Below, in pieces: positions 1-57,480 of a stretch of DNA of 57,480 bases. A program made the translations under genes and the position numbers. The notes below the pieces were generated by a model. That model had not been told where the DNA came from and ran no database searches. It worked only from the letters and a program-made list of their open reading frames with translations. How positions within the stretch are numbered: the first letter of the stretch is position 1; each line of letters starts with the position of its first letter. The DNA is from Thermomicrobiales bacterium (lineage in GTDB: Bacteria; Chloroflexota; Chloroflexia; Thermomicrobiales; UBA6265): contig JAHBVL010000015.1 of assembly GCA_019637585.1 (NCBI GenBank), forward strand, positions 1 through 57,480, in the 5' to 3' direction.

Positions 1-90
1 GGCTGCGTAGACAGGACATGGGGCTGGTGGGCCGGGAGCCGGTAACGACTCCCGACCCCACCCCTCCTTCCAGAGAGCGAAATAGTCCGG

Positions 91-119
91 GGGTGGATCG
101 GTCCTGTGCCGATCCACCC
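91..119. terminator. Terminator-like hairpin before the first gene
   Basis: A perfect 11-bp stem (91-101 with 109-119) closes a 7-nt loop. No T-tract follows, so it may be a rho-assisted terminator of a gene left of the window or simply a palindromic repeat. The rest of 1-294 shows no convincing gene. A 15-codon open frame at 164-211 encodes a hydrophobic leader-like peptide, but its translation cannot be supported. Confidence 0.45.
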
Positions 120-294
120 AGCGGGCATCAAAGAGGAAAGAAGGAAGCGTGCTTTCAAAACGATGCCAGGAATGCGAACAATCATTGTCTTGCTGGCATC
201 GCTTTGGTAGGATTGGTCCAACATCCTCGCAACGAGTCGTCCCGAAGACTTCTCCCGTTGGTGGCAGGGGACTTCAAGTTCTGGCGGTAGACGA

Positions 295-2418
295 GTGAAA
301 TACCCGAATCGAGTGCGAAAGCGAGACTTCCGGCGCCTGATCCTCCTTGGGTCGGTTCTCACGGTTCTCTTTCTGGTTTCGGCAACGATTGCAACCCCGG
401 CGTTTGCGCAGAATGACCTGACGGGGTCGGGTGGATCGGCAAACGTCGGTGTTGCGTCCGAGAACGAATCTCTGGCGGAAACCCCGCCGGTGGGCTCGCC
501 GGAAGGAGGAGCGTCCGGGACGCAGCCAGGTACCGGCTCTGCACCGCAATCTCCGGCTGATTCGACGGGTGATGCGAAAGATTCCGGCGGCACACAAGGG
601 TCGACCGACGGGACGGAGCAGATTGCGTCGCCGCCGACCGGTGATGGCTCGGAGATTTTCGAGACGACCAATGCCCAGACAGGCGAGTCGGATGCTGAAG
701 CCTCTCCTGTGACGGCGGATGAAGGGGATTCCGAATCGGACGAAGAGGCGGAAACCCAGATCGTTGCGGTTTTCGTTTACAACTGCGAGTCCGATCCTGG
801 TACAGGCGATCCGGCAACTTCGAGTGCCTGCGCTCCCGCTGATGGTGTCGTGGTCAACGCGACCATCGGTCTGGATGTTGTGGCGACGGGATCGACCGAT
901 TCCGCCGGACAGGCGCTCCTGGAAATCGAAGACGGAGCGGTCGTCCAGATCAGCCAGGAAGCTTCGACCATCAAGAGTGGCTACATGGCATTGACCTCGA
1001 GCAAAGAGGTCACATCAGCCGAGGGCGCCACGACATTCCTCGTCAATGTGCGTGATGCATCCATGGGCCGATTCCAGGTCGCCAGTGGGCAGTGTTTCAC
1101 TCTTGATGATCCTCGCGTCGAAATGATGGTCATCGGCCCAATGGTTCAGGCAGCGCAGCAGTCATGCGGACCGTTGGGCGGCGCTGAGTTCGCGTTGGCA
1201 GGCGGCCCAAGCGCCTCTTCCCAGACGATTGTGACGAGTGGTGCAGGGAGCTGGACGGGCTATCTCGAACCAGGCGAATACACGTTGAGCCGTGGTGGCA
1301 CCTCTGTCAGTTTCTCGGTGCAGGCTGGCGCTATCACCGCCGTCGTTTCCATTGACTATGTTGCCGGCGCGTCAGGAACACTGAGTGTGCAGCGCTATTA
1401 CTGCACCGATGGAGAGACGGCCGGTGTCACGATCGCTGTCTATCCCGGCGGTGGTGGCGGCGCTCCCAACGCGTCGTGCGTGCTGAGCAGCGCAAATGTC
1501 GTGTTTGGATACATCGGTGGCCAACCCGGCATCCTCGATCTGCAGGGCGGTTCGATCTCGGTGGAGGTCGCCGCGGGTGACGAGTATTACGTTCGGGATG
1601 TCAGCGGCGTAACTTCCGAAGCGTTCACGATTGGTGAGGGTGAAACGGTCCAGGTCGTGATCTCGGAGATCCACGTGGTCGGTTCTCTGTCGGTTCAGCT
1701 CTATCGATGCACCGATCCGGCTTCGAACTTCGAGGATCCCTCACAGGCCGACTACTGGGAGTCCGAGTGTGGAGCCGCCGGAAGCGGCACTACGGTCACG
1801 CTCCGGGATGCCGCCGGCACGGTGATTTCCGCGGGGCAGACCGGCAGCACAGGCGGCGTCTCGTTCGCTGATCTGGTGCCCGGCGTGTACACACTCACGA
1901 CGACCGATTCCTGCGCCGCATTCGCGGGCGGGTTCGATGCCCGGGGCGGGTTCGAGGTCGCGGCCAAAACGACCTCGCATGTTTCGCTCTATTCCTGCCA
2001 GAAGCCGGTCGTGCCGCCCGGTGGAGGCAACAATTCCGGAGGGAACAACTCCGGTGGCAATGGTGGGGGAAGCGGCAACGGCACAGGCAGTAATGGCACG
2101 CCCGGTGGGAACAGTACTGGCGGCAACAACGAGGGCCAGACCGGCGGACCGACGCAGGGCGGATCCGAGAGCGGATCGCTGGGCGCTGTTCCGGCGGAGT
2201 TGTTCTCGATCGGCCAGTTCCAGCCGACGCTTCTGCCAGCGCCGAAACCGAAGCTCTACGTCCTCAACCTGCCGGGTGTGGGCACGGGCACCAAGGCAGC
2301 GCCCGACTCGTCGAATGCGTTGATGATGGTCATGGCGGCTGTTCTCGCGGCAGGTGTTCTCGGTATCGCGGCGCATCGCGTGACGCAGCAACCGGCGAGA
2401 GTTCGGTCCCGCCGCTAG
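295..2418 (+). CDS. Secreted surface protein with repeated Cys-containing prealbumin-like domains and sortase-like anchor
   Basis: A 707-residue exported protein of unknown function. It starts at GTG 295 with no clear ribosome site. Residues 1-39 form a signal peptide (basic start, hydrophobic core, AFA-Q cleavage site). A low-complexity Ser/Gly/Glu/Asp/Thr-rich stalk runs to about residue 155. Four related beta-rich units of about 100 residues follow; each carries two cysteines near its start and ends in a G-x-Y-x-L or similar turn, as in SpaA/prealbumin-like (Cna-B type) adhesin domains. A Gly/Asn/Ser linker at about 575-640 leads to LPGVGTG at 659, a hydrophobic helix and a basic tail. That layout matches a degenerate LPxTG sorting signal, though it could equally be a plain C-terminal membrane anchor. 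The domain assignment is inferred from pattern. No sortase gene lies in the window. Confidence 0.8.
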   Translation: MKYPNRVRKRDFRRLILLGSVLTVLFLVSATIATPAFAQNDLTGSGGSANVGVASENESLAETPPVGSPEGGASGTQPGTGSAPQSPADSTGDAKDSGGTQGSTDGTEQIASPPTGDGSEIFETTNAQTGESDAEASPVTADEGDSESDEEAETQIVAVFVYNCESDPGTGDPATSSACAPADGVVVNATIGLDVVATGSTDSAGQALLEIEDGAVVQISQEASTIKSGYMALTSSKEVTSAEGATTFLVNVRDASMGRFQVASGQCFTLDDPRVEMMVIGPMVQAAQQSCGPLGGAEFALAGGPSASSQTIVTSGAGSWTGYLEPGEYTLSRGGTSVSFSVQAGAITAVVSIDYVAGASGTLSVQRYYCTDGETAGVTIAVYPGGGGGAPNASCVLSSANVVFGYIGGQPGILDLQGGSISVEVAAGDEYYVRDVSGVTSEAFTIGEGETVQVVISEIHVVGSLSVQLYRCTDPASNFEDPSQADYWESECGAAGSGTTVTLRDAAGTVISAGQTGSTGGVSFADLVPGVYTLTTTDSCAAFAGGFDARGGFEVAAKTTSHVSLYSCQKPVVPPGGGNNSGGNNSGGNGGGSGNGTGSNGTPGGNSTGGNNEGQTGGPTQGGSESGSLGAVPAELFSIGQFQPTLLPAPKPKLYVLNLPGVGTGTKAAPDSSNALMMVMAAVLAAGVLGIAAHRVTQQPARVRSRR

Positions 2419-2468
2419 AGCGATGCCCGTCTGCCGGAGACACAAAACTCCGGTGGTGATGTTCCGGA

Positions 2469-2495
2469 AACGACCACTGGTCATCAGTGGTCGTT
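2469..2495. terminator. Hairpin terminator after the surface protein gene
   Basis: A perfect 11-bp stem (2469-2479 with 2485-2495) with a 5-nt loop lies 51 bases after the surface-protein stop and before the tRNA gene. Only TTCG follows rather than a T-run, so termination strength is uncertain. Confidence 0.55.
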
Positions 2496-2534
2496 CGCGT
2501 TACGATCCCACATGCTGGCGCACAACCGCGCTTC

Positions 2535-2609
2535 GACCCCGTAGCTCAATGGCAGAGCACCGGACTTTTAATCCGTTGGTTCTCGGTTCGAGTCCGAGCG
2601 GGGTCACCA
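2535..2609 (+). tRNA. tRNA-Lys (anticodon TTT)
   Basis: A complete cloverleaf. The acceptor stem pairs 2535-2541 with 2599-2605, followed by discriminator A and an encoded CCA at 2607-2609. The D arm is GCTC/GAGC. The anticodon loop CTTTTAA gives anticodon TTT, which reads lysine AAA/AAG codons. The T arm is CTCGG/CCGAG around TTCGAGT. The first anticodon-stem pair is a C-T mismatch, which is tolerated in some tRNAs. Confidence 0.97.
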
Positions 2610-2665
2610 GGCAGAAAACCGCATAAACACTGGGGAAAGCGAGGCACCCCCTCTCTGTGCTTGTC

Positions 2666-2832
2666 TGTAGTTGCAGACCCCCGTGTCTGCTTCCTCAGGG
2701 GGCACAACGCATCCACCGGCGGCGGCTTCTCGTCACTTGGCGATGCGGGGTCGCTGTTCTTGCGCATGCGGATCGTGGCGAACGATCACAGCGTATCCCA
2801 TACGAGTGCAGACACGGGGGTCTGCAACTACA
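2666..2832. repeat. Small element with perfect 25-bp terminal inverted repeats
   Basis: Bases 2666-2690 are the exact reverse complement of 2808-2832, separated by 117 bases. Each arm also holds its own hairpin (GCAGAC/GTCTGC around CCCCGT). The interior has no convincing gene. The element fills most of the 2610-2972 gap between the tRNA and the 3' end of the CHAT operon. It could be a MITE-like non-autonomous element or a large transcribed hairpin ending the leftward operon. No clear target-site duplication is visible. Confidence 0.75.
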
Positions 2833-2972
2833 CAGTGATGAGATCTGTCCAAGGTCGTGTTTATCGCTGTGACCGCCCTGACGGCAGAACCCATCGCTCG
2901 CATTGCCGCGTCTTCGCTTGCCCGACAGATTCTCTGATGAACAATCCCGGTTCGTGGGCATGGGATTTGTTG

Positions 2973-5900
2973 CTAACCCTTGCGCGCTTCGTTCGTTCTC
3001 CGTGACCGGGACGCGCGGGTCGTGCGGGCAGGAGGCTGATCCTCGGAAGCGGCCGTGCCGTTTGAGCTGCCGGGCTGTGATGTGGATGGCGCCCGTCTGG
3101 TCCGGTGCGACTCGGCGAAGGTGTCGGCGTCGTCGTTGTCGCGCCGATCGCCCGGTACGGCAAAGAACCGGAAGTTGGGGTTGCCGTAGTGCTGATAGGC
3201 GCCCCAGGTGCGTGCGCCGGACGGTCGCTCGGCAAGGGCCACTCTGGCCCGCTGCATTGCCACGTGCATAGGTTGCGGTTCGGCTCCGGCACGAACCGCG
3301 CCATCCTCATCCTCCCGGAGTCCGAGGAGGTTGAGATAGAGCGTTCTGGCAAATCGCCGGGCGGCTGAGTCATCCACAGGCCAGGCGGTGCAGATGAAGT
3401 TGGCCACGCCACGAGCAAAGAACGACTCGGCAAAGGACGGAGCGAGGGCATCCGACCGGAGCTCGGAGCGATCGGGCGTGACACCCGATTCACAGGCGTT
3501 GCTGAACACGAACCTGGGAATGCGGTCGATGCGGCTCAGCTCGTGCGCGGAAATGGTTTCCCCGTTGGAGAAAATCCAGCCAGACGCATCAGGTTGTTGC
3601 GAATTGTAGAAACAGTGCCCGGCAAAGTGGAGGACGTCGTAGGAGCGCAACATCAGATAGCGCAGCGTATTCGTTCTGGTTGCTTCGCGGGGACCGAGAA
3701 GGCGATCGACGATCACTCGATTGCCCGACGCCGGGTCGTTGCCGGCTCTGTTGTAGGCGGTGAAGACATCCGCAACTTCCAGCCCCTCGGCTTCCGCTCC
3801 CGCCAGCGGCATATCCTCGGAGGGATCGGCGACCACGAGGACGCGGAGTGTTTTCCGCGGTGCGGCAGGGGGATCGGGAAGCACGGCAAAGGGCGTCCGC
3901 AATTGCCGGGTGAAACCGCGGCTCGTGCCCAGGAAGCGGTCTCGGTCGAATTTGCGATCCCTCCTGAAGGCGCTGACAACGCCGTCCTGCATCGATGCCA
4001 GGGTGATCGAGGGGTCGGGCTGTGCAACCATCTCCCAGTGAACACGCGCCGTTGTGGCGTCCAGCATCATCACCACCGGTTCGCTCGTTTGCAGATGCGT
4101 TCTGACCTCCTGAGGCATCAGCAGTCCCTGCAGGAAGATGCCGCGCTCGAGTTGCAGGTCAGGGTTCGATTCCGCCGCCAGCTCGTTGTTGGCATTCATC
4201 ACCAGAGCCGGATCGAGCGAGAGATCCCGCTCGGGGATGGCCGCCGACGCCGTGATCGCGCCGAAGCGATAGACATTGCCGATCATGCCGACAGTAATTC
4301 GCGTCGAGACTTCGGCGTTCGATCCCCTCGCCGGTCTGGCGAGCGGTTTGCCGGCTGCCTGGGCTTCCTCAGCCGCTTCGGCTTCGTCCACTAGTTTCTT
4401 CAGCTGGGCGCGCCGGTGCGTCGCGACCTGCTTCAGCAGATCGTTCTCCGTCGGACCGATGTACTCGATGGTGATGCCATGGTTTTGTTCGATCTCAGGT
4501 TTGATGGCTTCCAGACCTCTGAGCATGTTGAGCGCATTGTCTGGTTGAAGTTGAATGAACGTGACGCGCCGCACGCCGGCCATCGGCATCGATTGCTGAA
4601 CCGGAGCTCCCGGCGCCATCCTTTCGACCTGAGTCGGGACGACGAGATCGGCGGAGCGCGGATCGAGCGCGGTGGCGATGCCGCGCATCCAGGAGGAGAT
4701 CGCCACGTCGTGGTCGAGGTTTCCCAGTCCCGCGCCGATCAGAACCGTCGCCAGGTGTGTCTTCCCGAGCTTGGCCATCGTCCAGACCAGCTCGCGGGCC
4801 AGGATCGTCAGCTCCGGGGCGCCGAACCGTCCCGGAAGACCCATCCCAGCCAGAATGATCAGGCGCTGATCGGGGGCACGTGGATCCGGGAAGATGAACG
4901 GTTGACCCAGATCGCCCCGTACCAGTCCCCGCTGCGCGAACTGGGAGAGGATCCCCGGCCCATTCCCACCGGATATCACCTTGTCCAAGGCTTTTTCAGC
5001 AGCCTGAGGAACCACGCCAACGTAGTGACCGACGGCGATGACATCGACCGGGAGATCGCGTTCCGGGAAATCGCCGATGTCGGCAACGACCAGATCGATC
5101 TCCATGCGCATCCGGGGCGGTTCAGCTTCGGCCTCTTTCCGGCGTACCGTTCTGTTTCCCTGCGCCAGCACATCTCTGGTGATCAGGTCGGCAAGCTCCC
5201 CTTCATCGGTGCTGATCTGGGGGGAGAGGACAATGGCCTGGCTGGTCGCTTGCTGGTCTGCGGCCGGGGCGCCGCCGTTCCGCCATTGCGCGAGCTCGGC
5301 GACAAAATCGGCGCCGGCCTGCCTGGACGCGCCACTACGGGCCCGAATTCGATTGACGATCTCCTCGATCCGTTTTTCGTCTTCTTCCAGCTCGCGGCGA
5401 AGCGCGATTCTGGCTTCCTTGCAGGCTCGCTCGTCCCAAGGCTGAACGGTGGGAGATGCGGACAGGTCCGCGGTTTTGCCGGTTTCGAGGAGCTCGGACA
5501 ATGCAAACAGAATACGGTCGTTGGCCAGCAGATTCGCGTGCGATTCGTCGATGAAGTAGCTCGGTACGTGCTCATCATCTTTGGTGAGCAAGGTCAATTC
5601 GTGGGGAATGCGACCGTCACCATAGTTCGTCAGCTCGTATGAGTCGTCACTATCCAGGCATTCGAAGTTGGTGATATCCGACCAGGTCGGCTGATTGGTA
5701 CCGGCCACCACGATCATCCGTTCCGGGTCGACAACCGGCGCCAAAGCCTCGTGTTGCGTCAGCGCATCGCGAAGATGCCGGCTGGAGGTATTGAGATCGG
5801 GATAGGTACTGGCGTTGTAGAGCTCTCGAAGCGACTCCCGGCCCGGCAGGAGCGGAGAAGGCATCATCTGAAGCACACCCGGAAAGCCGTTGAGGACCTG

Positions 5901-6668
5901 CTGCAGCTGTTCTCGGGTGTGAAAGATGTCGGCGTGGTCGAGCAACCGGACGATAGGCTCCAGCCCGACGATCGAGCGCGGTACGTTGAACGACCCATGA
6001 TTGGGCACGCCGAGCATGATCAGGCGGCCGCCCTGCTTGCCATGGCCATCGTCGTCCCACATCCGCTTCCAGCGGTCCTCGTGGTTGCGGATGAAGGTTC
6101 TGGCCACCATCCCACCCATCGAATGGGCGATCAGGTGGACCGGTTGATCCTGATCGAACCATTTGCTCAGCTGAGCGTTGAGCTCGTCGGCAGCCTGATT
6201 GAGATCCTTTCGCCAGTCATACGGAAATGCCTTCACATTCCAGTTGGCCGCTGCGAGCGCTAGCTGCACTTCGCCGTAGTAGCGCTGCATGACTCTGCTG
6301 GCATGGATGGTGTAGTGGTCGCTGGCGTCCTGGCGGCCATCCTCGCTCAACTTGAGCCGTTCCAACTGCCCGTAGACGATCCGCAGGGGAAGAATCCAGA
6401 GTGGTTCTTCACCCCCAGCCCGGTCGCGGGCCACCAGCTCGCTCCCCATGAACCCCGGCAGGAGAACCACGTTGCCCCGGGAACCACTTGGCCCCCGAAC
6501 CAGGCTGCGGCGAACGGCGTAGTTCCGCATGCGTTTGTAGCGCTCAGCGCCCAGATAGAGACTGAGCACGCGCTCTTCCTCGAGCGTTGGTCTGGCCAGC
6601 AGAAGTGCCAGAACATCGAGATTTGCTTCTTCAGCGGCGGCGACGAATGCTCGCTCATCCATGGCCAA
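2973..6668 (-). CDS. Lipase-like hydrolase / M17-N-like / CHAT protease fusion
   Basis: A 1231-residue protein, last gene of a leftward four-gene operon. Residues 65-390 form an alpha/beta hydrolase resembling lecithin:cholesterol acyltransferase and PGAP1-type lipases: LPGFMGS at 70-76, nucleophile elbow AHSMGG with Ser183, and probable Asp351 and His377. A charged helical stretch lies at about 410-445. Residues 520-680 contain GHYVGVVP and LAGMG segments resembling the N-terminal (macro-like) domain of M17 leucyl aminopeptidases. Residues 940-1175 are a CHAT caspase-fold protease with the HFAGH histidine (His1018), the NACESG cysteine (Cys1059) and a YGNPNFRFF end. A basic, disordered tail follows. 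No signal peptide is visible, so it is probably cytoplasmic. The domain calls at both ends are firm; the middle one is inferred. The role is unknown, but two hydrolytic activities in one chain suggest a conflict effector. Confidence 0.88.
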   Translation of the reverse strand: MAMDERAFVAAAEEANLDVLALLLARPTLEEERVLSLYLGAERYKRMRNYAVRRSLVRGPSGSRGNVVLLPGFMGSELVARDRAGGEEPLWILPLRIVYGQLERLKLSEDGRQDASDHYTIHASRVMQRYYGEVQLALAAANWNVKAFPYDWRKDLNQAADELNAQLSKWFDQDQPVHLIAHSMGGMVARTFIRNHEDRWKRMWDDDGHGKQGGRLIMLGVPNHGSFNVPRSIVGLEPIVRLLDHADIFHTREQLQQVLNGFPGVLQMMPSPLLPGRESLRELYNASTYPDLNTSSRHLRDALTQHEALAPVVDPERMIVVAGTNQPTWSDITNFECLDSDDSYELTNYGDGRIPHELTLLTKDDEHVPSYFIDESHANLLANDRILFALSELLETGKTADLSASPTVQPWDERACKEARIALRRELEEDEKRIEEIVNRIRARSGASRQAGADFVAELAQWRNGGAPAADQQATSQAIVLSPQISTDEGELADLITRDVLAQGNRTVRRKEAEAEPPRMRMEIDLVVADIGDFPERDLPVDVIAVGHYVGVVPQAAEKALDKVISGGNGPGILSQFAQRGLVRGDLGQPFIFPDPRAPDQRLIILAGMGLPGRFGAPELTILARELVWTMAKLGKTHLATVLIGAGLGNLDHDVAISSWMRGIATALDPRSADLVVPTQVERMAPGAPVQQSMPMAGVRRVTFIQLQPDNALNMLRGLEAIKPEIEQNHGITIEYIGPTENDLLKQVATHRRAQLKKLVDEAEAAEEAQAAGKPLARPARGSNAEVSTRITVGMIGNVYRFGAITASAAIPERDLSLDPALVMNANNELAAESNPDLQLERGIFLQGLLMPQEVRTHLQTSEPVVMMLDATTARVHWEMVAQPDPSITLASMQDGVVSAFRRDRKFDRDRFLGTSRGFTRQLRTPFAVLPDPPAAPRKTLRVLVVADPSEDMPLAGAEAEGLEVADVFTAYNRAGNDPASGNRVIVDRLLGPREATRTNTLRYLMLRSYDVLHFAGHCFYNSQQPDASGWIFSNGETISAHELSRIDRIPRFVFSNACESGVTPDRSELRSDALAPSFAESFFARGVANFICTAWPVDDSAARRFARTLYLNLLGLREDEDGAVRAGAEPQPMHVAMQRARVALAERPSGARTWGAYQHYGNPNFRFFAVPGDRRDNDDADTFAESHRTRRAPSTSQPGSSNGTAASEDQPPARTTRASRSRRTNEARKG

Positions 6669-6710
6669 TCGCTCCTTTCAATGGCTATGTCCCGGTTGCC
6701 GGCCCACTCG

Positions 6711-7283
6711 CTAGGGACGTGGCAGCGGCCCAGGAGGAGGTTGATCGCCCGGGGCGGGAGCAGGTTTGGTTGCGGTAGGGAGAATGATAGAAGATATCAG
6801 GCCAAGGAAGAGGCTGACCACGCCCAGCAGGAATCCAGCGAACGCGGCGTCATACCAACCGAATTCGGAGAATGGCGTCGCCGGCAGTGCGGCCGCCCAG
6901 AATACGAAAGCGATCATCGCCGCAATCGATTCCCAGACCGGCCAGCGCCGTGCCTGTCGCGGAATAGCAAGACCAACGCTTCGCAGCTTGGCCATGAACA
7001 CGAGCGCGTTGACCAGCGGCGTGGCGATCAACCCGCCGATGAAGATCGCCCACGCCTTGTCATAGTCGCTGGATTCCGCTCCGGTCGCCCCCAGGAATAT
7101 CGCCGATCCCGCCACGTAGAGGGTCAGCACGTCGGTGGGGATGTAGGTCGTTATGGCTTGCATGGCCGTGGTGAACGCATTGTCGCTTTCGAAGCTGGAT
7201 CCGCCCCCGCCTCGGGCGCCAGCGGGGCGAGCGGCGTCGCCGGAGCGTCGAATCGCGACTGTGGCCATCGATGATGCACTCAT
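6711..7283 (-). CDS. Four-helix membrane protein of the CHAT operon
   Basis: A 190-residue protein of unrecognised family. After a Gly/Ala/Ser-rich N-terminus it has four likely membrane helices at about 50-70, 78-98, 112-130 and 145-170, and ends in a proline-rich cytoplasmic-type tail. It lies 42 bases upstream of the CHAT fusion start and 43 bases downstream of the M23 gene, so all are probably co-transcribed. A second start at codon 6 (ATGGCC) is possible. A small multi-pass protein among protease and lipase genes could be a membrane anchor, a pore or a sensor; the sequence does not decide which. Confidence 0.75.
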   Translation of the reverse strand: MSASSMATVAIRRSGDAARPAGARGGGGSSFESDNAFTTAMQAITTYIPTDVLTLYVAGSAIFLGATGAESSDYDKAWAIFIGGLIATPLVNALVFMAKLRSVGLAIPRQARRWPVWESIAAMIAFVFWAAALPATPFSEFGWYDAAFAGFLLGVVSLFLGLISSIILPTATKPAPAPGDQPPPGPLPRP

Positions 7284-7326
7284 GTTCTTGCTCTCCCCAA
7301 GCCAAACATTCCCGGGACGCCATGGA

Positions 7327-8130
7327 TCAGATCTGGATGACTTCGCAGAACGTACCAGCCACCCAACCGCGGCCTTTCCGGCCGATCACCTGGATGTCGT
7401 ACCAGGCGTGGCCATCTTTGTTGTCTGGACCGCTCACCACGATCGCTCGCGTTCCCGCGTCGAGCGCTCCCAACACCGCCGCCGACAGTCCGGCGGCGTT
7501 TCGGAGCTGGAGCGGACCATCGGTCACGCGCAGGCAGTCGCCCGGGTTGAACGCCACGCTGAGCGGTCCAACGGCGCTGGCGTTGACCAGGATCGGTTCC
7601 GGATTCACCGAGCAACCATTCTTGCGCACTTCGAAGTGCAGATGCGGACCAGAACCATCCGGCGTCATCGTCCCGACAACGGTTTGCTCGCCCGAGTTGC
7701 CAAGATACTGGCCGGCCTGCACCCGGCCACCGGTGACGACCGCCGGGTCGACCTTCCACATGTGGCCATAGATATGGAGTCCGCCGCTGTCGGCTTTGAT
7801 GGCCACGTAGTGGGGGCGGTATGCCCGCGACCAACCGGCGAAGTCGACGATGCCCCCTTCAGCGGCAAAGAGCGCCGTGCCTCGCTGCAGTCCGATATCC
7901 ATACCCGGATGCTGGCAGCCGTTCAGGCAGAGCTGCAGCCCGTACTGATACCAGGAGCAGTCGGGATTCCATGGCGTGACGTCCATGGCGTTCTCGGTGG
8001 TGACCCGAATGGGGGTGTTTCCCCATACGGCGCTCACGATGGTTCTTCGCGCGACTGGCGCACCGTCGAGTTCCTGTGGGCCATGTTCGAGCAGAGCGGG
8101 AAAGGGTGTTGTCTGGTCGGCGTCGGTCAT
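7327..8130 (-). CDS. M23 family metallopeptidase with C-terminal SH3-like domain
   Basis: A 267-residue LytM-type endopeptidase, predicted to cut peptide cross-links in peptidoglycan using zinc. Zinc ligands are visible as HPGMD (His74, Asp78) and HLH (His163, His165), with YGH at 121-123. Residues about 197-267 look like a bacterial SH3 (SH3b) module that may bind cell wall. The protein has no signal peptide or membrane helix, which is unusual for an M23 enzyme that must reach the wall. It may be released by lysis, moved by another route, or act on a cytoplasmic target. It is the second gene of the operon, 25 bases after the caspase-like gene. Confidence 0.9.
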   Translation of the reverse strand: MTDADQTTPFPALLEHGPQELDGAPVARRTIVSAVWGNTPIRVTTENAMDVTPWNPDCSWYQYGLQLCLNGCQHPGMDIGLQRGTALFAAEGGIVDFAGWSRAYRPHYVAIKADSGGLHIYGHMWKVDPAVVTGGRVQAGQYLGNSGEQTVVGTMTPDGSGPHLHFEVRKNGCSVNPEPILVNASAVGPLSVAFNPGDCLRVTDGPLQLRNAAGLSAAVLGALDAGTRAIVVSGPDNKDGHAWYDIQVIGRKGRGWVAGTFCEVIQI

Positions 8131-8155
8131 GGAAGGCTCCTCACCAGGTGAAACG

Positions 8156-8956
8156 TCAGGAGAAAATGAGACGGTCCTTGTTCGATTCGCGACCCTCGAG
8201 CTGAGGGGTTTGATCGTAGTTCGTCAGCTCCAGCAAGCGAAGAATCTCGTCGTGGAGCTGCCGGTAGGTGATGCAGTAATTCGCATCGCGAATGGCTTTG
8301 ATGGCATGCCAGGTCATCGCGCCATGGTAGACGCCCTCGATTTTGGCGTCGAAGGAGTACTGCTTGTCGCTGCAACCGCTCAGCAGCACCTCTTTCATCC
8401 CCTCCTGAGGGTATTTCTCGCCACTCGCAGGGTGGGCTTCCCAGGGATCGTCCAGCTCCTTGTCGCCGCGAACGCGGGGCCGGAGGAAGCGGTGGCGGCG
8501 ATCGTCCGGGGTGGGAAGGAGCGACGGAACCCGGGTTGCGGTTCCGGAGAAGCAGTTGTCGAGAATCGCCGTGAAGCTGACGCCGTCCGGCAACGTCGTG
8601 AAAAGCTCCCGGAGCTCGTCGTCGAGGAGGACGTTGTCCATGATGTCGTATGGGCAGATGATCTCGTCGTACGTCGGTTCGTCGCCGTCGGTATCCGCGA
8701 CGTAGGAACCATGCGATGAGTTCGTCAACACCAGGACGTCGCCTGGCGAAGCGCCGGCCACGAGTCCAGTCAGCGCGCCGACGATATTCTCCTTTGTCGC
8801 TTCGCTATCCTCGATAACGCGAACGGTCTCGGCGTCGAAATCGAACCGGGTCGAGAGAAGCTCGGCCCAGGCCCGGGCGTCGTTGACGCACCCCTTGAGA
8901 TCATTGTCCTCACCGGGGTAATCATTGATGCCAATGCAGATGGCGCGTTTCACCAC
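8156..8956 (-). CDS. Caspase-like cysteine protease (peptidase C14)
   Basis: A 266-residue single-domain metacaspase/caspase-fold protease and first gene of the leftward operon. The N-terminal KRAICIGINDYP strand, the catalytic histidine in NSSHGSY (His82) and the nucleophile in DNCFSG (Cys135) are all present, so it should be active. There is no prodomain, death-fold or repeat region, so activation must come from partners. The GTG start at 8956 has GAGAGGAG just upstream; a second GTG follows immediately. It lies next to a CHAT protease, a related caspase-fold enzyme, in the same operon. Family members act in bacterial conflict and cell-death pathways; the role here is inferred. Confidence 0.9.
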   Translation of the reverse strand: MVKRAICIGINDYPGEDNDLKGCVNDARAWAELLSTRFDFDAETVRVIEDSEATKENIVGALTGLVAGASPGDVLVLTNSSHGSYVADTDGDEPTYDEIICPYDIMDNVLLDDELRELFTTLPDGVSFTAILDNCFSGTATRVPSLLPTPDDRRHRFLRPRVRGDKELDDPWEAHPASGEKYPQEGMKEVLLSGCSDKQYSFDAKIEGVYHGAMTWHAIKAIRDANYCITYRQLHDEILRLLELTNYDQTPQLEGRESNKDRLIFS

Positions 8957-9274
8957 GGAGCACTCCTCTCAAAGCAATCGCAAGCGCAGGGGCAACGTAC
9001 AGTGCGCGATCGAACCGGGTCACGCGGGTTGGTCAGTCAATTCATTATGCACCCGTGGATGGCCGTTGGAACTCTGTAGAAGTACGGAAATCTCGAGAGA
9101 AGGTGACCGGAATCCGCCAAAGCGATGCACAATCGTGGCGAAACCATGAACTGGAGTCAGACGGATCATGACCGTTCGATCTGAACGTACACCGCGATTT
9201 GGGCATCAGCGGTACACTACGCGTGGTGGTGGCACAGTGAAAGAACGCGCGCTGAACCTCGAAGTGAGTCACTC
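8957..9274. other. Divergent intergenic region
   Basis: 318 bases between the leftward caspase operon and the rightward gene at 9275. It must hold both promoters. A TTGACT -35-like box lies on the minus strand at 9035-9040 and a TACACT -10-like box on the plus strand near 9213, but neither has a good partner. No gene or strong hairpin is seen. Confidence 0.4.
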
Positions 9275-9559
9275 ATGGAAGAACTCCTCCCTATCCGTTT
9301 GCAGGACTATGCCGACGAAGTTCGTGTCGATGTCCTCCGCCGTCTGGCCGAGCAGGCCATGAGTGACGAAGCGTTCCGGGCCGTTGCCCGAGTCGATCTG
9401 ATGGATGCGCTCAGCCAGTTTGGCTACGAGCTCACGGAAAAAGAGCTCGAACTCGTTCTTCGCTTCCGGGATGCCCTGGCCGAAGCGGGGATCGACGTCT
9501 TCCTGCAGGAACGGGTGGATCCGCAATATCTCGATCTCTTCTCCAGATTAGCTGGCTAG
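9275..9559 (+). CDS. Small helical protein of unknown function, Nif11-like leader pattern
   Basis: A 94-residue, acidic, almost wholly helical protein with no cysteine. The stretch at about residues 25-60 (A-M-S-D-E-A-F-R, then A-L-S-Q-F-G-Y-E-L-T-E-K-E-L) follows the pattern of Nif11/NHLP-type leader domains, where a helix is followed by G-x-x-L-T-x-x-E-L. Those domains occur in precursors of ribosomally made modified peptides. No modifying enzyme or exporter gene is nearby and the C-terminus lacks Cys/Ser/Thr-rich core residues. It may therefore be a stand-alone protein that shares only the fold. The start is ATG with no strong ribosome site. Confidence 0.65.
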   Translation: MEELLPIRLQDYADEVRVDVLRRLAEQAMSDEAFRAVARVDLMDALSQFGYELTEKELELVLRFRDALAEAGIDVFLQERVDPQYLDLFSRLAG

Positions 9560-9628
9560 CGCGCTCTGCAGAACGATCGGCTCGTGCCCATCCTGACCTT
9601 CGCTGGAGCGTCGACTGCTGCGGCAGGA

Positions 9629-9653
9629 GGTTCCTCGACAAGCTCGGAATGAC
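9629..9653. repeat. Half-copy of the GTCAT..GAGC intergenic repeat
   Basis: On the minus strand this reads GTCATTCCGAGCTTGTCGAG and continues to the GGAACC end. It matches the palindromic repeat type also seen at 15638-15756 and 42053-42180. It lies between the convergent genes at 9275 and upp. Confidence 0.6.
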
Positions 9654-9680
9654 GTGTCTTTGGATGGGGCCAGAATCCGT

Positions 9681-10364
9681 CTACGATGTCCCGAATAACC
9701 GGTCGCCGGCGTCGCCGAGACCCGGCCGGATGTACTTGGCTTCATCGAGCTGGCGATCGAGCAGCGCGACGTGCAGCGGCACATCGGGATGTTCCCGGAG
9801 CATCAGCTGCACTCCCTCCGGCGCCGCGATGAGCCCGACAAACCTGATATTGGTTGCGCCATGTTCTTTCAGCACGTCGACGGCTGCCGAAGCTGATCCG
9901 GCTGTGGCCAGCATCGGATCGAGCAGGATGGTGGTGTCGACGGGGAGTCGTTCCGGCAACCGGTGGTAGTAGCTGACCGGATTGTGCGTCTCTTCATCGC
10001 GGTAGATACCGAGGTGATAGACCGTCGCCGAGGGAAGCAGATCGCGGGCGCCATCGACCATGCCGAGACCAGCTCTCAAAATTGGAATGAGGGCAATCCG
10101 CGCCGCCAGTTCATATCCCTGGCGCGGTTCGAGCGGGGTCTGATACTCGCGGCTGCGCAGCGGCAGATCGCCTGTCGCCTCATAGAGGAGCAGATGCGTC
10201 AGTTCCCGGACAAGCTCCCGAAAATGGCCGGTGTCGGTCGATTTGTCCGATAGATGCGAAATCTTGTGCACGACCAGCGGATGAGCGCTGACGCGCAGAT
10301 TGGGGTACTGCTCGGATGAGGTGTCCAATGTGGCGACTCCCGAAGAACGCATCTCTGTGGACAT
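9681..10364 (-). CDS. upp: Uracil phosphoribosyltransferase
   Basis: A 227-residue enzyme of pyrimidine salvage that joins uracil and PRPP to make UMP in the cytoplasm. The PRPP-binding loop DPMLATAGSA and the C-terminal YIRPGLGDAGDRLFGT uracil-binding end are characteristic. The ATG at 10364 gives the usual family N-terminus, beginning shortly before N-L-R-V-S-A-H-P-L; an upstream in-frame ATG would add 25 residues unlike the family. It is monocistronic, and divergent from the VOC/aldehyde dehydrogenase pair. Confidence 0.96.
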   Translation of the reverse strand: MSTEMRSSGVATLDTSSEQYPNLRVSAHPLVVHKISHLSDKSTDTGHFRELVRELTHLLLYEATGDLPLRSREYQTPLEPRQGYELAARIALIPILRAGLGMVDGARDLLPSATVYHLGIYRDEETHNPVSYYHRLPERLPVDTTILLDPMLATAGSASAAVDVLKEHGATNIRFVGLIAAPEGVQLMLREHPDVPLHVALLDRQLDEAKYIRPGLGDAGDRLFGTS

Positions 10365-10483
10365 GATGAACTGATGCTCGCGACGATACGACACTGAAGG
10401 GTACCATTGGGGTGGAACCACTCGGTGGTTCGATTCCACAGCATCCGTGGGTGCGGATGGCCACCGACCACCAGGAGTCTTGC

Positions 10484-10870
10484 ATGGCGAGCGTTCTTCG
10501 TATCCAACATGTCAGCGTCCCGATGCCGCCCGGCGGCGAGGAAGAAGCACGCCGTTTCTATTCCGGCGCTCTCGGTTTGCAGGAGAAGACTCCACCGGTG
10601 GCGCTGGCCGATCTCGATATCGTCTGGTTCCATGCCGGCGCAGACGGGCTGGAAGTTCACGTGTTCACCGACCGAACCGGGCAATCGCCCGTTCAAGCCC
10701 AGCATCTCTGCCTCCAGGTCGATGCGCTCGATGACTTTCGAGCCGCCTTGGAAAGCCGAGGGATTGCCACGGAGGATGCGGTTGCCATTCACAACCGCCC
10801 CCGGTTTTTCATCCGGGATCCGTTTGGCAATCAGATCGAAATCACCCAGGTCCTGGGTGCATACCTTTGA
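10484..10870 (+). CDS. VOC (glyoxalase/bleomycin-resistance) family protein
   Basis: A 128-residue single vicinal-oxygen-chelate protein of the small glyoxalase-like type. It contains the expected H-V-S-V-P-M start (metal His), E-E-A-R-R-F-Y-S-G-A-L-G-L helix, H-L-C-L-Q-V second strand and I-R-D-P-F-G-N-Q-I-E-I end with a metal-binding Glu. The ATG at 10484 is preceded by AGGAG at 10473-10477, which favours it over earlier in-frame ATGs. The substrate cannot be told from sequence. It is followed 46 bases later by the semialdehyde dehydrogenase, probably in the same transcript. Confidence 0.88.
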   Translation: MASVLRIQHVSVPMPPGGEEEARRFYSGALGLQEKTPPVALADLDIVWFHAGADGLEVHVFTDRTGQSPVQAQHLCLQVDALDDFRAALESRGIATEDAVAIHNRPRFFIRDPFGNQIEITQVLGAYL

Positions 10871-10916
10871 GTCGCCAGAGTTTTTCGAGGATTGGAAGAA
10901 AAGGAGTTCCTTCGCT

Positions 10917-12485
10917 GTGAGCGCGACGACCGAAAAGATTACCTATACGGCCACCCCGGAGCAAATCGAACGGATGCATGCGACGTTCGATGATGCGCTT
11001 TCGGCGGCCGAAGGGGATCTTGGCCAGACCTATCCGATGATCATCAATGGGAAGGAGCGGACTGCGGCCAAGCAGTTCGAGGTTCATTCGCCGATCGATC
11101 ACTCGATTCTGATCGGGGCGTTCCAGAGTGGCACCGAGCAGGACGTCAATGACGCTGTCGCCGCGGCGAAAGCAGCCTATCCCGCCTGGTCGTCGAGACC
11201 GTGGCAGGAGCGGGTGGCGATCATGCGCAAGGCTGCGGCGCTGGTCCGGGAGCGAAAGTTCCGGCTTTCCGCTTTGCTGATCATCGAAGCGGGGAAGAAC
11301 CGGGGCGAGGCGATTGGCGAAGTCGAAGAGGGCGCTGACCTGATCGATGAGTACGCCAACCAGATGGAAGCCAGCAACGGATTCGTCCGCGATCTGGAAT
11401 CGCTCGATCCTGCCGAGCGGAACCGATCGGTGCTCAGGCCATTCGGCGTTTGGGCGGTGCTGGCGCCGTTCAATTTCCCTCACGCTCTCTCAGCGGGAAT
11501 GTCCTCCGGAGCGCTGGTCGCCGGGAACACCGTTGTCTACAAACCGGCGTCGGCTACGCCGCTCGCGGGGTATGAGCTGGCGCGATGCTACGTCGACGCT
11601 GGTGTGCCGGCCGGTGTCTTCAACTACATCACCGGTTCGGGCGAAGTCGTGGGCAGCACGCTCACCAACCACCCCGATGTCGATGGCGTGATCTTCACCG
11701 GATCGAAAGAGGTTGGGCTCGACCTCTTCCACGCGTTCAGCACCGAATTTCCCAAACCATGCATTACCGAGATGGGCGGCAAGAACCCGACGATCGTCAC
11801 GGCAAAAGCCGATCTGGACAAAGCCGTCGAAGGGGTGGTTCGGTCGGCGTTCGGCTACTCGGGACAGAAGTGCTCGGCCTGTTCGCGGGCGTATGTCGAG
11901 AAACCGGTCTACGACGAGTTCGTGGCCAAATTGATCGAACGGGCCAACCGGGTCAAAGTCGGTGACCCGCGTGACCGGGACGTCTTCGTCGGTCCTGTCA
12001 TCGACGAAAAGGCGGTCAAGCGATTCGAACAGGCGGTGAGCTCAGCGTCGGGTGGCACGGTCGCGGTGGGTGGCCAGCGATTGTCGGGCGACGGTTTCGA
12101 CAGCGGCACCTATGTGGCGCCGACGATCGTCACCGACCTCCCGGTCGACCACGATCTCTTCCGCAACGAACTCTTCCTCCCATTTCTCGTGGTGGCGCCC
12201 GTCGAGTCGCTCGACGAAGCGCTCGACTTGGCCAATGACACCGAGTATGGGCTGACCGCAGGTATCTTCTCGGAAGACGAAACCGAAATCGAGACCTTTT
12301 TCGACGGAATCGAAGCGGGTGTGGTCTACGCCAACCGGAAGGGGGGCGCCACCACCGGCGCCTGGCCCGGATGCCAGTCGTTCTGTGGCTGGAAAGCCAG
12401 CGGCAGCACCGGCAAGGGCGGTTTGGGACCGTACTACGTGCAGCAGTTCCTTCGTGAACAGTCTCGAACTCTGGTTGTGGATTAG
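10917..12485 (+). CDS. rocA: L-glutamate gamma-semialdehyde (pyrroline-5-carboxylate) dehydrogenase
   Basis: A 522-residue NAD-dependent aldehyde dehydrogenase that oxidises glutamate semialdehyde to glutamate, the last step of proline and arginine breakdown. The N-terminal extension before G-x-x-Y-P-x-I-I-N-G-K, the general base Glu285 (EMGGKNP) and the nucleophile Cys319 (GQKCSACSR), 34 residues apart, are typical of the RocA/PruA group. The GTG start at 10917 has AAGGAG at 10901-10906. The open frame runs further upstream, but that part lies over the VOC gene in another frame and is not family-like. Proline biosynthesis is represented by proC at 25.3-26.1 kb. Confidence 0.93.
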   Translation: MSATTEKITYTATPEQIERMHATFDDALSAAEGDLGQTYPMIINGKERTAAKQFEVHSPIDHSILIGAFQSGTEQDVNDAVAAAKAAYPAWSSRPWQERVAIMRKAAALVRERKFRLSALLIIEAGKNRGEAIGEVEEGADLIDEYANQMEASNGFVRDLESLDPAERNRSVLRPFGVWAVLAPFNFPHALSAGMSSGALVAGNTVVYKPASATPLAGYELARCYVDAGVPAGVFNYITGSGEVVGSTLTNHPDVDGVIFTGSKEVGLDLFHAFSTEFPKPCITEMGGKNPTIVTAKADLDKAVEGVVRSAFGYSGQKCSACSRAYVEKPVYDEFVAKLIERANRVKVGDPRDRDVFVGPVIDEKAVKRFEQAVSSASGGTVAVGGQRLSGDGFDSGTYVAPTIVTDLPVDHDLFRNELFLPFLVVAPVESLDEALDLANDTEYGLTAGIFSEDETEIETFFDGIEAGVVYANRKGGATTGAWPGCQSFCGWKASGSTGKGGLGPYYVQQFLREQSRTLVVD

Positions 12486-12511
12486 CACCGGACCGAATGA
12501 GCGGCAGTGGA

Positions 12512-12538
12512 CGCCAAAGCTCCTCAGGAGCTTTGGCG
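12512..12538. terminator. Hairpin after the semialdehyde dehydrogenase gene
   Basis: A 12-bp perfect stem (12512-12523 with 12527-12538) with a 3-nt TCA loop, 26 bases after the rocA stop. There is no T-run after it, so this is a weak or rho-assisted terminator, or an RNA stabiliser. Confidence 0.5.
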
Positions 12539-12597
12539 CCCTCTCGACGAGGTGATCGACGGCAAAACGGATCGGAAGTGAGGGGAGGGTCATCGAC

Positions 12598-13956
12598 ATG
12601 TCAACAATGCCCGCTATCGACCGGGATGCCACGGCCAGACGACTGATCGATGGCTTTCTGGCCAGAACCACGGTCTCGCGGAACCGTCATGAGATGGCGA
12701 AAGCCGTCATGCCGGGCGGCGACACGCGAACCGTCGCGTTTCATCCTCCCTATCCCCTGACCATCGCCGAGGGGCATGGATATGAGATGGTCGATGTGGA
12801 TGGCAATGTCTACATCGACCTGCTGAACAACTACACCTCGCTGATTCATGGTCACGCCCATGCCGCCATCAACGAAGCGGTGACCGATCAGATCAGCCGG
12901 GGGACGAACTTCGCCGCGGCCATTGAATCGCAAACGCGGCTGGCGACGTTGCTCGTCGATCGCATTCCCTCAGTGGACAAAGTGCGCTTCACTAATTCGG
13001 GAACCGAAGCAACCATGAACGCTGTTCGCGCGGCGCGCGCGTTCACCGGCCGTGACCTGATCGTGAAGATGGAAGGTGGCTACCACGGCACCTACGACGA
13101 CTTCGAGATCAGCGTTCATCCGGCGCTCGACGATGCCGGACCGGTCGATGAGCCGACGGCGACCTTCGACACGCGGGGCATTCCCAGCAACACGGCCGAG
13201 AGCGTCGCAGTTGTCCCAATGAACAACATTCCCGCCGTCGAGGCGCTCTTCGGTCGGCGGGGAAGCGAAATCGCCGCCGTTATTCTGGAGCCGGTGATGG
13301 GATCAGCCGGAATGATTCCGGCCGAAACTGCTTATCTGCAGGCATTGCGGGATTTGACGACGAGGGCCGGGGCGCTGCTGATCTTCGACGAGGTGATGAG
13401 TTTCCGACTGGAAACGGGCGGCTATCAGCAGTTTGCCGGCGTCAATCCGGATATCACGACCATGGCCAAAATCATTGGCGGTGGATTCCCGGTCGGCGCG
13501 TTCGGCGGTGGCGATGCCGTGATGTCGCAGTTCGATCCGACCAGTGGCAAACCGCTCTGGCAGTCGGGCACGTTCAACGGCAATGCGGTGACCACGGTGG
13601 CCGGCGCCGTGGCGATGGAGCACTACGGTGCGGACGAGGTTGCCCGGATCAACGAGCTGGGCGCACAACTGCGGGGTGGTTTGGCCGAGGCGCTCGAAGA
13701 GCGAATGATTCCTGCGACCGTGACCGGATACGGCTCCTTTGCCGGCGTCCACTTTGGCGTGGATGGCGTTCGCAACTACCGGGATGCCGCCGGCTCCGAT
13801 CAGGATTTCAAACGACTGGTCCACCTCGCCCTGCTGCAGGAAGGTGTCTTCGCCGCGCCCCGCCTGATGTTCTGTACATCGACGCCAATGACCGAGGCGA
13901 CGATCATCGATGTGGTCGGCCGGTTCGGCCGGGCGCTCGATGCCGTGCGGCTCTGA
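12598..13956 (+). CDS. Class III PLP aminotransferase, glutamate-1-semialdehyde aminomutase-like
   Basis: A 452-residue PLP enzyme. The family features are the D-x-D-G-N-x-Y-I-D-L strand, T-N-S-G-T-E-A cofactor-phosphate loop, F-D-E-V cofactor Asp and Lys291 in T-M-A-K-I-I-G-G-G-F-P-V-G-A-F-G-G. The last motif and the overall layout fit the HemL-like subgroup rather than ornithine or GABA transaminases. A true HemL role in haem synthesis cannot be assumed, because no other hem genes are near and many HemL-like enzymes act on other amino acids. ATG 12598 is preceded by GGGGAGGG. Confidence 0.85.
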   Translation: MSTMPAIDRDATARRLIDGFLARTTVSRNRHEMAKAVMPGGDTRTVAFHPPYPLTIAEGHGYEMVDVDGNVYIDLLNNYTSLIHGHAHAAINEAVTDQISRGTNFAAAIESQTRLATLLVDRIPSVDKVRFTNSGTEATMNAVRAARAFTGRDLIVKMEGGYHGTYDDFEISVHPALDDAGPVDEPTATFDTRGIPSNTAESVAVVPMNNIPAVEALFGRRGSEIAAVILEPVMGSAGMIPAETAYLQALRDLTTRAGALLIFDEVMSFRLETGGYQQFAGVNPDITTMAKIIGGGFPVGAFGGGDAVMSQFDPTSGKPLWQSGTFNGNAVTTVAGAVAMEHYGADEVARINELGAQLRGGLAEALEERMIPATVTGYGSFAGVHFGVDGVRNYRDAAGSDQDFKRLVHLALLQEGVFAAPRLMFCTSTPMTEATIIDVVGRFGRALDAVRL

Positions 13957-13963
13957 CGCACCC

Positions 13964-14635
13964 ATGCCGGAGGAAATGCGCGAACCGGTGACGGTTCTGG
14001 CAGTCTCCGACCAGATAGACCAGCGCATTTACAGCTCTTCGATCAGATCGCGCATGGACGACGTGAAGATGGTCATCGGCTGTGGCGATCTCCCTGCCCG
14101 GTATCTCGAGTTTCTCGCCGATGCACTGGATAAGCCGGTCTATTTCGTGCTGGGCAACCATATGGAGGAGTGGACGAGGGATCCACAATCGGGGAAGCCG
14201 TACGACCCGATGGGATGCGTCAATCTCGACGCCAGGGTCATCGCCGATCGATCGACCGGGTTGATTCTGGCCGGGCTACCGGGGTCGCCACGGTACTCCG
14301 GCGAGGGAGGGCAGCAGTTCGCTGAATGGCAGATGGCGCTCAAGATCGGCCGGATGCTGCCCAGGCTGGTGAGGAACCGTCTGCGGCGTGGCCGGTGGCT
14401 GGACATTCTGGTGACGCACGCGCCACCACGCGGGGTCAACGATCGCGACGATGTCGCGCATCGCGGTTTCGCGTCGATCGCCTGGTTTCTGCGCCGGTTC
14501 AAGCCGCGCTATCACCTGCACGGGCACATCCATCTCTACGACCGGAATGAGCTCTACCGGCAGCGATATCACACGGTCGAAGTCATCAATGTCTACCCCT
14601 ATCAGAAACTGACGCTCGACTGCGAGCGAAGCTGA
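13964..14635 (+). CDS. Calcineurin-like metallophosphoesterase
   Basis: A 223-residue phosphoesterase with the two-metal site motifs D-Q-I-D (Asp16), G-D-L-P, G-N-H, T-H-A-P-P and H-G-H-I-H. The substrate is not recognisable. The start at ATG 13964 is 8 bases after the upstream aminotransferase stop; an alternative ATG at 13976 follows a GGAGGA that lies too close for it. It is probably co-transcribed with the following ParB-like gene. Confidence 0.85.
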   Translation: MPEEMREPVTVLAVSDQIDQRIYSSSIRSRMDDVKMVIGCGDLPARYLEFLADALDKPVYFVLGNHMEEWTRDPQSGKPYDPMGCVNLDARVIADRSTGLILAGLPGSPRYSGEGGQQFAEWQMALKIGRMLPRLVRNRLRRGRWLDILVTHAPPRGVNDRDDVAHRGFASIAWFLRRFKPRYHLHGHIHLYDRNELYRQRYHTVEVINVYPYQKLTLDCERS

Positions 14636-14672
14636 CGAAATCCTGCACCGGATGTGAGGCGGTCTGCCGTCG

Positions 14673-15590
14673 ATGTCGAGCACTGATGACCTGGTCCGCG
14701 AAGACTATGACAGGGCACACCGCCGGGCCTTTCTCCGCTCGATTCGGAGCCAGATCCTGCGCCAGCCGAACACGCTCCTGCCGTACAGAGCGCTGCGGGA
14801 GCGCGTGAAGGTCGAGCAGGAGGTCTATCGCGGCATGCGGGAGGTGCCGGTCGATCAGATCGTGGGGAGTGTCGACCGGTTCCAGGATTTCGATCGCGCC
14901 TTTTTCCCTCGGCAACGCCATACCGCGGATCGCTGGAAGAGCATCGACACCGCCTACCATCGCGACATCCGCCTCCCGCCGGTTCAGCTCTACAAGGTCG
15001 GCGACATCTACTTCGTCAAGGATGGCAACCACCGGGTTTCCGTAGCGCGAAAACATGGCGTGGCGTTCATCGATGCCGAAGTCATCGAAGCCCAGATCCG
15101 GGTGCCGCTTCACTCGTCGATGTCGCCGGCGCAGCTGTTGCACCAGATGGAATATGCGGAATTCCTGAGAAAAACGAATCTCGACCGCACCCGTCCCGAT
15201 CACGACATCCGGCCCACCAGTCTGGGACGATATGAGGACCTGCTGGAGTTGATCGAGGCACACCGGGATGACCTGACCCGGCATGAAGGGCGGGATGTGT
15301 CGTTCGATGACGCCGCGGCGAGCTGGTTCGACTCCTGCTATCTGCCCATCGTCACCGTCGGGCGGGAGCAACGGTTGCTGCGCGATTTTCCCGGCAGAAC
15401 GGAAGCTGACGTCTTTCTCTGGGTGATGGCCAACCAGGAGCGGATCGAGTCGGAGTTCGGAGCAGGAAGCAGTAGAGATCCTGGGCAAGCGGCCCAGGCG
15501 TACCGGTCGATGGAGGGCCGGCGGAACCGGCTGGGACGGTTGGTCCGGAAGGGAATCCAGAACGTGCAGGATGCGCTGCCCGGCTCCTAA
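14673..15590 (+). CDS. ParB/sulfiredoxin-fold protein
   Basis: A 305-residue protein. Residues about 58-145 form a ParB-like N-terminal domain: V-P-V-D-Q-I-V-G-S-V, L-P-P-V-Q-L-Y-K-V-G-D-I-Y-F-V and the signature D-G-N-H-R-V-S-V-A-R (ParB box equivalent). ParB domains bind or hydrolyse CTP, but many stand-alone versions serve as nucleotide-binding modules or nucleases. There is no helix-turn-helix DNA-binding region and no ParA partner, so chromosome segregation is unlikely. The family recurs in Chloroflexi and Actinobacteria with unknown role. It follows the phosphoesterase gene by 37 bases. Confidence 0.75.
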   Translation: MSSTDDLVREDYDRAHRRAFLRSIRSQILRQPNTLLPYRALRERVKVEQEVYRGMREVPVDQIVGSVDRFQDFDRAFFPRQRHTADRWKSIDTAYHRDIRLPPVQLYKVGDIYFVKDGNHRVSVARKHGVAFIDAEVIEAQIRVPLHSSMSPAQLLHQMEYAEFLRKTNLDRTRPDHDIRPTSLGRYEDLLELIEAHRDDLTRHEGRDVSFDDAAASWFDSCYLPIVTVGREQRLLRDFPGRTEADVFLWVMANQERIESEFGAGSSRDPGQAAQAYRSMEGRRNRLGRLVRKGIQNVQDALPGS

Positions 15591-15637
15591 AGACCATCGT
15601 CATCCCGACCGACACACCGTCATCTGGACCCACATTT

Positions 15638-15756
15638 CGTCATCCCGACCGGAGCGAAGCGGAGTGGAGGGATCTCTCGTTCGAGTCTGGCAACGCCGCA
15701 GATGAGCAGGTTGCCGGACCCGAACGAGAGGTTCCTCGGCTTCGCTCGGAATGACG
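15638..15756. repeat. Palindromic GTCAT..GAGCGAAGC intergenic repeat element
   Basis: The 5' arm (CGTCATCCCGACCGGAGCGA then GGGATCTCTCGTTCG) and the 3' arm (CGAACGAGAGG then GCTTCGCTCGGAATGACG) are imperfect reverse complements and enclose TGGCAACG/GGTTGCC pairs. A second CGTCATCCCGACCG lies at 15598-15611. The element separates two convergent genes and probably folds as a long hairpin in both transcripts. Confidence 0.75.
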
Positions 15757-15761
15757 GTGTG

Positions 15762-16595
15762 TCAACCGTCGGTGCTTGTCAGCAAGTGACCGTAGACGGG
15801 CAGGCGTGGCGTTCGGCGGCGGAGACGCGTTCTTGTGTCGTGCATGTCGCGACCCGACGCTCTTCTGGCCTGGACGCCCGTAATTCCTTCGGAGATGGCT
15901 TGTATGTCCCGTTCATCGGACGCGTGAGCGTAGGCGTTGAGCTTTGCCAGAAGCGCCTCATCAGAACCGAACCAGCTGGCGTGCCATCCTCCAACCTCAT
16001 GAACGAGTCTGCCCGGTATCGCGCCACCGCCGATGTCGCTGTGATGTCCGGCATCGGCGGCGGCTCGCAGCACGCCGGCTGGATAGCACCGGATCGACCA
16101 GTGGTCCCACCGGCCGAGAAAGGTCTGCCAGTTGAAATTGAACCAGTGCGGGCACAGGAACACCGGAAACTCGAACGCCGACCACGCGAGTTTGTCGATG
16201 ATTTCGGGATACGGGACCTCATCGAGATCGGAGATGACGATCAGATCATCGTCAGCGGTGGAGAGGGGCGCGGCTCCGAGCGTCCAGATCGCAGTCCGCT
16301 GGTGCCGCTCGCGAGCCCAGTGGTCCGGACCAGTTGGTGGATCGGAATCGACCACGGCGTGGAGCCGGTTGCCCAGCCAGGCGAAACGGTCGTCCAGTTC
16401 CGGGTGAACGAGTTCGCGCGGCATGCCGCTGTGGGTCAGCACCGACTCGACGATGACGAAATCGTCGACAACGTCGCCGAGCTCATGGACCCTCCAGTCG
16501 AGCGCTGCGATTTCCTGGTGGAACATCGAACCAGCGATGACTCGGCGGCGAGTGTCCCGAGCAGGCAAATTCTCGACAAGAACCCGGGGGAACAT
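15762..16595 (-). CDS. GT17-family glycosyltransferase
   Basis: A 277-residue protein resembling the beta-1,4-N-acetylglucosaminyltransferase (MGAT3/GT17) family. F-H-Q-E-I-A-A-L-D-W-R near the N-terminus is followed by the diagnostic V-D-D-F-V-I-V-E-S-V-L-T-H-S-G; I-S-D-L-D-E-V-P supplies a D-x-D-like metal and nucleotide site. Bacterial members are soluble enzymes that probably decorate polysaccharide or surface structures; donor and acceptor are unknown. The start chosen is ATG 16595, just downstream of the nagZ stop at 16631; earlier codons in this frame overlap nagZ and are not family-like. Confidence 0.8.
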   Translation of the reverse strand: MFPRVLVENLPARDTRRRVIAGSMFHQEIAALDWRVHELGDVVDDFVIVESVLTHSGMPRELVHPELDDRFAWLGNRLHAVVDSDPPTGPDHWARERHQRTAIWTLGAAPLSTADDDLIVISDLDEVPYPEIIDKLAWSAFEFPVFLCPHWFNFNWQTFLGRWDHWSIRCYPAGVLRAAADAGHHSDIGGGAIPGRLVHEVGGWHASWFGSDEALLAKLNAYAHASDERDIQAISEGITGVQARRASGRDMHDTRTRLRRRTPRLPVYGHLLTSTDG

Positions 16596-16630
16596 CGTGC
16601 TGACCAGGGCAACGCCGTGCGATCTGAGGC

Positions 16631-17788
16631 TCAGGCGAGCGGAATCGCCAGGTGGGGGAACCAGGTGCTCTTCAGGATCAGAATGCGGCGGACGCTCGCA
16701 TCGATCTGGTCCTCGGAAAGATCGCCCGCCAGCACCTTTTCCTTGGTGTGCGCGATCAGCTCCGTCAGCGGGACGGGTGATTGGGTGTACATGACCATGT
16801 CCATCCCGGCCGCGATCGAATTGGCGATCAACTCCTCCGGGGTGTAGGTCTGCATCGCGCCCATCACGAGGTCGTCGGTCAAAATCACGCCCCGGAAACC
16901 GAGATCGTTGCGCAGAACGTCGATCGTTTTGCTGGAGAAGGTCGTCGGCAGGGTGTCCCACTGCGGGAAAAGAAGATGACCGAGCATGATCATCTCGACA
17001 CCAACCGAAATCGCTGCCTCGAATGGCTTGGCGTCTGAGCTCAGCCACTCGTCGAGCGATACGTCGACGACGGGCAACCCCGAATGGGAATCGACGGAGG
17101 TTCGTCCGTGCCCCGGGAAGTGCTTGGCCGCGCTGGCGATCTTGCCGCGCCGCGATCCGCTGACAACCGCGGTGATTTTTTCGCTGACCAGGTCGGGATC
17201 GCTGCCAAAGGCCCGGCTGATCATCGTGCTGGTCGGCGAATAGGCGACATCGGCGACGGGCGCAAAATTCACGTTGAATCCGTACTCGCGCAGGAACTTG
17301 GCCCGGTCGATCGAGAATTTCCGGACATCGGTATCCGGCATCTGGCCAAGCTGGGTCGCGCCGGGAACCGGATCGCCCGGCACACGCGCTACCGGCCCGC
17401 CCTCCTGGTCGACAGCGATCAGTGGGGGCGCATATCGCCCGGTGCGCTGAATGGCGTCGATGTAGTTGCGGACCTCATCGAACGAACCGACATTGAATCC
17501 GAAGAAGAGGACGCCACCCGGTTGCACCTCCAGGAGGAGGTTTCGGTACCAATCGGTCATGCTCGTGTTGTTCACCTGGATGATGAACATCTGACCGATT
17601 TTCTCTTCGAGCGTCATCCGGTCGATGATGCGGTCGATTGTCTTGTAGGAAAGGAGCGGTTCCGCGGAGGCAACGTTCATTCCGGCCATCCCGGCGAAAG
17701 CGGCGATACCGCCGGCCATCAGGGACCGCCTGTTCAGCCGCACAGTGGACAGGTCGTCATCGTTGGAGAATCGTTTCACCGTTGTCAT
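16631..17788 (-). CDS. nagZ: Beta-N-acetylhexosaminidase, GH3 family
   Basis: A 385-residue glycoside hydrolase that removes N-acetylglucosamine from muropeptides or other beta-linked GlcNAc. The NagZ hallmark K-H-F-P-G-H-G-R-T (acid/base His loop) and nucleophile Asp in L-T-D-D-L-V-M-G-A-M are present. ATG 17788 gives an N-terminus with R-R-S-L-M and a hydrophobic segment ending A-S-A-E, resembling a Tat-type signal peptide. That suggests export, unlike the cytoplasmic NagZ of enteric bacteria. The neighbouring MFS carrier and GT17 gene on the same strand suggest a sugar-handling group. Confidence 0.9.
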   Translation of the reverse strand: MTTVKRFSNDDDLSTVRLNRRSLMAGGIAAFAGMAGMNVASAEPLLSYKTIDRIIDRMTLEEKIGQMFIIQVNNTSMTDWYRNLLLEVQPGGVLFFGFNVGSFDEVRNYIDAIQRTGRYAPPLIAVDQEGGPVARVPGDPVPGATQLGQMPDTDVRKFSIDRAKFLREYGFNVNFAPVADVAYSPTSTMISRAFGSDPDLVSEKITAVVSGSRRGKIASAAKHFPGHGRTSVDSHSGLPVVDVSLDEWLSSDAKPFEAAISVGVEMIMLGHLLFPQWDTLPTTFSSKTIDVLRNDLGFRGVILTDDLVMGAMQTYTPEELIANSIAAGMDMVMYTQSPVPLTELIAHTKEKVLAGDLSEDQIDASVRRILILKSTWFPHLAIPLA

Positions 17789-17852
17789 CCAGCGTGGATT
17801 ATGAGACCGAAGCCCGCGTATTCCCGTCAGTTCCTCGCACGTTCTGCATATC

Positions 17853-19151
17853 TCATGCAGACGTTTCGGCGATCGCACCGCGCCGGCTCTGCGGAAGCGC
17901 AGACGGAACGGCACCGGAGGTGACCGCCGGATGACGAGAATAATACACCCAGAAGAGCCCAACCGAGATTGCGGTGAAGATGACCAGGCTGACAAAGGTT
18001 GGATCGTAGCCTCTATTCACGATAATCCGGCCGCCCAGGTATGACGCCAAGGCAAACCCACCATTCCAGGCGGCCGATCGCCAACCGAAGACGCCGGACC
18101 GGGCGCGAGGTGGCAGGATCTCGCTGATGAAGGTGGAATCGATCGGCCAGGCGATGGAGATGCTGGCTTGCCGCACCAGGAACGCCATCACGGCAAAGCC
18201 GATGTTCGGGGCGAAGATGATCGCCAGATAGAACGGAATGATCGCCATTCTGAGCAGGAGAACCGCGTTGAGTGAACCCATGCGATTGGCCATCAGCGGC
18301 GCGGCCAGACCGATCATCGCGGCGACCAATCCACCCAGCGCGAAGATGAACCCGACTTGGTTGTCGGAGGCTCCGAGATCCTTCAGAAAAACATTGTAGA
18401 AGGGCTGCACCATGCCGACACCGATGCTCATCAGCGCGGCCACGGTGACGAACATGGCGACATCCATCCGGACCCGCTTGCGGGTTTCGGTCGATTCCGA
18501 CGCGGCTTCCGCGCGCGAGTCAGGACGGCTCCATCCCTGGCGCGGTTTGCCCATCATCAGCAGCGGGATCAGTCCCAGCGCAGCAATGAGCGATCCGGTG
18601 ATGATCGCGGCGCGGTAGGCCTGGAGCGAGCCGACTTCGATGGCCGGAATGATCCGGGCAACAGCCGATGGATAGAAGCCGCCGACCAGTGAGCCGATCA
18701 TCATCGAGAAGGAGATCAGGGAAAAAGAGATGGCGCTGACATACTGGCGTTCGTCCGCGTTGGAATACTCCATGACGAAGGGCATGATCGGATTGAAAAG
18801 TGTGGAGAGTCCGGCGCCGAAGAGAACGCCGAGCAGATAGAGGAGCCACGTTTGCTCGGCGATTCCCAGGAGGACCGACGCCAGCGAAAAAACGGCAAAA
18901 CCGGCGACGATGGTTCGCCACGGGCCGAATCGATTGATCCAGAACCCGATGGTCATCGCCGAGACCGCCATGGAGACCGTCTGCACGGCCCGCCATTCGC
19001 CGATGAAGTCTTCCCGGTGGCCCAGCTCGATCAGATAGAAGTTGAACACGAGTTCGATCGTGCCAAAGCCGATATTGGCCAGAAGGTTGTAGAGAAGAAA
19101 GAGCTTGAGGTCGAACGAGAATGAGAGCACGCGGCGCAGATACGCAGACAT
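17853..19151 (-). CDS. Major facilitator superfamily transporter
   Basis: A 432-residue polytopic membrane protein with about 12 hydrophobic helices in two halves, separated by a charged cytoplasmic loop near residues 200-235. The G-F-W-I-N-R-F-G-P-W-R segment between helices 2 and 3 corresponds to the MFS loop motif. The substrate is not evident. It lies 64 bases upstream of nagZ and could import or export amino sugars or muropeptides released by it; this is inferred from position only. Divergent from the Gfo/Idh/MocA gene. Confidence 0.88.
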   Translation of the reverse strand: MSAYLRRVLSFSFDLKLFLLYNLLANIGFGTIELVFNFYLIELGHREDFIGEWRAVQTVSMAVSAMTIGFWINRFGPWRTIVAGFAVFSLASVLLGIAEQTWLLYLLGVLFGAGLSTLFNPIMPFVMEYSNADERQYVSAISFSLISFSMMIGSLVGGFYPSAVARIIPAIEVGSLQAYRAAIITGSLIAALGLIPLLMMGKPRQGWSRPDSRAEAASESTETRKRVRMDVAMFVTVAALMSIGVGMVQPFYNVFLKDLGASDNQVGFIFALGGLVAAMIGLAAPLMANRMGSLNAVLLLRMAIIPFYLAIIFAPNIGFAVMAFLVRQASISIAWPIDSTFISEILPPRARSGVFGWRSAAWNGGFALASYLGGRIIVNRGYDPTFVSLVIFTAISVGLFWVYYSRHPAVTSGAVPSALPQSRRGAIAETSA

Positions 19152-19331
19152 CTGTTTCTCGCTCTTGACGGGTCAGCGATCCGCCGCAGCATAGCATCGT
19201 GGCGCGCTCTTCGTATCTGACCTTTGCCGGCACGGCGGCGGCGCTTGCCCATCCGGGCATTTCGCTCCACACTGCACCCGGCAACGACGGTCTCACTGGC
19301 CACGCATCTGAAAGCTGAGGAGCGCCCCCGA

Positions 19332-20354
19332 ATGAGCGATATCGCAGTTGGCATTGCCGGATTGGGGCGTTTCGGGCAGCTTCACGCAGGTGTGCTGAAC
19401 AGCCTGCCCGGAGTGCGGGTGGCGGCCGTTTTTGATCCCGGTCCTGATACACCGGAGATCGCCGCCCGCTTTGGCGCCCCGGCGGTGCTCCCCTCATTCA
19501 GGGACCTGCTCGATTTTCCCGGACTCGACTGTCTCTATATCGTCTCGCCGGAAGATACCCATGAGGCGATGATCACCGAGGCGCTGGAGGTCGGGCTGCC
19601 GATTCTTCTGGAAAAACCGCTGGCGTTGAGCTCGGCGAAAGGCGCGGAGATCGCGAGCATGGCCGAAGCGCGTGGAATCTTCATGCAGATCGGGTTCGTG
19701 CTCCGGTTCGAAGCCCGGCTGGCGTTCCTGCGCGACCAGATTCTCAATGGGTCGTTCGGGCGACTCGTCACCTTCCGGGCCAAGCGGAACTGCTCGCGCT
19801 CGTGGTACGACGTCTACGCCGACCGAGCCCATGCCGTTTATGAAACTGTGATCCACGATATCGACTATCTCCTCTGGATCGCTGGTTCGCCCTGCAAAAA
19901 GGTCTACGCCACGCAGCGCAATCTCTCCGGACGCACCTACCCCGACGCCACCATGGCCATCCTGACCTTCGAGGATGGGTTGATGGCGTCGATCGAAACC
20001 AGCTGGCTCGTTCCCGATCAAGCGCCCGCCAATGTGCTGACCAACAATTGGGGCGGCACCATCGACGCGGAGCTGGAGATCGTCGGAGAGCACCGCAGCG
20101 CTCGTTTGCGGACGCTCGAATCGGGTCTCGAGATCTGGGGCGATCAATACAGCCATCACCTCGACGCCGGGCTCTGGCCGGAGATCAATGGCGTCATCGC
20201 CGGAGCGATCCGGGCCGAAGACGAACACTTCATCAACATCGTGCGGACGGGCGAGTCATCGTCGATCACCTCGGTGACAGACGCTGTCGAGGGACTGAGG
20301 ATCGCCGAGGCGATCGAGCGAGCGGCGGCGACAGGCTCCATCATCGAACTGTAA
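19332..20354 (+). CDS. Gfo/Idh/MocA-family NAD(P)-dependent oxidoreductase
   Basis: A 340-residue dehydrogenase. The N-terminal Rossmann fold has G-I-A-G-L-G-R-F-G and the family EKP motif (L-L-E-K-P-L-A-L). The C-terminal domain contains V-I-H-D-I-D-Y-L-L-W with the catalytic-region Asp-His pattern typical of inositol 2-dehydrogenase-like members. The substrate is probably a polyol or sugar and cannot be fixed. ATG 19332 follows GAGGAGCG. The threonine aldolase gene starts 17 bases after its stop, so the two form an operon. Confidence 0.88.
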   Translation: MSDIAVGIAGLGRFGQLHAGVLNSLPGVRVAAVFDPGPDTPEIAARFGAPAVLPSFRDLLDFPGLDCLYIVSPEDTHEAMITEALEVGLPILLEKPLALSSAKGAEIASMAEARGIFMQIGFVLRFEARLAFLRDQILNGSFGRLVTFRAKRNCSRSWYDVYADRAHAVYETVIHDIDYLLWIAGSPCKKVYATQRNLSGRTYPDATMAILTFEDGLMASIETSWLVPDQAPANVLTNNWGGTIDAELEIVGEHRSARLRTLESGLEIWGDQYSHHLDAGLWPEINGVIAGAIRAEDEHFINIVRTGESSSITSVTDAVEGLRIAEAIERAAATGSIIEL

Positions 20355-20371
20355 ACAGGAGAAGGGACGAG

Positions 20372-21421
20372 ATGATCGATCTGAGCAGCGATACGTCGAC
20401 GCGACCCAGCCAGGCAATGCGCGAGTTCATGGCCGCTGCGCCGGTGGGCGACGAGCAACTCCGGGAAGACCCAACGGTCAATGAGCTGCAGGATTACACC
20501 GCGGAATTGACGGGCAAGGAAGCCGGACTCTTTGTTCCGTCGGGCACGATGTGCAATGCCATCGCCTACGCAGTTCACGCCAGGCCAGGCGAAGCGGTGA
20601 TTCTCGATCGTACCGCTCATCCGAACATCGCTGAAGGAGGGGGACCGGCTGTGCTGGCGGGACTGCTCCTCAGAACCGTCGACGGCACTCGGGGCGTCTA
20701 CGACCGGGATCAGGCGGCCCGGGTCGTGCATGCCGGCAATACGCACGCTTCTCGCACGGCGCTCATCTCCGTGGAAAACACCGCGAACATGGGTGGCGGC
20801 ATGATCTGGCCATTGGAAACACTGGCTGGGCTGCGTGACCTGGCAAACGAGCACGGTATGAAGATGCACATGGATGGCGCCCGATTGATGAATGCCGTGG
20901 TGGGCAGCGGCAATTCGGCGGCGACATTTGGATCGTACGTCGACACGGTGTGGATCGATCTGTCGAAGGGATTGGGAGCGCCAGTCGGGGCCGTGCTGAC
21001 CGGCAGCCGGGAATTCATCGAAGCGGGCCGGCTCTGGAAGCACCGGTTGGGTGGCGCGATGCGGCAGGCCGGGATCATCGCCGCGGCCGGGTTGTATGCG
21101 TTCAGGAACAATGTCGATCGGTTGGCGGAGGATCATGCCAACGCCAGACTCATCGCCGATCGAGTCGTGCAGACACCCGGGCTGGAACTGATCCGCTCAC
21201 CTGTGGAAACCAACATCGTCATCTTCAGTGTCGCGGGCACCGGTCTGACGGCTCGGGAGTATGCCGACCGGTTGCTGAAGGAGCACGACGTCCGGATTTC
21301 GCCCTACTACGACGTGTCGGTCGTTCGGGCGGTCACCCATCTCGATGCCAGCCGGGGCGACTGTGAAACCGCCGCCGAGGCGATCGCAGCCGTCGCGGAG
21401 AACGCGCTGAACGCGGCCTGA
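20372..21421 (+). CDS. ltaE: Low-specificity L-threonine aldolase
   Basis: A 349-residue PLP enzyme of the beta-eliminating lyase family that splits threonine or allo-threonine into glycine and acetaldehyde. Visible features are the I-D-L-S-S-D-T-S-T start, H-M-D-G-A-R-L-M-N-A cofactor Asp and Lys199 in D-L-S-K-G-L-G-A-P-V-G. ATG 20372 is preceded by AGGAGAAGGG. It is co-transcribed with the oxidoreductase upstream. Confidence 0.92.
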   Translation: MIDLSSDTSTRPSQAMREFMAAAPVGDEQLREDPTVNELQDYTAELTGKEAGLFVPSGTMCNAIAYAVHARPGEAVILDRTAHPNIAEGGGPAVLAGLLLRTVDGTRGVYDRDQAARVVHAGNTHASRTALISVENTANMGGGMIWPLETLAGLRDLANEHGMKMHMDGARLMNAVVGSGNSAATFGSYVDTVWIDLSKGLGAPVGAVLTGSREFIEAGRLWKHRLGGAMRQAGIIAAAGLYAFRNNVDRLAEDHANARLIADRVVQTPGLELIRSPVETNIVIFSVAGTGLTAREYADRLLKEHDVRISPYYDVSVVRAVTHLDASRGDCETAAEAIAAVAENALNAA

Positions 21422-21449
21422 CGGGGAGGTCCGGCGGAGAGCAAGGCCG

Positions 21450-22760
21450 CTACGCCGGATTGGCTTCCGCCGCGGTGAAGGTCTCGTCGAGGATGACGAT
21501 GGCCGCGTCGACATCGTCGTTGGTGACGATGAGGGGCGGGCTGATGCGCAGCGTGTTGCCATCCAGCCCCCCTTTGCCGACGATCAAACCGCGGCGCTTG
21601 GCCTCGCTGAGCACGGCGTTGGCGATGTCGGGCGCCGGTTCTTTGGTCTCTTTGTCCCGGACGAGCTCGACACCGACCATCAGTCCCATGCCCCGAACGT
21701 CGCCGATCGACCAGTGTCGCTCCTGCAGTTCCCACAGACGTTCTTTCAGGTGGGCGCCGACTACGAGCGCGTTTTCCCGAAGATTGTTGGTGGCGATGTA
21801 GTTGAGGTTGGCCAGGGCGGCTGTGCTGGCAATCGGATTGCCGCCGAAGGTGGAGAGACTCAGCGACCGGATCGATGACGCCAGTTCATCGGTGGCGATC
21901 AATCCGCCGATCGGGATGCCATTGGCCAGCCCTTTGGCGAACACCACCACATCCGGTTCGACGCCATACGCCTGGAATCCCCAATCGGCGACACCGAGCC
22001 GGCCCCACGCGGTTTGCACTTCATCACAGATGAACGGGATCCCCCATTTGTCGAGGATTTCCTTGACTCGCGTGAAGTACCCCTCGGGCGGTGTGATGAA
22101 ACCGCCGACGCCCTGAATCGGCTCGGCGATGAACGCGGCAGGATTGCCGCTGGTCGAGGTTCGGATCAGATCCTCCAGATCGATCGCGCAAGCGACGTCG
22201 CAGGAGGGATATTCGAGTCCGAATGGGCACCGGTAGCAATAGGGATTCCGGGCATAGTGAACCTGCAGCGGCGAAAGCGTGGTCGAGCGCCAGTGTCGCT
22301 GGCCGGAGGCATTGATCGTGGCGAACGACCGGCCGTGGTAGGAGTGCCGCAGCGCGATCAGCTCGTTGCTGTTGCGGTTGAGGGTCGTGACGAGGAGGGC
22401 GGCGTCGTTGGCCTCGGTGCCACTGTTGGTGAGGAAGACCTTATTCAGCTTGTCGGGCGTCATCGCTCGGAGTCGCTCGGCCAGCTCGATCTGGGACCGG
22501 ATCAGGAAGAGGGTCGAGGTGTGGGTGATGCGGTCGAGTTGCTCCTTGATGGCGTCGTTGATCTCTGGAACCGCGTGCCCGGTCGAAACAGTGACGATGC
22601 CGCCAAAGAAGTCGAGGTACTGCCGGCCGTCGCCGTCGTAGACGAACTGTCGCTCTCCCCGGCGAAGCTCGATTGGCTCGTCATAAAAGAGCGAAACCGA
22701 GGGGAAAAGACTCTCCCGGTGTCGTCGCAGGAGCTCTGACGCAGTTGGTTCCTCGGGCAC
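21450..22760 (-). CDS. Class III PLP aminotransferase, AGXT2/GABA-type
   Basis: A 436-residue aminotransferase with T-N-S-G-T-E-A-N-D, I-C-D-E-V-Q-T-A-W-G-R-L-G and the PLP lysine in V-F-A-K-G-L-A-N-G-I-P-I-G-G. The pattern, including R-H-S-Y-H-G-R-S, places it with alanine-glyoxylate/beta-aminoisobutyrate or 4-aminobutyrate transaminases; the substrate is uncertain. An insert with four cysteines (N-P-Y-C-Y-R-C-P, then Y-P-S-C-D-V-A-C-A) resembles the Cys-bearing segment seen in some AGXT2-like enzymes. GTG 22760 has a strong AGGAGG site; longer frames overlap the divergent gene's leader. Confidence 0.87.
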   Translation of the reverse strand: MPEEPTASELLRRHRESLFPSVSLFYDEPIELRRGERQFVYDGDGRQYLDFFGGIVTVSTGHAVPEINDAIKEQLDRITHTSTLFLIRSQIELAERLRAMTPDKLNKVFLTNSGTEANDAALLVTTLNRNSNELIALRHSYHGRSFATINASGQRHWRSTTLSPLQVHYARNPYCYRCPFGLEYPSCDVACAIDLEDLIRTSTSGNPAAFIAEPIQGVGGFITPPEGYFTRVKEILDKWGIPFICDEVQTAWGRLGVADWGFQAYGVEPDVVVFAKGLANGIPIGGLIATDELASSIRSLSLSTFGGNPIASTAALANLNYIATNNLRENALVVGAHLKERLWELQERHWSIGDVRGMGLMVGVELVRDKETKEPAPDIANAVLSEAKRRGLIVGKGGLDGNTLRISPPLIVTNDDVDAAIVILDETFTAAEANPA

Positions 22761-22858
22761 GGTGTTCCTCCTGTTCTGTTTTCGGTAGGATACTCTCCAG
22801 AGGAAACCTGTACCCGAAGTCGACACCCACGTTCAGATATCCGGAGGGGACGCGCGCA

Positions 22859-23878
22859 ATGGCAACCACGACGGTCGAAATGAGCGAGCGATACCAGCGA
22901 ATCGACGACCGCCTGAAGGCCGGAGGGGTCGTCGTGCTGGATGGCGGCATCGGCTCCGAGCTGCAGGAGGTGGGGTACCCGGAAAAGCAGGAAGACCGGC
23001 GCGGCAACTACACCTGGGGCAGTCTGGCGATCGAAGAAGCGCCGGACAAGCTGATCGAAGTGCATCGCCGGTTCGCAGAGGCCGGCGCCGACGCGCTGGA
23101 AACGCACACCTTTGCCCTCAATCGCATTTTCTCCGCGGTCGAGCTGGGCAAGATCGATCTGCCGCGGGATCGCTGGAAAGATCTGGCGATCGAGTCGGTT
23201 CGTCTGGTTCGTGAAGGAGCCAGAAAAGGGGGCAACCCGGACGCGCTGGCTGTTTTTGCCTGCCGGACGATGGACTGGCCCCCCGAACAGCAGGAAGAAG
23301 CGAACGACTACGAGGGGACCTATGTGCCGCTCGATATGGAACGCTATCTGAAACCACTTGCCGAGACACTGGCCAATGCCACCGGCGACGACAAACCCGA
23401 TGTCGTGTTGATGGAGATCCAGAAAGAGATTCCGGAGAATCTGGAGTTTCCGGACTATCAGGTCTTTCTCGATACCGGAATTCCGCTCTGGATCGCCTAC
23501 CGGCGCACGATCGGCAAGATCGTCGGCGTCGCTGGTGAGACGATCAGTGAGGATGGCGATCGCTTCGGGCATGCGGCAAAGAAATTCGAGGAGATGGGCG
23601 CGTCGGCGGTGCTGGTCAACTGCCTGCCGCCGAAGCTGGTCGACGGCGTCGGCACCTGGCTGCGCCAGTTCACCGACATCACCCTCGGCGCGTATCCGAA
23701 TATGGGGTCATATATCTTCTACGAGTGGGACTGGACCGTTTGCCCGTCGCCAGATGAGTTCGCGGCATTTGCTCGCACCTGGATCGACGAAGGTATGCAG
23801 ATCATCGGGGGTTGCTGCGGCACGCGCCCTGCGCACATCCGGGCACTGGCGGATGCGGTCAACGCGGCCGCTGTCTGA
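22859..23878 (+). CDS. Homocysteine S-methyltransferase family protein
   Basis: A 339-residue zinc-dependent methyltransferase-type barrel. The metal cysteines are Cys255 in V-N-C-L-P-P and Cys319/Cys320 in G-G-C-C-G-T, and L-D-G-G-I-G-S-E-L is the N-terminal signature. The family includes MmuM, BHMT and the MetH homocysteine module; the methyl donor is unknown. ATG 22859 is preceded by GGAGGGG. It is divergent from the class III aminotransferase and is followed 24 bases later by a DNA-binding regulator. Confidence 0.88.
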   Translation: MATTTVEMSERYQRIDDRLKAGGVVVLDGGIGSELQEVGYPEKQEDRRGNYTWGSLAIEEAPDKLIEVHRRFAEAGADALETHTFALNRIFSAVELGKIDLPRDRWKDLAIESVRLVREGARKGGNPDALAVFACRTMDWPPEQQEEANDYEGTYVPLDMERYLKPLAETLANATGDDKPDVVLMEIQKEIPENLEFPDYQVFLDTGIPLWIAYRRTIGKIVGVAGETISEDGDRFGHAAKKFEEMGASAVLVNCLPPKLVDGVGTWLRQFTDITLGAYPNMGSYIFYEWDWTVCPSPDEFAAFARTWIDEGMQIIGGCCGTRPAHIRALADAVNAAAV

Positions 23879-23902
23879 GCGATGGGAGACGGGGAGCCAC
23901 CG

Positions 23903-24376
23903 ATGAGCGACGACGCTCGCAAAGGAACGCGAAGACGGCGGGGAACGTCGGCGGTGTCGCTCGGCCAGTGGTTGCGCCGTGAGCGGCTGAACCAGCAGCT
24001 GAGTCAGACGGAACTGGCCGCGCGAGCCAATCTGAGTCGCTCCTATGTCTGCAACATCGAACGGGGCTACGACATCCAGCCGAGTATCGACGCGCTCGAC
24101 CGGCTGGGTGCGGCGCTTTCGGTCAGCCGCTCGGAAATCCTGGCCGCGGCCGGCATTCTCGAGCCGGCCGGTGGGTTGCCGGCCGACGATCGGGATGCAC
24201 GCCTGATGACGCTGCTTCGCTCGCTCACGCCGGACGACCGGGATGCGGTCGAGCGATTCGCCCGTTTCCTGCAGTCGGAGGAGCGTCGCTGGAATCAGCC
24301 CCGATTGCTCGAGGAAGACGATCCCTCCCCGATCCAGGAAGGCCCAACCCTCTTCGACGCCCTCGAATCGTCGTAG
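23903..24376 (+). CDS. XRE-family helix-turn-helix transcriptional regulator
   Basis: A 157-residue cytoplasmic DNA-binding protein. Residues about 18-75 form a Cro/C1-type helix-turn-helix (L-G-Q-W-L-R-R-E-R, L-S-Q-T-E-L-A-A-R-A, S-Y-V-C-N-I-E-R-G). The C-terminal half is acidic and helical and may mediate dimerisation or sensing. ATG 23903 has GGGGAG 7 bases upstream; ATG 23882 is an alternative. It might control the adjacent methyltransferase gene, inferred only from position. Confidence 0.85.
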   Translation: MSDDARKGTRRRRGTSAVSLGQWLRRERLNQQLSQTELAARANLSRSYVCNIERGYDIQPSIDALDRLGAALSVSRSEILAAAGILEPAGGLPADDRDARLMTLLRSLTPDDRDAVERFARFLQSEERRWNQPRLLEEDDPSPIQEGPTLFDALESS

Positions 24377-24398
24377 CGGCGATCCCTTGTGGTCGCCG

Positions 24399-24442
24399 AC
24401 GGTCCGGAGGACCGTAAATTGCCATCGTTCACTACGATGGCA
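24399..24442. terminator. Two tandem hairpins between convergent genes
   Basis: A 7-bp stem with a GGA loop (24399-24415) is followed by an 8-bp stem with a 7-nt loop (24420-24442). They lie 22 bases after the regulator stop and could end transcription from both sides. The remaining 150 bases to the next gene show no feature. Confidence 0.5.
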
Positions 24443-24593
24443 TGAGTTGGACTCCGTGTGCGAATGTTGCGGTTGTGGCTCCGTTCCTCTCCACTTCGTT
24501 GCGCTCCATTCCGCCACCGGCGGGGACAAGCCGCCGCCGCTACTGCGACCTCGTGGGTGCGGTTGTGGTTTCGGCAATTCGCGGGAGCGTCGG

Positions 24594-24938
24594 CTATTCC
24601 GCGATGTGGCTTTGGAGTTCCTCTGACACGAGGACGATGGCGTCGGCAATTTTGGCGAAGGCCGGGACGAGGCGATCCTGCTCCTCGGGTGCGTTCCACG
24701 ATGCCTCGAACGTCTCGATCGACTCGTAGTACGCCTCGGTGACAAACCGCCAGGGCGCCTGTGCCGACGCGGGGCGGTTGGGACCGACCATTGCCGTGCC
24801 GACGATGCGATAGAAGTCCCCTTTGAGCACGCCGGGCGTCTTGACGTTGGCGGCGTTGTGGTCACCCATGCGCCAGCGCAGAAAGGCTTCTTCGTCGGTG
24901 CCCGGCGGCAGGTTGTAGAGAACGGTGACCTTGACCAT
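24594..24938 (-). CDS. EthD-like small dimeric alpha/beta-barrel protein
   Basis: A 114-residue single-domain protein beginning M-V-K-V-T-V-L-Y-N-L-P-P-G-T-D-E-E-A-F, followed by a histidine-containing helix (M-G-D-H-N-A-A-N) and an E-A-Y-Y-E-S-I-E-T-F strand-helix unit. This is the pattern of EthD and related ferredoxin-like dimeric proteins that take part in oxidation or ring modification. ATG 24938 follows GGGAG. It lies 17 bases downstream of the monooxygenase-like gene, with proC upstream of that, so all three are probably one transcript. Confidence 0.72.
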   Translation of the reverse strand: MVKVTVLYNLPPGTDEEAFLRWRMGDHNAANVKTPGVLKGDFYRIVGTAMVGPNRPASAQAPWRFVTEAYYESIETFEASWNAPEEQDRLVPAFAKIADAIVLVSEELQSHIAE

Positions 24939-24955
24939 GATGGGACTCCCTCTGC

Positions 24956-25252
24956 TCAACCGGCGGGTTCGACGAGCGAAAAGAGCTCCCGCTGCCGGTC
25001 GACCAGACGGGGCACGACTTCACCGAGCACGATCCGGTTGAACGGCTCTGTTTCACGGTGAGCCGCGAAGGCGTCCTCGTCGGTGTACTGCTCGTAGAGG
25101 AGAAACCGAGCCGGATCGTCGATCGAGCGGTTGATGATGTAGGCGTGGCACCCTGGTTCCTCGAGCGCGTGCGGAATCATGCTCGCCAGGAGCTCGGCGA
25201 CGGCATCAGCTTCACCTGGATCGGTCGTGAATCGGGCGACGACAACGTACAT
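24956..25252 (-). CDS. Antibiotic biosynthesis monooxygenase (ABM) domain protein
   Basis: A 98-residue ABM-fold protein (Y-V-V-V-A-R-F-T-T-D-P-G, G-C-H-A-Y-I-I-N, F-L-L-Y-E-Q-Y-T-D-E-D-A-F-A-A-H). Members are small cofactor-free monooxygenases or stress and quinone-related proteins; the substrate is unknown. It starts 3 bases after the proC stop, so translation is coupled or nearly so. Confidence 0.87.
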   Translation of the reverse strand: MYVVVARFTTDPGEADAVAELLASMIPHALEEPGCHAYIINRSIDDPARFLLYEQYTDEDAFAAHRETEPFNRIVLGEVVPRLVDRQRELFSLVEPAG

Positions 25253-25255
25253 TGC

Positions 25256-26125
25256 TTACTCTTTCTCGTCCTGGGACTCGGACAGCGTGCGGGTGCGCTG
25301 ATAGGCGGCATAGACCGCTTTCGAATAGATCGTTCTCAAACTGCCCTTTTCCATCTGGTAGATCGCTTCCGCCGACGTTCCACCGGGGGAGGTGACCATG
25401 TTGCGCAGCTCGGCCATATGCTTGCCCGATGCGCGGGCGAAATCGACCGATCCCCCGACAGTCTGCAGCACGATCTGCTCGGCGATGCGGCGCGGAAAAC
25501 CCATGTGCACGCCGGCATCGATGAGCGATTCCATCATCAGGAAGACATAGGTCGGTCCGGTCCCGGAGAGGGCCGTGGCCATGTCGACATACTTTTCGTC
25601 CTCGACCCAGAGTTCTTCGCCGAGCGCGCCGAGCACTGCCCGGATGCTGGTCATCGCGTCCTCGGAGACTGACGGGGTGGATGTCCAGACCATCATCCCT
25701 TCCCCGACCTGCGCTGGCGTATTTGGCATCACCCGCACGATCGCGTCATGTCCGAGACCGTTCGACAGCGTTTTGATCGTGGCGCCGGCCAGAATGGAGA
25801 GAACGGTCTGGCCCGGCGTCAGCACGCCGCTGAGCTGCCGCATGATCGGTTTGAGCACCTGGGGTTTGATGGTGAGAAGAATCAGGTCGCTTTCTTCGGC
25901 AACCTGGGCATTGCTCTCCGTGGTGCGCACCCAGTGACGACTCGTCAGCTCGTCGCGACGTTGTTGCCGCGGATGGGAAACGATGATCTGATCCGGGGCC
26001 ACGAGGCGGCGGTCGAGGAGCCCCGCGATCATGGCTTCGGCCATCACGCCGCCGCCGATGAATCCGATGCGGGTTCCGTTCAGCGTCGCCGGTGGCGTTT
26101 CGGTATCGGTGGTCTCGGTTGGCAC
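25256..26125 (-). CDS. proC: Pyrroline-5-carboxylate reductase
   Basis: A 289-residue NAD(P)H-dependent enzyme for the last step of proline synthesis. The Rossmann motif G-F-I-G-G-G-V-M-A-E-A-M, the R-V-M-P-N-T-P loop and the C-terminal signature S-G-T-G-P-T-Y with V-T-S-P-G-G-T-S-A-E-A are all present. GTG 26125 is preceded by GGAGGAG on the minus strand and gives a normal length; longer frames lack family similarity. It leads the proC-ABM-EthD group. Confidence 0.95.
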   Translation of the reverse strand: MPTETTDTETPPATLNGTRIGFIGGGVMAEAMIAGLLDRRLVAPDQIIVSHPRQQRRDELTSRHWVRTTESNAQVAEESDLILLTIKPQVLKPIMRQLSGVLTPGQTVLSILAGATIKTLSNGLGHDAIVRVMPNTPAQVGEGMMVWTSTPSVSEDAMTSIRAVLGALGEELWVEDEKYVDMATALSGTGPTYVFLMMESLIDAGVHMGFPRRIAEQIVLQTVGGSVDFARASGKHMAELRNMVTSPGGTSAEAIYQMEKGSLRTIYSKAVYAAYQRTRTLSESQDEKE

Positions 26126-26259
26126 TGTCGTCAGGCTCCTCCAGGTCGTGAAATCTGCGAACGGATTGTACCGGGGATGGCAACGACCGCTCCGGGGCTG
26201 CGACAATGATCGACCAGACGGTTATCTCGGGCCGTCGATCTCCCATGAGGAATCCAGCC

Positions 26260-28335
26260 GTGCCAAACCACCTCGAACATGAATCAAGTCCCTATCTTCA
26301 GCAGCACAGGAACAATCCTGTGGACTGGTACCCCTGGGGCGACGAAGCACTCCAGCGGGCCAAGGATGAGGACAAGCCCGTCTTTCTTTCGATCGGCTAC
26401 TCGTCCTGCCACTGGTGTCACGTGATGGAGCACGAGTCGTTCGAGGACGACGCCACGGCGCAGCTGCTGAACGAGCACTTCATCAGCATCAAGGTCGACC
26501 GGGAGGAGCGTCCCGATATCGACTCGATCTATATGCTCGCGGTGCAGGCGATGACTGGTCATGGCGGCTGGCCGCTCAACGTCTTCCTCACGCCCGACCT
26601 GGTGCCCTTCTATGGCGGCACCTACTGGCCGCCTGAAGAACGCCAGGGGATGCCGGCTTTTCGGAATGTGATCCGGGCGGTGGCGACGACATTCGAGGAC
26701 AAGCGGGAAGACGTCGAGGAGAACGCCGAGCAGGTCAAGTCGCTGCTCAAAACCACATCGACCCGCGCTCCCCGCGAAGGCGTGCTGACCCGCGACGCGC
26801 TGGAGGAAGCGCACGGCAATGCGGCCAAGCACTTCGACCAGCTGAATGGCGGGTTCGGATCGGCGCCGAAGTTCCCCCAGCCTTCCGTGGTCGAGTTCGT
26901 CATGCGCCGCTACCTGGCAAACAGGCAGAGCGCAACGGCGCGGGTGCTCAACGTCACCCTCGACCATATGGCGCAAGGGGGAATGTACGACCAGATCGGC
27001 GGCGGCTTCCATCGCTATGCGGTCGACGCCATCTGGCTGGTGCCCCATTTCGAAAAGATGCTCTACGACAACGCCCAGATGGCCCGGTTGTATGTCGACG
27101 GAGCCAAGCTCCTTGGTGAGGAACGGCATGCCGCGGTGGCGTCGGACATCTTCGACTATGTGCTGCGGGAGATGACCGGACCGAACGGTGAGTTCTATTC
27201 CACCCAGGATGCCGACACCGAGGGCGAAGAGGGCAAATTCTATGTCTGGACGCTGGAGGAGCTGAGCGAAGCGCTCGGACCGGAGGATGCGCGGATCGCT
27301 GCGGCGGTCTACGGGATCACGCCGGACGGCAACTTCGAAGGACACTCGATCCCGACCCGGGAAACGCCCCTTGCCGGGGCGGCCGAAGCGCTCGGCATCG
27401 ATGCCGGCACGGTCGAGTCGAAGCTACCGGCAATCCGCGAACAGATGCGCACGTGGCGAGCGGGCCGGACGCAACCTGGCCGCGACGACAAGGTGATTGC
27501 GTCGTGGAATGGGATGATGCTTCGGGCGTTCGCCGAGGCGGCGGCGGCGCTCGACCGTCCCGACCTCCTGGAGGCGGCTCGGCGGAATGCGTCATTCATC
27601 ACCCAGCAGATGATGACTGAGGAGGGTCTGCACCATATCTGGCAGAACGGCAGCGGCCGCATCGCCGGCTATCTCGACGACTACGTGAATGTCATCGACG
27701 GATTCCTCGCGCTCTACCAGGCGGATTTCTCGATCGACTGGCTGGACAGGGCGCTCCATTTGACCGAGATCATGCTGGAGAAGTTCGGCGACGAGAACAG
27801 CGGACTCCTCTACGACTCGTCGAACGAGCACGAACCGCTCGTCAGCCGGGCCAGGGACTTCCAGGACGGCGCCACGCCGTCGGGCAATGCGGTTGCCGCC
27901 GAGGTGATGATCAAGATCGGACGTTTGACCAGCAATCGAGATCTGGAACGGCGAGGCAGCGCCATCCTCACCTACCTGGTCCGTCCGATGACCGAGCAGC
28001 CGCTCGGATTCGGTCGCGCCCTGGTGGCGCTCGACACCTACCTCGGCGTGACGAAAGAAGCCGTGGTGGCCGGACCCGCACAGAACGAGGAAACCAGGGC
28101 ATTTCTGTCTGCGATCGGCAAGGTCTATCAGCCGCACATGGTGGTTGGTCTCGCCGAACCGCACGATACCGAACTGGCCGGACGCCTTCCCTTCCTGGAG
28201 GGACGGGTGATGCGTGACGGCAAGGTCGCCGCGTATGTCTGCGAACACTTCGCCTGCCTGCCGCCAGTCACCGACCCCGCGGCTATTGCGGATGTCGTGA
28301 CGCGTGGTTCCGGCGTGAGCTGGACGGAGTTTTAG
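26260..28335 (+). CDS. DUF255 thioredoxin-fold protein (YyaL/SPATA20 type)
   Basis: A 691-residue cytoplasmic protein with an N-terminal thioredoxin-like domain (S-S-C-H-W-C-H-V-M, Cys50/Cys53) and a long alpha/alpha-barrel domain similar to N-acylglucosamine 2-epimerases and glycosidases. The family is widespread and its function is unproven. GTG 26260 is preferred because GAGGA lies just upstream and the protein then begins V-P-N-H-L, matching the usual M-P-N-H-L start; ATG 26245 is an alternative. Confidence 0.9.
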
Positions 28336-28365
28336 CTAGTCCCGTGGGTGGGGTGATTGACGAAA

Positions 28366-28386
28366 CCGCCGGTTCAAAACCGGCGG
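28366..28386. terminator. Perfect 9-bp hairpin after the DUF255 gene
   Basis: The stem 28366-28374 pairs with 28378-28386 around a CAA loop, 30 bases after the stop and in a 220-base gap between convergent genes. The rest of the gap (28387-28555) has repeat-like GC-rich palindromes but no gene. Confidence 0.55.
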
Positions 28387-28555
28387 CTAACACGCCTCAG
28401 CCGTCGCGATAACATCGCTGCCAAACTCTATCTGGTTGGCAGGATAGACCCGCTGACTTATCCCAGGGGGCGTTCATGCCCGGCAACCGTTCCCACTGCA
28501 GCGAATGAGGCGTATAGCCGTTGGCTTCAGCCATCGGTTTTCCGGTTTGTGCCCG

Positions 28556-29323
28556 CTACCGATTCACTACCGGGTTGCTCAATGTGCCGATGCCGCTGAC
28601 GGTAACTTCGATCGTGTCGCCCGCAGTCAGCGGTCCGACCCCTTCCGGTGTGCCGGTCAGAACCACGTCGCCGGGAAGAAGCGTCATCACGTTGCTGATG
28701 AACGACAGCAGCACCGGCACCGGGAAGAGCATCGTGGCGACGCCCTGCGACTGGCGTGGCTCGCCATTGAGCGCCGAGCTGACGACGGCAGATGAGAGAT
28801 CGAGGTCGGTTTCGATCCAGGGACCGAGCGGGCAATAGGTATCGAACCCTTTGGCCCGGACCCACTGACCATCTTTCTTCTGCAGAACGCGATCGGAGAC
28901 ATCGTTGGCGCAGGTGAACCCGAAGAGATGATCGAGCACGTCCTGCTCGGCCACCGATGTCATCGTCTTGCCGACGACGACGGCGAGCTCAGCCTCATAA
29001 TCGGTACGGTTGCCGGGATTGACGATACGGATGGGGTCGCCAGGACCGACGATCGCCGAGGTGGGTTTCATGAACAGCACGGGTTCTTCCGGCACCGGCC
29101 GCGTGGGGTCGTTTTCCGTGACGTGAGCGAGGTAGTTCAGCCCCACGCAGACGATCTTGCCCGGTTCGAGGGGAGAGGTCAATGTCAATGAGTCGATCTG
29201 CCCGATGGCGGCTCCCTTGGCCGGAGAAGCAGTCAGCTCGCCTTCCATGGCGAATGCGGTCTCACCATCGATCACTACCGGCAGGATCGAACCATCTGCC
29301 TGCCGAATTCGTCCGTAACGCAT
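28556..29323 (-). CDS. Fumarylacetoacetate hydrolase (FAH) family protein
   Basis: A 255-residue metal-dependent hydrolase or decarboxylase. The conserved core C-V-G-L-N-Y-L-A-H-V, F-M-K-P-T-S-A-I-V-G, D-Y-E-A-E-L-A-V-V-V-G-K and D-V-V-L-T-G-T-P-E-G-V-G-P-L is complete. Members include 2-hydroxyhepta-diene-dioate isomerases, fumarylpyruvate hydrolases and oxaloacetate decarboxylases; the exact one cannot be set from sequence. ATG 29323 is chosen because the family starts close to this M-R-Y-G-R segment; ATG 29368 would add 15 residues. Confidence 0.9.
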   Translation of the reverse strand: MRYGRIRQADGSILPVVIDGETAFAMEGELTASPAKGAAIGQIDSLTLTSPLEPGKIVCVGLNYLAHVTENDPTRPVPEEPVLFMKPTSAIVGPGDPIRIVNPGNRTDYEAELAVVVGKTMTSVAEQDVLDHLFGFTCANDVSDRVLQKKDGQWVRAKGFDTYCPLGPWIETDLDLSSAVVSSALNGEPRQSQGVATMLFPVPVLLSFISNVMTLLPGDVVLTGTPEGVGPLTAGDTIEVTVSGIGTLSNPVVNR

Positions 29324-29448
29324 TTCGTCGGTGCCTTTCAGTCCTGTCGCAACGTTTTCCCTCACCATTATCGGGTAGGCAGGACCGGCGCGCTGAGTAG
29401 AATTGGCGGAGGTTGCTGATTCAGCCGCGACCGCGGCCCCCAACGCTC

Positions 29449-30219
29449 ATGCCGAATCTCTTTCTCGAACTCCGATCCTCCGACGAAAACAGCGGCGTTT
29501 CGCTGCCACCCCTGACCGAGCGCGAAGCGCTGGACATGCTGGCCGCGGCCGACATCGAGGCGGCCAGCCTGATTCCGTGGGGGTCGAACTACTCCTTTGC
29601 CGTCGCGCTGGCCAGTGGCGACGGGCACTATCTGGGTATCTACAAACCGAGGGCCGGAGAGGCGCCGCTCCACGATTTTCGCAACGGCACCCTCTACAAA
29701 CGCGAGGTGGCGGCCTATGTGCTCAGTCGCTGGCTGGGCTGGGATGTTGTCCCGCCGACCATCGCTCGTGAGGGGCCGCATGGGGTCGGCAGCCTGCAGC
29801 TCTATGTGGAGCCGGACGAGTCGATCGACGATCCGGGGGCATTTTGGGGCGCTCGCTCGATCGAAAACGAACGGCTGGTCCTCTTCGATCACCTGACCAA
29901 CAACGCCGACCGGAAGCTCTCGCATTGCCTGCTCGATGTGAGCGGCAAAGTGTGGGGAATCGACCACGGGCTGACCTTCAACGACGAACCGAAGCTGCGG
30001 ACCGTGATGTGGCAGTTCACCGGAACGCCCATCTCCGAGTCCTTGACGTCCGATCTCGTGCGACTGTCCCAGGAGGCGGATGCCATCGCCGTTGAGCTCG
30101 TTCCCTGGCTGACCCGCCGGGAGCTAGCCGCGTTTCAGGCGCGTGTCGATGCCCTCCTGACGACTGGCCACTACCCCCAGCTCGATCCCTACCGGAATAT
30201 CCCGTACGGATGGTGGTAG
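29449..30219 (+). CDS. PI3/PI4-kinase-like fold protein (SCO1664 family)
   Basis: A 256-residue protein of a family common in Actinobacteria. It has G-I-Y-K-P-R-x-G-E-A-P-L near the lysine expected to bind nucleotide phosphate, K-R-E-V-A-A-Y, V-P-P-T-I and the catalytic-type N-N-A-D-R-K plus W-G-I-D-H-G-L-T-F-N (the DFG-like metal site). Thus the kinase-type motifs are kept. Its substrate and role are unknown. ATG 29449 is used; an upstream start would add 12 Pro/Arg-rich residues. Confidence 0.78.
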   Translation: MPNLFLELRSSDENSGVSLPPLTEREALDMLAAADIEAASLIPWGSNYSFAVALASGDGHYLGIYKPRAGEAPLHDFRNGTLYKREVAAYVLSRWLGWDVVPPTIAREGPHGVGSLQLYVEPDESIDDPGAFWGARSIENERLVLFDHLTNNADRKLSHCLLDVSGKVWGIDHGLTFNDEPKLRTVMWQFTGTPISESLTSDLVRLSQEADAIAVELVPWLTRRELAAFQARVDALLTTGHYPQLDPYRNIPYGWW

Positions 30220-30300
30220 CGAACGAGGCGGAGAGGCGAATGGGCGGATGAGGCGGAAAGGCAGGCGCAACGAGAGAGAGCAGCAAGTTGGATACTTCCA

Positions 30301-30370
30301 CTGCCGACTGCCGACTGCCGACTGCCGACTGCCGACTGCCCATTGCCCATTGCCCATTGCCCATTGCCCT
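30301..30370. repeat. Heptanucleotide tandem repeat (CTGCCGA/TTGCCCA)
   Basis: Ten consecutive 7-bp units: five CTGCCGA, one hybrid CTGCCCA, three TTGCCCA and a final TTGCCCT. The array lies between the kinase-like gene and rpsU. Its TTGCCCA units present TTGCCC at 30343, 30350, 30357 and 30364, one of which is correctly spaced as a -35 box. Confidence 0.95.
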
Positions 30371-30378
30371 CGTATACT
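30350..30378 (+). promoter_or_regulatory. Probable rpsU promoter with repeat-borne -35 box
   Basis: TTGCCC at 30350-30355, inside the heptad repeat, lies 17 bases from TATACT at 30373-30378. The -10 is the same hexamer as in the rpsA promoter. Transcription would start near 30385 and give a leader of about 65 bases before rpsU. Confidence 0.65.
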
Positions 30379-30449
30379 TGCCAACTCGCAGTGGATACAC
30401 TGCGCTGTTTGGGCGTGCCTCGTTGCGGAAAGGACGGAATAAGAACCGC

Positions 30450-30632
30450 ATGCATGTAGAGCTTCGAGATTCAGAATCGTTTGATCAGCTTCTTCGCCGT
30501 TTCACCAAGGGTATCGAGCGATCGGGGATCATTCGTGAGCACCGGCGCGGATTGCGCTTCATCAGCGTTCAGGAAGAGAACCGGGCCAAGCGCCGCAAGG
30601 CCGAGCGCCGCCGTCGCCGCAATCAGAGCTAA
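30450..30632 (+). CDS. rpsU: 30S ribosomal protein S21
   Basis: A 60-residue small-subunit protein that assists initiation at the mRNA/anti-Shine-Dalgarno site. [16 protein letters not shown], then G-I-I-R-E-H-R-R, and a C-terminus rich in Arg and Lys are typical. ATG 30450 is preceded by AAAGGA about 15 bases upstream. It stands alone rather than beside dnaG or gatB. Confidence 0.96.
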
Positions 30633-30698
30633 GCGGGACTTTCGATTCTCACGCGATTCTGTTGATACGCCCATCACTTCATCAGCATGGCTATTGGG

Positions 30699-30726
30699 GA
30701 AGCCGGTCGCATAGCCGACCGGCTTC
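30699..30726. terminator. Terminator-like hairpin after rpsU
   Basis: An 11-bp perfect stem (30699-30709 with 30716-30726) around a 6-nt loop, 66 bases past the rpsU stop. The following TTCGCGC-type sequence is not a T-run; it may be rho-assisted or an RNA-protecting structure. Confidence 0.55.
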
Positions 30727-30784
30727 GCGCTAGTCTGGCCGGACACGAATCCGGACCGGCACCCCTCAGAAGAGCCCGGGCATT

Positions 30785-31606
30785 GTGACCATGACGACAC
30801 TGCACGATCCTCAACTCTGGTTCACCATCACGGAGCCTGCCCCGGGGGTGTTCGCTCTGGCCGAACTGCAGCAGGACGACCAGGTGCGCTCGTATTTGGT
30901 CGCGGGATCGGAACGGGCGGTGCTCATCGACACCGGCACCGGCATCGCCGACATCCGCGCCGTGGCCGAACAGTTGACCAACAGACCAATTTCTGTCATC
31001 ACCAGCCATTCCCACTGGGATCATATCGGCGGCAACTGGCAGTTCGAGGAGATCGCGATTCATCCTCTCGAAGCGCCCTATCTCGATGAACCGTCGAACA
31101 CCCTCTCGCTCAGGGAAGCCGCAACGCCGGAGCATTTGCTGGGTCCCCTGCCCACCGGCGTCGATCGAGAGAAGCTCGAAATCCGGCCGTCCACTCCCAC
31201 GAGCCTGCTGCATGGCGGCGAGGTGATCGATCTGGGTGGAGTCGAGCTGGAGGTTCTGCATCTGCCGGGTCACTCGCCCGGATTACTGGCATTTCTCGAC
31301 CGGCAGCGCTCGATCCTCATCAGCACCGATGTCGTCTATCCTGGTCCTCTCTACGCATTTGGCGAGGATGCCAACCTACCGGACTATCTGCGGTCGCTGG
31401 AGCGGCTTGCCGATCTGGCTCCCACGTTGCGGCTCATCCTCCCCGCGCATGATAGTGACCGGCTCGACCCACGCCTGATCCCGGTCATGCGCGACGCGAT
31501 GGCCGCGGTCATCGACGGCAGAGCGCCGGAGCAGGTCGACGCGGAGAAGGGAACGCACGTGTTCGACGGGTTCGAGATCTACGCGCCGGTGGCGGTCGCA
31601 TCATGA
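30785..31606 (+). CDS. MBL-fold metallo-hydrolase
   Basis: A 273-residue metallo-beta-lactamase-fold enzyme. H-S-H-W-D-H-I-G (residues 75-82) provides two-metal ligands, with further histidines in L-P-G-H-S-P-G and P-A-H-D. The substrate is unknown; the motif set suits small glyoxalase II or lactonase-like hydrolases. The start could be GTG 30785 or ATG 30791. Its stop overlaps the ATG of the next gene by 4 bases, showing an operon with the membrane protein and the YfcE-like gene. Confidence 0.88.
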   Translation: MTMTTLHDPQLWFTITEPAPGVFALAELQQDDQVRSYLVAGSERAVLIDTGTGIADIRAVAEQLTNRPISVITSHSHWDHIGGNWQFEEIAIHPLEAPYLDEPSNTLSLREAATPEHLLGPLPTGVDREKLEIRPSTPTSLLHGGEVIDLGGVELEVLHLPGHSPGLLAFLDRQRSILISTDVVYPGPLYAFGEDANLPDYLRSLERLADLAPTLRLILPAHDSDRLDPRLIPVMRDAMAAVIDGRAPEQVDAEKGTHVFDGFEIYAPVAVAS

Positions 31607-31953
31607 TTGCCCGCATCGTCGCCTACATGATCGGTGGGTCGGTCGCTGTTCTGGCGATCGGCGAGCTCTTCCAGGGCGGCATCATCACCTACGACGCCGT
31701 TTCCACCGTCCTGGTCTTCGGGCTCGTCCTGGGGCTGCTTAACGGCTTTCTGATGCCGGTGCTGAAAGCGATCACGCTGCCGTTGAACTGCCTGACATTC
31801 GGGCTCTTCGCGCTGGTCCTGAATGCCGGGGTCTTCGCCCTGGCCACCTATCTCGTACCGGGTGTGGAAGCCGATATCTGGGGGATTGGCGTCGGAGCGG
31901 TGCTGTCGACCGTCATCAGCGGCGTGCTCTTCGCCATCCTCGACGAGAAGTAG
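31603..31953 (+). CDS. Small membrane protein, phage holin family 4 type (PF04020-like)
   Basis: A 116-residue protein with four hydrophobic helices (about 5-24, 30-57, 62-84, 92-112) and little else. The pattern with L-G-L-L-N-G-F-L-M-P-V-L-K and L-P-L-N-C-L-T-F-G-L fits the widespread family often named holin-like; its members are ordinary chromosomal membrane proteins and no phage genes are near. It overlaps the upstream gene by 4 bases. Confidence 0.8.
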   Translation: MIARIVAYMIGGSVAVLAIGELFQGGIITYDAVSTVLVFGLVLGLLNGFLMPVLKAITLPLNCLTFGLFALVLNAGVFALATYLVPGVEADIWGIGVGAVLSTVISGVLFAILDEK

Positions 31954-31956
31954 CCG

Positions 31957-32529
31957 GTGGGACCCGACGAGGTCGTCATCGACGACTGGCGTCCGCCGAT
32001 CACGATCGGCGTGCTTTCCGACACTCACATCTATGCCCAGGGCCGGAGGGCACTGCCGGAAGAGGTTCTCGATCTCTTTCGGAGGGCCGAAGTCGGTTTG
32101 ATTCTGCATGGTGGGGATATCAACGACCACACGGTGCTGGCCGCGCTCGAGGCGATTGCGCCGGTGGTCGCGGTGCGGGGCAACAACGATGTGCCAGAGA
32201 TCGCGGCAATCCTGCCGCTCAGGTTGCATCTCCAGATCGGCGAGCATCGCATCGGGGTCGTCCACGGGCATGAGGGTGGAAGAACGGCCCGTGAGTCAGC
32301 CTTTGCTGCTTTTCCTGAAACAACCGACCTCGTTGTCTATGGGCACAGCCACATTCCGAACATCGAACAGCGAGGTGGAACGGTCTTTTTCAATCCCGGC
32401 TCCCCCACCGACCGGCGCATGGGGCCACACTTTGGCGTTGGCCTCTTGCGCTGCTCCGAATCAAAGATCGAGCCGAACCTGATCCTCTTTACGCGACCGT
32501 CCGATCTTGTGAACGTCGCGGTGCCTTAG
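31957..32529 (+). CDS. YfcE/MJ0936-type phosphodiesterase
   Basis: A 190-residue calcineurin-like phosphoesterase. S-D-T-H (Asp22, His24), H-G-G-D, G-N-N-D, H-G-H and Y-G-H-S-H form the complete two-metal site. Family members hydrolyse phosphodiesters in vitro; the natural substrate is unknown. GTG 31957 begins 3 bases after the membrane-protein stop. Confidence 0.88.
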   Translation: MGPDEVVIDDWRPPITIGVLSDTHIYAQGRRALPEEVLDLFRRAEVGLILHGGDINDHTVLAALEAIAPVVAVRGNNDVPEIAAILPLRLHLQIGEHRIGVVHGHEGGRTARESAFAAFPETTDLVVYGHSHIPNIEQRGGTVFFNPGSPTDRRMGPHFGVGLLRCSESKIEPNLILFTRPSDLVNVAVP

Positions 32530-32663
32530 CGTCTCCGCTCGCTCGAGTTTGGAAGGAGCGCGCCATTGATCTCTCTTCTGATTCTAGGGTTGGAGAGACC
32601 GTCGGCGTGGTCTCGTCACCTCCCGATCCAAGGACTGTCAGTAAGATGGGCAGAGGATGTAGA

Positions 32664-32683
32664 ATCTAGATAATTATCTAGAT
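32664..32683. promoter_or_regulatory. 20-bp perfect palindrome, probable toxin-antitoxin operator
   Basis: The sequence ATCTAGATAATTATCTAGAT equals its own reverse complement. It is AT-rich in a GC-rich setting, lies 12 bases before the antitoxin start and overlaps the likely promoter and ribosome region. Phd/YefM proteins bind such palindromes to repress their own operon, so autoregulation is the natural reading. Confidence 0.8.
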
Positions 32684-32695
32684 AGGAGGGAATTC

Positions 32696-32959
32696 TTGGC
32701 CAAGACCATCAGTATCGGTGAGCTACGGCAGAATCCGACCCAGATGCTCCGTGAAGTCAGGCGGGGGGCCAGCTACACCATTACCGATCACGGAGAACCC
32801 GTGGCAGAAGTCGTGGCACATCGTTCTCCCCGCTGGGTGCCGAGTGAAGACGTAGACGCTCTTCTGCGCGAACTCGGCGCCGACGATGTGTGGGCTCGTG
32901 AGATCGCCGCCGACCGGGCTGCGGTCGAAGCAGACGATCCCTGGCAGAGTGAGGGATGA
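32696..32959 (+). CDS. Phd/YefM-family antitoxin
   Basis: An 87-residue protein. The N-terminal I-S-I-G-E-L-R-Q-N-P-T-Q-M-L, then Y-T-I-T-D-H-G-E-P-V-A-E-V-V is the Phd/YefM DNA-binding fold; the acidic C-terminus would wrap and block the toxin. The start is TTG 32696, supported by GGAGG 5-9 bases upstream. The stop overlaps the toxin ATG (ATGA). Confidence 0.92.
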   Translation: MAKTISIGELRQNPTQMLREVRRGASYTITDHGEPVAEVVAHRSPRWVPSEDVDALLRELGADDVWAREIAADRAAVEADDPWQSEG

Positions 32960-33339
32960 AGGCCATTCTCGACACGAACCTGCTGGTTGACGAATCGCTG
33001 AATCATCCGGGCTACGAGATAGCCGTCTCGTCCCTCTCATGGGCCGAGCTCGGGCTGGGCATACGAAAAGCCACAGATCCAGCCGAGCGTGCGCGCCGCG
33101 AAGCGCGCGTTGTCCGGCTCCGCGCCGTCCTTGGTCCTGGCATTCCGTTCGACGATGCTGCCGCAGACGCATATGAAGCAGTTTGCGGGCTCGTACTCGC
33201 CAATGGGCGCGAAGTGCGTGGGCGTGCCATTGATCTCATGATTGCGGCGACCGCTGCTGCGCGTGGCGCCATCGTGATCACGCACAACGCCGATGACTTC
33301 GCCGGGCTCGAAGGGTTGGTCACGGTTGTGACACCGTGA
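32956..33339 (+). CDS. vapC: PIN-domain (VapC-like) ribonuclease toxin
   Basis: A 127-residue PIN nuclease. The acidic residues expected to bind Mg2+ are Asp6 (L-D-T-N), Glu31 (W-A-E-L), Asp93 (A-I-D-L-M-I-A-A-T-A) and Asp113/Asp114 (N-A-D-D-F). VapC-type toxins cut tRNA or rRNA when the antitoxin is lost. It is translationally coupled to the Phd-type antitoxin; Phd with PIN is a common mixed pairing. Confidence 0.92.
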   Translation: MKAILDTNLLVDESLNHPGYEIAVSSLSWAELGLGIRKATDPAERARREARVVRLRAVLGPGIPFDDAAADAYEAVCGLVLANGREVRGRAIDLMIAATAAARGAIVITHNADDFAGLEGLVTVVTP

Positions 33340-33341
33340 CC
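33318..33341. terminator. 8-bp inverted repeat at the vapC stop
   Basis: GGTCACGG and CCGTGACC are separated by 8 bases and include the vapC stop codon. A TATACT -10-like box follows at 33344-33349. It may be a terminator or an operator of the next gene. Confidence 0.4.
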
Positions 33342-33392
33342 CCTATACTCGCGCCCATGATCGAGCCGCGTTGAGCGATTGGTGATGTCACA

Positions 33393-34472
33393 GTGAAAAG
33401 CAACTTCCGCCTGCCAGGACCCACCCCATTGCCTCCTCAGGTCGTCGAGGCGATGCAGCGCCCCATGGTTCCTCATCGGGGACCGGAATTCAGCGAGTTC
33501 TACATCGCGCTGATCGAGCGTCTCAAACGGCTCCACCGGACCGAAGCCGAGGTGCTGCTCTGGCCCGGTTCGGGATCGGCCGGGTGGGAGATTGCGGCAG
33601 TCAACCTGCTCGAACCGGGTGACGTTGTGGTGGCCGGTGTCACCGGCGATTTCGGGGATCGGTTCGCCCTGGTGGCGTCGACGTTCGGGGCGGATGTGCG
33701 CCGGGTGGAACTCGAATGGGGCAACGCGATTGTGCCCGAGCGGCTTGATGCCGCACTCCGGGCCGCGCCTGGCGCCAAAGCGGTGCTTCTGACCCACAAC
33801 GAGACCTCCACCGCGGTGACTAATCCACTGGCAGAGCTGACGGCGGTGGCGCAGGAGCATGGCGCGTTGGTGCTCGTCGACGCGGTCAGCTCGGCGGGGG
33901 GAATCCCGATCGAATTCGATGCCTGGGATGTGGACTATCTCTTCTCCGGGTCACAAAAGGCCTGGATGTGTCCGCCGGGGGTGGCGATCGTTGTGGCTGG
34001 TCGCCGTGCCTGGGAGCGAACCAGGGAAACGGGCACCCACCGTTTCTTCTGGGACATGGACCGCAACCTGGAGATGACGAAAAAGGGATGGACGCCGACG
34101 ACACCGCCGATTTCCCTCTTGTACGCACTCGACGCCGCGACGGCGATGATCGAAGAAGAAGGTCTGGAGGCGGTCTTCGACCGTCATCGCCGGCTCGGCG
34201 ATATGACGCGCGCCGGTTTGGGTCAGCTGGGGCTCCGGTTGCTGGCTGACGACGCGTACGCGTCGAACACCGTCACCGCCTTCTTCCCACCGGATGGTGT
34301 TGAAGCACGCACCATCATCGATCGTATGGCGAGCGAATTCGGCATCACACTTGCCGGCGGTCAGGCTCATCTGGCCAGCTCCCTGATCCGCATCGGCCAC
34401 ATGGGGTGGGTCGACGACGAGGACATCGAGAGTTGTCTGACGGCGCTGAACGACGTGCTGGAATCGGTCTAG
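33393..34472 (+). CDS. Class V aminotransferase (alanine/serine-glyoxylate type)
   Basis: A 359-residue PLP enzyme. L-P-G-P-T-P-L-P at the start, T-H-N-E-T-S-T-A-V, V-D-A-V-S-S-A-G-G and Lys189 in S-G-S-Q-K-A-W place it with alanine-glyoxylate/serine-pyruvate aminotransferases and the related phosphoserine or hydrogenase-linked members. GTG 33393 is used. The substrate is probably glyoxylate or pyruvate with an amino donor; a photorespiration-like or serine-cycle role is only a guess. Confidence 0.88.
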   Translation: MKSNFRLPGPTPLPPQVVEAMQRPMVPHRGPEFSEFYIALIERLKRLHRTEAEVLLWPGSGSAGWEIAAVNLLEPGDVVVAGVTGDFGDRFALVASTFGADVRRVELEWGNAIVPERLDAALRAAPGAKAVLLTHNETSTAVTNPLAELTAVAQEHGALVLVDAVSSAGGIPIEFDAWDVDYLFSGSQKAWMCPPGVAIVVAGRRAWERTRETGTHRFFWDMDRNLEMTKKGWTPTTPPISLLYALDAATAMIEEEGLEAVFDRHRRLGDMTRAGLGQLGLRLLADDAYASNTVTAFFPPDGVEARTIIDRMASEFGITLAGGQAHLASSLIRIGHMGWVDDEDIESCLTALNDVLESV

Positions 34473-34523
34473 GCTGGTGATTCGGCGTTCGTTCTCTTCC
34501 CTGTGAAACCGATCTGACATTTA

Positions 34524-34552
34524 TTGAAGAGAATTCGGGGTCTGCGTATACT
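34524..34552 (+). promoter_or_regulatory. rpsA promoter
   Basis: TTGAAG (34524-34529), 17-base spacer, TATACT (34547-34552), near consensus for the housekeeping sigma factor. The leader of about 80 bases up to the rpsA start carries GC-rich hairpins. Confidence 0.75.
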
Positions 34553-34641
34553 TCCCAGGTTGGGCCGCGTGTCCGCGGGCATTTCGTGCCTGGCGGGCGC
34601 CGTATGACCCGGCGCTTAGAGGAGCGGCTGAAGGAAGGTTT

Positions 34642-36102
34642 ATGAGTAGCACGGACGTTGGCCTGCGAACGGGCACGGGAGATGGCGCCCCAACCCAATC
34701 GCTCATGGAAAAGTACCTGAACGACCCCAGTCACGACTATCGCACGTTGAAATATGGCGATGTGATGGATGGCGTGATCATGCGAGTCGATCGCGACGAG
34801 ATTCTCGTCGATATCGGTTCCAAATCAGAAGGGGTTGTGCCGTCCAAAGAGTTCTCCAGCCTCACGTCGGCTGAGAAGCAGGCTCTGACGGTGGGGGACA
34901 CGGTGCTGGTTTTCGTCGTCCAGCCTGAGAACCAGGAAGGACATGCGACGGTCAGTATCGACCGGGCTCGCCAGGAAAAGAGCTGGCGGCGCCTGCAGGA
35001 GATTTACGACGAGAATGGCGTCATCGAGGCGGAGGTCGTCAACTACAACAAGGGCGGTCTCCTGGTGAATCTGGACGGGGTGCGCGGTTTCGTACCGGCA
35101 TCGCAGGTCACCGAGATTCGAGGGTCGGATGAACTGGGCAAGCAGGCCGAAATGGCCAAGCTGATCGGCACGTCGCTGCCGCTCAAGGTCATCGAGATCA
35201 ACCGCCATCGCAACCGCCTCATCCTCTCCGAGCGCCAGGCCATGCAGGAGAAGCGGGACGAGATGAAGGATCAGCTCATCAAGGAGCTGAAGGAAGGCGA
35301 AGTTCGCCGCGGCCGTGTTTCCTCCATCTGCGACTTCGGCGCGTTTGTCGACATCGGCGGCGCCGACGGTCTCGTTCACCTCTCCGAGCTCTCCTGGAGC
35401 CGGGTGCGGCACCCAAGCGAGATTCTCAAGATCGGCGAAGAGGTCGATGTCTATGTCCTCGGGATCAACCCGCAGGAGAAGAAGATCGCCCTCTCGATCA
35501 AGCGAACCCAGGCCGAGCCCTGGAGCCGCGTGGCCAACGCCTACGACGTCGGACAGCTGGTGCGGGGCACCGTGACCCAGCTGGCGAACTTTGGCGCCTT
35601 TGCCCGCATCGAGGATGGCATCGAGGGGCTCATTCACGTTTCTGAGCTGACCGACGAGCGCATTGCTCATCCGAAGCAGGTCGTGGAAGAGGGCCAGGAT
35701 CTCATTCTGCGCATCATCCGGATCGACCCTGAGCGGCGCCGCATGGGGTTGAGCCTGCGCCGGGCGCTCGATACGCCGAACGACGAGCTGCTTGCCGCTC
35801 TGGGCGAAACTGCCCTTGAAGAGCGCGACCGCATTGCCGCCGAGATCGCCGCCGCCATCGAGCGGGAGGGGATCGAACCGGCCGATGAGGACGAAGACTC
35901 GAGCGATGACTCGTCGGATGACGAGTCGACGTCTGAGGACACGAGCTCGGACGACTCGACACCGGATGAAGATGCCGGCGAGGAGTCGAAGAGCGAGGAG
36001 ACCGCTGAGGAACCGGCCGCTGAGGCAGCTGAAGAGGTCGAAGAGGCCGCTGAAGAAGCAGCAACCGAAGAAAAAGCGGCCGAAGAAGAAGCAGCAAGTT
36101 AG
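34642..36102 (+). CDS. rpsA: 30S ribosomal protein S1 with long acidic tail
   Basis: A 486-residue RNA-binding ribosomal protein. Four S1 (OB-fold) domains are seen at about 38-108, 126-198, 216-287 and 302-374; the third and fourth are the most typical (F-G-A-F-V-D-I-G-G and F-G-A-F-A-R-I-E-D-G, each followed by L-x-H-V/L-S-E-L). This is fewer than the six of E. coli S1 but normal outside Proteobacteria. Residues 404-486 are almost purely Asp, Glu, Ser, Thr, Ala and Pro and must be disordered and strongly acidic. The start is ATG 34642 with AAGGAAGG. It has its own promoter and terminator. Confidence 0.94.
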   Translation: MSSTDVGLRTGTGDGAPTQSLMEKYLNDPSHDYRTLKYGDVMDGVIMRVDRDEILVDIGSKSEGVVPSKEFSSLTSAEKQALTVGDTVLVFVVQPENQEGHATVSIDRARQEKSWRRLQEIYDENGVIEAEVVNYNKGGLLVNLDGVRGFVPASQVTEIRGSDELGKQAEMAKLIGTSLPLKVIEINRHRNRLILSERQAMQEKRDEMKDQLIKELKEGEVRRGRVSSICDFGAFVDIGGADGLVHLSELSWSRVRHPSEILKIGEEVDVYVLGINPQEKKIALSIKRTQAEPWSRVANAYDVGQLVRGTVTQLANFGAFARIEDGIEGLIHVSELTDERIAHPKQVVEEGQDLILRIIRIDPERRRMGLSLRRALDTPNDELLAALGETALEERDRIAAEIAAAIEREGIEPADEDEDSSDDSSDDESTSEDTSSDDSTPDEDAGEESKSEETAEEPAAEAAEEVEEAAEEAATEEKAAEEEAAS

Positions 36103-36126
36103 CTCAATCGGACAAAGCACTGCAGA

Positions 36127-36164
36127 CGAGCTGGTCGAATTCCGACCGGCTCGTTTTGCGTTTT
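36127..36164 (+). terminator. Intrinsic terminator of rpsA
   Basis: A 10-bp GC-rich stem with one G-T pair (36128-36137 with 36143-36152) and AATTC loop, followed by GTTTTGCGTTTT. It lies 25 bases after the rpsA stop and is one of the few hairpins here with a real T-tract. Confidence 0.85.
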
Positions 36165-36341
36165 CGGCGACCACGGAACGCGCCATCGCGTGCCCGCCCG
36201 TTTGGGCAGGTTGCGCCTCGCACCAATGCGCGGGAAGATATGCCCGTCCGCCACTCGACACATCTCGTATGCTTAGAGTGGAACATCCGGGGTCGACCAC
36301 CCGCGTGGGAGTTTCGATCCGGGTGCCAGGAGAACCGGGGT

Positions 36342-38795
<2,454 letters not shown>

Positions 38796-38818
38796 CCGAA
38801 CGGATGATGTGTTGGTTT

Positions 38819-38843
38819 CCGGGGCGGCTGGCAGCCGCCCCGG
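38819..38843 (+). terminator. GC-rich hairpin between clpC and radA
   Basis: A perfect 11-bp stem with a GGC loop, 23 bases after the clpC stop and 19 bases before the radA start. TTCGTATCT follows, so termination is probably partial and radA may be expressed by read-through. Confidence 0.65.
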
Positions 38844-38862
38844 TTCGTATCTGGTGATTCTC

Positions 38863-40236
38863 GTGGCTCGGAAGTCGTCCATCTACGTCTGCCAGCAATG
38901 TGGCGCCACCAGCCCTGGATACCTGGGCCGGTGTCCGTCCTGCTCGGCATGGAACACGATGGTCGAAACCATCGAAGCCAAACCGGGCAAAGGACTCGCC
39001 TCGCCGGCGGTGGCCACGCGCACGACACCGGTTGCGCTCGATGATGTCTCGCTGGAGCGGTCCAACCGGCTCCTTTCGGGAATCGGAGAGCTGGACCGGG
39101 TGCTCGGTGGAGGACTGGTGCCTGGTTCTGTGGCGTTGATCGGCGGCGATCCGGGTATCGGCAAATCGACGCTGGTGCTCCAGGCGGCGGTCAGTATCGC
39201 CGCGCAGGGAGTTCCGGTGCTCTATGCCACTGGCGAGGAATCGGCGCAGCAAATCCGGCTGCGGGCCGACCGGTTGAGTCTGATGTCCGGCAATGTCTCA
39301 CTCCTGGCGGAACCCGATCTGACCGAGGTGCTCGGCGCCGCTGAGTCGATGCAGCCCGGATTGCTGATCGTCGATTCGATTCAGACCGCCACGGTTGCCG
39401 ATCTCGAATCGGCGGCGGGAAGCGTCGGGCAGGTGCGGGAGAGCGCGGCCCGGATCATCAGCTGGGCCAAACCGAGGCAGGTTCCGGCGCTGATCGTCGG
39501 CCACGTGACGAAGGAAGGAACCATCGCCGGGCCGCGCGTGCTCGAGCATATGGTCGACACCGTGCTCTACCTGGAGGGAGAGCGGGTCCAGCAATACCGG
39601 GTGCTGCGCGCGGTCAAGAACCGGTTTGGCTCGACCGACGAAGTCGGCGTGTTCGAAATGACGGGAGCCGGTCTCGCGGAGGTTGCCAATCCGTCACAAA
39701 GTTTTCTGCAGCAGCGGGTGCTCAACGCCTCGGGATCGGTCGTGACGGTGACGATCGAGGGCACCCGGCCGATTCTGGTCGAGATGCAGGCGCTGTCCTC
39801 TCCGACCGCCTATGGACTGCCGAAGCGAAGCGCCAACGGACTCGATTCCGGGCGCCTGCAACTGCTGGTCGCGGTGCTACAAAAGCGACTGGGACTCAAC
39901 CTGGGCGCCCAGGACATCTTCGCCAACGTGGTGGGCGGACTGAGAATCAATGAACCGGGTTCGGACCTGGCCGCCGCTCTGGCGATCATCTCCTCGTTTC
40001 GCGATCGGGAGATCGATCCGGGAACTGTCGTGGTGGGCGAACTGGGACTGTCCGGGGAAATCCGATCTGTGGGACAGACGGAGCGCCGAGTTGCCGAGGC
40101 CGCGAGGCTCGGCTTCACCCGGGCGATCGTGCCGGCGCATGGGTCGCCGGCCCGTACGGTTGCACCGGGAATCGAGCTGGTGCCGGTGGGCACGCTGCTC
40201 GAGGCGGTTCGGGCAGTGTTCCGAGGGGATGGCTAA
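38863..40236 (+). CDS. radA: DNA repair protein RadA
   Basis: A 457-residue RecA-like ATPase that helps branch migration of recombination intermediates. The N-terminal C4 zinc finger (Cys10, Cys13, Cys24, Cys27), Walker A G-G-D-P-G-I-G-K-S-T, the RadA-specific K-N-R-F-G motif and a C-terminal Lon-protease-like domain are all present. GTG 38863 puts the zinc finger at its usual place; GTG 38854 would add three residues. It is convergent with murG, with 12 bases between them. Confidence 0.95.
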   Translation: MARKSSIYVCQQCGATSPGYLGRCPSCSAWNTMVETIEAKPGKGLASPAVATRTTPVALDDVSLERSNRLLSGIGELDRVLGGGLVPGSVALIGGDPGIGKSTLVLQAAVSIAAQGVPVLYATGEESAQQIRLRADRLSLMSGNVSLLAEPDLTEVLGAAESMQPGLLIVDSIQTATVADLESAAGSVGQVRESAARIISWAKPRQVPALIVGHVTKEGTIAGPRVLEHMVDTVLYLEGERVQQYRVLRAVKNRFGSTDEVGVFEMTGAGLAEVANPSQSFLQQRVLNASGSVVTVTIEGTRPILVEMQALSSPTAYGLPKRSANGLDSGRLQLLVAVLQKRLGLNLGAQDIFANVVGGLRINEPGSDLAAALAIISSFRDREIDPGTVVVGELGLSGEIRSVGQTERRVAEAARLGFTRAIVPAHGSPARTVAPGIELVPVGTLLEAVRAVFRGDG

Positions 40237-40248
40237 CCTGTATCGCCG

Positions 40249-41475
40249 CTACCGTCCTCGTGTGGATTGTGTTGCCTGGGCGAAGGCCAGGATCAGATCG
40301 GTCATTCGGGCTGCGGCGTCCGGCACCGCCGCTTGCTTCGCTTTCTGTCCCATCGATTCGAGCTCGTCCGGTGATGCCAGGAGCCGCCGGACTTCCGCCA
40401 GGAGCCGTTCGGGGGTGGCGTCGTTCTGGTCGAGAACCAGCGCGGCGCCGATCCTCCCCAGTACCGTCGCATTGCGCAGTTGTTCGTTGCCGCCGCTACC
40501 CGGCAGCGGAATCAGAATCGACGGCATCCCCATCGCCGCCATTTCGGTGACGATGCCGGCTCCGGACCGGCAGAGGAAGAGGGAGGCGGCTGCGTAGATA
40601 TCGGGCATCTCTTCCCGGATGTATTCGACTACCCGATAGCGTTTCTGGCGTTCGGGCGTCAGTGCGTCGCGCAGGGCGACGAGCCGCAGAAAGTCGTGGC
40701 TGTGCGCCTCGGGTCCGGTTTGATGGATGATCTGGGTGACATCGAGGATCTGCGACAGTACCGCTTCCACCCGGATGTTCAGTGGCGACGACCCTCGAGC
40801 GCCGCCGGTCACGAACAGCAATGGCACCTCCGGATCGAAACCGAAGCGCTGAAAAGCGTTGTCGCGATCCCCGGCTGCGAGGGACGCCCGCACCGGATTG
40901 CCGGTAACCGCGATCCGGTCTCCAGAAACGGGGCAGTGGTCTGCGGCGTCGGCAAATGAAAGCGCCGTCATGCGAGCGACCCGGCTGTTGATCTGGTTGG
41001 CGAGTCCGACGGTGGCGGTTTGTTCGTGGGTGATGGCCGGAGCAATGCGCCAGGATGCGACGACGCTTGGCACGCTCACGAACCCGCCGGTGCTGAACAC
41101 GACATCGGGTCTCAGCTTGCGCAGAATCATGCGAGCCTGGATCGTGCCCGCCGGAACGCGCACGGCATCGGGGATCGTCGACAGGCTCTTATAGCGACGA
41201 AACTTGCCGGTTTCGATGACGTAGTAGGGAATGCCGCGCGACGCCGCTTCTTCCCGCTCCAGTCCGGTGCTGCTGCCGATCCAGTGCAACTCGACCGGTT
41301 GTCCACGACGTTCGATCTCTTCGATGACGGCAATCGCCGGCTGGACATGTCCGCCGGTGCCGCCACCGGCGATGACGATCCTGGGAGCGCGGATGAACTG
41401 GGGCAAGGGTCCGACCTCACGGGCATAGTTGTTGCGGAATTGTGGCGCGCTGGATGACGTTCTTGCATCCACCAC
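40249..41475 (-). CDS. murG: UDP-N-acetylglucosamine--undecaprenyl-pyrophosphoryl-MurNAc-pentapeptide transferase
   Basis: A 408-residue GT28 glycosyltransferase that makes lipid II at the inner face of the membrane. G-G-G-T-G-G-H (residues 37-43), H-E-Q-T-A-T-V-G-L-A-N and R-S-G-A-G-I-V-T-E and P-L-P-G-S-G-G-N-E-Q-x-x-N-A match MurG. The GTG start at 41475 gives about 30 residues more than the usual N-terminus; an internal start is possible. It stands outside a mur/fts cluster, with no other cell-wall synthesis gene beside it. Confidence 0.92.
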   Translation of the reverse strand: MVDARTSSSAPQFRNNYAREVGPLPQFIRAPRIVIAGGGTGGHVQPAIAVIEEIERRGQPVELHWIGSSTGLEREEAASRGIPYYVIETGKFRRYKSLSTIPDAVRVPAGTIQARMILRKLRPDVVFSTGGFVSVPSVVASWRIAPAITHEQTATVGLANQINSRVARMTALSFADAADHCPVSGDRIAVTGNPVRASLAAGDRDNAFQRFGFDPEVPLLFVTGGARGSSPLNIRVEAVLSQILDVTQIIHQTGPEAHSHDFLRLVALRDALTPERQKRYRVVEYIREEMPDIYAAASLFLCRSGAGIVTEMAAMGMPSILIPLPGSGGNEQLRNATVLGRIGAALVLDQNDATPERLLAEVRRLLASPDELESMGQKAKQAAVPDAAARMTDLILAFAQATQSTRGR

Positions 41476-41576
41476 ACGTGCGGCGGTTCAGTATAGTCCG
41501 TACAGGGAACCCTGAATCGGACGGCGGCGGTAGGAGTCGCCAGTTCGCAGTTGGCGTTGAGACCAGGATGACCAGC

Positions 41577-41975
41577 ATGAATACCGAGACAATCGCGAAT
41601 CTTCGGCAGACCTTGATCGAACGTCGTGAAGAACTGACCAGGGATCTGCAGCATCTCCAGAACGAGCTGCGTGATCTGAGCGTCGAGCAGGATGCTGAAG
41701 GGGGCGGCACGGGCAATCACTTTGCCGACGATGGCAGCTCGCTCGGCGAGCAGGAGCGGATCGGCACGATCGAGTCGAATTTCCGGGAGCAGATTGCCCA
41801 GATCGACCAGGCGATCGAACGGATGGATGAGGGCACCTACGGGGCGTGCCAGCGGTGCGGACAGCCGATCAACGAAGAGCGATTGGAAGCGCTGCCCTAC
41901 ACTGCATTTTGCATCGATTGCCAGAAGTTCCTGGAGAATCAGGCGGAGCTGTATGGAGCGCATGCGTCATCGTGA
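41577..41975 (+). CDS. DksA/TraR C4-type zinc-finger protein
   Basis: A 132-residue coiled-coil protein. An N-terminal helical pair (L-R-Q-T-L-I-E-R-R-E-E-L-T-R-D) leads to the zinc finger C-Q-R-C-G-Q-P-I and C-I-D-C. The family includes DksA, which modifies RNA polymerase in the stringent response, and YteA-like sporulation proteins; this one lacks a clear DksA acidic tip, so RNA polymerase binding is uncertain. ATG 41577 has AGGA upstream; ATG 41568 is three codons earlier. TATAGT at 41492-41497 may be its -10 box. Confidence 0.87.
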   Translation: MNTETIANLRQTLIERREELTRDLQHLQNELRDLSVEQDAEGGGTGNHFADDGSSLGEQERIGTIESNFREQIAQIDQAIERMDEGTYGACQRCGQPINEERLEALPYTAFCIDCQKFLENQAELYGAHASS

Positions 41976-42052
41976 GCAGTCCGTATGAGATTGGATCGTC
42001 ATCCCGAGCGTCGATGCCGGGCTCTGGCGCCAGCGCACCATGAAAGCGGGCC

Positions 42053-42180
42053 GTCATGCTGAGCGAAGCGAAGAGCCTGTCCTGAGCTTGCCGAAGGAAT
42101 CTCCTGCCGCTGCAGTTTCCGCGGAGACGACGATCATCCCTGGAAACGAACGAGAGATTCTTCACTTCGTTCAGAATGAC
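42053..42180. repeat. GTCATGCTGAGCGAAG palindromic repeat abutting lspA
   Basis: The left arm (GTCATGCTGAGCGAAGCGAA, then GGAATCTC) and right arm (GAGAGATTCTTCACTTCGTT, then CAGAATGAC) are imperfect reverse complements. The element matches the type at 15638-15756 and ends 30 bases before the preferred lspA start. It is open in the lspA frame. Confidence 0.8.
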
Positions 42181-42210
42181 CCACGAGGGGCGTGGCGCGG
42201 TCGCTGGGGG

Positions 42211-42672
42211 GTGTTCGGCGCGGCGGCTGGGCTGGTGATCCTGCTCGACCAGCTGACGAAGTGGCTGGTGGTGCGCGAACTTGGTCCGGCCGGCGCGAGA
42301 CAATCGATCGACATTGCCGGTGGATTCATCACATTCGACTATGCCAGAAACGATGGCGTCGCTTTCGGTTTGCTCCAGGGGGGATCCTGGATCGTCTGGG
42401 TGGCGGTCACGCTGGGTCTGGTGATCGGCGGGAGCTTCGTGGCGGCGACTGTCAAGGACGCATCAACGGTGATGCTCGTAGCACTGGGCGTCTGTGCGGG
42501 CGGGGCTATCGGGAACTTGCTCGACCGGATTCTGCGAGGCTATGTCGTCGATTTCGTCGAAATTGGCCGGTGGCCGGCCTTCAATGTGGCCGACGCGGCT
42601 CTCACCACCGGGCTCGTGCTGATTGTGCTGCTCCAACTGCTGGGTCGAGACCGCGAATCGCGGGCCGCCTGA
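42211..42672 (+). CDS. lspA: Lipoprotein signal peptidase (signal peptidase II)
   Basis: A membrane aspartic protease that cleaves signal peptides of lipoproteins. Four membrane helices, A-R-N-D-G-V-A-F-G, and the catalytic aspartates in V-V-D-F-V-E-I-G and F-N-V-A-D-A match LspA. The frame opens at ATG 42040, but codons 1-57 of that longer version run through a palindromic repeat and have no LspA similarity. GTG 42211 starts the first helix 12 residues before D-Q-L-T-K as in normal LspA proteins and gives 153 residues. The longer form cannot be excluded. Followed 31 bases later by the pseudouridine synthase, the usual partner of lspA. Confidence 0.88.
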   Translation: MFGAAAGLVILLDQLTKWLVVRELGPAGARQSIDIAGGFITFDYARNDGVAFGLLQGGSWIVWVAVTLGLVIGGSFVAATVKDASTVMLVALGVCAGGAIGNLLDRILRGYVVDFVEIGRWPAFNVADAALTTGLVLIVLLQLLGRDRESRAA

Positions 42673-42703
42673 CCTGGAACGGAAGTGCAGTACAGTTTCG
42701 CGG

Positions 42704-43690
42704 ATGACTGACGAGCTGCTTCCCCTCACCGATGAACTCGACGATTCGTCCGGGCTCCAGATTCTCCTGCCCCAGAAAGATGACACCGGCGCGAGGCTGG
42801 ATCGCTATCTGGCCGCGCAGTTTCCGGACCTGTCGCGAACGGTGCTGCAACGGACCATCGCCGCTGGCCTGGTCACGGTCGACGGCGTGCCACGCAAGCA
42901 GGTGTTCAAGGTCACCGCGGGCCAGGAAATCCAGATCGAGCTTCCGGAGCCAGTCCAGACGGCGCTCGTTGCCGAACCGATCGATCTGACGATTCTCTAC
43001 GAAGACGAAGACCTGCTCGCGCTGGACAAACCCTCCGGACTGGTGGTGCATCCCGGACCGGGGAATCCCAGCGGCACGCTGGTCAATGGGTTGCTTCACT
43101 ACCTGCCCAATCTCGACGTGGGTGGCTCGAACCGGCCGGGTATCGTCCACCGGCTGGACAAAGAGACATCCGGCGTGATGGTCGTGGGGATCTCAGACCG
43201 CGGTCACCGGTCGCTGACTCGGCAGTGGGCGAACAGAACCGTGGACAAACGCTACCTGGCGCTGGTGCAGGGTGAGGTCGATGTGGAACAGGGAACGATC
43301 GACGTGCCGATCGGACGGCACCCGACCGACCGCCTCCGGATGGCGCCGCTCTCATCAGGCAAAACGGCGGTTTCCCACTTCACCGTGCTCGAGCGGTTCA
43401 CCGGATCGACGCTTGTCGAGGTCGAGCTGGTCACGGGCCGCACTCACCAGATTCGCGTCCATATGGCATTCATCGGGCACCCTGTGGTGGGAGACAGTGT
43501 CTACAACCGGACCGCGGGGTCATTTGGCGGGACGAGGGCGATTGTCGACCGGCAGTTCCTGCATGCCAGCCGCCTTTCTATCGACCTGCCGTCGACCGGT
43601 GAGCGAGTGACGTTCGAATCCTCGTTGCCTGCCGACCTGGAGACAGCGCTGGCCGAAGTGCGGCGCAATCCGCAGGATGTCGCGTCGTGA
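42704..43690 (+). CDS. rluD: RluA/RluD-family pseudouridine synthase
   Basis: A 328-residue enzyme that converts uridines to pseudouridine in 23S rRNA. An N-terminal S4 RNA-binding domain (about 30-80: R-L-D-R-Y-L-A-A-Q-F, S-R-T-V-L-Q-R) precedes the catalytic domain with H-R-L-D-K-E-T-S-G, where Asp is the nucleophile, and R-T-H-Q-I-R-V-H. ATG 42704 is chosen as the point where the family begins. Its stop overlaps the GTG of the glycerate kinase gene by 4 bases. Confidence 0.93.
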   Translation: MTDELLPLTDELDDSSGLQILLPQKDDTGARLDRYLAAQFPDLSRTVLQRTIAAGLVTVDGVPRKQVFKVTAGQEIQIELPEPVQTALVAEPIDLTILYEDEDLLALDKPSGLVVHPGPGNPSGTLVNGLLHYLPNLDVGGSNRPGIVHRLDKETSGVMVVGISDRGHRSLTRQWANRTVDKRYLALVQGEVDVEQGTIDVPIGRHPTDRLRMAPLSSGKTAVSHFTVLERFTGSTLVEVELVTGRTHQIRVHMAFIGHPVVGDSVYNRTAGSFGGTRAIVDRQFLHASRLSIDLPSTGERVTFESSLPADLETALAEVRRNPQDVAS

Positions 43691-44958
43691 CCGATCACGG
43701 TCCAGCCCGGACGCTGATCGAATCGATCTTCGATGCGGCGCTGACCGCAGTCGAACCATCGCGGGTGGTGGCCAGCGCTCTCACAACGACGGGTCTGCCC
43801 GAGCCGGGGGGGAGAGTCGTCGTGGTGGCCATTGGCAAGGCGGCGGAAGCGATGGCTTTGGGGGCGGTCGAGACCCTGGGATCGAGGATCGACACGGGTT
43901 TCGTCGTAACGAAAGACGGTCATCTCACCGGGGCGCTCGACAATCGGTTCTACAGCGCGGAAGCGTCTCATCCGGTGCCGGACCAACGCGGTGTCGAAGC
44001 CACCCGCCGCGTGGTTGAGGCGGTGCGACAGCTGACCGATCGCGATCTCCTGATCGCATTGATCTCCGGTGGCGGGTCGGCCCTTTTCGAAGCGCCGCGA
44101 CCACCTCTCGAACTCGCCGATATCGCCGACGTCACCCAGCAGCTCCTGCAGGCGGGCGCGCCGATCCAGGACTTGAACGCAGTCCGAATTCCGCTCAGTA
44201 TGGTCAAAGGGGGCGGACTGCGGCGGGAAGCAGCGCCGGCCCGGGTGGTCACCTTGTTGCTCTCCGACGTGTTGGGAAACGATCCGCATTTCATCGCCAG
44301 CGGACCTACAGTGCCTGGTGGAGGAGACGCCTCAAGAGCGCTGGCCTTGCTACACCGCTATGGCGTGGAGTCGAGCGTGCCCCAGCCGGTGCTCGATGTC
44401 TTGAGTGCCAGGAATGCAGCTGATGACGTGGATACCTCTTCGGACGTACTCGAGATCGTCGGCGACAACGCCATCGCGGTGGAAGCGGCAAGAGTCGCCG
44501 CTGAAACGCGCGGATTTCGCGTCGACGTCCTCTGGAACGGTGTCGAAGGGGAAGCTGCAGAGCTCGGCCGCCAGTGGGTCGACCAGATCGCGGCATCCGA
44601 TGCCGATGTCCTGCTCGGCGGAGGCGAGGCAACGGTGACGGTTCGGGGCGAGGGCTGCGGGGGGCGGAACACAGAATTCGGCCTGGCCGCGGCCATCGAG
44701 CTTGCGTCCCGCGATCTGACCGAATGGACCGTGGCCAGTCTGGCGACGGATGGGCAGGATGCGCTGACCGGTGCAGCCGGCGCGATCGTCGATGCCAGCG
44801 TCGTCGAGCTTGCCGGAGCGCGAGGATTGGATGCCGCTGCCGCACTGGCCAGCAACGATTCCGCGACGCTCCTCGGGCAGACGGGCAATCTGGTGGTCAC
44901 GGGCCCTACCGGCACCAATGTGAATGATCTCTACATCGCGGTCCGATCGCGCGATTGA
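43687..44958 (+). CDS. Glycerate 2-kinase (MOFRL type)
   Basis: A 423-residue kinase with the GckA/TtuD fold that forms 2-phosphoglycerate from glycerate. The GCK-type N-terminal domain has A-I-G-K-A-A-E-A-M, T-K-D-G-H, E-A-S-H-P-V-P-D and S-G-G-G-S-A-L-F; the C-terminal MOFRL domain holds L-G-G-G-E-A-T-V-T-V, G-R-N-T-E and T-D-G-Q-D-A-L-T-G. It is translationally coupled to rluD (GTGA). Glycerate could come from glyoxylate or hydroxypyruvate, but the genes for that route are not next to it. Confidence 0.92.
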   Translation: MTDHGPARTLIESIFDAALTAVEPSRVVASALTTTGLPEPGGRVVVVAIGKAAEAMALGAVETLGSRIDTGFVVTKDGHLTGALDNRFYSAEASHPVPDQRGVEATRRVVEAVRQLTDRDLLIALISGGGSALFEAPRPPLELADIADVTQQLLQAGAPIQDLNAVRIPLSMVKGGGLRREAAPARVVTLLLSDVLGNDPHFIASGPTVPGGGDASRALALLHRYGVESSVPQPVLDVLSARNAADDVDTSSDVLEIVGDNAIAVEAARVAAETRGFRVDVLWNGVEGEAAELGRQWVDQIAASDADVLLGGGEATVTVRGEGCGGRNTEFGLAAAIELASRDLTEWTVASLATDGQDALTGAAGAIVDASVVELAGARGLDAAAALASNDSATLLGQTGNLVVTGPTGTNVNDLYIAVRSRD

Positions 44959-44982
44959 GCGCTGCCGGTCATTTGCTATGAT
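44955..44982 (+). promoter_or_regulatory. Promoter of the ThDP-enzyme gene
   Basis: TTGAGC (44955-44960), 16-base spacer and TATGAT (44977-44982), with a leader of about 35 bases before the ATG at 45025. Confidence 0.6.
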
Positions 44983-45024
44983 GCGGCGATGACACGTTCG
45001 CGTTGAACAGACCGGAAAGTACAG

Positions 45025-46755
45025 ATGCAGGGAGCCAAAGCACTCGTTCGCGTTCTCGAGGAATCGGGAGTCCGTCACATCTTCGGACTGCCCGGCGATA
45101 CAGGAATCGCCCTGTACGAGGCGTTGCGCGAACGCTCCGACGCCATTACCCACATCATGACCCGCGATGAGCGGTCAGCCTCCTTCATGGCCGATGTCTA
45201 CGCGCGAGCCTCTGGTCACATCGGGATCTGCGAAGGTCCGAGCGGTGGTGGCGCGACCTATATCGTGCCGGGCGTTGCGGAAGCGCAGGGATCGGCGATT
45301 CCTCTCCTCTGTTTGACCAGCGATACACCGGTCAATCAACGGGGCAGGGGTGTGCTCACCGAATTCGACCAGGAGTCGATGTTTCGTCCGGTCACAAAGT
45401 GGGCGCATCGCGTCGACTCGCCCACCACGCTGGCTGAAGCGACCAGGCGAGCATTGCGCGTCGCGACGACGGGCCGGCCGGGTGCTGTCCACATGAGTTT
45501 GCCCAGCGACACGCTGGAAGGAGAAACACCCGAGGCGTCGGTGTACGGCGATCCGACCTTCGGCTCTGCTCCTTCGCTTCGATCGCGAGCGGATGCATCG
45601 TTGATCGAACGAGCGGCGCGGATGATCGAGTCGTCGCGCCGTCCGGTCGTCGTGGCCGGTGGCGGGGTGTTGACCTCGGGCGCCCATCATGCGCTGACGG
45701 CATTCGCCGAAACGCTGAACATTCCTGTCGTCACCTCGATCAATGGCAAGGGGAGCGTCGCCGAAACGAGCCCGGTCAGCGCCGGGGTGGTGGGCGGCAA
45801 TGGCGCCTGGACCTTCACCAACGATCTGGTGTCGGAAGCCGATCTGGTGATCTTCGCGGGGTCGCGCACCGATTCGACGACGACCCATCACTGGCGCGTG
45901 CCGACCCCCATCGACGGCCCGCTGGTCATTCAGATCGATGCCGAACCCTGGGAGATCGGCAACAACTACCGGCTGGGCGTCGGATTGCACTGCGATGTGA
46001 AGCTGGCGTTCGAGGACTTGCTTGCGGCGAGCGAACCCTCCCCCGAGGTGCAGAACCGGAATCGGGAGCGCATTCAGGCAGTGTCGATCGCCAGACAGAT
46101 GCACTGGGAGCGAGTGGCCAAGGAAAGCAAACAGGGCGGCTCGCCGATCAAACCGCAGGTTGTGGTCAGCGCGTTGCGGAAGGTGCTGCCGGACGACGCG
46201 TTGATCGTGGCCGATCCCGGTACGCCGACGCCGTATCTGGCTGCGCAGTACCAACTACGGCGAGCGGGACGGACGACCATCATCCCCCGAGCTCACGGCG
46301 GTCTCGGGTATGCGATACCGGGTGTCGTCGGCGCTCACTATGCGGCCGAGGGGCGGCGTGTGGTCGGTATGACCGGGGACGGCAGCTTCGGTATGTCATG
46401 TGGTGAGATGGAGACGATCACCCGCCTGAATCTGCCCGTGGTTTTGATCCAGTGCGCCAACAACGCCTATGGCTGGATCAAGGAGCTGCAGCATCTCTAC
46501 CAGGGCGATCGCTATTTCGGCGTCGATTTCACCGCGGTGGACTACGCGAAGATCGCGTCCGGGTTCGGGATGCAATCCCGGCACATCACCGATCCTGCCC
46601 AGGTCGAACCCTCGCTGCGAGAAGCGCTCGATGACGGGCGGCCGTGGTTCATCAACATCGTCACGGAATCGCAGATCACCGAAACACCGCCGGTGGCTGG
46701 ATGGCTGGAAGCCGAGGCCAGACTGGCCCGCGGTGAGAAAACGCAGCAGCACTAG
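45025..46755 (+). CDS. Thiamine-diphosphate-dependent enzyme, acetolactate synthase-like
   Basis: A 576-residue ThDP enzyme with the three-domain layout of acetohydroxyacid synthase, benzoylformate decarboxylase and similar enzymes. The cofactor-activating Glu is in T-R-D-E-R-S-A-S; the ThDP motif begins G-D-G-S-F-G-M and ends N-N-A-Y-G-W. Because that Glu is present it is not a glyoxylate carboligase, which lacks it. No ilvN-type regulatory subunit or other branched-chain gene is near, so a catabolic role is likely. It is followed by a nucleoside hydrolase after 6 bases. Confidence 0.86.
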   Translation: MQGAKALVRVLEESGVRHIFGLPGDTGIALYEALRERSDAITHIMTRDERSASFMADVYARASGHIGICEGPSGGGATYIVPGVAEAQGSAIPLLCLTSDTPVNQRGRGVLTEFDQESMFRPVTKWAHRVDSPTTLAEATRRALRVATTGRPGAVHMSLPSDTLEGETPEASVYGDPTFGSAPSLRSRADASLIERAARMIESSRRPVVVAGGGVLTSGAHHALTAFAETLNIPVVTSINGKGSVAETSPVSAGVVGGNGAWTFTNDLVSEADLVIFAGSRTDSTTTHHWRVPTPIDGPLVIQIDAEPWEIGNNYRLGVGLHCDVKLAFEDLLAASEPSPEVQNRNRERIQAVSIARQMHWERVAKESKQGGSPIKPQVVVSALRKVLPDDALIVADPGTPTPYLAAQYQLRRAGRTTIIPRAHGGLGYAIPGVVGAHYAAEGRRVVGMTGDGSFGMSCGEMETITRLNLPVVLIQCANNAYGWIKELQHLYQGDRYFGVDFTAVDYAKIASGFGMQSRHITDPAQVEPSLREALDDGRPWFINIVTESQITETPPVAGWLEAEARLARGEKTQQH

Positions 46756-46761
46756 TCAGGG

Positions 46762-47679
46762 ATGAGCGACAGCATGCCGACTCCCGTCATCCTCGATGTC
46801 GACACCGGAATCGACGATGCGCTGGCGATTGCGCTGGCGGTCCATTCGCCGGCGATCGACATCGTTGCCGCCACGACCGTTGCCGGAAACGTCTCGATCG
46901 ATCACACCACGCAGAACACACTCGATGTACTGGCTTTCCTTGGCGCCGGCGATGTGCCGGTCTACCGCGGCGCGAGCAGACCTCTTGCTCGGCCACTGAC
47001 GACCGCGCGAAATGTGCATGGATCGAATGGACTCGGAGGCTGCCTGCTCCCGACGGCCGTTCGGACGGAAGAAGCGGCCAAGGGTCCGGCGACGATCGTC
47101 CGGCTGGCCCAGGTACGGCCTGCCGAGCTGACGCTCATCTGCGTTGGGCCGCTCACAAACCTGGCCATCGCGCTCAGTGTCGAACCGGCGCTGCCGCGAT
47201 TGCTGAAAAAGGTCGTGATCATGGGTGGCGCCTTCCTGATCCAGGGCAACTACAATAAGGCCGCCGAGTTCAATTTCTATGTCGACCCTGAAGCCGCCGA
47301 ACAGGTCTTCTCGGCTCCTTTCGCGGATGTGACCGTTCTGGGGCTCGATGTCACCCATAACGCGCCGATTCCATTTACCTGGTGGCAAGACTCGGGTCGT
47401 GAGGCGACCCCCGAGCAGGCGCTGCTTCACCGCATCTTCGCGGAATCGTTTGCCACCCAACCGGACGGCCGCCACTATATGCACGATGCAATGGCGATTG
47501 CCGCGACCATCGATCCTTCGATCGTCGTGACCGAGCGCCATTCACTGGCGATAGGCGGGACGTTCGACGACCGGGGAGCTTCGCGGCTCGCGCAGCACAC
47601 GGCAGTGAACGTCGCTCTCGAGGTCGACACGCCGCGTTTTCTGCGCATGATGGCGGACCTGTTCAGCATCGATGGCTGA
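46762..47679 (+). CDS. Inosine-uridine preferring nucleoside hydrolase
   Basis: A 305-residue calcium-dependent N-ribohydrolase that releases bases from nucleosides. D-V-D-T-G-I-D-D-A-L-A-I at the N-terminus is the metal-binding signature, with G-G-A-F-L-I-Q-G-N and a C-terminal Y-M-H-D-A-M-A-I supplying the last Asp. ATG 46762 is used, with ATG 46774 an alternative. The 6-base gap suggests co-transcription with the ThDP enzyme. Confidence 0.92.
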   Translation: MSDSMPTPVILDVDTGIDDALAIALAVHSPAIDIVAATTVAGNVSIDHTTQNTLDVLAFLGAGDVPVYRGASRPLARPLTTARNVHGSNGLGGCLLPTAVRTEEAAKGPATIVRLAQVRPAELTLICVGPLTNLAIALSVEPALPRLLKKVVIMGGAFLIQGNYNKAAEFNFYVDPEAAEQVFSAPFADVTVLGLDVTHNAPIPFTWWQDSGREATPEQALLHRIFAESFATQPDGRHYMHDAMAIAATIDPSIVVTERHSLAIGGTFDDRGASRLAQHTAVNVALEVDTPRFLRMMADLFSIDG

Positions 47680-47697
47680 GCGGCAACCGATGACTGG

Positions 47698-47727
47698 CTG
47701 ACAGGATCGGCGCTCCCGGTTTAGAAT
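47698..47727 (+). promoter_or_regulatory. Promoter of the DnaC-like gene
   Basis: CTGACA (47698-47703), 18-base spacer and TAGAAT (47722-47727). The 69-base leader has GC-rich pairs (GGGC/GCCC twice) before the GAGGAGG ribosome site. Confidence 0.5.
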
Positions 47728-47795
47728 GCTGCGCAATCCTGAACGGGCGAAAAGTGATCGAGCCCGGCAAAGCCCAGCTATTGAGGAGGTCAGCA

Positions 47796-48386
47796 ATGAC
47801 CGATTCGATCGTCGAACAGGCATCCATCCAGGATCGCGATCTTCTGCTCCGCCTCAGCCTGTATTTCGACTCATTCGACCAGAGAGTCCGGCAGGGCCAG
47901 GGTTGGTTCATTTTCAATGCCGATGGCGGCCGCGGCCGGCGTATTTCCAGCTTCATCGAACGGCAGTTGAACGAGCATCGTTCCGGCGTTCACTCCTTTG
48001 TGATTTCGTGGCGTGACTTCGCGCTCAGCGCGTATGTCAACGAAGTCGGTATCCCGCAGCTCGAACCGCAGGCGCGCCAGCCGGGAGCCACGCCCCGTCT
48101 ATCAAAAGAGGTCGCATTCGCCAGGATGGTGACCGATGACGTCTGGCTTCGGTGTTCGTCCGCGGAGCTGCTGATGCTGGTCGGGCTGAAACCGGCTCAC
48201 GCGCATGAAGTCGAGTTCCTCGATCGAGCGATCGAAGAGCGGTATCGTCAGCGGCTGGCGACGATTCTCGTGACGCCAGAGACACCCCAGGAACTGGAGG
48301 CCAATGTCGCCTCCGTCGATCCCACCCAGCAGATGTGGGATCGGCTGTTCACCAGAATGTACGAAACGAGTCTCGTCGCTCTGTAG
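47796..48386 (+). CDS. Unknown protein resembling a DnaC/IstB ATPase that lost its ATP-binding motifs
   Basis: A 196-residue protein. No family is recognised with certainty. The order of its strands resembles DnaC/IstB helicase loaders: Q-G-Q-G-W-F-I-F-N-A-D-G-G-R-G-R where Walker A would be, S-F-V-I-S-W-R-D-F as a second strand, L-L-M-L-V-G-L-K in the place of Walker B, then I-E-E-R-Y-R-Q-R-L-A-T-I-L-V-T-P-E-T-P-Q (cf. the R-Y..T-I..T-S-N sensor 1 region) and Q-M-W-D-R-L at the end. The GKT/S of Walker A and the DD of Walker B are missing, so ATP hydrolysis is unlikely. ATG 47796 has a strong GAGGAGG 6 bases upstream and its own promoter. It is convergent with the polyprenyl synthase gene. 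Confidence 0.6.
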   Translation: MTDSIVEQASIQDRDLLLRLSLYFDSFDQRVRQGQGWFIFNADGGRGRRISSFIERQLNEHRSGVHSFVISWRDFALSAYVNEVGIPQLEPQARQPGATPRLSKEVAFARMVTDDVWLRCSSAELLMLVGLKPAHAHEVEFLDRAIEERYRQRLATILVTPETPQELEANVASVDPTQQMWDRLFTRMYETSLVAL

Positions 48387-48390
48387 TGGG

Positions 48391-49374
48391 TCAGGCAGAC
48401 CGCTTGAGCGCCAGCTGGGCGAACTCTTCGAGTCCCTGACGGGCGTCATCATCGGGAACGACGTCGCCCAATGTCTCGATTGCGGCGTCGACGCGGATTT
48501 CTGCGTCACGCACTGCCAGATCGACCGCGCCGGAGCTCCGGATGTCATCGATCAGCGCGCCGATCTCCACTTCCGACGCCGAACCAGCGACAACGCTGGA
48601 CACCATATGCCGGGCCGATACCGGCGCATCCCGCAGGAAGTAGATAACCGGCAGGGTCAGGGTTCCCTGGCGGAGATCGTTGCCGGCTGGTTTGCCCAGG
48701 GTGGCGCTTTCGCCGGTCAGGTCGAGAACATCGTCGATGATCTGGAACGCGGTGCCAACCGCTCCCCCAAATGCCTGAAGCGCCGCGACTGTATGGTCGG
48801 GAGCCCGGCTGATGACGCCGCCCATTTCCGCGGCGCCGGCGAAGAGGGAGCCGGTTTTGCCATAGATCCGCAGCATGTACTGCTCGACCGACTGGTTGAG
48901 ATCGTTCGCTTCCAGCATTTCCATCAATTGCCCGTCGCAGATATCGCCGAGTGTGGAGGCGAAGATCGAGACGACGCGCGGAATGCCGGTGTCCGCAGCC
49001 AGCATGGCCGACTGGGCGAACAGGTAGTCGCCAATCAGAATGACCGAACCGGTATCGAGCTGGGAGTTGAGCGTCGGTTTGCCCCGCCGGAGCGCGGCGC
49101 GATCGACCGTGTCGTCGTGAACCAGCGAAGCGGTATGGAGGAGTTCCACGCCGGCGGCCGCGGTGATCAGTGTGTCGAATGTCTCCTCATAGGCGAATGC
49201 CCGTGCGGAGAGGAGGAGCAAAAGGGGACGGAGTCGTTTGCCGCCAGCGGCGATAATCTCGTCCAGAAGCGGGGAGATATCTGCATAGCGGACTTTTGCA
49301 GCTTCCGACAGCCGGTTGCTGACGCGGTCCATATCGGACTGCATCAGGTTGATGATATCGGTATGCTGCAGCAC
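48391..49374 (-). CDS. Polyprenyl diphosphate synthase
   Basis: A 327-residue trans-prenyltransferase that elongates isoprenoid chains for quinones or carriers. The two aspartate-rich sites D-D-T-V-D (first, in V-H-D-D-T-V-D) and D-D-V-L-D (second) bind Mg2+ and substrates; G-G-K-R-L-R-P at the N-terminus binds IPP. Chain length cannot be set confidently; the long type (C35-C50) is likely, which would serve menaquinone side-chain synthesis. ATG 49374 is used. Confidence 0.93.
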   Translation of the reverse strand: MLQHTDIINLMQSDMDRVSNRLSEAAKVRYADISPLLDEIIAAGGKRLRPLLLLLSARAFAYEETFDTLITAAAGVELLHTASLVHDDTVDRAALRRGKPTLNSQLDTGSVILIGDYLFAQSAMLAADTGIPRVVSIFASTLGDICDGQLMEMLEANDLNQSVEQYMLRIYGKTGSLFAGAAEMGGVISRAPDHTVAALQAFGGAVGTAFQIIDDVLDLTGESATLGKPAGNDLRQGTLTLPVIYFLRDAPVSARHMVSSVVAGSASEVEIGALIDDIRSSGAVDLAVRDAEIRVDAAIETLGDVVPDDDARQGLEEFAQLALKRSA

Positions 49375-49619
49375 GAGCCCTGTCTTTGCATTGGCAAATC
49401 CCCAGCAAATCCGGGGCGGATGGCATTATCAAAGCCCTGTCCACCGGTGTCAATGAACGACCGGAACGGCCACGAGCGGACGATCGCCCCGTTCTGGGGC
49501 CATAATGAACCGACCCGGGGTTGTCGAGCGTTGGAGAACGCAGGATCGATGCCGGCAGTGCGCCACACGGCAAAGGCCGATCGCGGGCGCCGGGTCAGAT
49601 GTAAAGGGTCTTCCTCACG

Positions 49620-51326
49620 ATGCAGCAGAGTCGACGATCGGTTCCGCCAGGAGTACCCACGCGTGGGTATCGCCGGCAGCGCCGCTGGCCGAATGTCAGC
49701 TGGTGGCTGAGCGCCATTCTGGTCGTGGCCCTCACTGCCTGGGCGATCACCTTGCTGGTTCGTCTCTTCGACGACGACAGCACGCCGGCATCGCCGGAGC
49801 ACATTGCCATCATCGTCTCCGACGCCGTCACTGGTCAGGCCGTGCAGGACGCCGAACTGCGGGTGGGTGATGCCGTGGGTCGGACCAATGAGTCGGGCGC
49901 CGTGCTGGTGCCCCTTCCCGATGAACCGATCACACTGACTATCACCCATGCAGGCTACAACCCGGTCTATGGCCAGATCGACAGCACCATGGCCGCCGAG
50001 CAACGGGTCGCCCTCAATCCGGTGGATCCCAACCAGGTGGAAGCGCAGCCCGCGCCAACCCAGGACGCCGGACAGGTGGTCGTGATGACACCGACTTCCG
50101 AGCAAACAACCGCGCAGGAAACACCAGTCACTGGCCAGGGAGGGGCCACAGGCGTGAATGGCCGTGTGGTCGACGCATCGGGCAATCCGATCGAAGGCGC
50201 GGTTGTTCTGGCCGGCAGCGATGTTGTCTTCTCCGACGCCGATGGCCAGTTCCAGGCGCCAACCGCCCAGACCGGTCAGGCGCTGCGTGTCTGGGCGTCT
50301 GGCTACACCGACCAGTTCCCCACGGCGACCGGGCCGGATGCAATGACCGTGCAAATGGAGCGCCTCGATATCAAAGCGGCCTACCTGACTGGCGCCCGGC
50401 TGGCCGACGAAGCCCGAATCAACGAACTGATCGGCACCATCGAAACGACCGAGCTCAATGCGCTGGTTATCGACATCAAGGAAGGGTCGGTCTACTACGA
50501 CACCGGTGTGCAGTTCTTCATCGACGCGGGAGCCGTGCAGCCGCTCTTCGATCCGGCCGCGCTCGTGCAGCGGCTGAAGGAAAAAGGCATCTACACCATT
50601 GCGCGCATCGTCGTCTTCAATGATCCGATCGTAGCCCAAAACCGTCCCGATCTCGCACTCAAGGATGTGAACGGGGGGATCTGGCTGGGCTGGAATGGGG
50701 CACCCTGGGTCGATCCCTTCCACCGCGAGCTCTGGCAGCCCAATATCGATCTGGCTCTGGAAGCCGCGGCCATGGGATTCGACGAGGTGCAGTATGACTA
50801 CGTCCGCTTCCCCTCTGACGGCGACCTGAACAATGCTGATTTTGCCGGCGAGTACACCTCGGAAGAGGTGAGAGTGGGAACGATTGTCGAGTTCCTGGAG
50901 ATGACGCAGGAGCAGCTCCGCCCGACGGGGGTCAAGCTCGGCGCCGATGTTTTCGGCATCATCGCCGTCTATCCGGAAGACCAGGGCATCGGGCAGCGGA
51001 TGCTCGACTTTGCCGAGGTTGTCGATTTCATCCACCCGATGGTCTATCCGTCCCACTTCAATGAAGGATCGATCGGTGTGGATGGGCACCCGAACAGCTT
51101 CCCGTACGAAACGCTGGATATCACCATCGGGTTGGGGCAAGCGAAGATGCCCGGGATGGAGCTCAAGATGCGGCCCTGGCTTCAGGATTTCACGCTTGGC
51201 GATCCTCCCTACGGCCCGGAACAGGTTCGGGCTCAGATCGACGCCACGATGGACAACGGCGCCAGCGGATGGATGCTGTGGAACGCCGACAGTGAAGTGA
51301 CCGTTGGCGCGCTGAATCCCGCCTGA
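49620..51326 (+). CDS. Membrane-anchored putative glycoside hydrolase (DUF4015-like)
   Basis: A 568-residue envelope protein. One membrane helix at about 27-50 follows a short basic N-terminus. Residues 62-130 and about 180-245 are two carboxypeptidase-regulatory-like beta domains (I-I-V-S-D-A-V-T-G, then N-G-R-V-V-D-A-S-G-N-P-I-E-G-A-V-V) joined by a Thr/Gln/Pro linker. Residues about 250-560 form a TIM-barrel-type putative glycoside hydrolase with A-L-V-I-D-I-K, I-A-R-I-V-V-F-N-D-P, F-D-E-V-Q-Y-D-Y-V-R-F-P and a F-I-H-P-M-V-Y-P-S-H-F motif, as in the DUF4015 family. The polysaccharide target is unknown. Confidence 0.85.
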   Translation: MQQSRRSVPPGVPTRGYRRQRRWPNVSWWLSAILVVALTAWAITLLVRLFDDDSTPASPEHIAIIVSDAVTGQAVQDAELRVGDAVGRTNESGAVLVPLPDEPITLTITHAGYNPVYGQIDSTMAAEQRVALNPVDPNQVEAQPAPTQDAGQVVVMTPTSEQTTAQETPVTGQGGATGVNGRVVDASGNPIEGAVVLAGSDVVFSDADGQFQAPTAQTGQALRVWASGYTDQFPTATGPDAMTVQMERLDIKAAYLTGARLADEARINELIGTIETTELNALVIDIKEGSVYYDTGVQFFIDAGAVQPLFDPAALVQRLKEKGIYTIARIVVFNDPIVAQNRPDLALKDVNGGIWLGWNGAPWVDPFHRELWQPNIDLALEAAAMGFDEVQYDYVRFPSDGDLNNADFAGEYTSEEVRVGTIVEFLEMTQEQLRPTGVKLGADVFGIIAVYPEDQGIGQRMLDFAEVVDFIHPMVYPSHFNEGSIGVDGHPNSFPYETLDITIGLGQAKMPGMELKMRPWLQDFTLGDPPYGPEQVRAQIDATMDNGASGWMLWNADSEVTVGALNPA

Positions 51327-51390
51327 TCGGTAAATCACTGGAGCGTCACCAAACTTCACACGGGTCGTAGCAAGATTGCGCATCGTCTTG

Positions 51391-51396
51391 TATAAT
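51391..51396 (+). promoter_or_regulatory. -10 box before hsp20
   Basis: A perfect TATAAT with only a poor -35 match (TAGCAA at 17 bases). The leader to the hsp20 start is about 105 bases. No CIRCE-type inverted repeat was found, so HrcA control is not indicated. Confidence 0.55.
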
Positions 51397-51503
51397 CCAC
51401 AGAGTTCGCTTCAGTCGCGCGTCAATCGCATCCCCTCAATCCAGGACGACACGCAACGCTGAACGCTATTGGCGCAGCTGTTGCGTCAGGGAGGTTCATT
51501 CCT

Positions 51504-51950
51504 ATGGTTGTCCTTGTTCGCAGGGGAGTCCAGCGCAATCCGGATCGATTGCAGCGCGAGATGGAGGAAGTCTTTCGCGCGTTGATTCCCCATCGCCCGG
51601 CCGTCCAGAGTCATGGCGCCTGGCGACCACCCTTGGAAGTTTTCGAAACGGAGAAGAGTCTCGTCATCCTGGCCGAAATCGCCGGTGTCGACGAACGCGA
51701 TCTCGATATCGTTGCTGATTCGGGTATGGTGTCGATTCGTGGCCAGCGGCGCGACCGCTCGCCCGACTCGCCGCGACGCTACCGGGAAACCGGTATTGCG
51801 TATGGCGAGTTCGTTGCAGACATCTACCTGCCGTTCGCCGTCAACCTCGATCAGGCGTCGGCTGAGTTCGAACAGGGCATGTTGCGTATCGAACTCCCGC
51901 GGCATGCCGCACGGAACATCGTGCCGCGCACGATCGATTCTGACCGATAA
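51504..51950 (+). CDS. Hsp20/alpha-crystallin family small heat-shock protein
   Basis: A 148-residue ATP-independent chaperone that holds unfolding proteins. The alpha-crystallin domain spans about 40-135: W-R-P-P-L-E-V-F-E-T, A-E-I-A-G-V-D-E-R-D-L-D-I and Y-G-E-F-V-A-D-I-Y-L-P, with G-M-L-R-I-E-L-P. ATG 51504 is preceded by GGGAGG. The lon gene begins 22 bases after its stop, so chaperone and protease are made together. Confidence 0.93.
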   Translation: MVVLVRRGVQRNPDRLQREMEEVFRALIPHRPAVQSHGAWRPPLEVFETEKSLVILAEIAGVDERDLDIVADSGMVSIRGQRRDRSPDSPRRYRETGIAYGEFVADIYLPFAVNLDQASAEFEQGMLRIELPRHAARNIVPRTIDSDR

Positions 51951-51972
51951 CTTCCAGGAAGGCAGATCCACA

Positions 51973-54552
51973 ATGGTGAAAAAGAAAAAAGATCAGGACG
52001 CGCCGAAGCCGAAGAAACAGGTGGAGCCCGGCAGCGTTGCTGCGGGGGCCGCCGAGTCCGGCAACAGCAAGCGCTCCTCGAGGAAACGAACAGAAAAACA
52101 GATGGAACAGACAATCACACTCCCGATTCTGCCGTTGCGAGGGACGGTGGTTTTCCCTCAAACGGTCGTGCCGCTGGCTGCGGCCCAGCCGCGCTCGCTC
52201 CGCCTGATCGATGAAGTCATGTCGACGAACCGGACTGTTGGCGTGGTAATGCAGCATGACGCCGACCAGGAAGGCGCGGGTCCCGGCGAAATCCATGAAA
52301 TCGGCACCCTCTCGACGATCCTGCAGATGATGCGTGTGCCAGATGGCAGCGTTCGCCTTGCCGTGCAGGGAAGCGACCGGATTCGCATCGTCGAGTGGGT
52401 CTCTGAAGAGCCCTATCTGATGGCCAAGGTGGTCGTCGTGCCCGATGGCGACAGCGGCAGCGTCGAGGTCGAGGCCCTGTCGCGAAACACGCTGGAGCTG
52501 TTCCAGCGACTGGTCGAGCTCGTGCCGCACCTGCCGGAAGAGCTGGTGACCGCTGCCCTGAACATCGACGATCCCCAGCACCTGCTCTACATGGTGGCCA
52601 GCAATCTGCGGATGGAGCCCAAGGACCGGCAGGAACTGCTGGAAACAGCGAGTTTGAAAGAGAAGCTGGCCTTCCTCAATGCCTTCATCTCCAAAGAGCT
52701 GGACGTGCTCGAGCTGGGCAAGAGGATCCAGTCCGAAGTCCAGGAGGAGCTGAGCAAATCGCAGCGGGACTATTACCTGCGCGAGCAGCTGAAGGCGATT
52801 CGCCGGGAACTGGGCGAAGAGTCAGAAGCGGAAGCGGAGATCTCCGAGCTGCGCGAGAAGGTGGAAAGCTCGGCGATGCCCGAGGAAGCGCTGCGCGAGG
52901 CGAACCGCGAACTCGACCGGTTGAGCAAGTTGCCGCCGGCCGCCGCCGAGTATGGCGTCATCAAAACCTATCTCGACTGGCTGACCAGCCTTCCCTGGAA
53001 TGTCAGCACCGAAGGGGAGATCGACATCAACCGGGCGCGGGAGATTCTGAATGAAGATCACTACGACCTGGAGAAGGTCAAAGCGCGCATCCTGGAGTAT
53101 CTGGCGGTTCGGAAGCTGAAACTGGACCAGTTGGCCGCGATTCCGGAAGAGGAGCGGGACGAGTCGCACAAGATTCTTCACCGCGAACCGATTCTCTGTT
53201 TCGTTGGTCCTCCAGGTGTGGGCAAGACGAGTCTGGCCCAGTCGATTGCCCGGGCGCTCGGTCGTGAGCTGACTCGCATGTCGCTGGGTGGCGTGCGGGA
53301 CGAAGCGGAAATTCGCGGACACCGGCGGACCTATGTCGGCGCCATGCCGGGACGCATCATTCAGGCGATCCGCCGGGCAGGATCGAACGATCCGGTTTTC
53401 GTTCTCGACGAAGTCGACAAACTAGGCTCAGACTGGCGCGGAGATCCATCCTCCGCTCTGCTGGAGGTGCTCGATCCTGAGCAGAACGACACCTTCCGCG
53501 ATCACTATCTGGATGTGTCGTTCGATCTGTCGAAGGTGATGTTCATCGCCACGGCCAACATGCTGGACACTATTCCGGCGCCGCTGCGCGACCGGATGGA
53601 GATCATCGACCTGGCCGGGTACACCGATGACGACAAGCTCAACATTGCTCGCCGCTTCCTGATTCCCAAGCAGATGCGGGCCAACGGGCTCAAGGACCAG
53701 AAACTGACCTGGAAGGACGATGCCGTTCTTCAGATCATCCAGCACTACACCCGGGAAGCGGGTGTCCGAAACCTGGAACGAGAGATCGGCACCGTTTGCC
53801 GCAAGATCGCCACCAAGATCGCGTCTGGCGAGAAAGCGCCGAAGCAGGTGACCGTTGCCGGCGTTCGCGAGTATCTTGGCCGGCCACGATTCTTCTACGA
53901 AGAGCTCGCGGCGCGAACCAGTCAGCCTGGCGTGGCGATCGGGGTCGGTGTGACCGGCGTCGGCGGCGACATCATGTTCATCGAAGCCACCCGGATGACC
54001 GGCAAAGGTTCGATGCAGGTGACCGGCCAGCTCGGCGACGTGATGAAGGAATCGGCGCACGCGGCGATGTCGTATGTCCGCTCCCGGGCGGGCGATCTGG
54101 CTATCGACCCGGAGTTCTTCCAGGCCAGCGATATCCATATCCACGTGCCGGCCGGCGCCATCCCCAAAGATGGTCCTTCGGCAGGGGTGGCGATGACGAC
54201 GTCGCTGATATCCCTGCTGTCGAAAGTGCCGGTGCGCGACGATGTGGCCATGACCGGCGAAATCACCCTGCGCGGCCAGGTGCTGCCGGTGGGTGGGATC
54301 AAGGAGAAGGCGCTGGCGGCCCAGCGGGCGGGAATCTCACGCTTCGTGCTGCCGCTGAGGAACGAAGTCGATCTCGACGATCTGCCCAAGGAGCTGAAGG
54401 ATCACATGACCTTCATTCCGGTGCGTACGATGGACGAGGCGCTGGCGGCCGTGATGCCGGAGGAATTCCAGCAGCGGCACCGCCGGGAGGATGGGTTGGT
54501 GGTGGCTTCGGCTCCCCAGTCCCAGGAGATCGCGGCCGGCGCTGCCCGGTAG
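51973..54552 (+). CDS. lon: ATP-dependent Lon protease
   Basis: An 859-residue AAA+ serine protease that degrades misfolded and regulatory proteins. A Lys/Glu-rich extension of about 45 residues precedes the LON substrate domain (L-P-I-L-P-L-R-G-T-V-V-F-P). Walker A is G-P-P-G-V-G-K-T-S near residue 413. The protease domain has the Ser/Lys dyad: Ser736 in D-G-P-S-A-G-V and Lys779 in G-G-I-K-E-K-A-L. ATG 51973 is supported by AGGAAGG upstream. It is co-transcribed with hsp20 and followed by a strong terminator. Confidence 0.96.
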   Translation: MVKKKKDQDAPKPKKQVEPGSVAAGAAESGNSKRSSRKRTEKQMEQTITLPILPLRGTVVFPQTVVPLAAAQPRSLRLIDEVMSTNRTVGVVMQHDADQEGAGPGEIHEIGTLSTILQMMRVPDGSVRLAVQGSDRIRIVEWVSEEPYLMAKVVVVPDGDSGSVEVEALSRNTLELFQRLVELVPHLPEELVTAALNIDDPQHLLYMVASNLRMEPKDRQELLETASLKEKLAFLNAFISKELDVLELGKRIQSEVQEELSKSQRDYYLREQLKAIRRELGEESEAEAEISELREKVESSAMPEEALREANRELDRLSKLPPAAAEYGVIKTYLDWLTSLPWNVSTEGEIDINRAREILNEDHYDLEKVKARILEYLAVRKLKLDQLAAIPEEERDESHKILHREPILCFVGPPGVGKTSLAQSIARALGRELTRMSLGGVRDEAEIRGHRRTYVGAMPGRIIQAIRRAGSNDPVFVLDEVDKLGSDWRGDPSSALLEVLDPEQNDTFRDHYLDVSFDLSKVMFIATANMLDTIPAPLRDRMEIIDLAGYTDDDKLNIARRFLIPKQMRANGLKDQKLTWKDDAVLQIIQHYTREAGVRNLEREIGTVCRKIATKIASGEKAPKQVTVAGVREYLGRPRFFYEELAARTSQPGVAIGVGVTGVGGDIMFIEATRMTGKGSMQVTGQLGDVMKESAHAAMSYVRSRAGDLAIDPEFFQASDIHIHVPAGAIPKDGPSAGVAMTTSLISLLSKVPVRDDVAMTGEITLRGQVLPVGGIKEKALAAQRAGISRFVLPLRNEVDLDDLPKELKDHMTFIPVRTMDEALAAVMPEEFQQRHRREDGLVVASAPQSQEIAAGAAR

Positions 54553-54579
54553 CCATCAAGACCGATCTGGCGCAATACG

Positions 54580-54615
54580 AACACCCGGGTTTACGCCCGG
54601 GTGTTTCGCTTTTTC
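54580..54615 (+). terminator. Intrinsic terminator of lon
   Basis: A 10-bp perfect stem (54580-54589 with 54596-54605), 6-nt loop, then TCGC and five T. It overlaps the last codons of the convergent sigma-factor gene. Confidence 0.9.
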
Positions 54616-55493
54616 TGTGGAGGCTCGATCTCGAAATCGGCTGTTTCCAGAAAATCGGGGTTCGAGCGCAGCCAGATCGCATCGATCACCCCATCGTCGT
54701 TGATGGAGAAAACGAACGCGACCTTCACTGTGCCACGATGAACCCATGCGGCGCCTGGTGCTCCGTCGATCCAGACCAGACGCGCCGCCTGCGACCGTCC
54801 GGAGAACTGTCCCGCCACATTGCCAGCGCCGACCAGCTCGGGACTCGAGCCGAGTTGTTGCGTCGCCGCGTCAGCGCGCAGCACCGCGTTCGGCGCCAGG
54901 GTGGCGATCAAACGGTCGAGGTCGCCGCTCAACGCGGCATGCAGAAAGGCTTCGATCACCGCGTGGTGCGATCGCTCGACTGCCTGCGACGGCGCCCCGC
55001 CGGCGGAGACCTTCTGGCGAGCGCGACTGCCAAGTTTGCGGGTGGCCTGGGGCGAGCGGTCGATGATCGCGGCGATCTCCTCGAACGGTAGCCGGAAGAG
55101 GTCGTGCAGGATGAATGCGGCTGTTTCCAGGGGGGAGAGTCTGTCGATGGCGTGGCTGAGTGCGTCGTAGACCGATTCCTCGAAGAGGACCGCTGACTCC
55201 GCGGACGCTTCCGTTGCGATGCTGACAGCAGCTGGTGTGTCGATCGGCACTTCGCGCCGGGTGGAGCGGGCGCGGATCTGGTCGAGGGCGATGCGAGAAA
55301 CGACGACCGTCAGCCAGGCGCTGAGATTGGCGATTTCCGTCTGGTTGGCCCGATCGAGCCGGAACCAGGCTTCCTGTACGGCGTCGTCAGCTTCATGGAC
55401 CGATCCGAGAATACCGGCGGCGACGGCTCGCAGTCGTGGCCGCTCGTTCTCGAACCGGGCGGCAATATCGTCGCTGGCTGTCACGTTGCTCAT
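54591..55493 (-). CDS. ECF-type RNA polymerase sigma factor with SnoaL-like C-terminal domain
   Basis: A 300-residue alternative sigma factor of the ECF41/SigJ style. Sigma region 2 (A-D-D-A-V-Q-E-A-W-F-R, L-S-A-W-L-T-V-V-V-S-R-I-A-L-D) and region 4 (L-S-P-L-E-T-A-A-F-I-L-H-D, F-E-E-I-A-A-I-I-D-R-S-P-Q-A-T-R-K) are followed by a SnoaL-like (NTF2-fold) domain at about 180-290. In ECF41 this C-terminal domain replaces an anti-sigma factor as the regulator. The usual partner, a carboxymuconolactone decarboxylase or oxidoreductase gene, is not adjacent. The start is ATG 55493. Confidence 0.9.
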   Translation of the reverse strand: MSNVTASDDIAARFENERPRLRAVAAGILGSVHEADDAVQEAWFRLDRANQTEIANLSAWLTVVVSRIALDQIRARSTRREVPIDTPAAVSIATEASAESAVLFEESVYDALSHAIDRLSPLETAAFILHDLFRLPFEEIAAIIDRSPQATRKLGSRARQKVSAGGAPSQAVERSHHAVIEAFLHAALSGDLDRLIATLAPNAVLRADAATQQLGSSPELVGAGNVAGQFSGRSQAARLVWIDGAPGAAWVHRGTVKVAFVFSINDDGVIDAIWLRSNPDFLETADFEIEPPQKKRNTRA

Positions 55494-55597
55494 TTCCCCG
55501 GGGCGAGATTCGTCGAGTCGAGGTCGCCACCACGTGGGTGGGACATCGTGAACGGATGTGGCCGTTCAATCCTACAGGAAGCGACGAATCGTCCTGG

Positions 55598-56356
55598 CTA
55601 GACGCTGACTGGCTCGTTGACCGAAGCGCGGGCGGCGGCGATGAGCGCGTCGAACGGTTTGCGCTGCTGTTCGTAGCGATCCTGCATCATCTCCGGATGC
55701 CACTGGACGCCGACGACAAAGGTCGAGTCGGGCCGGCTGATCGCTTCGATCACGCCATCGGGAGCCATCCCATCGATCGCAAGCCCTTCGCCGAGCTCCT
55801 TTGCCGACTGATGGTGCAGGCTGTTCACGCGCAGGGAGGAGGCGCCATACATCTCCGCTGTTCGCGATCCAGGCGTCAGCGCGACGTCATGGGAGTCGTC
55901 GCCGCCCGGCACCCCGACCAGGTGCTGCCGGTGGGGAAGAGGACTCTCGACCTGATCGGCGATGTGCTGATGGAGGGTTCCGCCAAAGGCGACATTGAGC
56001 ACCTGGATACCCCGGCAGATGCAGAGGACTGGTTTGTCCGCCGCCACCGCCGCTCGCATCAGCTCGAGCTCGAACGAATCGCGTTCCTCGTCCAACCCAT
56101 AGGTTTCATCGTGGACGTCGCTATCACCAAACAGCGCCGGATCGAGGTCTGCGCCCCCCGAGAAGATCAATCCATCGACGAGATCCAGCAGCCCATCGAG
56201 CGAGCTCGCGTGAAGCGGCAGGATGACCGGCACCCCACCGGCCGCTTCCACCGCTTTTGTGTAGTCGCTGGAAAGCCGGTAACGATGCACCGTTCCATAG
56301 GCGGCGTCTTCGACTTCCGGTCCTGACGTGATGCCGATGACAGGGGCTCGCTTCAT
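55598..56356 (-). CDS. puuD: Gamma-glutamyl-gamma-aminobutyrate hydrolase family (peptidase C26)
   Basis: A 252-residue class I glutamine amidotransferase-like hydrolase. The nucleophile elbow C-I-C-R-G-I-Q (Cys114) and V-Q-W-H-P-E with its His-x-x-Glu complete the triad. PuuD splits gamma-Glu-GABA in putrescine breakdown; since no other puu genes are here, another gamma-glutamyl amide is equally possible. The start is ATG 56356. Confidence 0.88.
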   Translation of the reverse strand: MKRAPVIGITSGPEVEDAAYGTVHRYRLSSDYTKAVEAAGGVPVILPLHASSLDGLLDLVDGLIFSGGADLDPALFGDSDVHDETYGLDEERDSFELELMRAAVAADKPVLCICRGIQVLNVAFGGTLHQHIADQVESPLPHRQHLVGVPGGDDSHDVALTPGSRTAEMYGASSLRVNSLHHQSAKELGEGLAIDGMAPDGVIEAISRPDSTFVVGVQWHPEMMQDRYEQQRKPFDALIAAARASVNEPVSV

Positions 56357-56478
56357 AGGTGTTTCTCGTGGTGACAGGGCGGTTCGGCGTGATGTTCATC
56401 ACGTAGAGCGCAGGGTACGGGAACCAGGATGCAAAGGCAAGGACTCACACATCCCATCGGGAAGCCCAACCTTCATGA

Positions 56479-57150
56479 TCAGCCGGAAGTCATTTGAATC
56501 GAGTCTGACATCCTTCTTGAGAGGATGACGATTCCGGTGATACCGGTAGCGACAAGCGCGAGCGAAATTGAGCCTTCGGCATTGTCGACAATGTCGGTAA
56601 CACAGCTACTGGAACGTGAAGCGGTCGGTGTGAGAAACCATGCGTCACCCGACCAGCATGCCGGTGTGTCCCTCAGCAGGAGCACCGCGAGACTTGCCCC
56701 CAACGTGACGAATGTCCAGAGCGCGAGCGTGGCGTTGGCGGGTTGCCGCAATTCTGCTCTCCATACCTTTTCGCGGCCGGCTTGCCAGATCAGGAGAACC
56801 GCAGGGAGAATAAAGAGGAAACCAACACCGCTGAAGATCGTGGCCAGACCGATGAGGCCGATGACCAGCGCAGCGCCAACCACGACGGATCGCGCCGCCT
56901 GCGGATGGAGCAGCCAGACCGCGCCGATCGCGATCAGGAATGGGGCAAGCACCGCGGCGGCGAATCCAAGCAACCCGATTGCCGCCGCATGTGCCGATTC
57001 GAGGGACCGGGAGAACCTCCCCGTGGCGAACAACACGATGACAGCCAGAAGGAGTCCAAACATCGCTGTCGCGAGCGTGAGGAATCGGTTCGAATCGGCT
57101 GCATTGCTCGCCTGACGCCGTATGGAGTCGGCTTCTTCTCGATGGGTCAT
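56479..57150 (-). CDS. Multi-pass membrane protein of unknown function
   Basis: A 223-residue protein with about six hydrophobic helices at roughly 23-43, 54-80, 88-104, 106-122, 143-160 and 198-214. A polar stretch between the last two helices holds two cysteines, at A-C-W-S and S-S-C-V-T-D, and could be an external loop with a disulfide. No family was recognised. It stands alone between the amidotransferase-like gene and the divergent promoter at 57272. Confidence 0.7.
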   Translation of the reverse strand: MTHREEADSIRRQASNAADSNRFLTLATAMFGLLLAVIVLFATGRFSRSLESAHAAAIGLLGFAAAVLAPFLIAIGAVWLLHPQAARSVVVGAALVIGLIGLATIFSGVGFLFILPAVLLIWQAGREKVWRAELRQPANATLALWTFVTLGASLAVLLLRDTPACWSGDAWFLTPTASRSSSCVTDIVDNAEGSISLALVATGITGIVILSRRMSDSIQMTSG

Positions 57151-57271
57151 GGCAATTCGAAAGTGGCGTGTACTGATGGGGACGCGAGGGAAAGATTCTC
57201 TTCACACAGTATACTGGGAGAAACACGGCAAAATGCCTCACAGAGCGGCCAAAATTGGCCCGCAAATGGCC

Positions 57272-57301
57272 TTGACACTCATTTCGGAACCTGCGTATAC
57301 T
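57272..57301 (+). promoter_or_regulatory. Strong promoter near the window end
   Basis: Perfect TTGACA (57272-57277), 18-base spacer and TATACT (57296-57301). The block CTGCGTATACT is identical to that in the rpsA promoter. It would start a transcript near 57308, running out of the window. Confidence 0.82.
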
Positions 57302-57307
57302 GTCCCC

Positions 57308-57462
57308 TGCGGTTGGCGAAGAGCCGACGCGCGCTGAGATTTCAGCGTGGGCAGGATGACCGGGAGGGTGCCGCCTTTGTAGATCGTCTGAGACGATCAA
57401 ACGCTTGGCCGATATGTCGGCCGAGGGCTGCGGTATCCGCCTCGAATGAGGCGGTCTTTTTT
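57308..57462 (+). promoter_or_regulatory. Structured leader with intrinsic terminator (attenuator)
   Basis: Between the promoter and the window end there is no gene. Successive hairpins are CGCTGA/TCAGCG, GATCGTC/GACGATC and GGCCGA/TCGGCC. The last is CCGCCTC (57437-57443) pairing with GAGGCGG (57448-57454), followed by TCTTTTTT. An earlier CCGCCT near 57371 could pair with the same GAGGCGG arm, giving mutually exclusive structures. The regulated gene lies beyond 57480. The class is not identified; a ribosomal-protein leader is one candidate, and the T-box consensus is absent. Confidence 0.6.
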
Positions 57463-57480
57463 GTCCGAGTCTGAATCTCG

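Follow-up and report, generated by a model that had tools for sequence, protein, structure and literature searches.

What might a small AAA+ protein do once the canonical residues of its own ATP site have gone? The question is raised by an open reading frame in the window, that is, the whole stretch of 57,480 nucleotides of Thermomicrobiales DNA analysed here. The original prediction had described its product as a degenerate DnaC/IstB-like protein, probably functional and perhaps a pseudo-ATPase partner of the replication or repair machinery. In AAA+ assemblies ATP is hydrolysed at subunit interfaces, where one side provides the pocket and the next subunit the arginine finger, and subunits without ATPase activity are well known elsewhere: eukaryotic origin and clamp-loader complexes depend on AAA+ subunits that have ceased to consume ATP. 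DnaC-clade AAA+ proteins are equally well known; what seems new is a member of the bacterial DnaC/DnaI branch that has lost its ATP site. Among the matches listed from the open literature, a body of text that leaves subscription papers mostly outside, we found no report of a DnaC paralogue with a lost ATP site or of this pseudo-ATPase family. A small, conserved bacterial example occurring in named strains would make the trans control of helicase-loader ATPases testable in a simple system.

The Gene and Its Family

The features discussed below are as follows.

47698..47727, + strand: promoter-like site CTGACA-18-TAGAAT (consensus match only, 10/12)
47784..47789, + strand: Shine-Dalgarno sequence AGGAGG, 6 nt 5' of the ATG
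47796..48386, + strand: 196-aa AAA+ protein of the DnaC/DnaI/IstB clade, predicted to be a pseudo-ATPase, ATG to TAG (alignment, AlphaFold2, structure and motif comparison)
47901..47945, + strand: residues 36-50 (GWFIFNADGGRGRRI), comprising beta1 and the former P-loop; Lys/Thr of Walker A gone, Asn41, Arg46, and Arg49 invariant
48009..48077, + strand: residues 72-94, with a conserved WRDF opening a long helix where DnaC has a shorter element (model and joint alignment)
48168..48209, + strand: beta3 and former Walker B loop, residues 125-138; DD gone, Gly130 in 44/48, Pro133 and Glu138 invariant
48273..48278, + strand: former sensor I, Thr160-Pro161; Asn in 0/48
48342..48344, + strand: Arg183, aligned with E. 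coli DnaC Arg216 (arginine coupler); Arg in 37/48
48354..48356, + strand: Arg187, aligned with E. coli DnaC Arg220 (arginine finger); Arg in 42/48

The translation contains the two stretches that had first drawn attention to the locus, RYRQRLATI (residues 149-157) and WDRL (residues 181-184), and the strong ribosome site ascribed to the gene is plainly there. The promoter of its own is backed in part: the promoter-like site lies inside the 116-bp gap that follows the stop of the upstream gene, and the scanned stretch holds two such sites against 0.2 expected, each being a match to consensus. A Shine-Dalgarno-like word of 4-5 letters precedes 41 of the 48 family members, a raw count with no chance control that uses script-guessed starts, two of the 48 not being start codons. 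Upstream, on the same (+) strand, lies a nucleoside hydrolase gene (IU_nuc_hydro, 46762-47679); downstream, a polyprenyl synthetase gene (polyprenyl_synt, 48391-49374) converges on the minus strand. Across the 48 loci, polyprenyl synthetase recurs in at least 29, nucleoside hydrolase in at least 26, and Lon in at least 25, all lower bounds, as neighbours were called by a crude longest-ORF rule. Lineages other than Thermomicrobiales show different neighbours, and no replication gene was found as a conserved neighbour across the 48 loci and the other-lineage neighbourhoods. In the window and at least 10 related contigs the sequence stops ~8-9 kb beyond the gene on its 3' side, which would be in keeping with a repeat that breaks the assembly downstream of the lon region.

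A whole-genome search of the own genome and its relatives recovered the gene as a single copy in 44 of 61 genomes, and in 25 of the 28 that are at least 90% complete and at most 5% contaminated. Among 400 sampled Chloroflexota genomes a strong match (E 5.3e-64 or better) occurs in 18, 11 of them in the own order Thermomicrobiales and seven in other classes. The collection of species genomes was scanned with two short patterns, the profile search covering Chloroflexota; 47 loci were confirmed out of 79 matched stretches, and the named ones belong to Thermomicrobiota or other Chloroflexota, as judged from record titles and the tree. Thermalbibacter longus CFH 74404 and Thermomicrobium sp. CFH 73360 are among the named strains that carry a member. 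No relatives were found among viral contigs, phages, or plasmids.

The frame is a real gene under purifying selection: in the four closest pairs, at a proportion of synonymous change of 0.096-0.39, dN/dS stays at 0.02-0.05, and the alignment of 48 members (A2) has 19 invariant columns, bearing out the expectation of a conserved, functional gene. The remaining 21 of the 25 listed pairs give dN/dS from 0.025 to 1.18 at larger synonymous divergence, the high values lying mostly between distant sequences. No internal stop occurs among the listed matches in relatives. Three high-quality genomes lack the gene (G003, G021, and G039). In G039 the contig stops at the locus, so that the absence may be an assembly gap. 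In G003 and G021, both of genus g4, the nucleoside hydrolase and polyprenyl synthetase genes adjoin, their matches lying ~260 bp and ~120 bp apart with nothing of the gene between them; the flanking genes likewise adjoin, without trace of it, in the less complete G029, the third of the four g4 genomes examined. This clean loss in three genomes shows that the gene is dispensable, and hence not essential, in genus g4. In the same genus (L195, L196, and L198) the gene for a TPP enzyme between glycerate kinase and nucleoside hydrolase is absent along with the pseudo-ATPase gene.

An AAA+ Core of the DnaC/DnaI/IstB Clade

AlphaFold2, run on A2, gave a model of high confidence (pLDDT 93.6, pTM 0.88) with five strands (residues 36-39, 67-71, 125-129, 155-159, and 192-195). 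The fold is that of an AAA+ protein, where a fold of any other kind would have overturned the original prediction, and its closest structural neighbours are those then proposed. In Foldseek against the PDB (best E 3.9e-5), all 17 chains at E<=1e-3 are DnaI, DnaC, IstB, a putative primosome component, or DnaA. VIA-align superposes the model on Aquifex DnaC (3ec2) with Z 16.3 over 157 residues at 2.4 A, with Z of 15-16 on other DnaC, DnaI, and IstB entries, ~14 on DnaA, 10.4-10.7 on entries titled Hda, and ~9-10 on ORC and p97-type AAA+ proteins. The member least like the window protein (L082, ~35% identity, without the arginine finger) was also modelled as an AAA+ core (pLDDT 92.6), and its six matches at E<=1e-3 are DnaC, DnaI, and IstB. 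Viral structures account for 24 matches at that threshold, the named ones being DnaC, "replicative helicase," "DNA replication protein," AAA-domain proteins, and one Gp225. On these models, it is near certain that the protein is an AAA+ core of the DnaC/DnaI/IstB/DnaA (initiator) clade.

A relation to DnaC-type loaders is also detectable in sequence, each profile method agreeing modestly. Single-sequence searches of Pfam and NCBIfam gave nothing useful, and 30 members against Pfam gave two chance matches and nothing else. Against NCBIfam, the 48 members matched PRK08116 (five members, best 1.7e-4), DnaC PRK07952 (five members, best 0.027), and IstB (one member), besides unrelated chance matches; no member matched the Hda model at E<=0.1. 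PHROG 50, "DnaC-like helicase loader," was matched at E<=0.1 by 28 of the 48, the window protein at 1.7e-4, and PHROG 3277, also DnaC-like, by 14 of the 48. A HMMER profile of the family ranked E. coli DnaC first in the PDB, with E 0.0044 from 30 rows and 2.1e-4 from 48 rows (0.14 and 0.0099, respectively, for the best single stretch). A second short stretch of E. coli DnaC, aligned to the P-loop region in that search, was discarded as out of order. Aligned by hhalign with 30 Thermomicrobiales DnaC sequences, the family scored 37.7; the maxima were 25.3 for 150 column shuffles, 12.8 for the reversed alignment, and 24.1 for 22 neighbour-gene families. The hhalign probabilities are 58-61%; the plain match, at 58%, covers residues 98-193 only, and we therefore take it as support rather than proof. 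With the match confined to the second half, kinship in the first half rests on fold and element order.

A Rebuilt ATP Site

Motifs were counted in a joint MAFFT L-INS-i alignment of the 48 members and the 30 DnaC sequences. The global and permissive modes of hhalign place the P-loop without a gap (Arg48 opposite the lysine, Lys in 1/48); as they misplace what follows it, that register was set aside and the first-half counts were taken from MAFFT. The lysine of Walker A (GxxGxGKT in the loaders) is found in none of the 48 members against 30/30 DnaC (one of 48 in the alternative gapless register), and the same holds for the first aspartate of Walker B (0/48 against 30/30), so that the absence of ATP-binding residues at both sites, first noticed in one sequence, extends to all relatives compared. 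At the second Walker B position glycine is found in 44 members and an acidic residue in two (one Asp, one Glu). The sensor I asparagine is likewise missing (0/48 against 30/30), with proline in its place in 46. Every member ends nine residues past the finger position, and sensor II is therefore absent. Only 35 residues precede beta1, against ~110 in the genome's own DnaC, so the N-terminal helicase-binding domain of DnaC is missing and direct binding to DnaB would not be expected. In E. coli DnaC, PMC8213410 assigns roles to K112, E170, N203, R216, R220, and R237, and reports that the ATPase is abolished by a change at any one of five canonical positions, namely those in Walker A, Walker B, sensor I, the arginine finger, and sensor II. 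The 196-residue protein probably cannot, we infer from its motifs, bind or hydrolyse ATP in the usual way.

Degenerate, the term originally applied, is apt for the loss of these residues and not for what has become of the site. Seven of the 19 invariant columns fall within residues 34-49, Asn41, Arg46, and Arg49 among them, a number that random placement reaches in any 16-residue stretch in only 1.1% of cases. This clustering in the former P-loop argues that the ATP site has been rebuilt and is under selection: on the alignment, it is replaced by other invariant residues rather than decayed.

The opposite face of the protein is better preserved. Arginine occupies the finger position in 42 of the 48 members, the window protein included, and the coupler position in 37, against 30/30 DnaC at both; the R-x3-R spacing equals that of DnaC R216/R220 and DnaA R281/R285. 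By alignment, Arg187 would thus be a candidate arginine finger. It is absent from six members (L067, L069, L071, L079, L081, and L082), a loss requiring at least three changes on well-supported branches of the tree, and can therefore not be the sole conserved function. By conservation it is 45th of the 196 columns, and much of the rebuilt pocket ranks higher. Near the N-terminus, a conserved QDxDLL (residues 12-17, 47829-47846) is modelled as a helix and bears what we take to be a weak likeness to clamp-binding motifs.

Possible Partners and Function

As the pocket side is lost and the finger side mostly kept, the protein could sit on the ATP face of a working neighbour. We tentatively favour, with somewhat less than even confidence, a stand-alone, non-catalytic module of the initiator clade that docks through its finger face on an ATP-bound AAA+ neighbour. 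The arginine-finger face would point at the ATP bound by an adjoining protein of the initiator clade; the helicase loader DnaC would be the likeliest partner and DnaA the next, and docking would either trigger hydrolysis by the partner or cap the end of its spiral. The former pocket (Asn41, Arg46, and Arg49, with Pro133 and Glu138) may have become a rigid interface or the site of a new ligand. Given the six members without the arginine, what the family has in common would be docking or capping, to which most lineages would add finger activity, or else binding of the new ligand. Such a protein would modulate helicase loading or initiation without carrying it out itself, in line with its clean loss in one genus. 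A more specific version, an ATP-blind regulator whose finger, lent to DnaC or DnaA, determines when these hydrolyse ATP, seems to us doubtful; if true, a dead AAA+ core in Thermomicrobiales would do what Hda does for DnaA in E. coli, or a delta-prime-like subunit in clamp loaders. The identity of the protein is near certain; a partnership with the replication machinery is conjectural in both partner and mechanism, and the gene neighbours do not point to replication.

Candidate partners are available. The own genome encodes one intact DnaC-like loader (254 aa, L085:1315-2079, contig C12) and one DnaA; PF00308 matches these two and no further DnaA-family protein, and DciA was not detected in that genome. 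The loader lies just downstream of a frame that looks, by eye, like the replicative helicase DnaB; a frame that may be DnaD-like lies between the two. DnaC is matched at E 1e-19 or better in 56 of the 61 genomes, in a few of them by a fragment; of the other five, three have a weak match of the kind that DnaA gives and two have none. PMC5109545 describes dna[CI] as domesticated in Chloroflexi.

The same data can be read otherwise. The rebuilt pocket might bind another ligand, a nucleic acid phosphate or a nucleotide signal, through Arg46 and Arg49, the AAA+ scaffold having been repurposed outside replication. The rebuilt P-loop is indeed the most conserved block, the finger is gone in six of the 48, and the Thermomicrobiales neighbours are metabolic (nucleoside hydrolase, TPP enzyme, and polyprenyl synthetase); yet the ligand is putative, and since other lineages have other genes beside it, the metabolic context could be a coincidence. 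We hold this unlikely, if credible. Somewhat harder to sustain is a decoy or poison subunit that inserts into assemblies of DnaC, phage DnaC, or IstB and blocks them, protecting against mobile elements or restraining re-initiation with the finger unused. Phage DnaC-like loaders and IstB do belong to the same clade, and members without the finger would be accommodated. In the own genome, however, only DnaC and DnaA pass the IstB_IS21 cut-off, so that no IS21 helper is visible as a target; the family's absence from the phages, plasmids, and viral contigs searched also weighs against a decoy, and the Thermomicrobiales locus is stable between housekeeping genes, unlike typical defence genes.

Two further readings carry much less weight. 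The protein might load the helicase without ATP, or be a DnaB-binding factor by itself; this would be in keeping with the DnaC clade and with the statement, in PMC8213410, that the helicase-binding domain of DnaC alone can load DnaB in vitro. The protein, however, corresponds to the AAA+ part and has no extra N-terminal region, and most relatives already have their own DnaC; we consider this reading improbable. That the gene is a functionless, drifting relic of a lost DnaC paralogue is scarcely tenable: the loss of all canonical ATP motifs and the clean loss in g4 would suit it, but the evidence of selection, with low dN/dS in the closest pairs, the invariant columns, and no internal stop in the listed matches, refutes it.

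Comparison with Known AAA+ Systems

With DnaC and DnaI (E. coli and Aquifex DnaC, S. aureus and Bacillus DnaI), the protein shares the AAA+ core fold, the order of elements, the R-x3-R at the coupler and finger positions, and a profile match in the second half. It differs from them in lacking Walker A, Walker B, sensor I, sensor II, and the N-terminal helicase-binding domain; moreover, beta2 and beta3 are separated by two long helices, and the finger helix is preceded by ~13-15 additional residues. IstB, the helper ATPase of IS21 transposition, falls in the same AAA+ sub-clade by fold (5bq5, 8q3w); unlike it, the 196-residue protein has no adjoining IstA, no sign of mobility, and no ATP motifs. 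Hda, the regulator of DnaA in RIDA, is a small stand-alone AAA+ protein of the initiator clade that regulates the ATPase of a partner. The fold match to it (Z 10.4-10.7) suggests distant kinship without a match to the Hda family; Hda keeps its nucleotide site, whereas here that site is gone. Clamp-loader subunits of the delta-prime/RFC5 type do not hydrolyse ATP, yet provide an arginine finger for the neighbour; they belong to another AAA+ clade, and their collar domain has no counterpart here. ORC2, ORC3, and Sir3, eukaryotic initiator-clade AAA+ subunits with winged-helix domains, have lost or altered ATP binding; ORC and Sir3 give weaker fold matches, and no relation in sequence was found.

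A different arrangement is seen elsewhere in the phylum. The search of 400 genomes also returned 12 weak matches, one in each of 12 genomes (L140-L151), which are open frames of 465-546 residues with two AAA+ domains, each domain having both Walker A and Walker B (12/12 proteins). An identification as DnaA was rejected in favour of tandem DnaC, following BLAST and reading of the sequences. Among the matches listed, at least 10 further genomes have a single open frame, of 446-574 residues, in which the DnaC domain is matched twice; in many more genomes it is matched twice or more, though not necessarily always in tandem. Exactly one match to the DnaC domain is present in 17 of the 18 genomes with the pseudo-ATPase; the other, G165, has none at E<=1e-8. 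Many genomes with a single DnaC lack the pseudo-ATPase, and the exclusion between it and tandem DnaC therefore runs one way; it is confounded by descent. The need for an asymmetric AAA+ pair may be the same in other Chloroflexota and be answered there by a DnaC in which two AAA+ domains are fused. In those tandem proteins for which a sensor I stretch could be located, that stretch often ends in a residue other than Asn.
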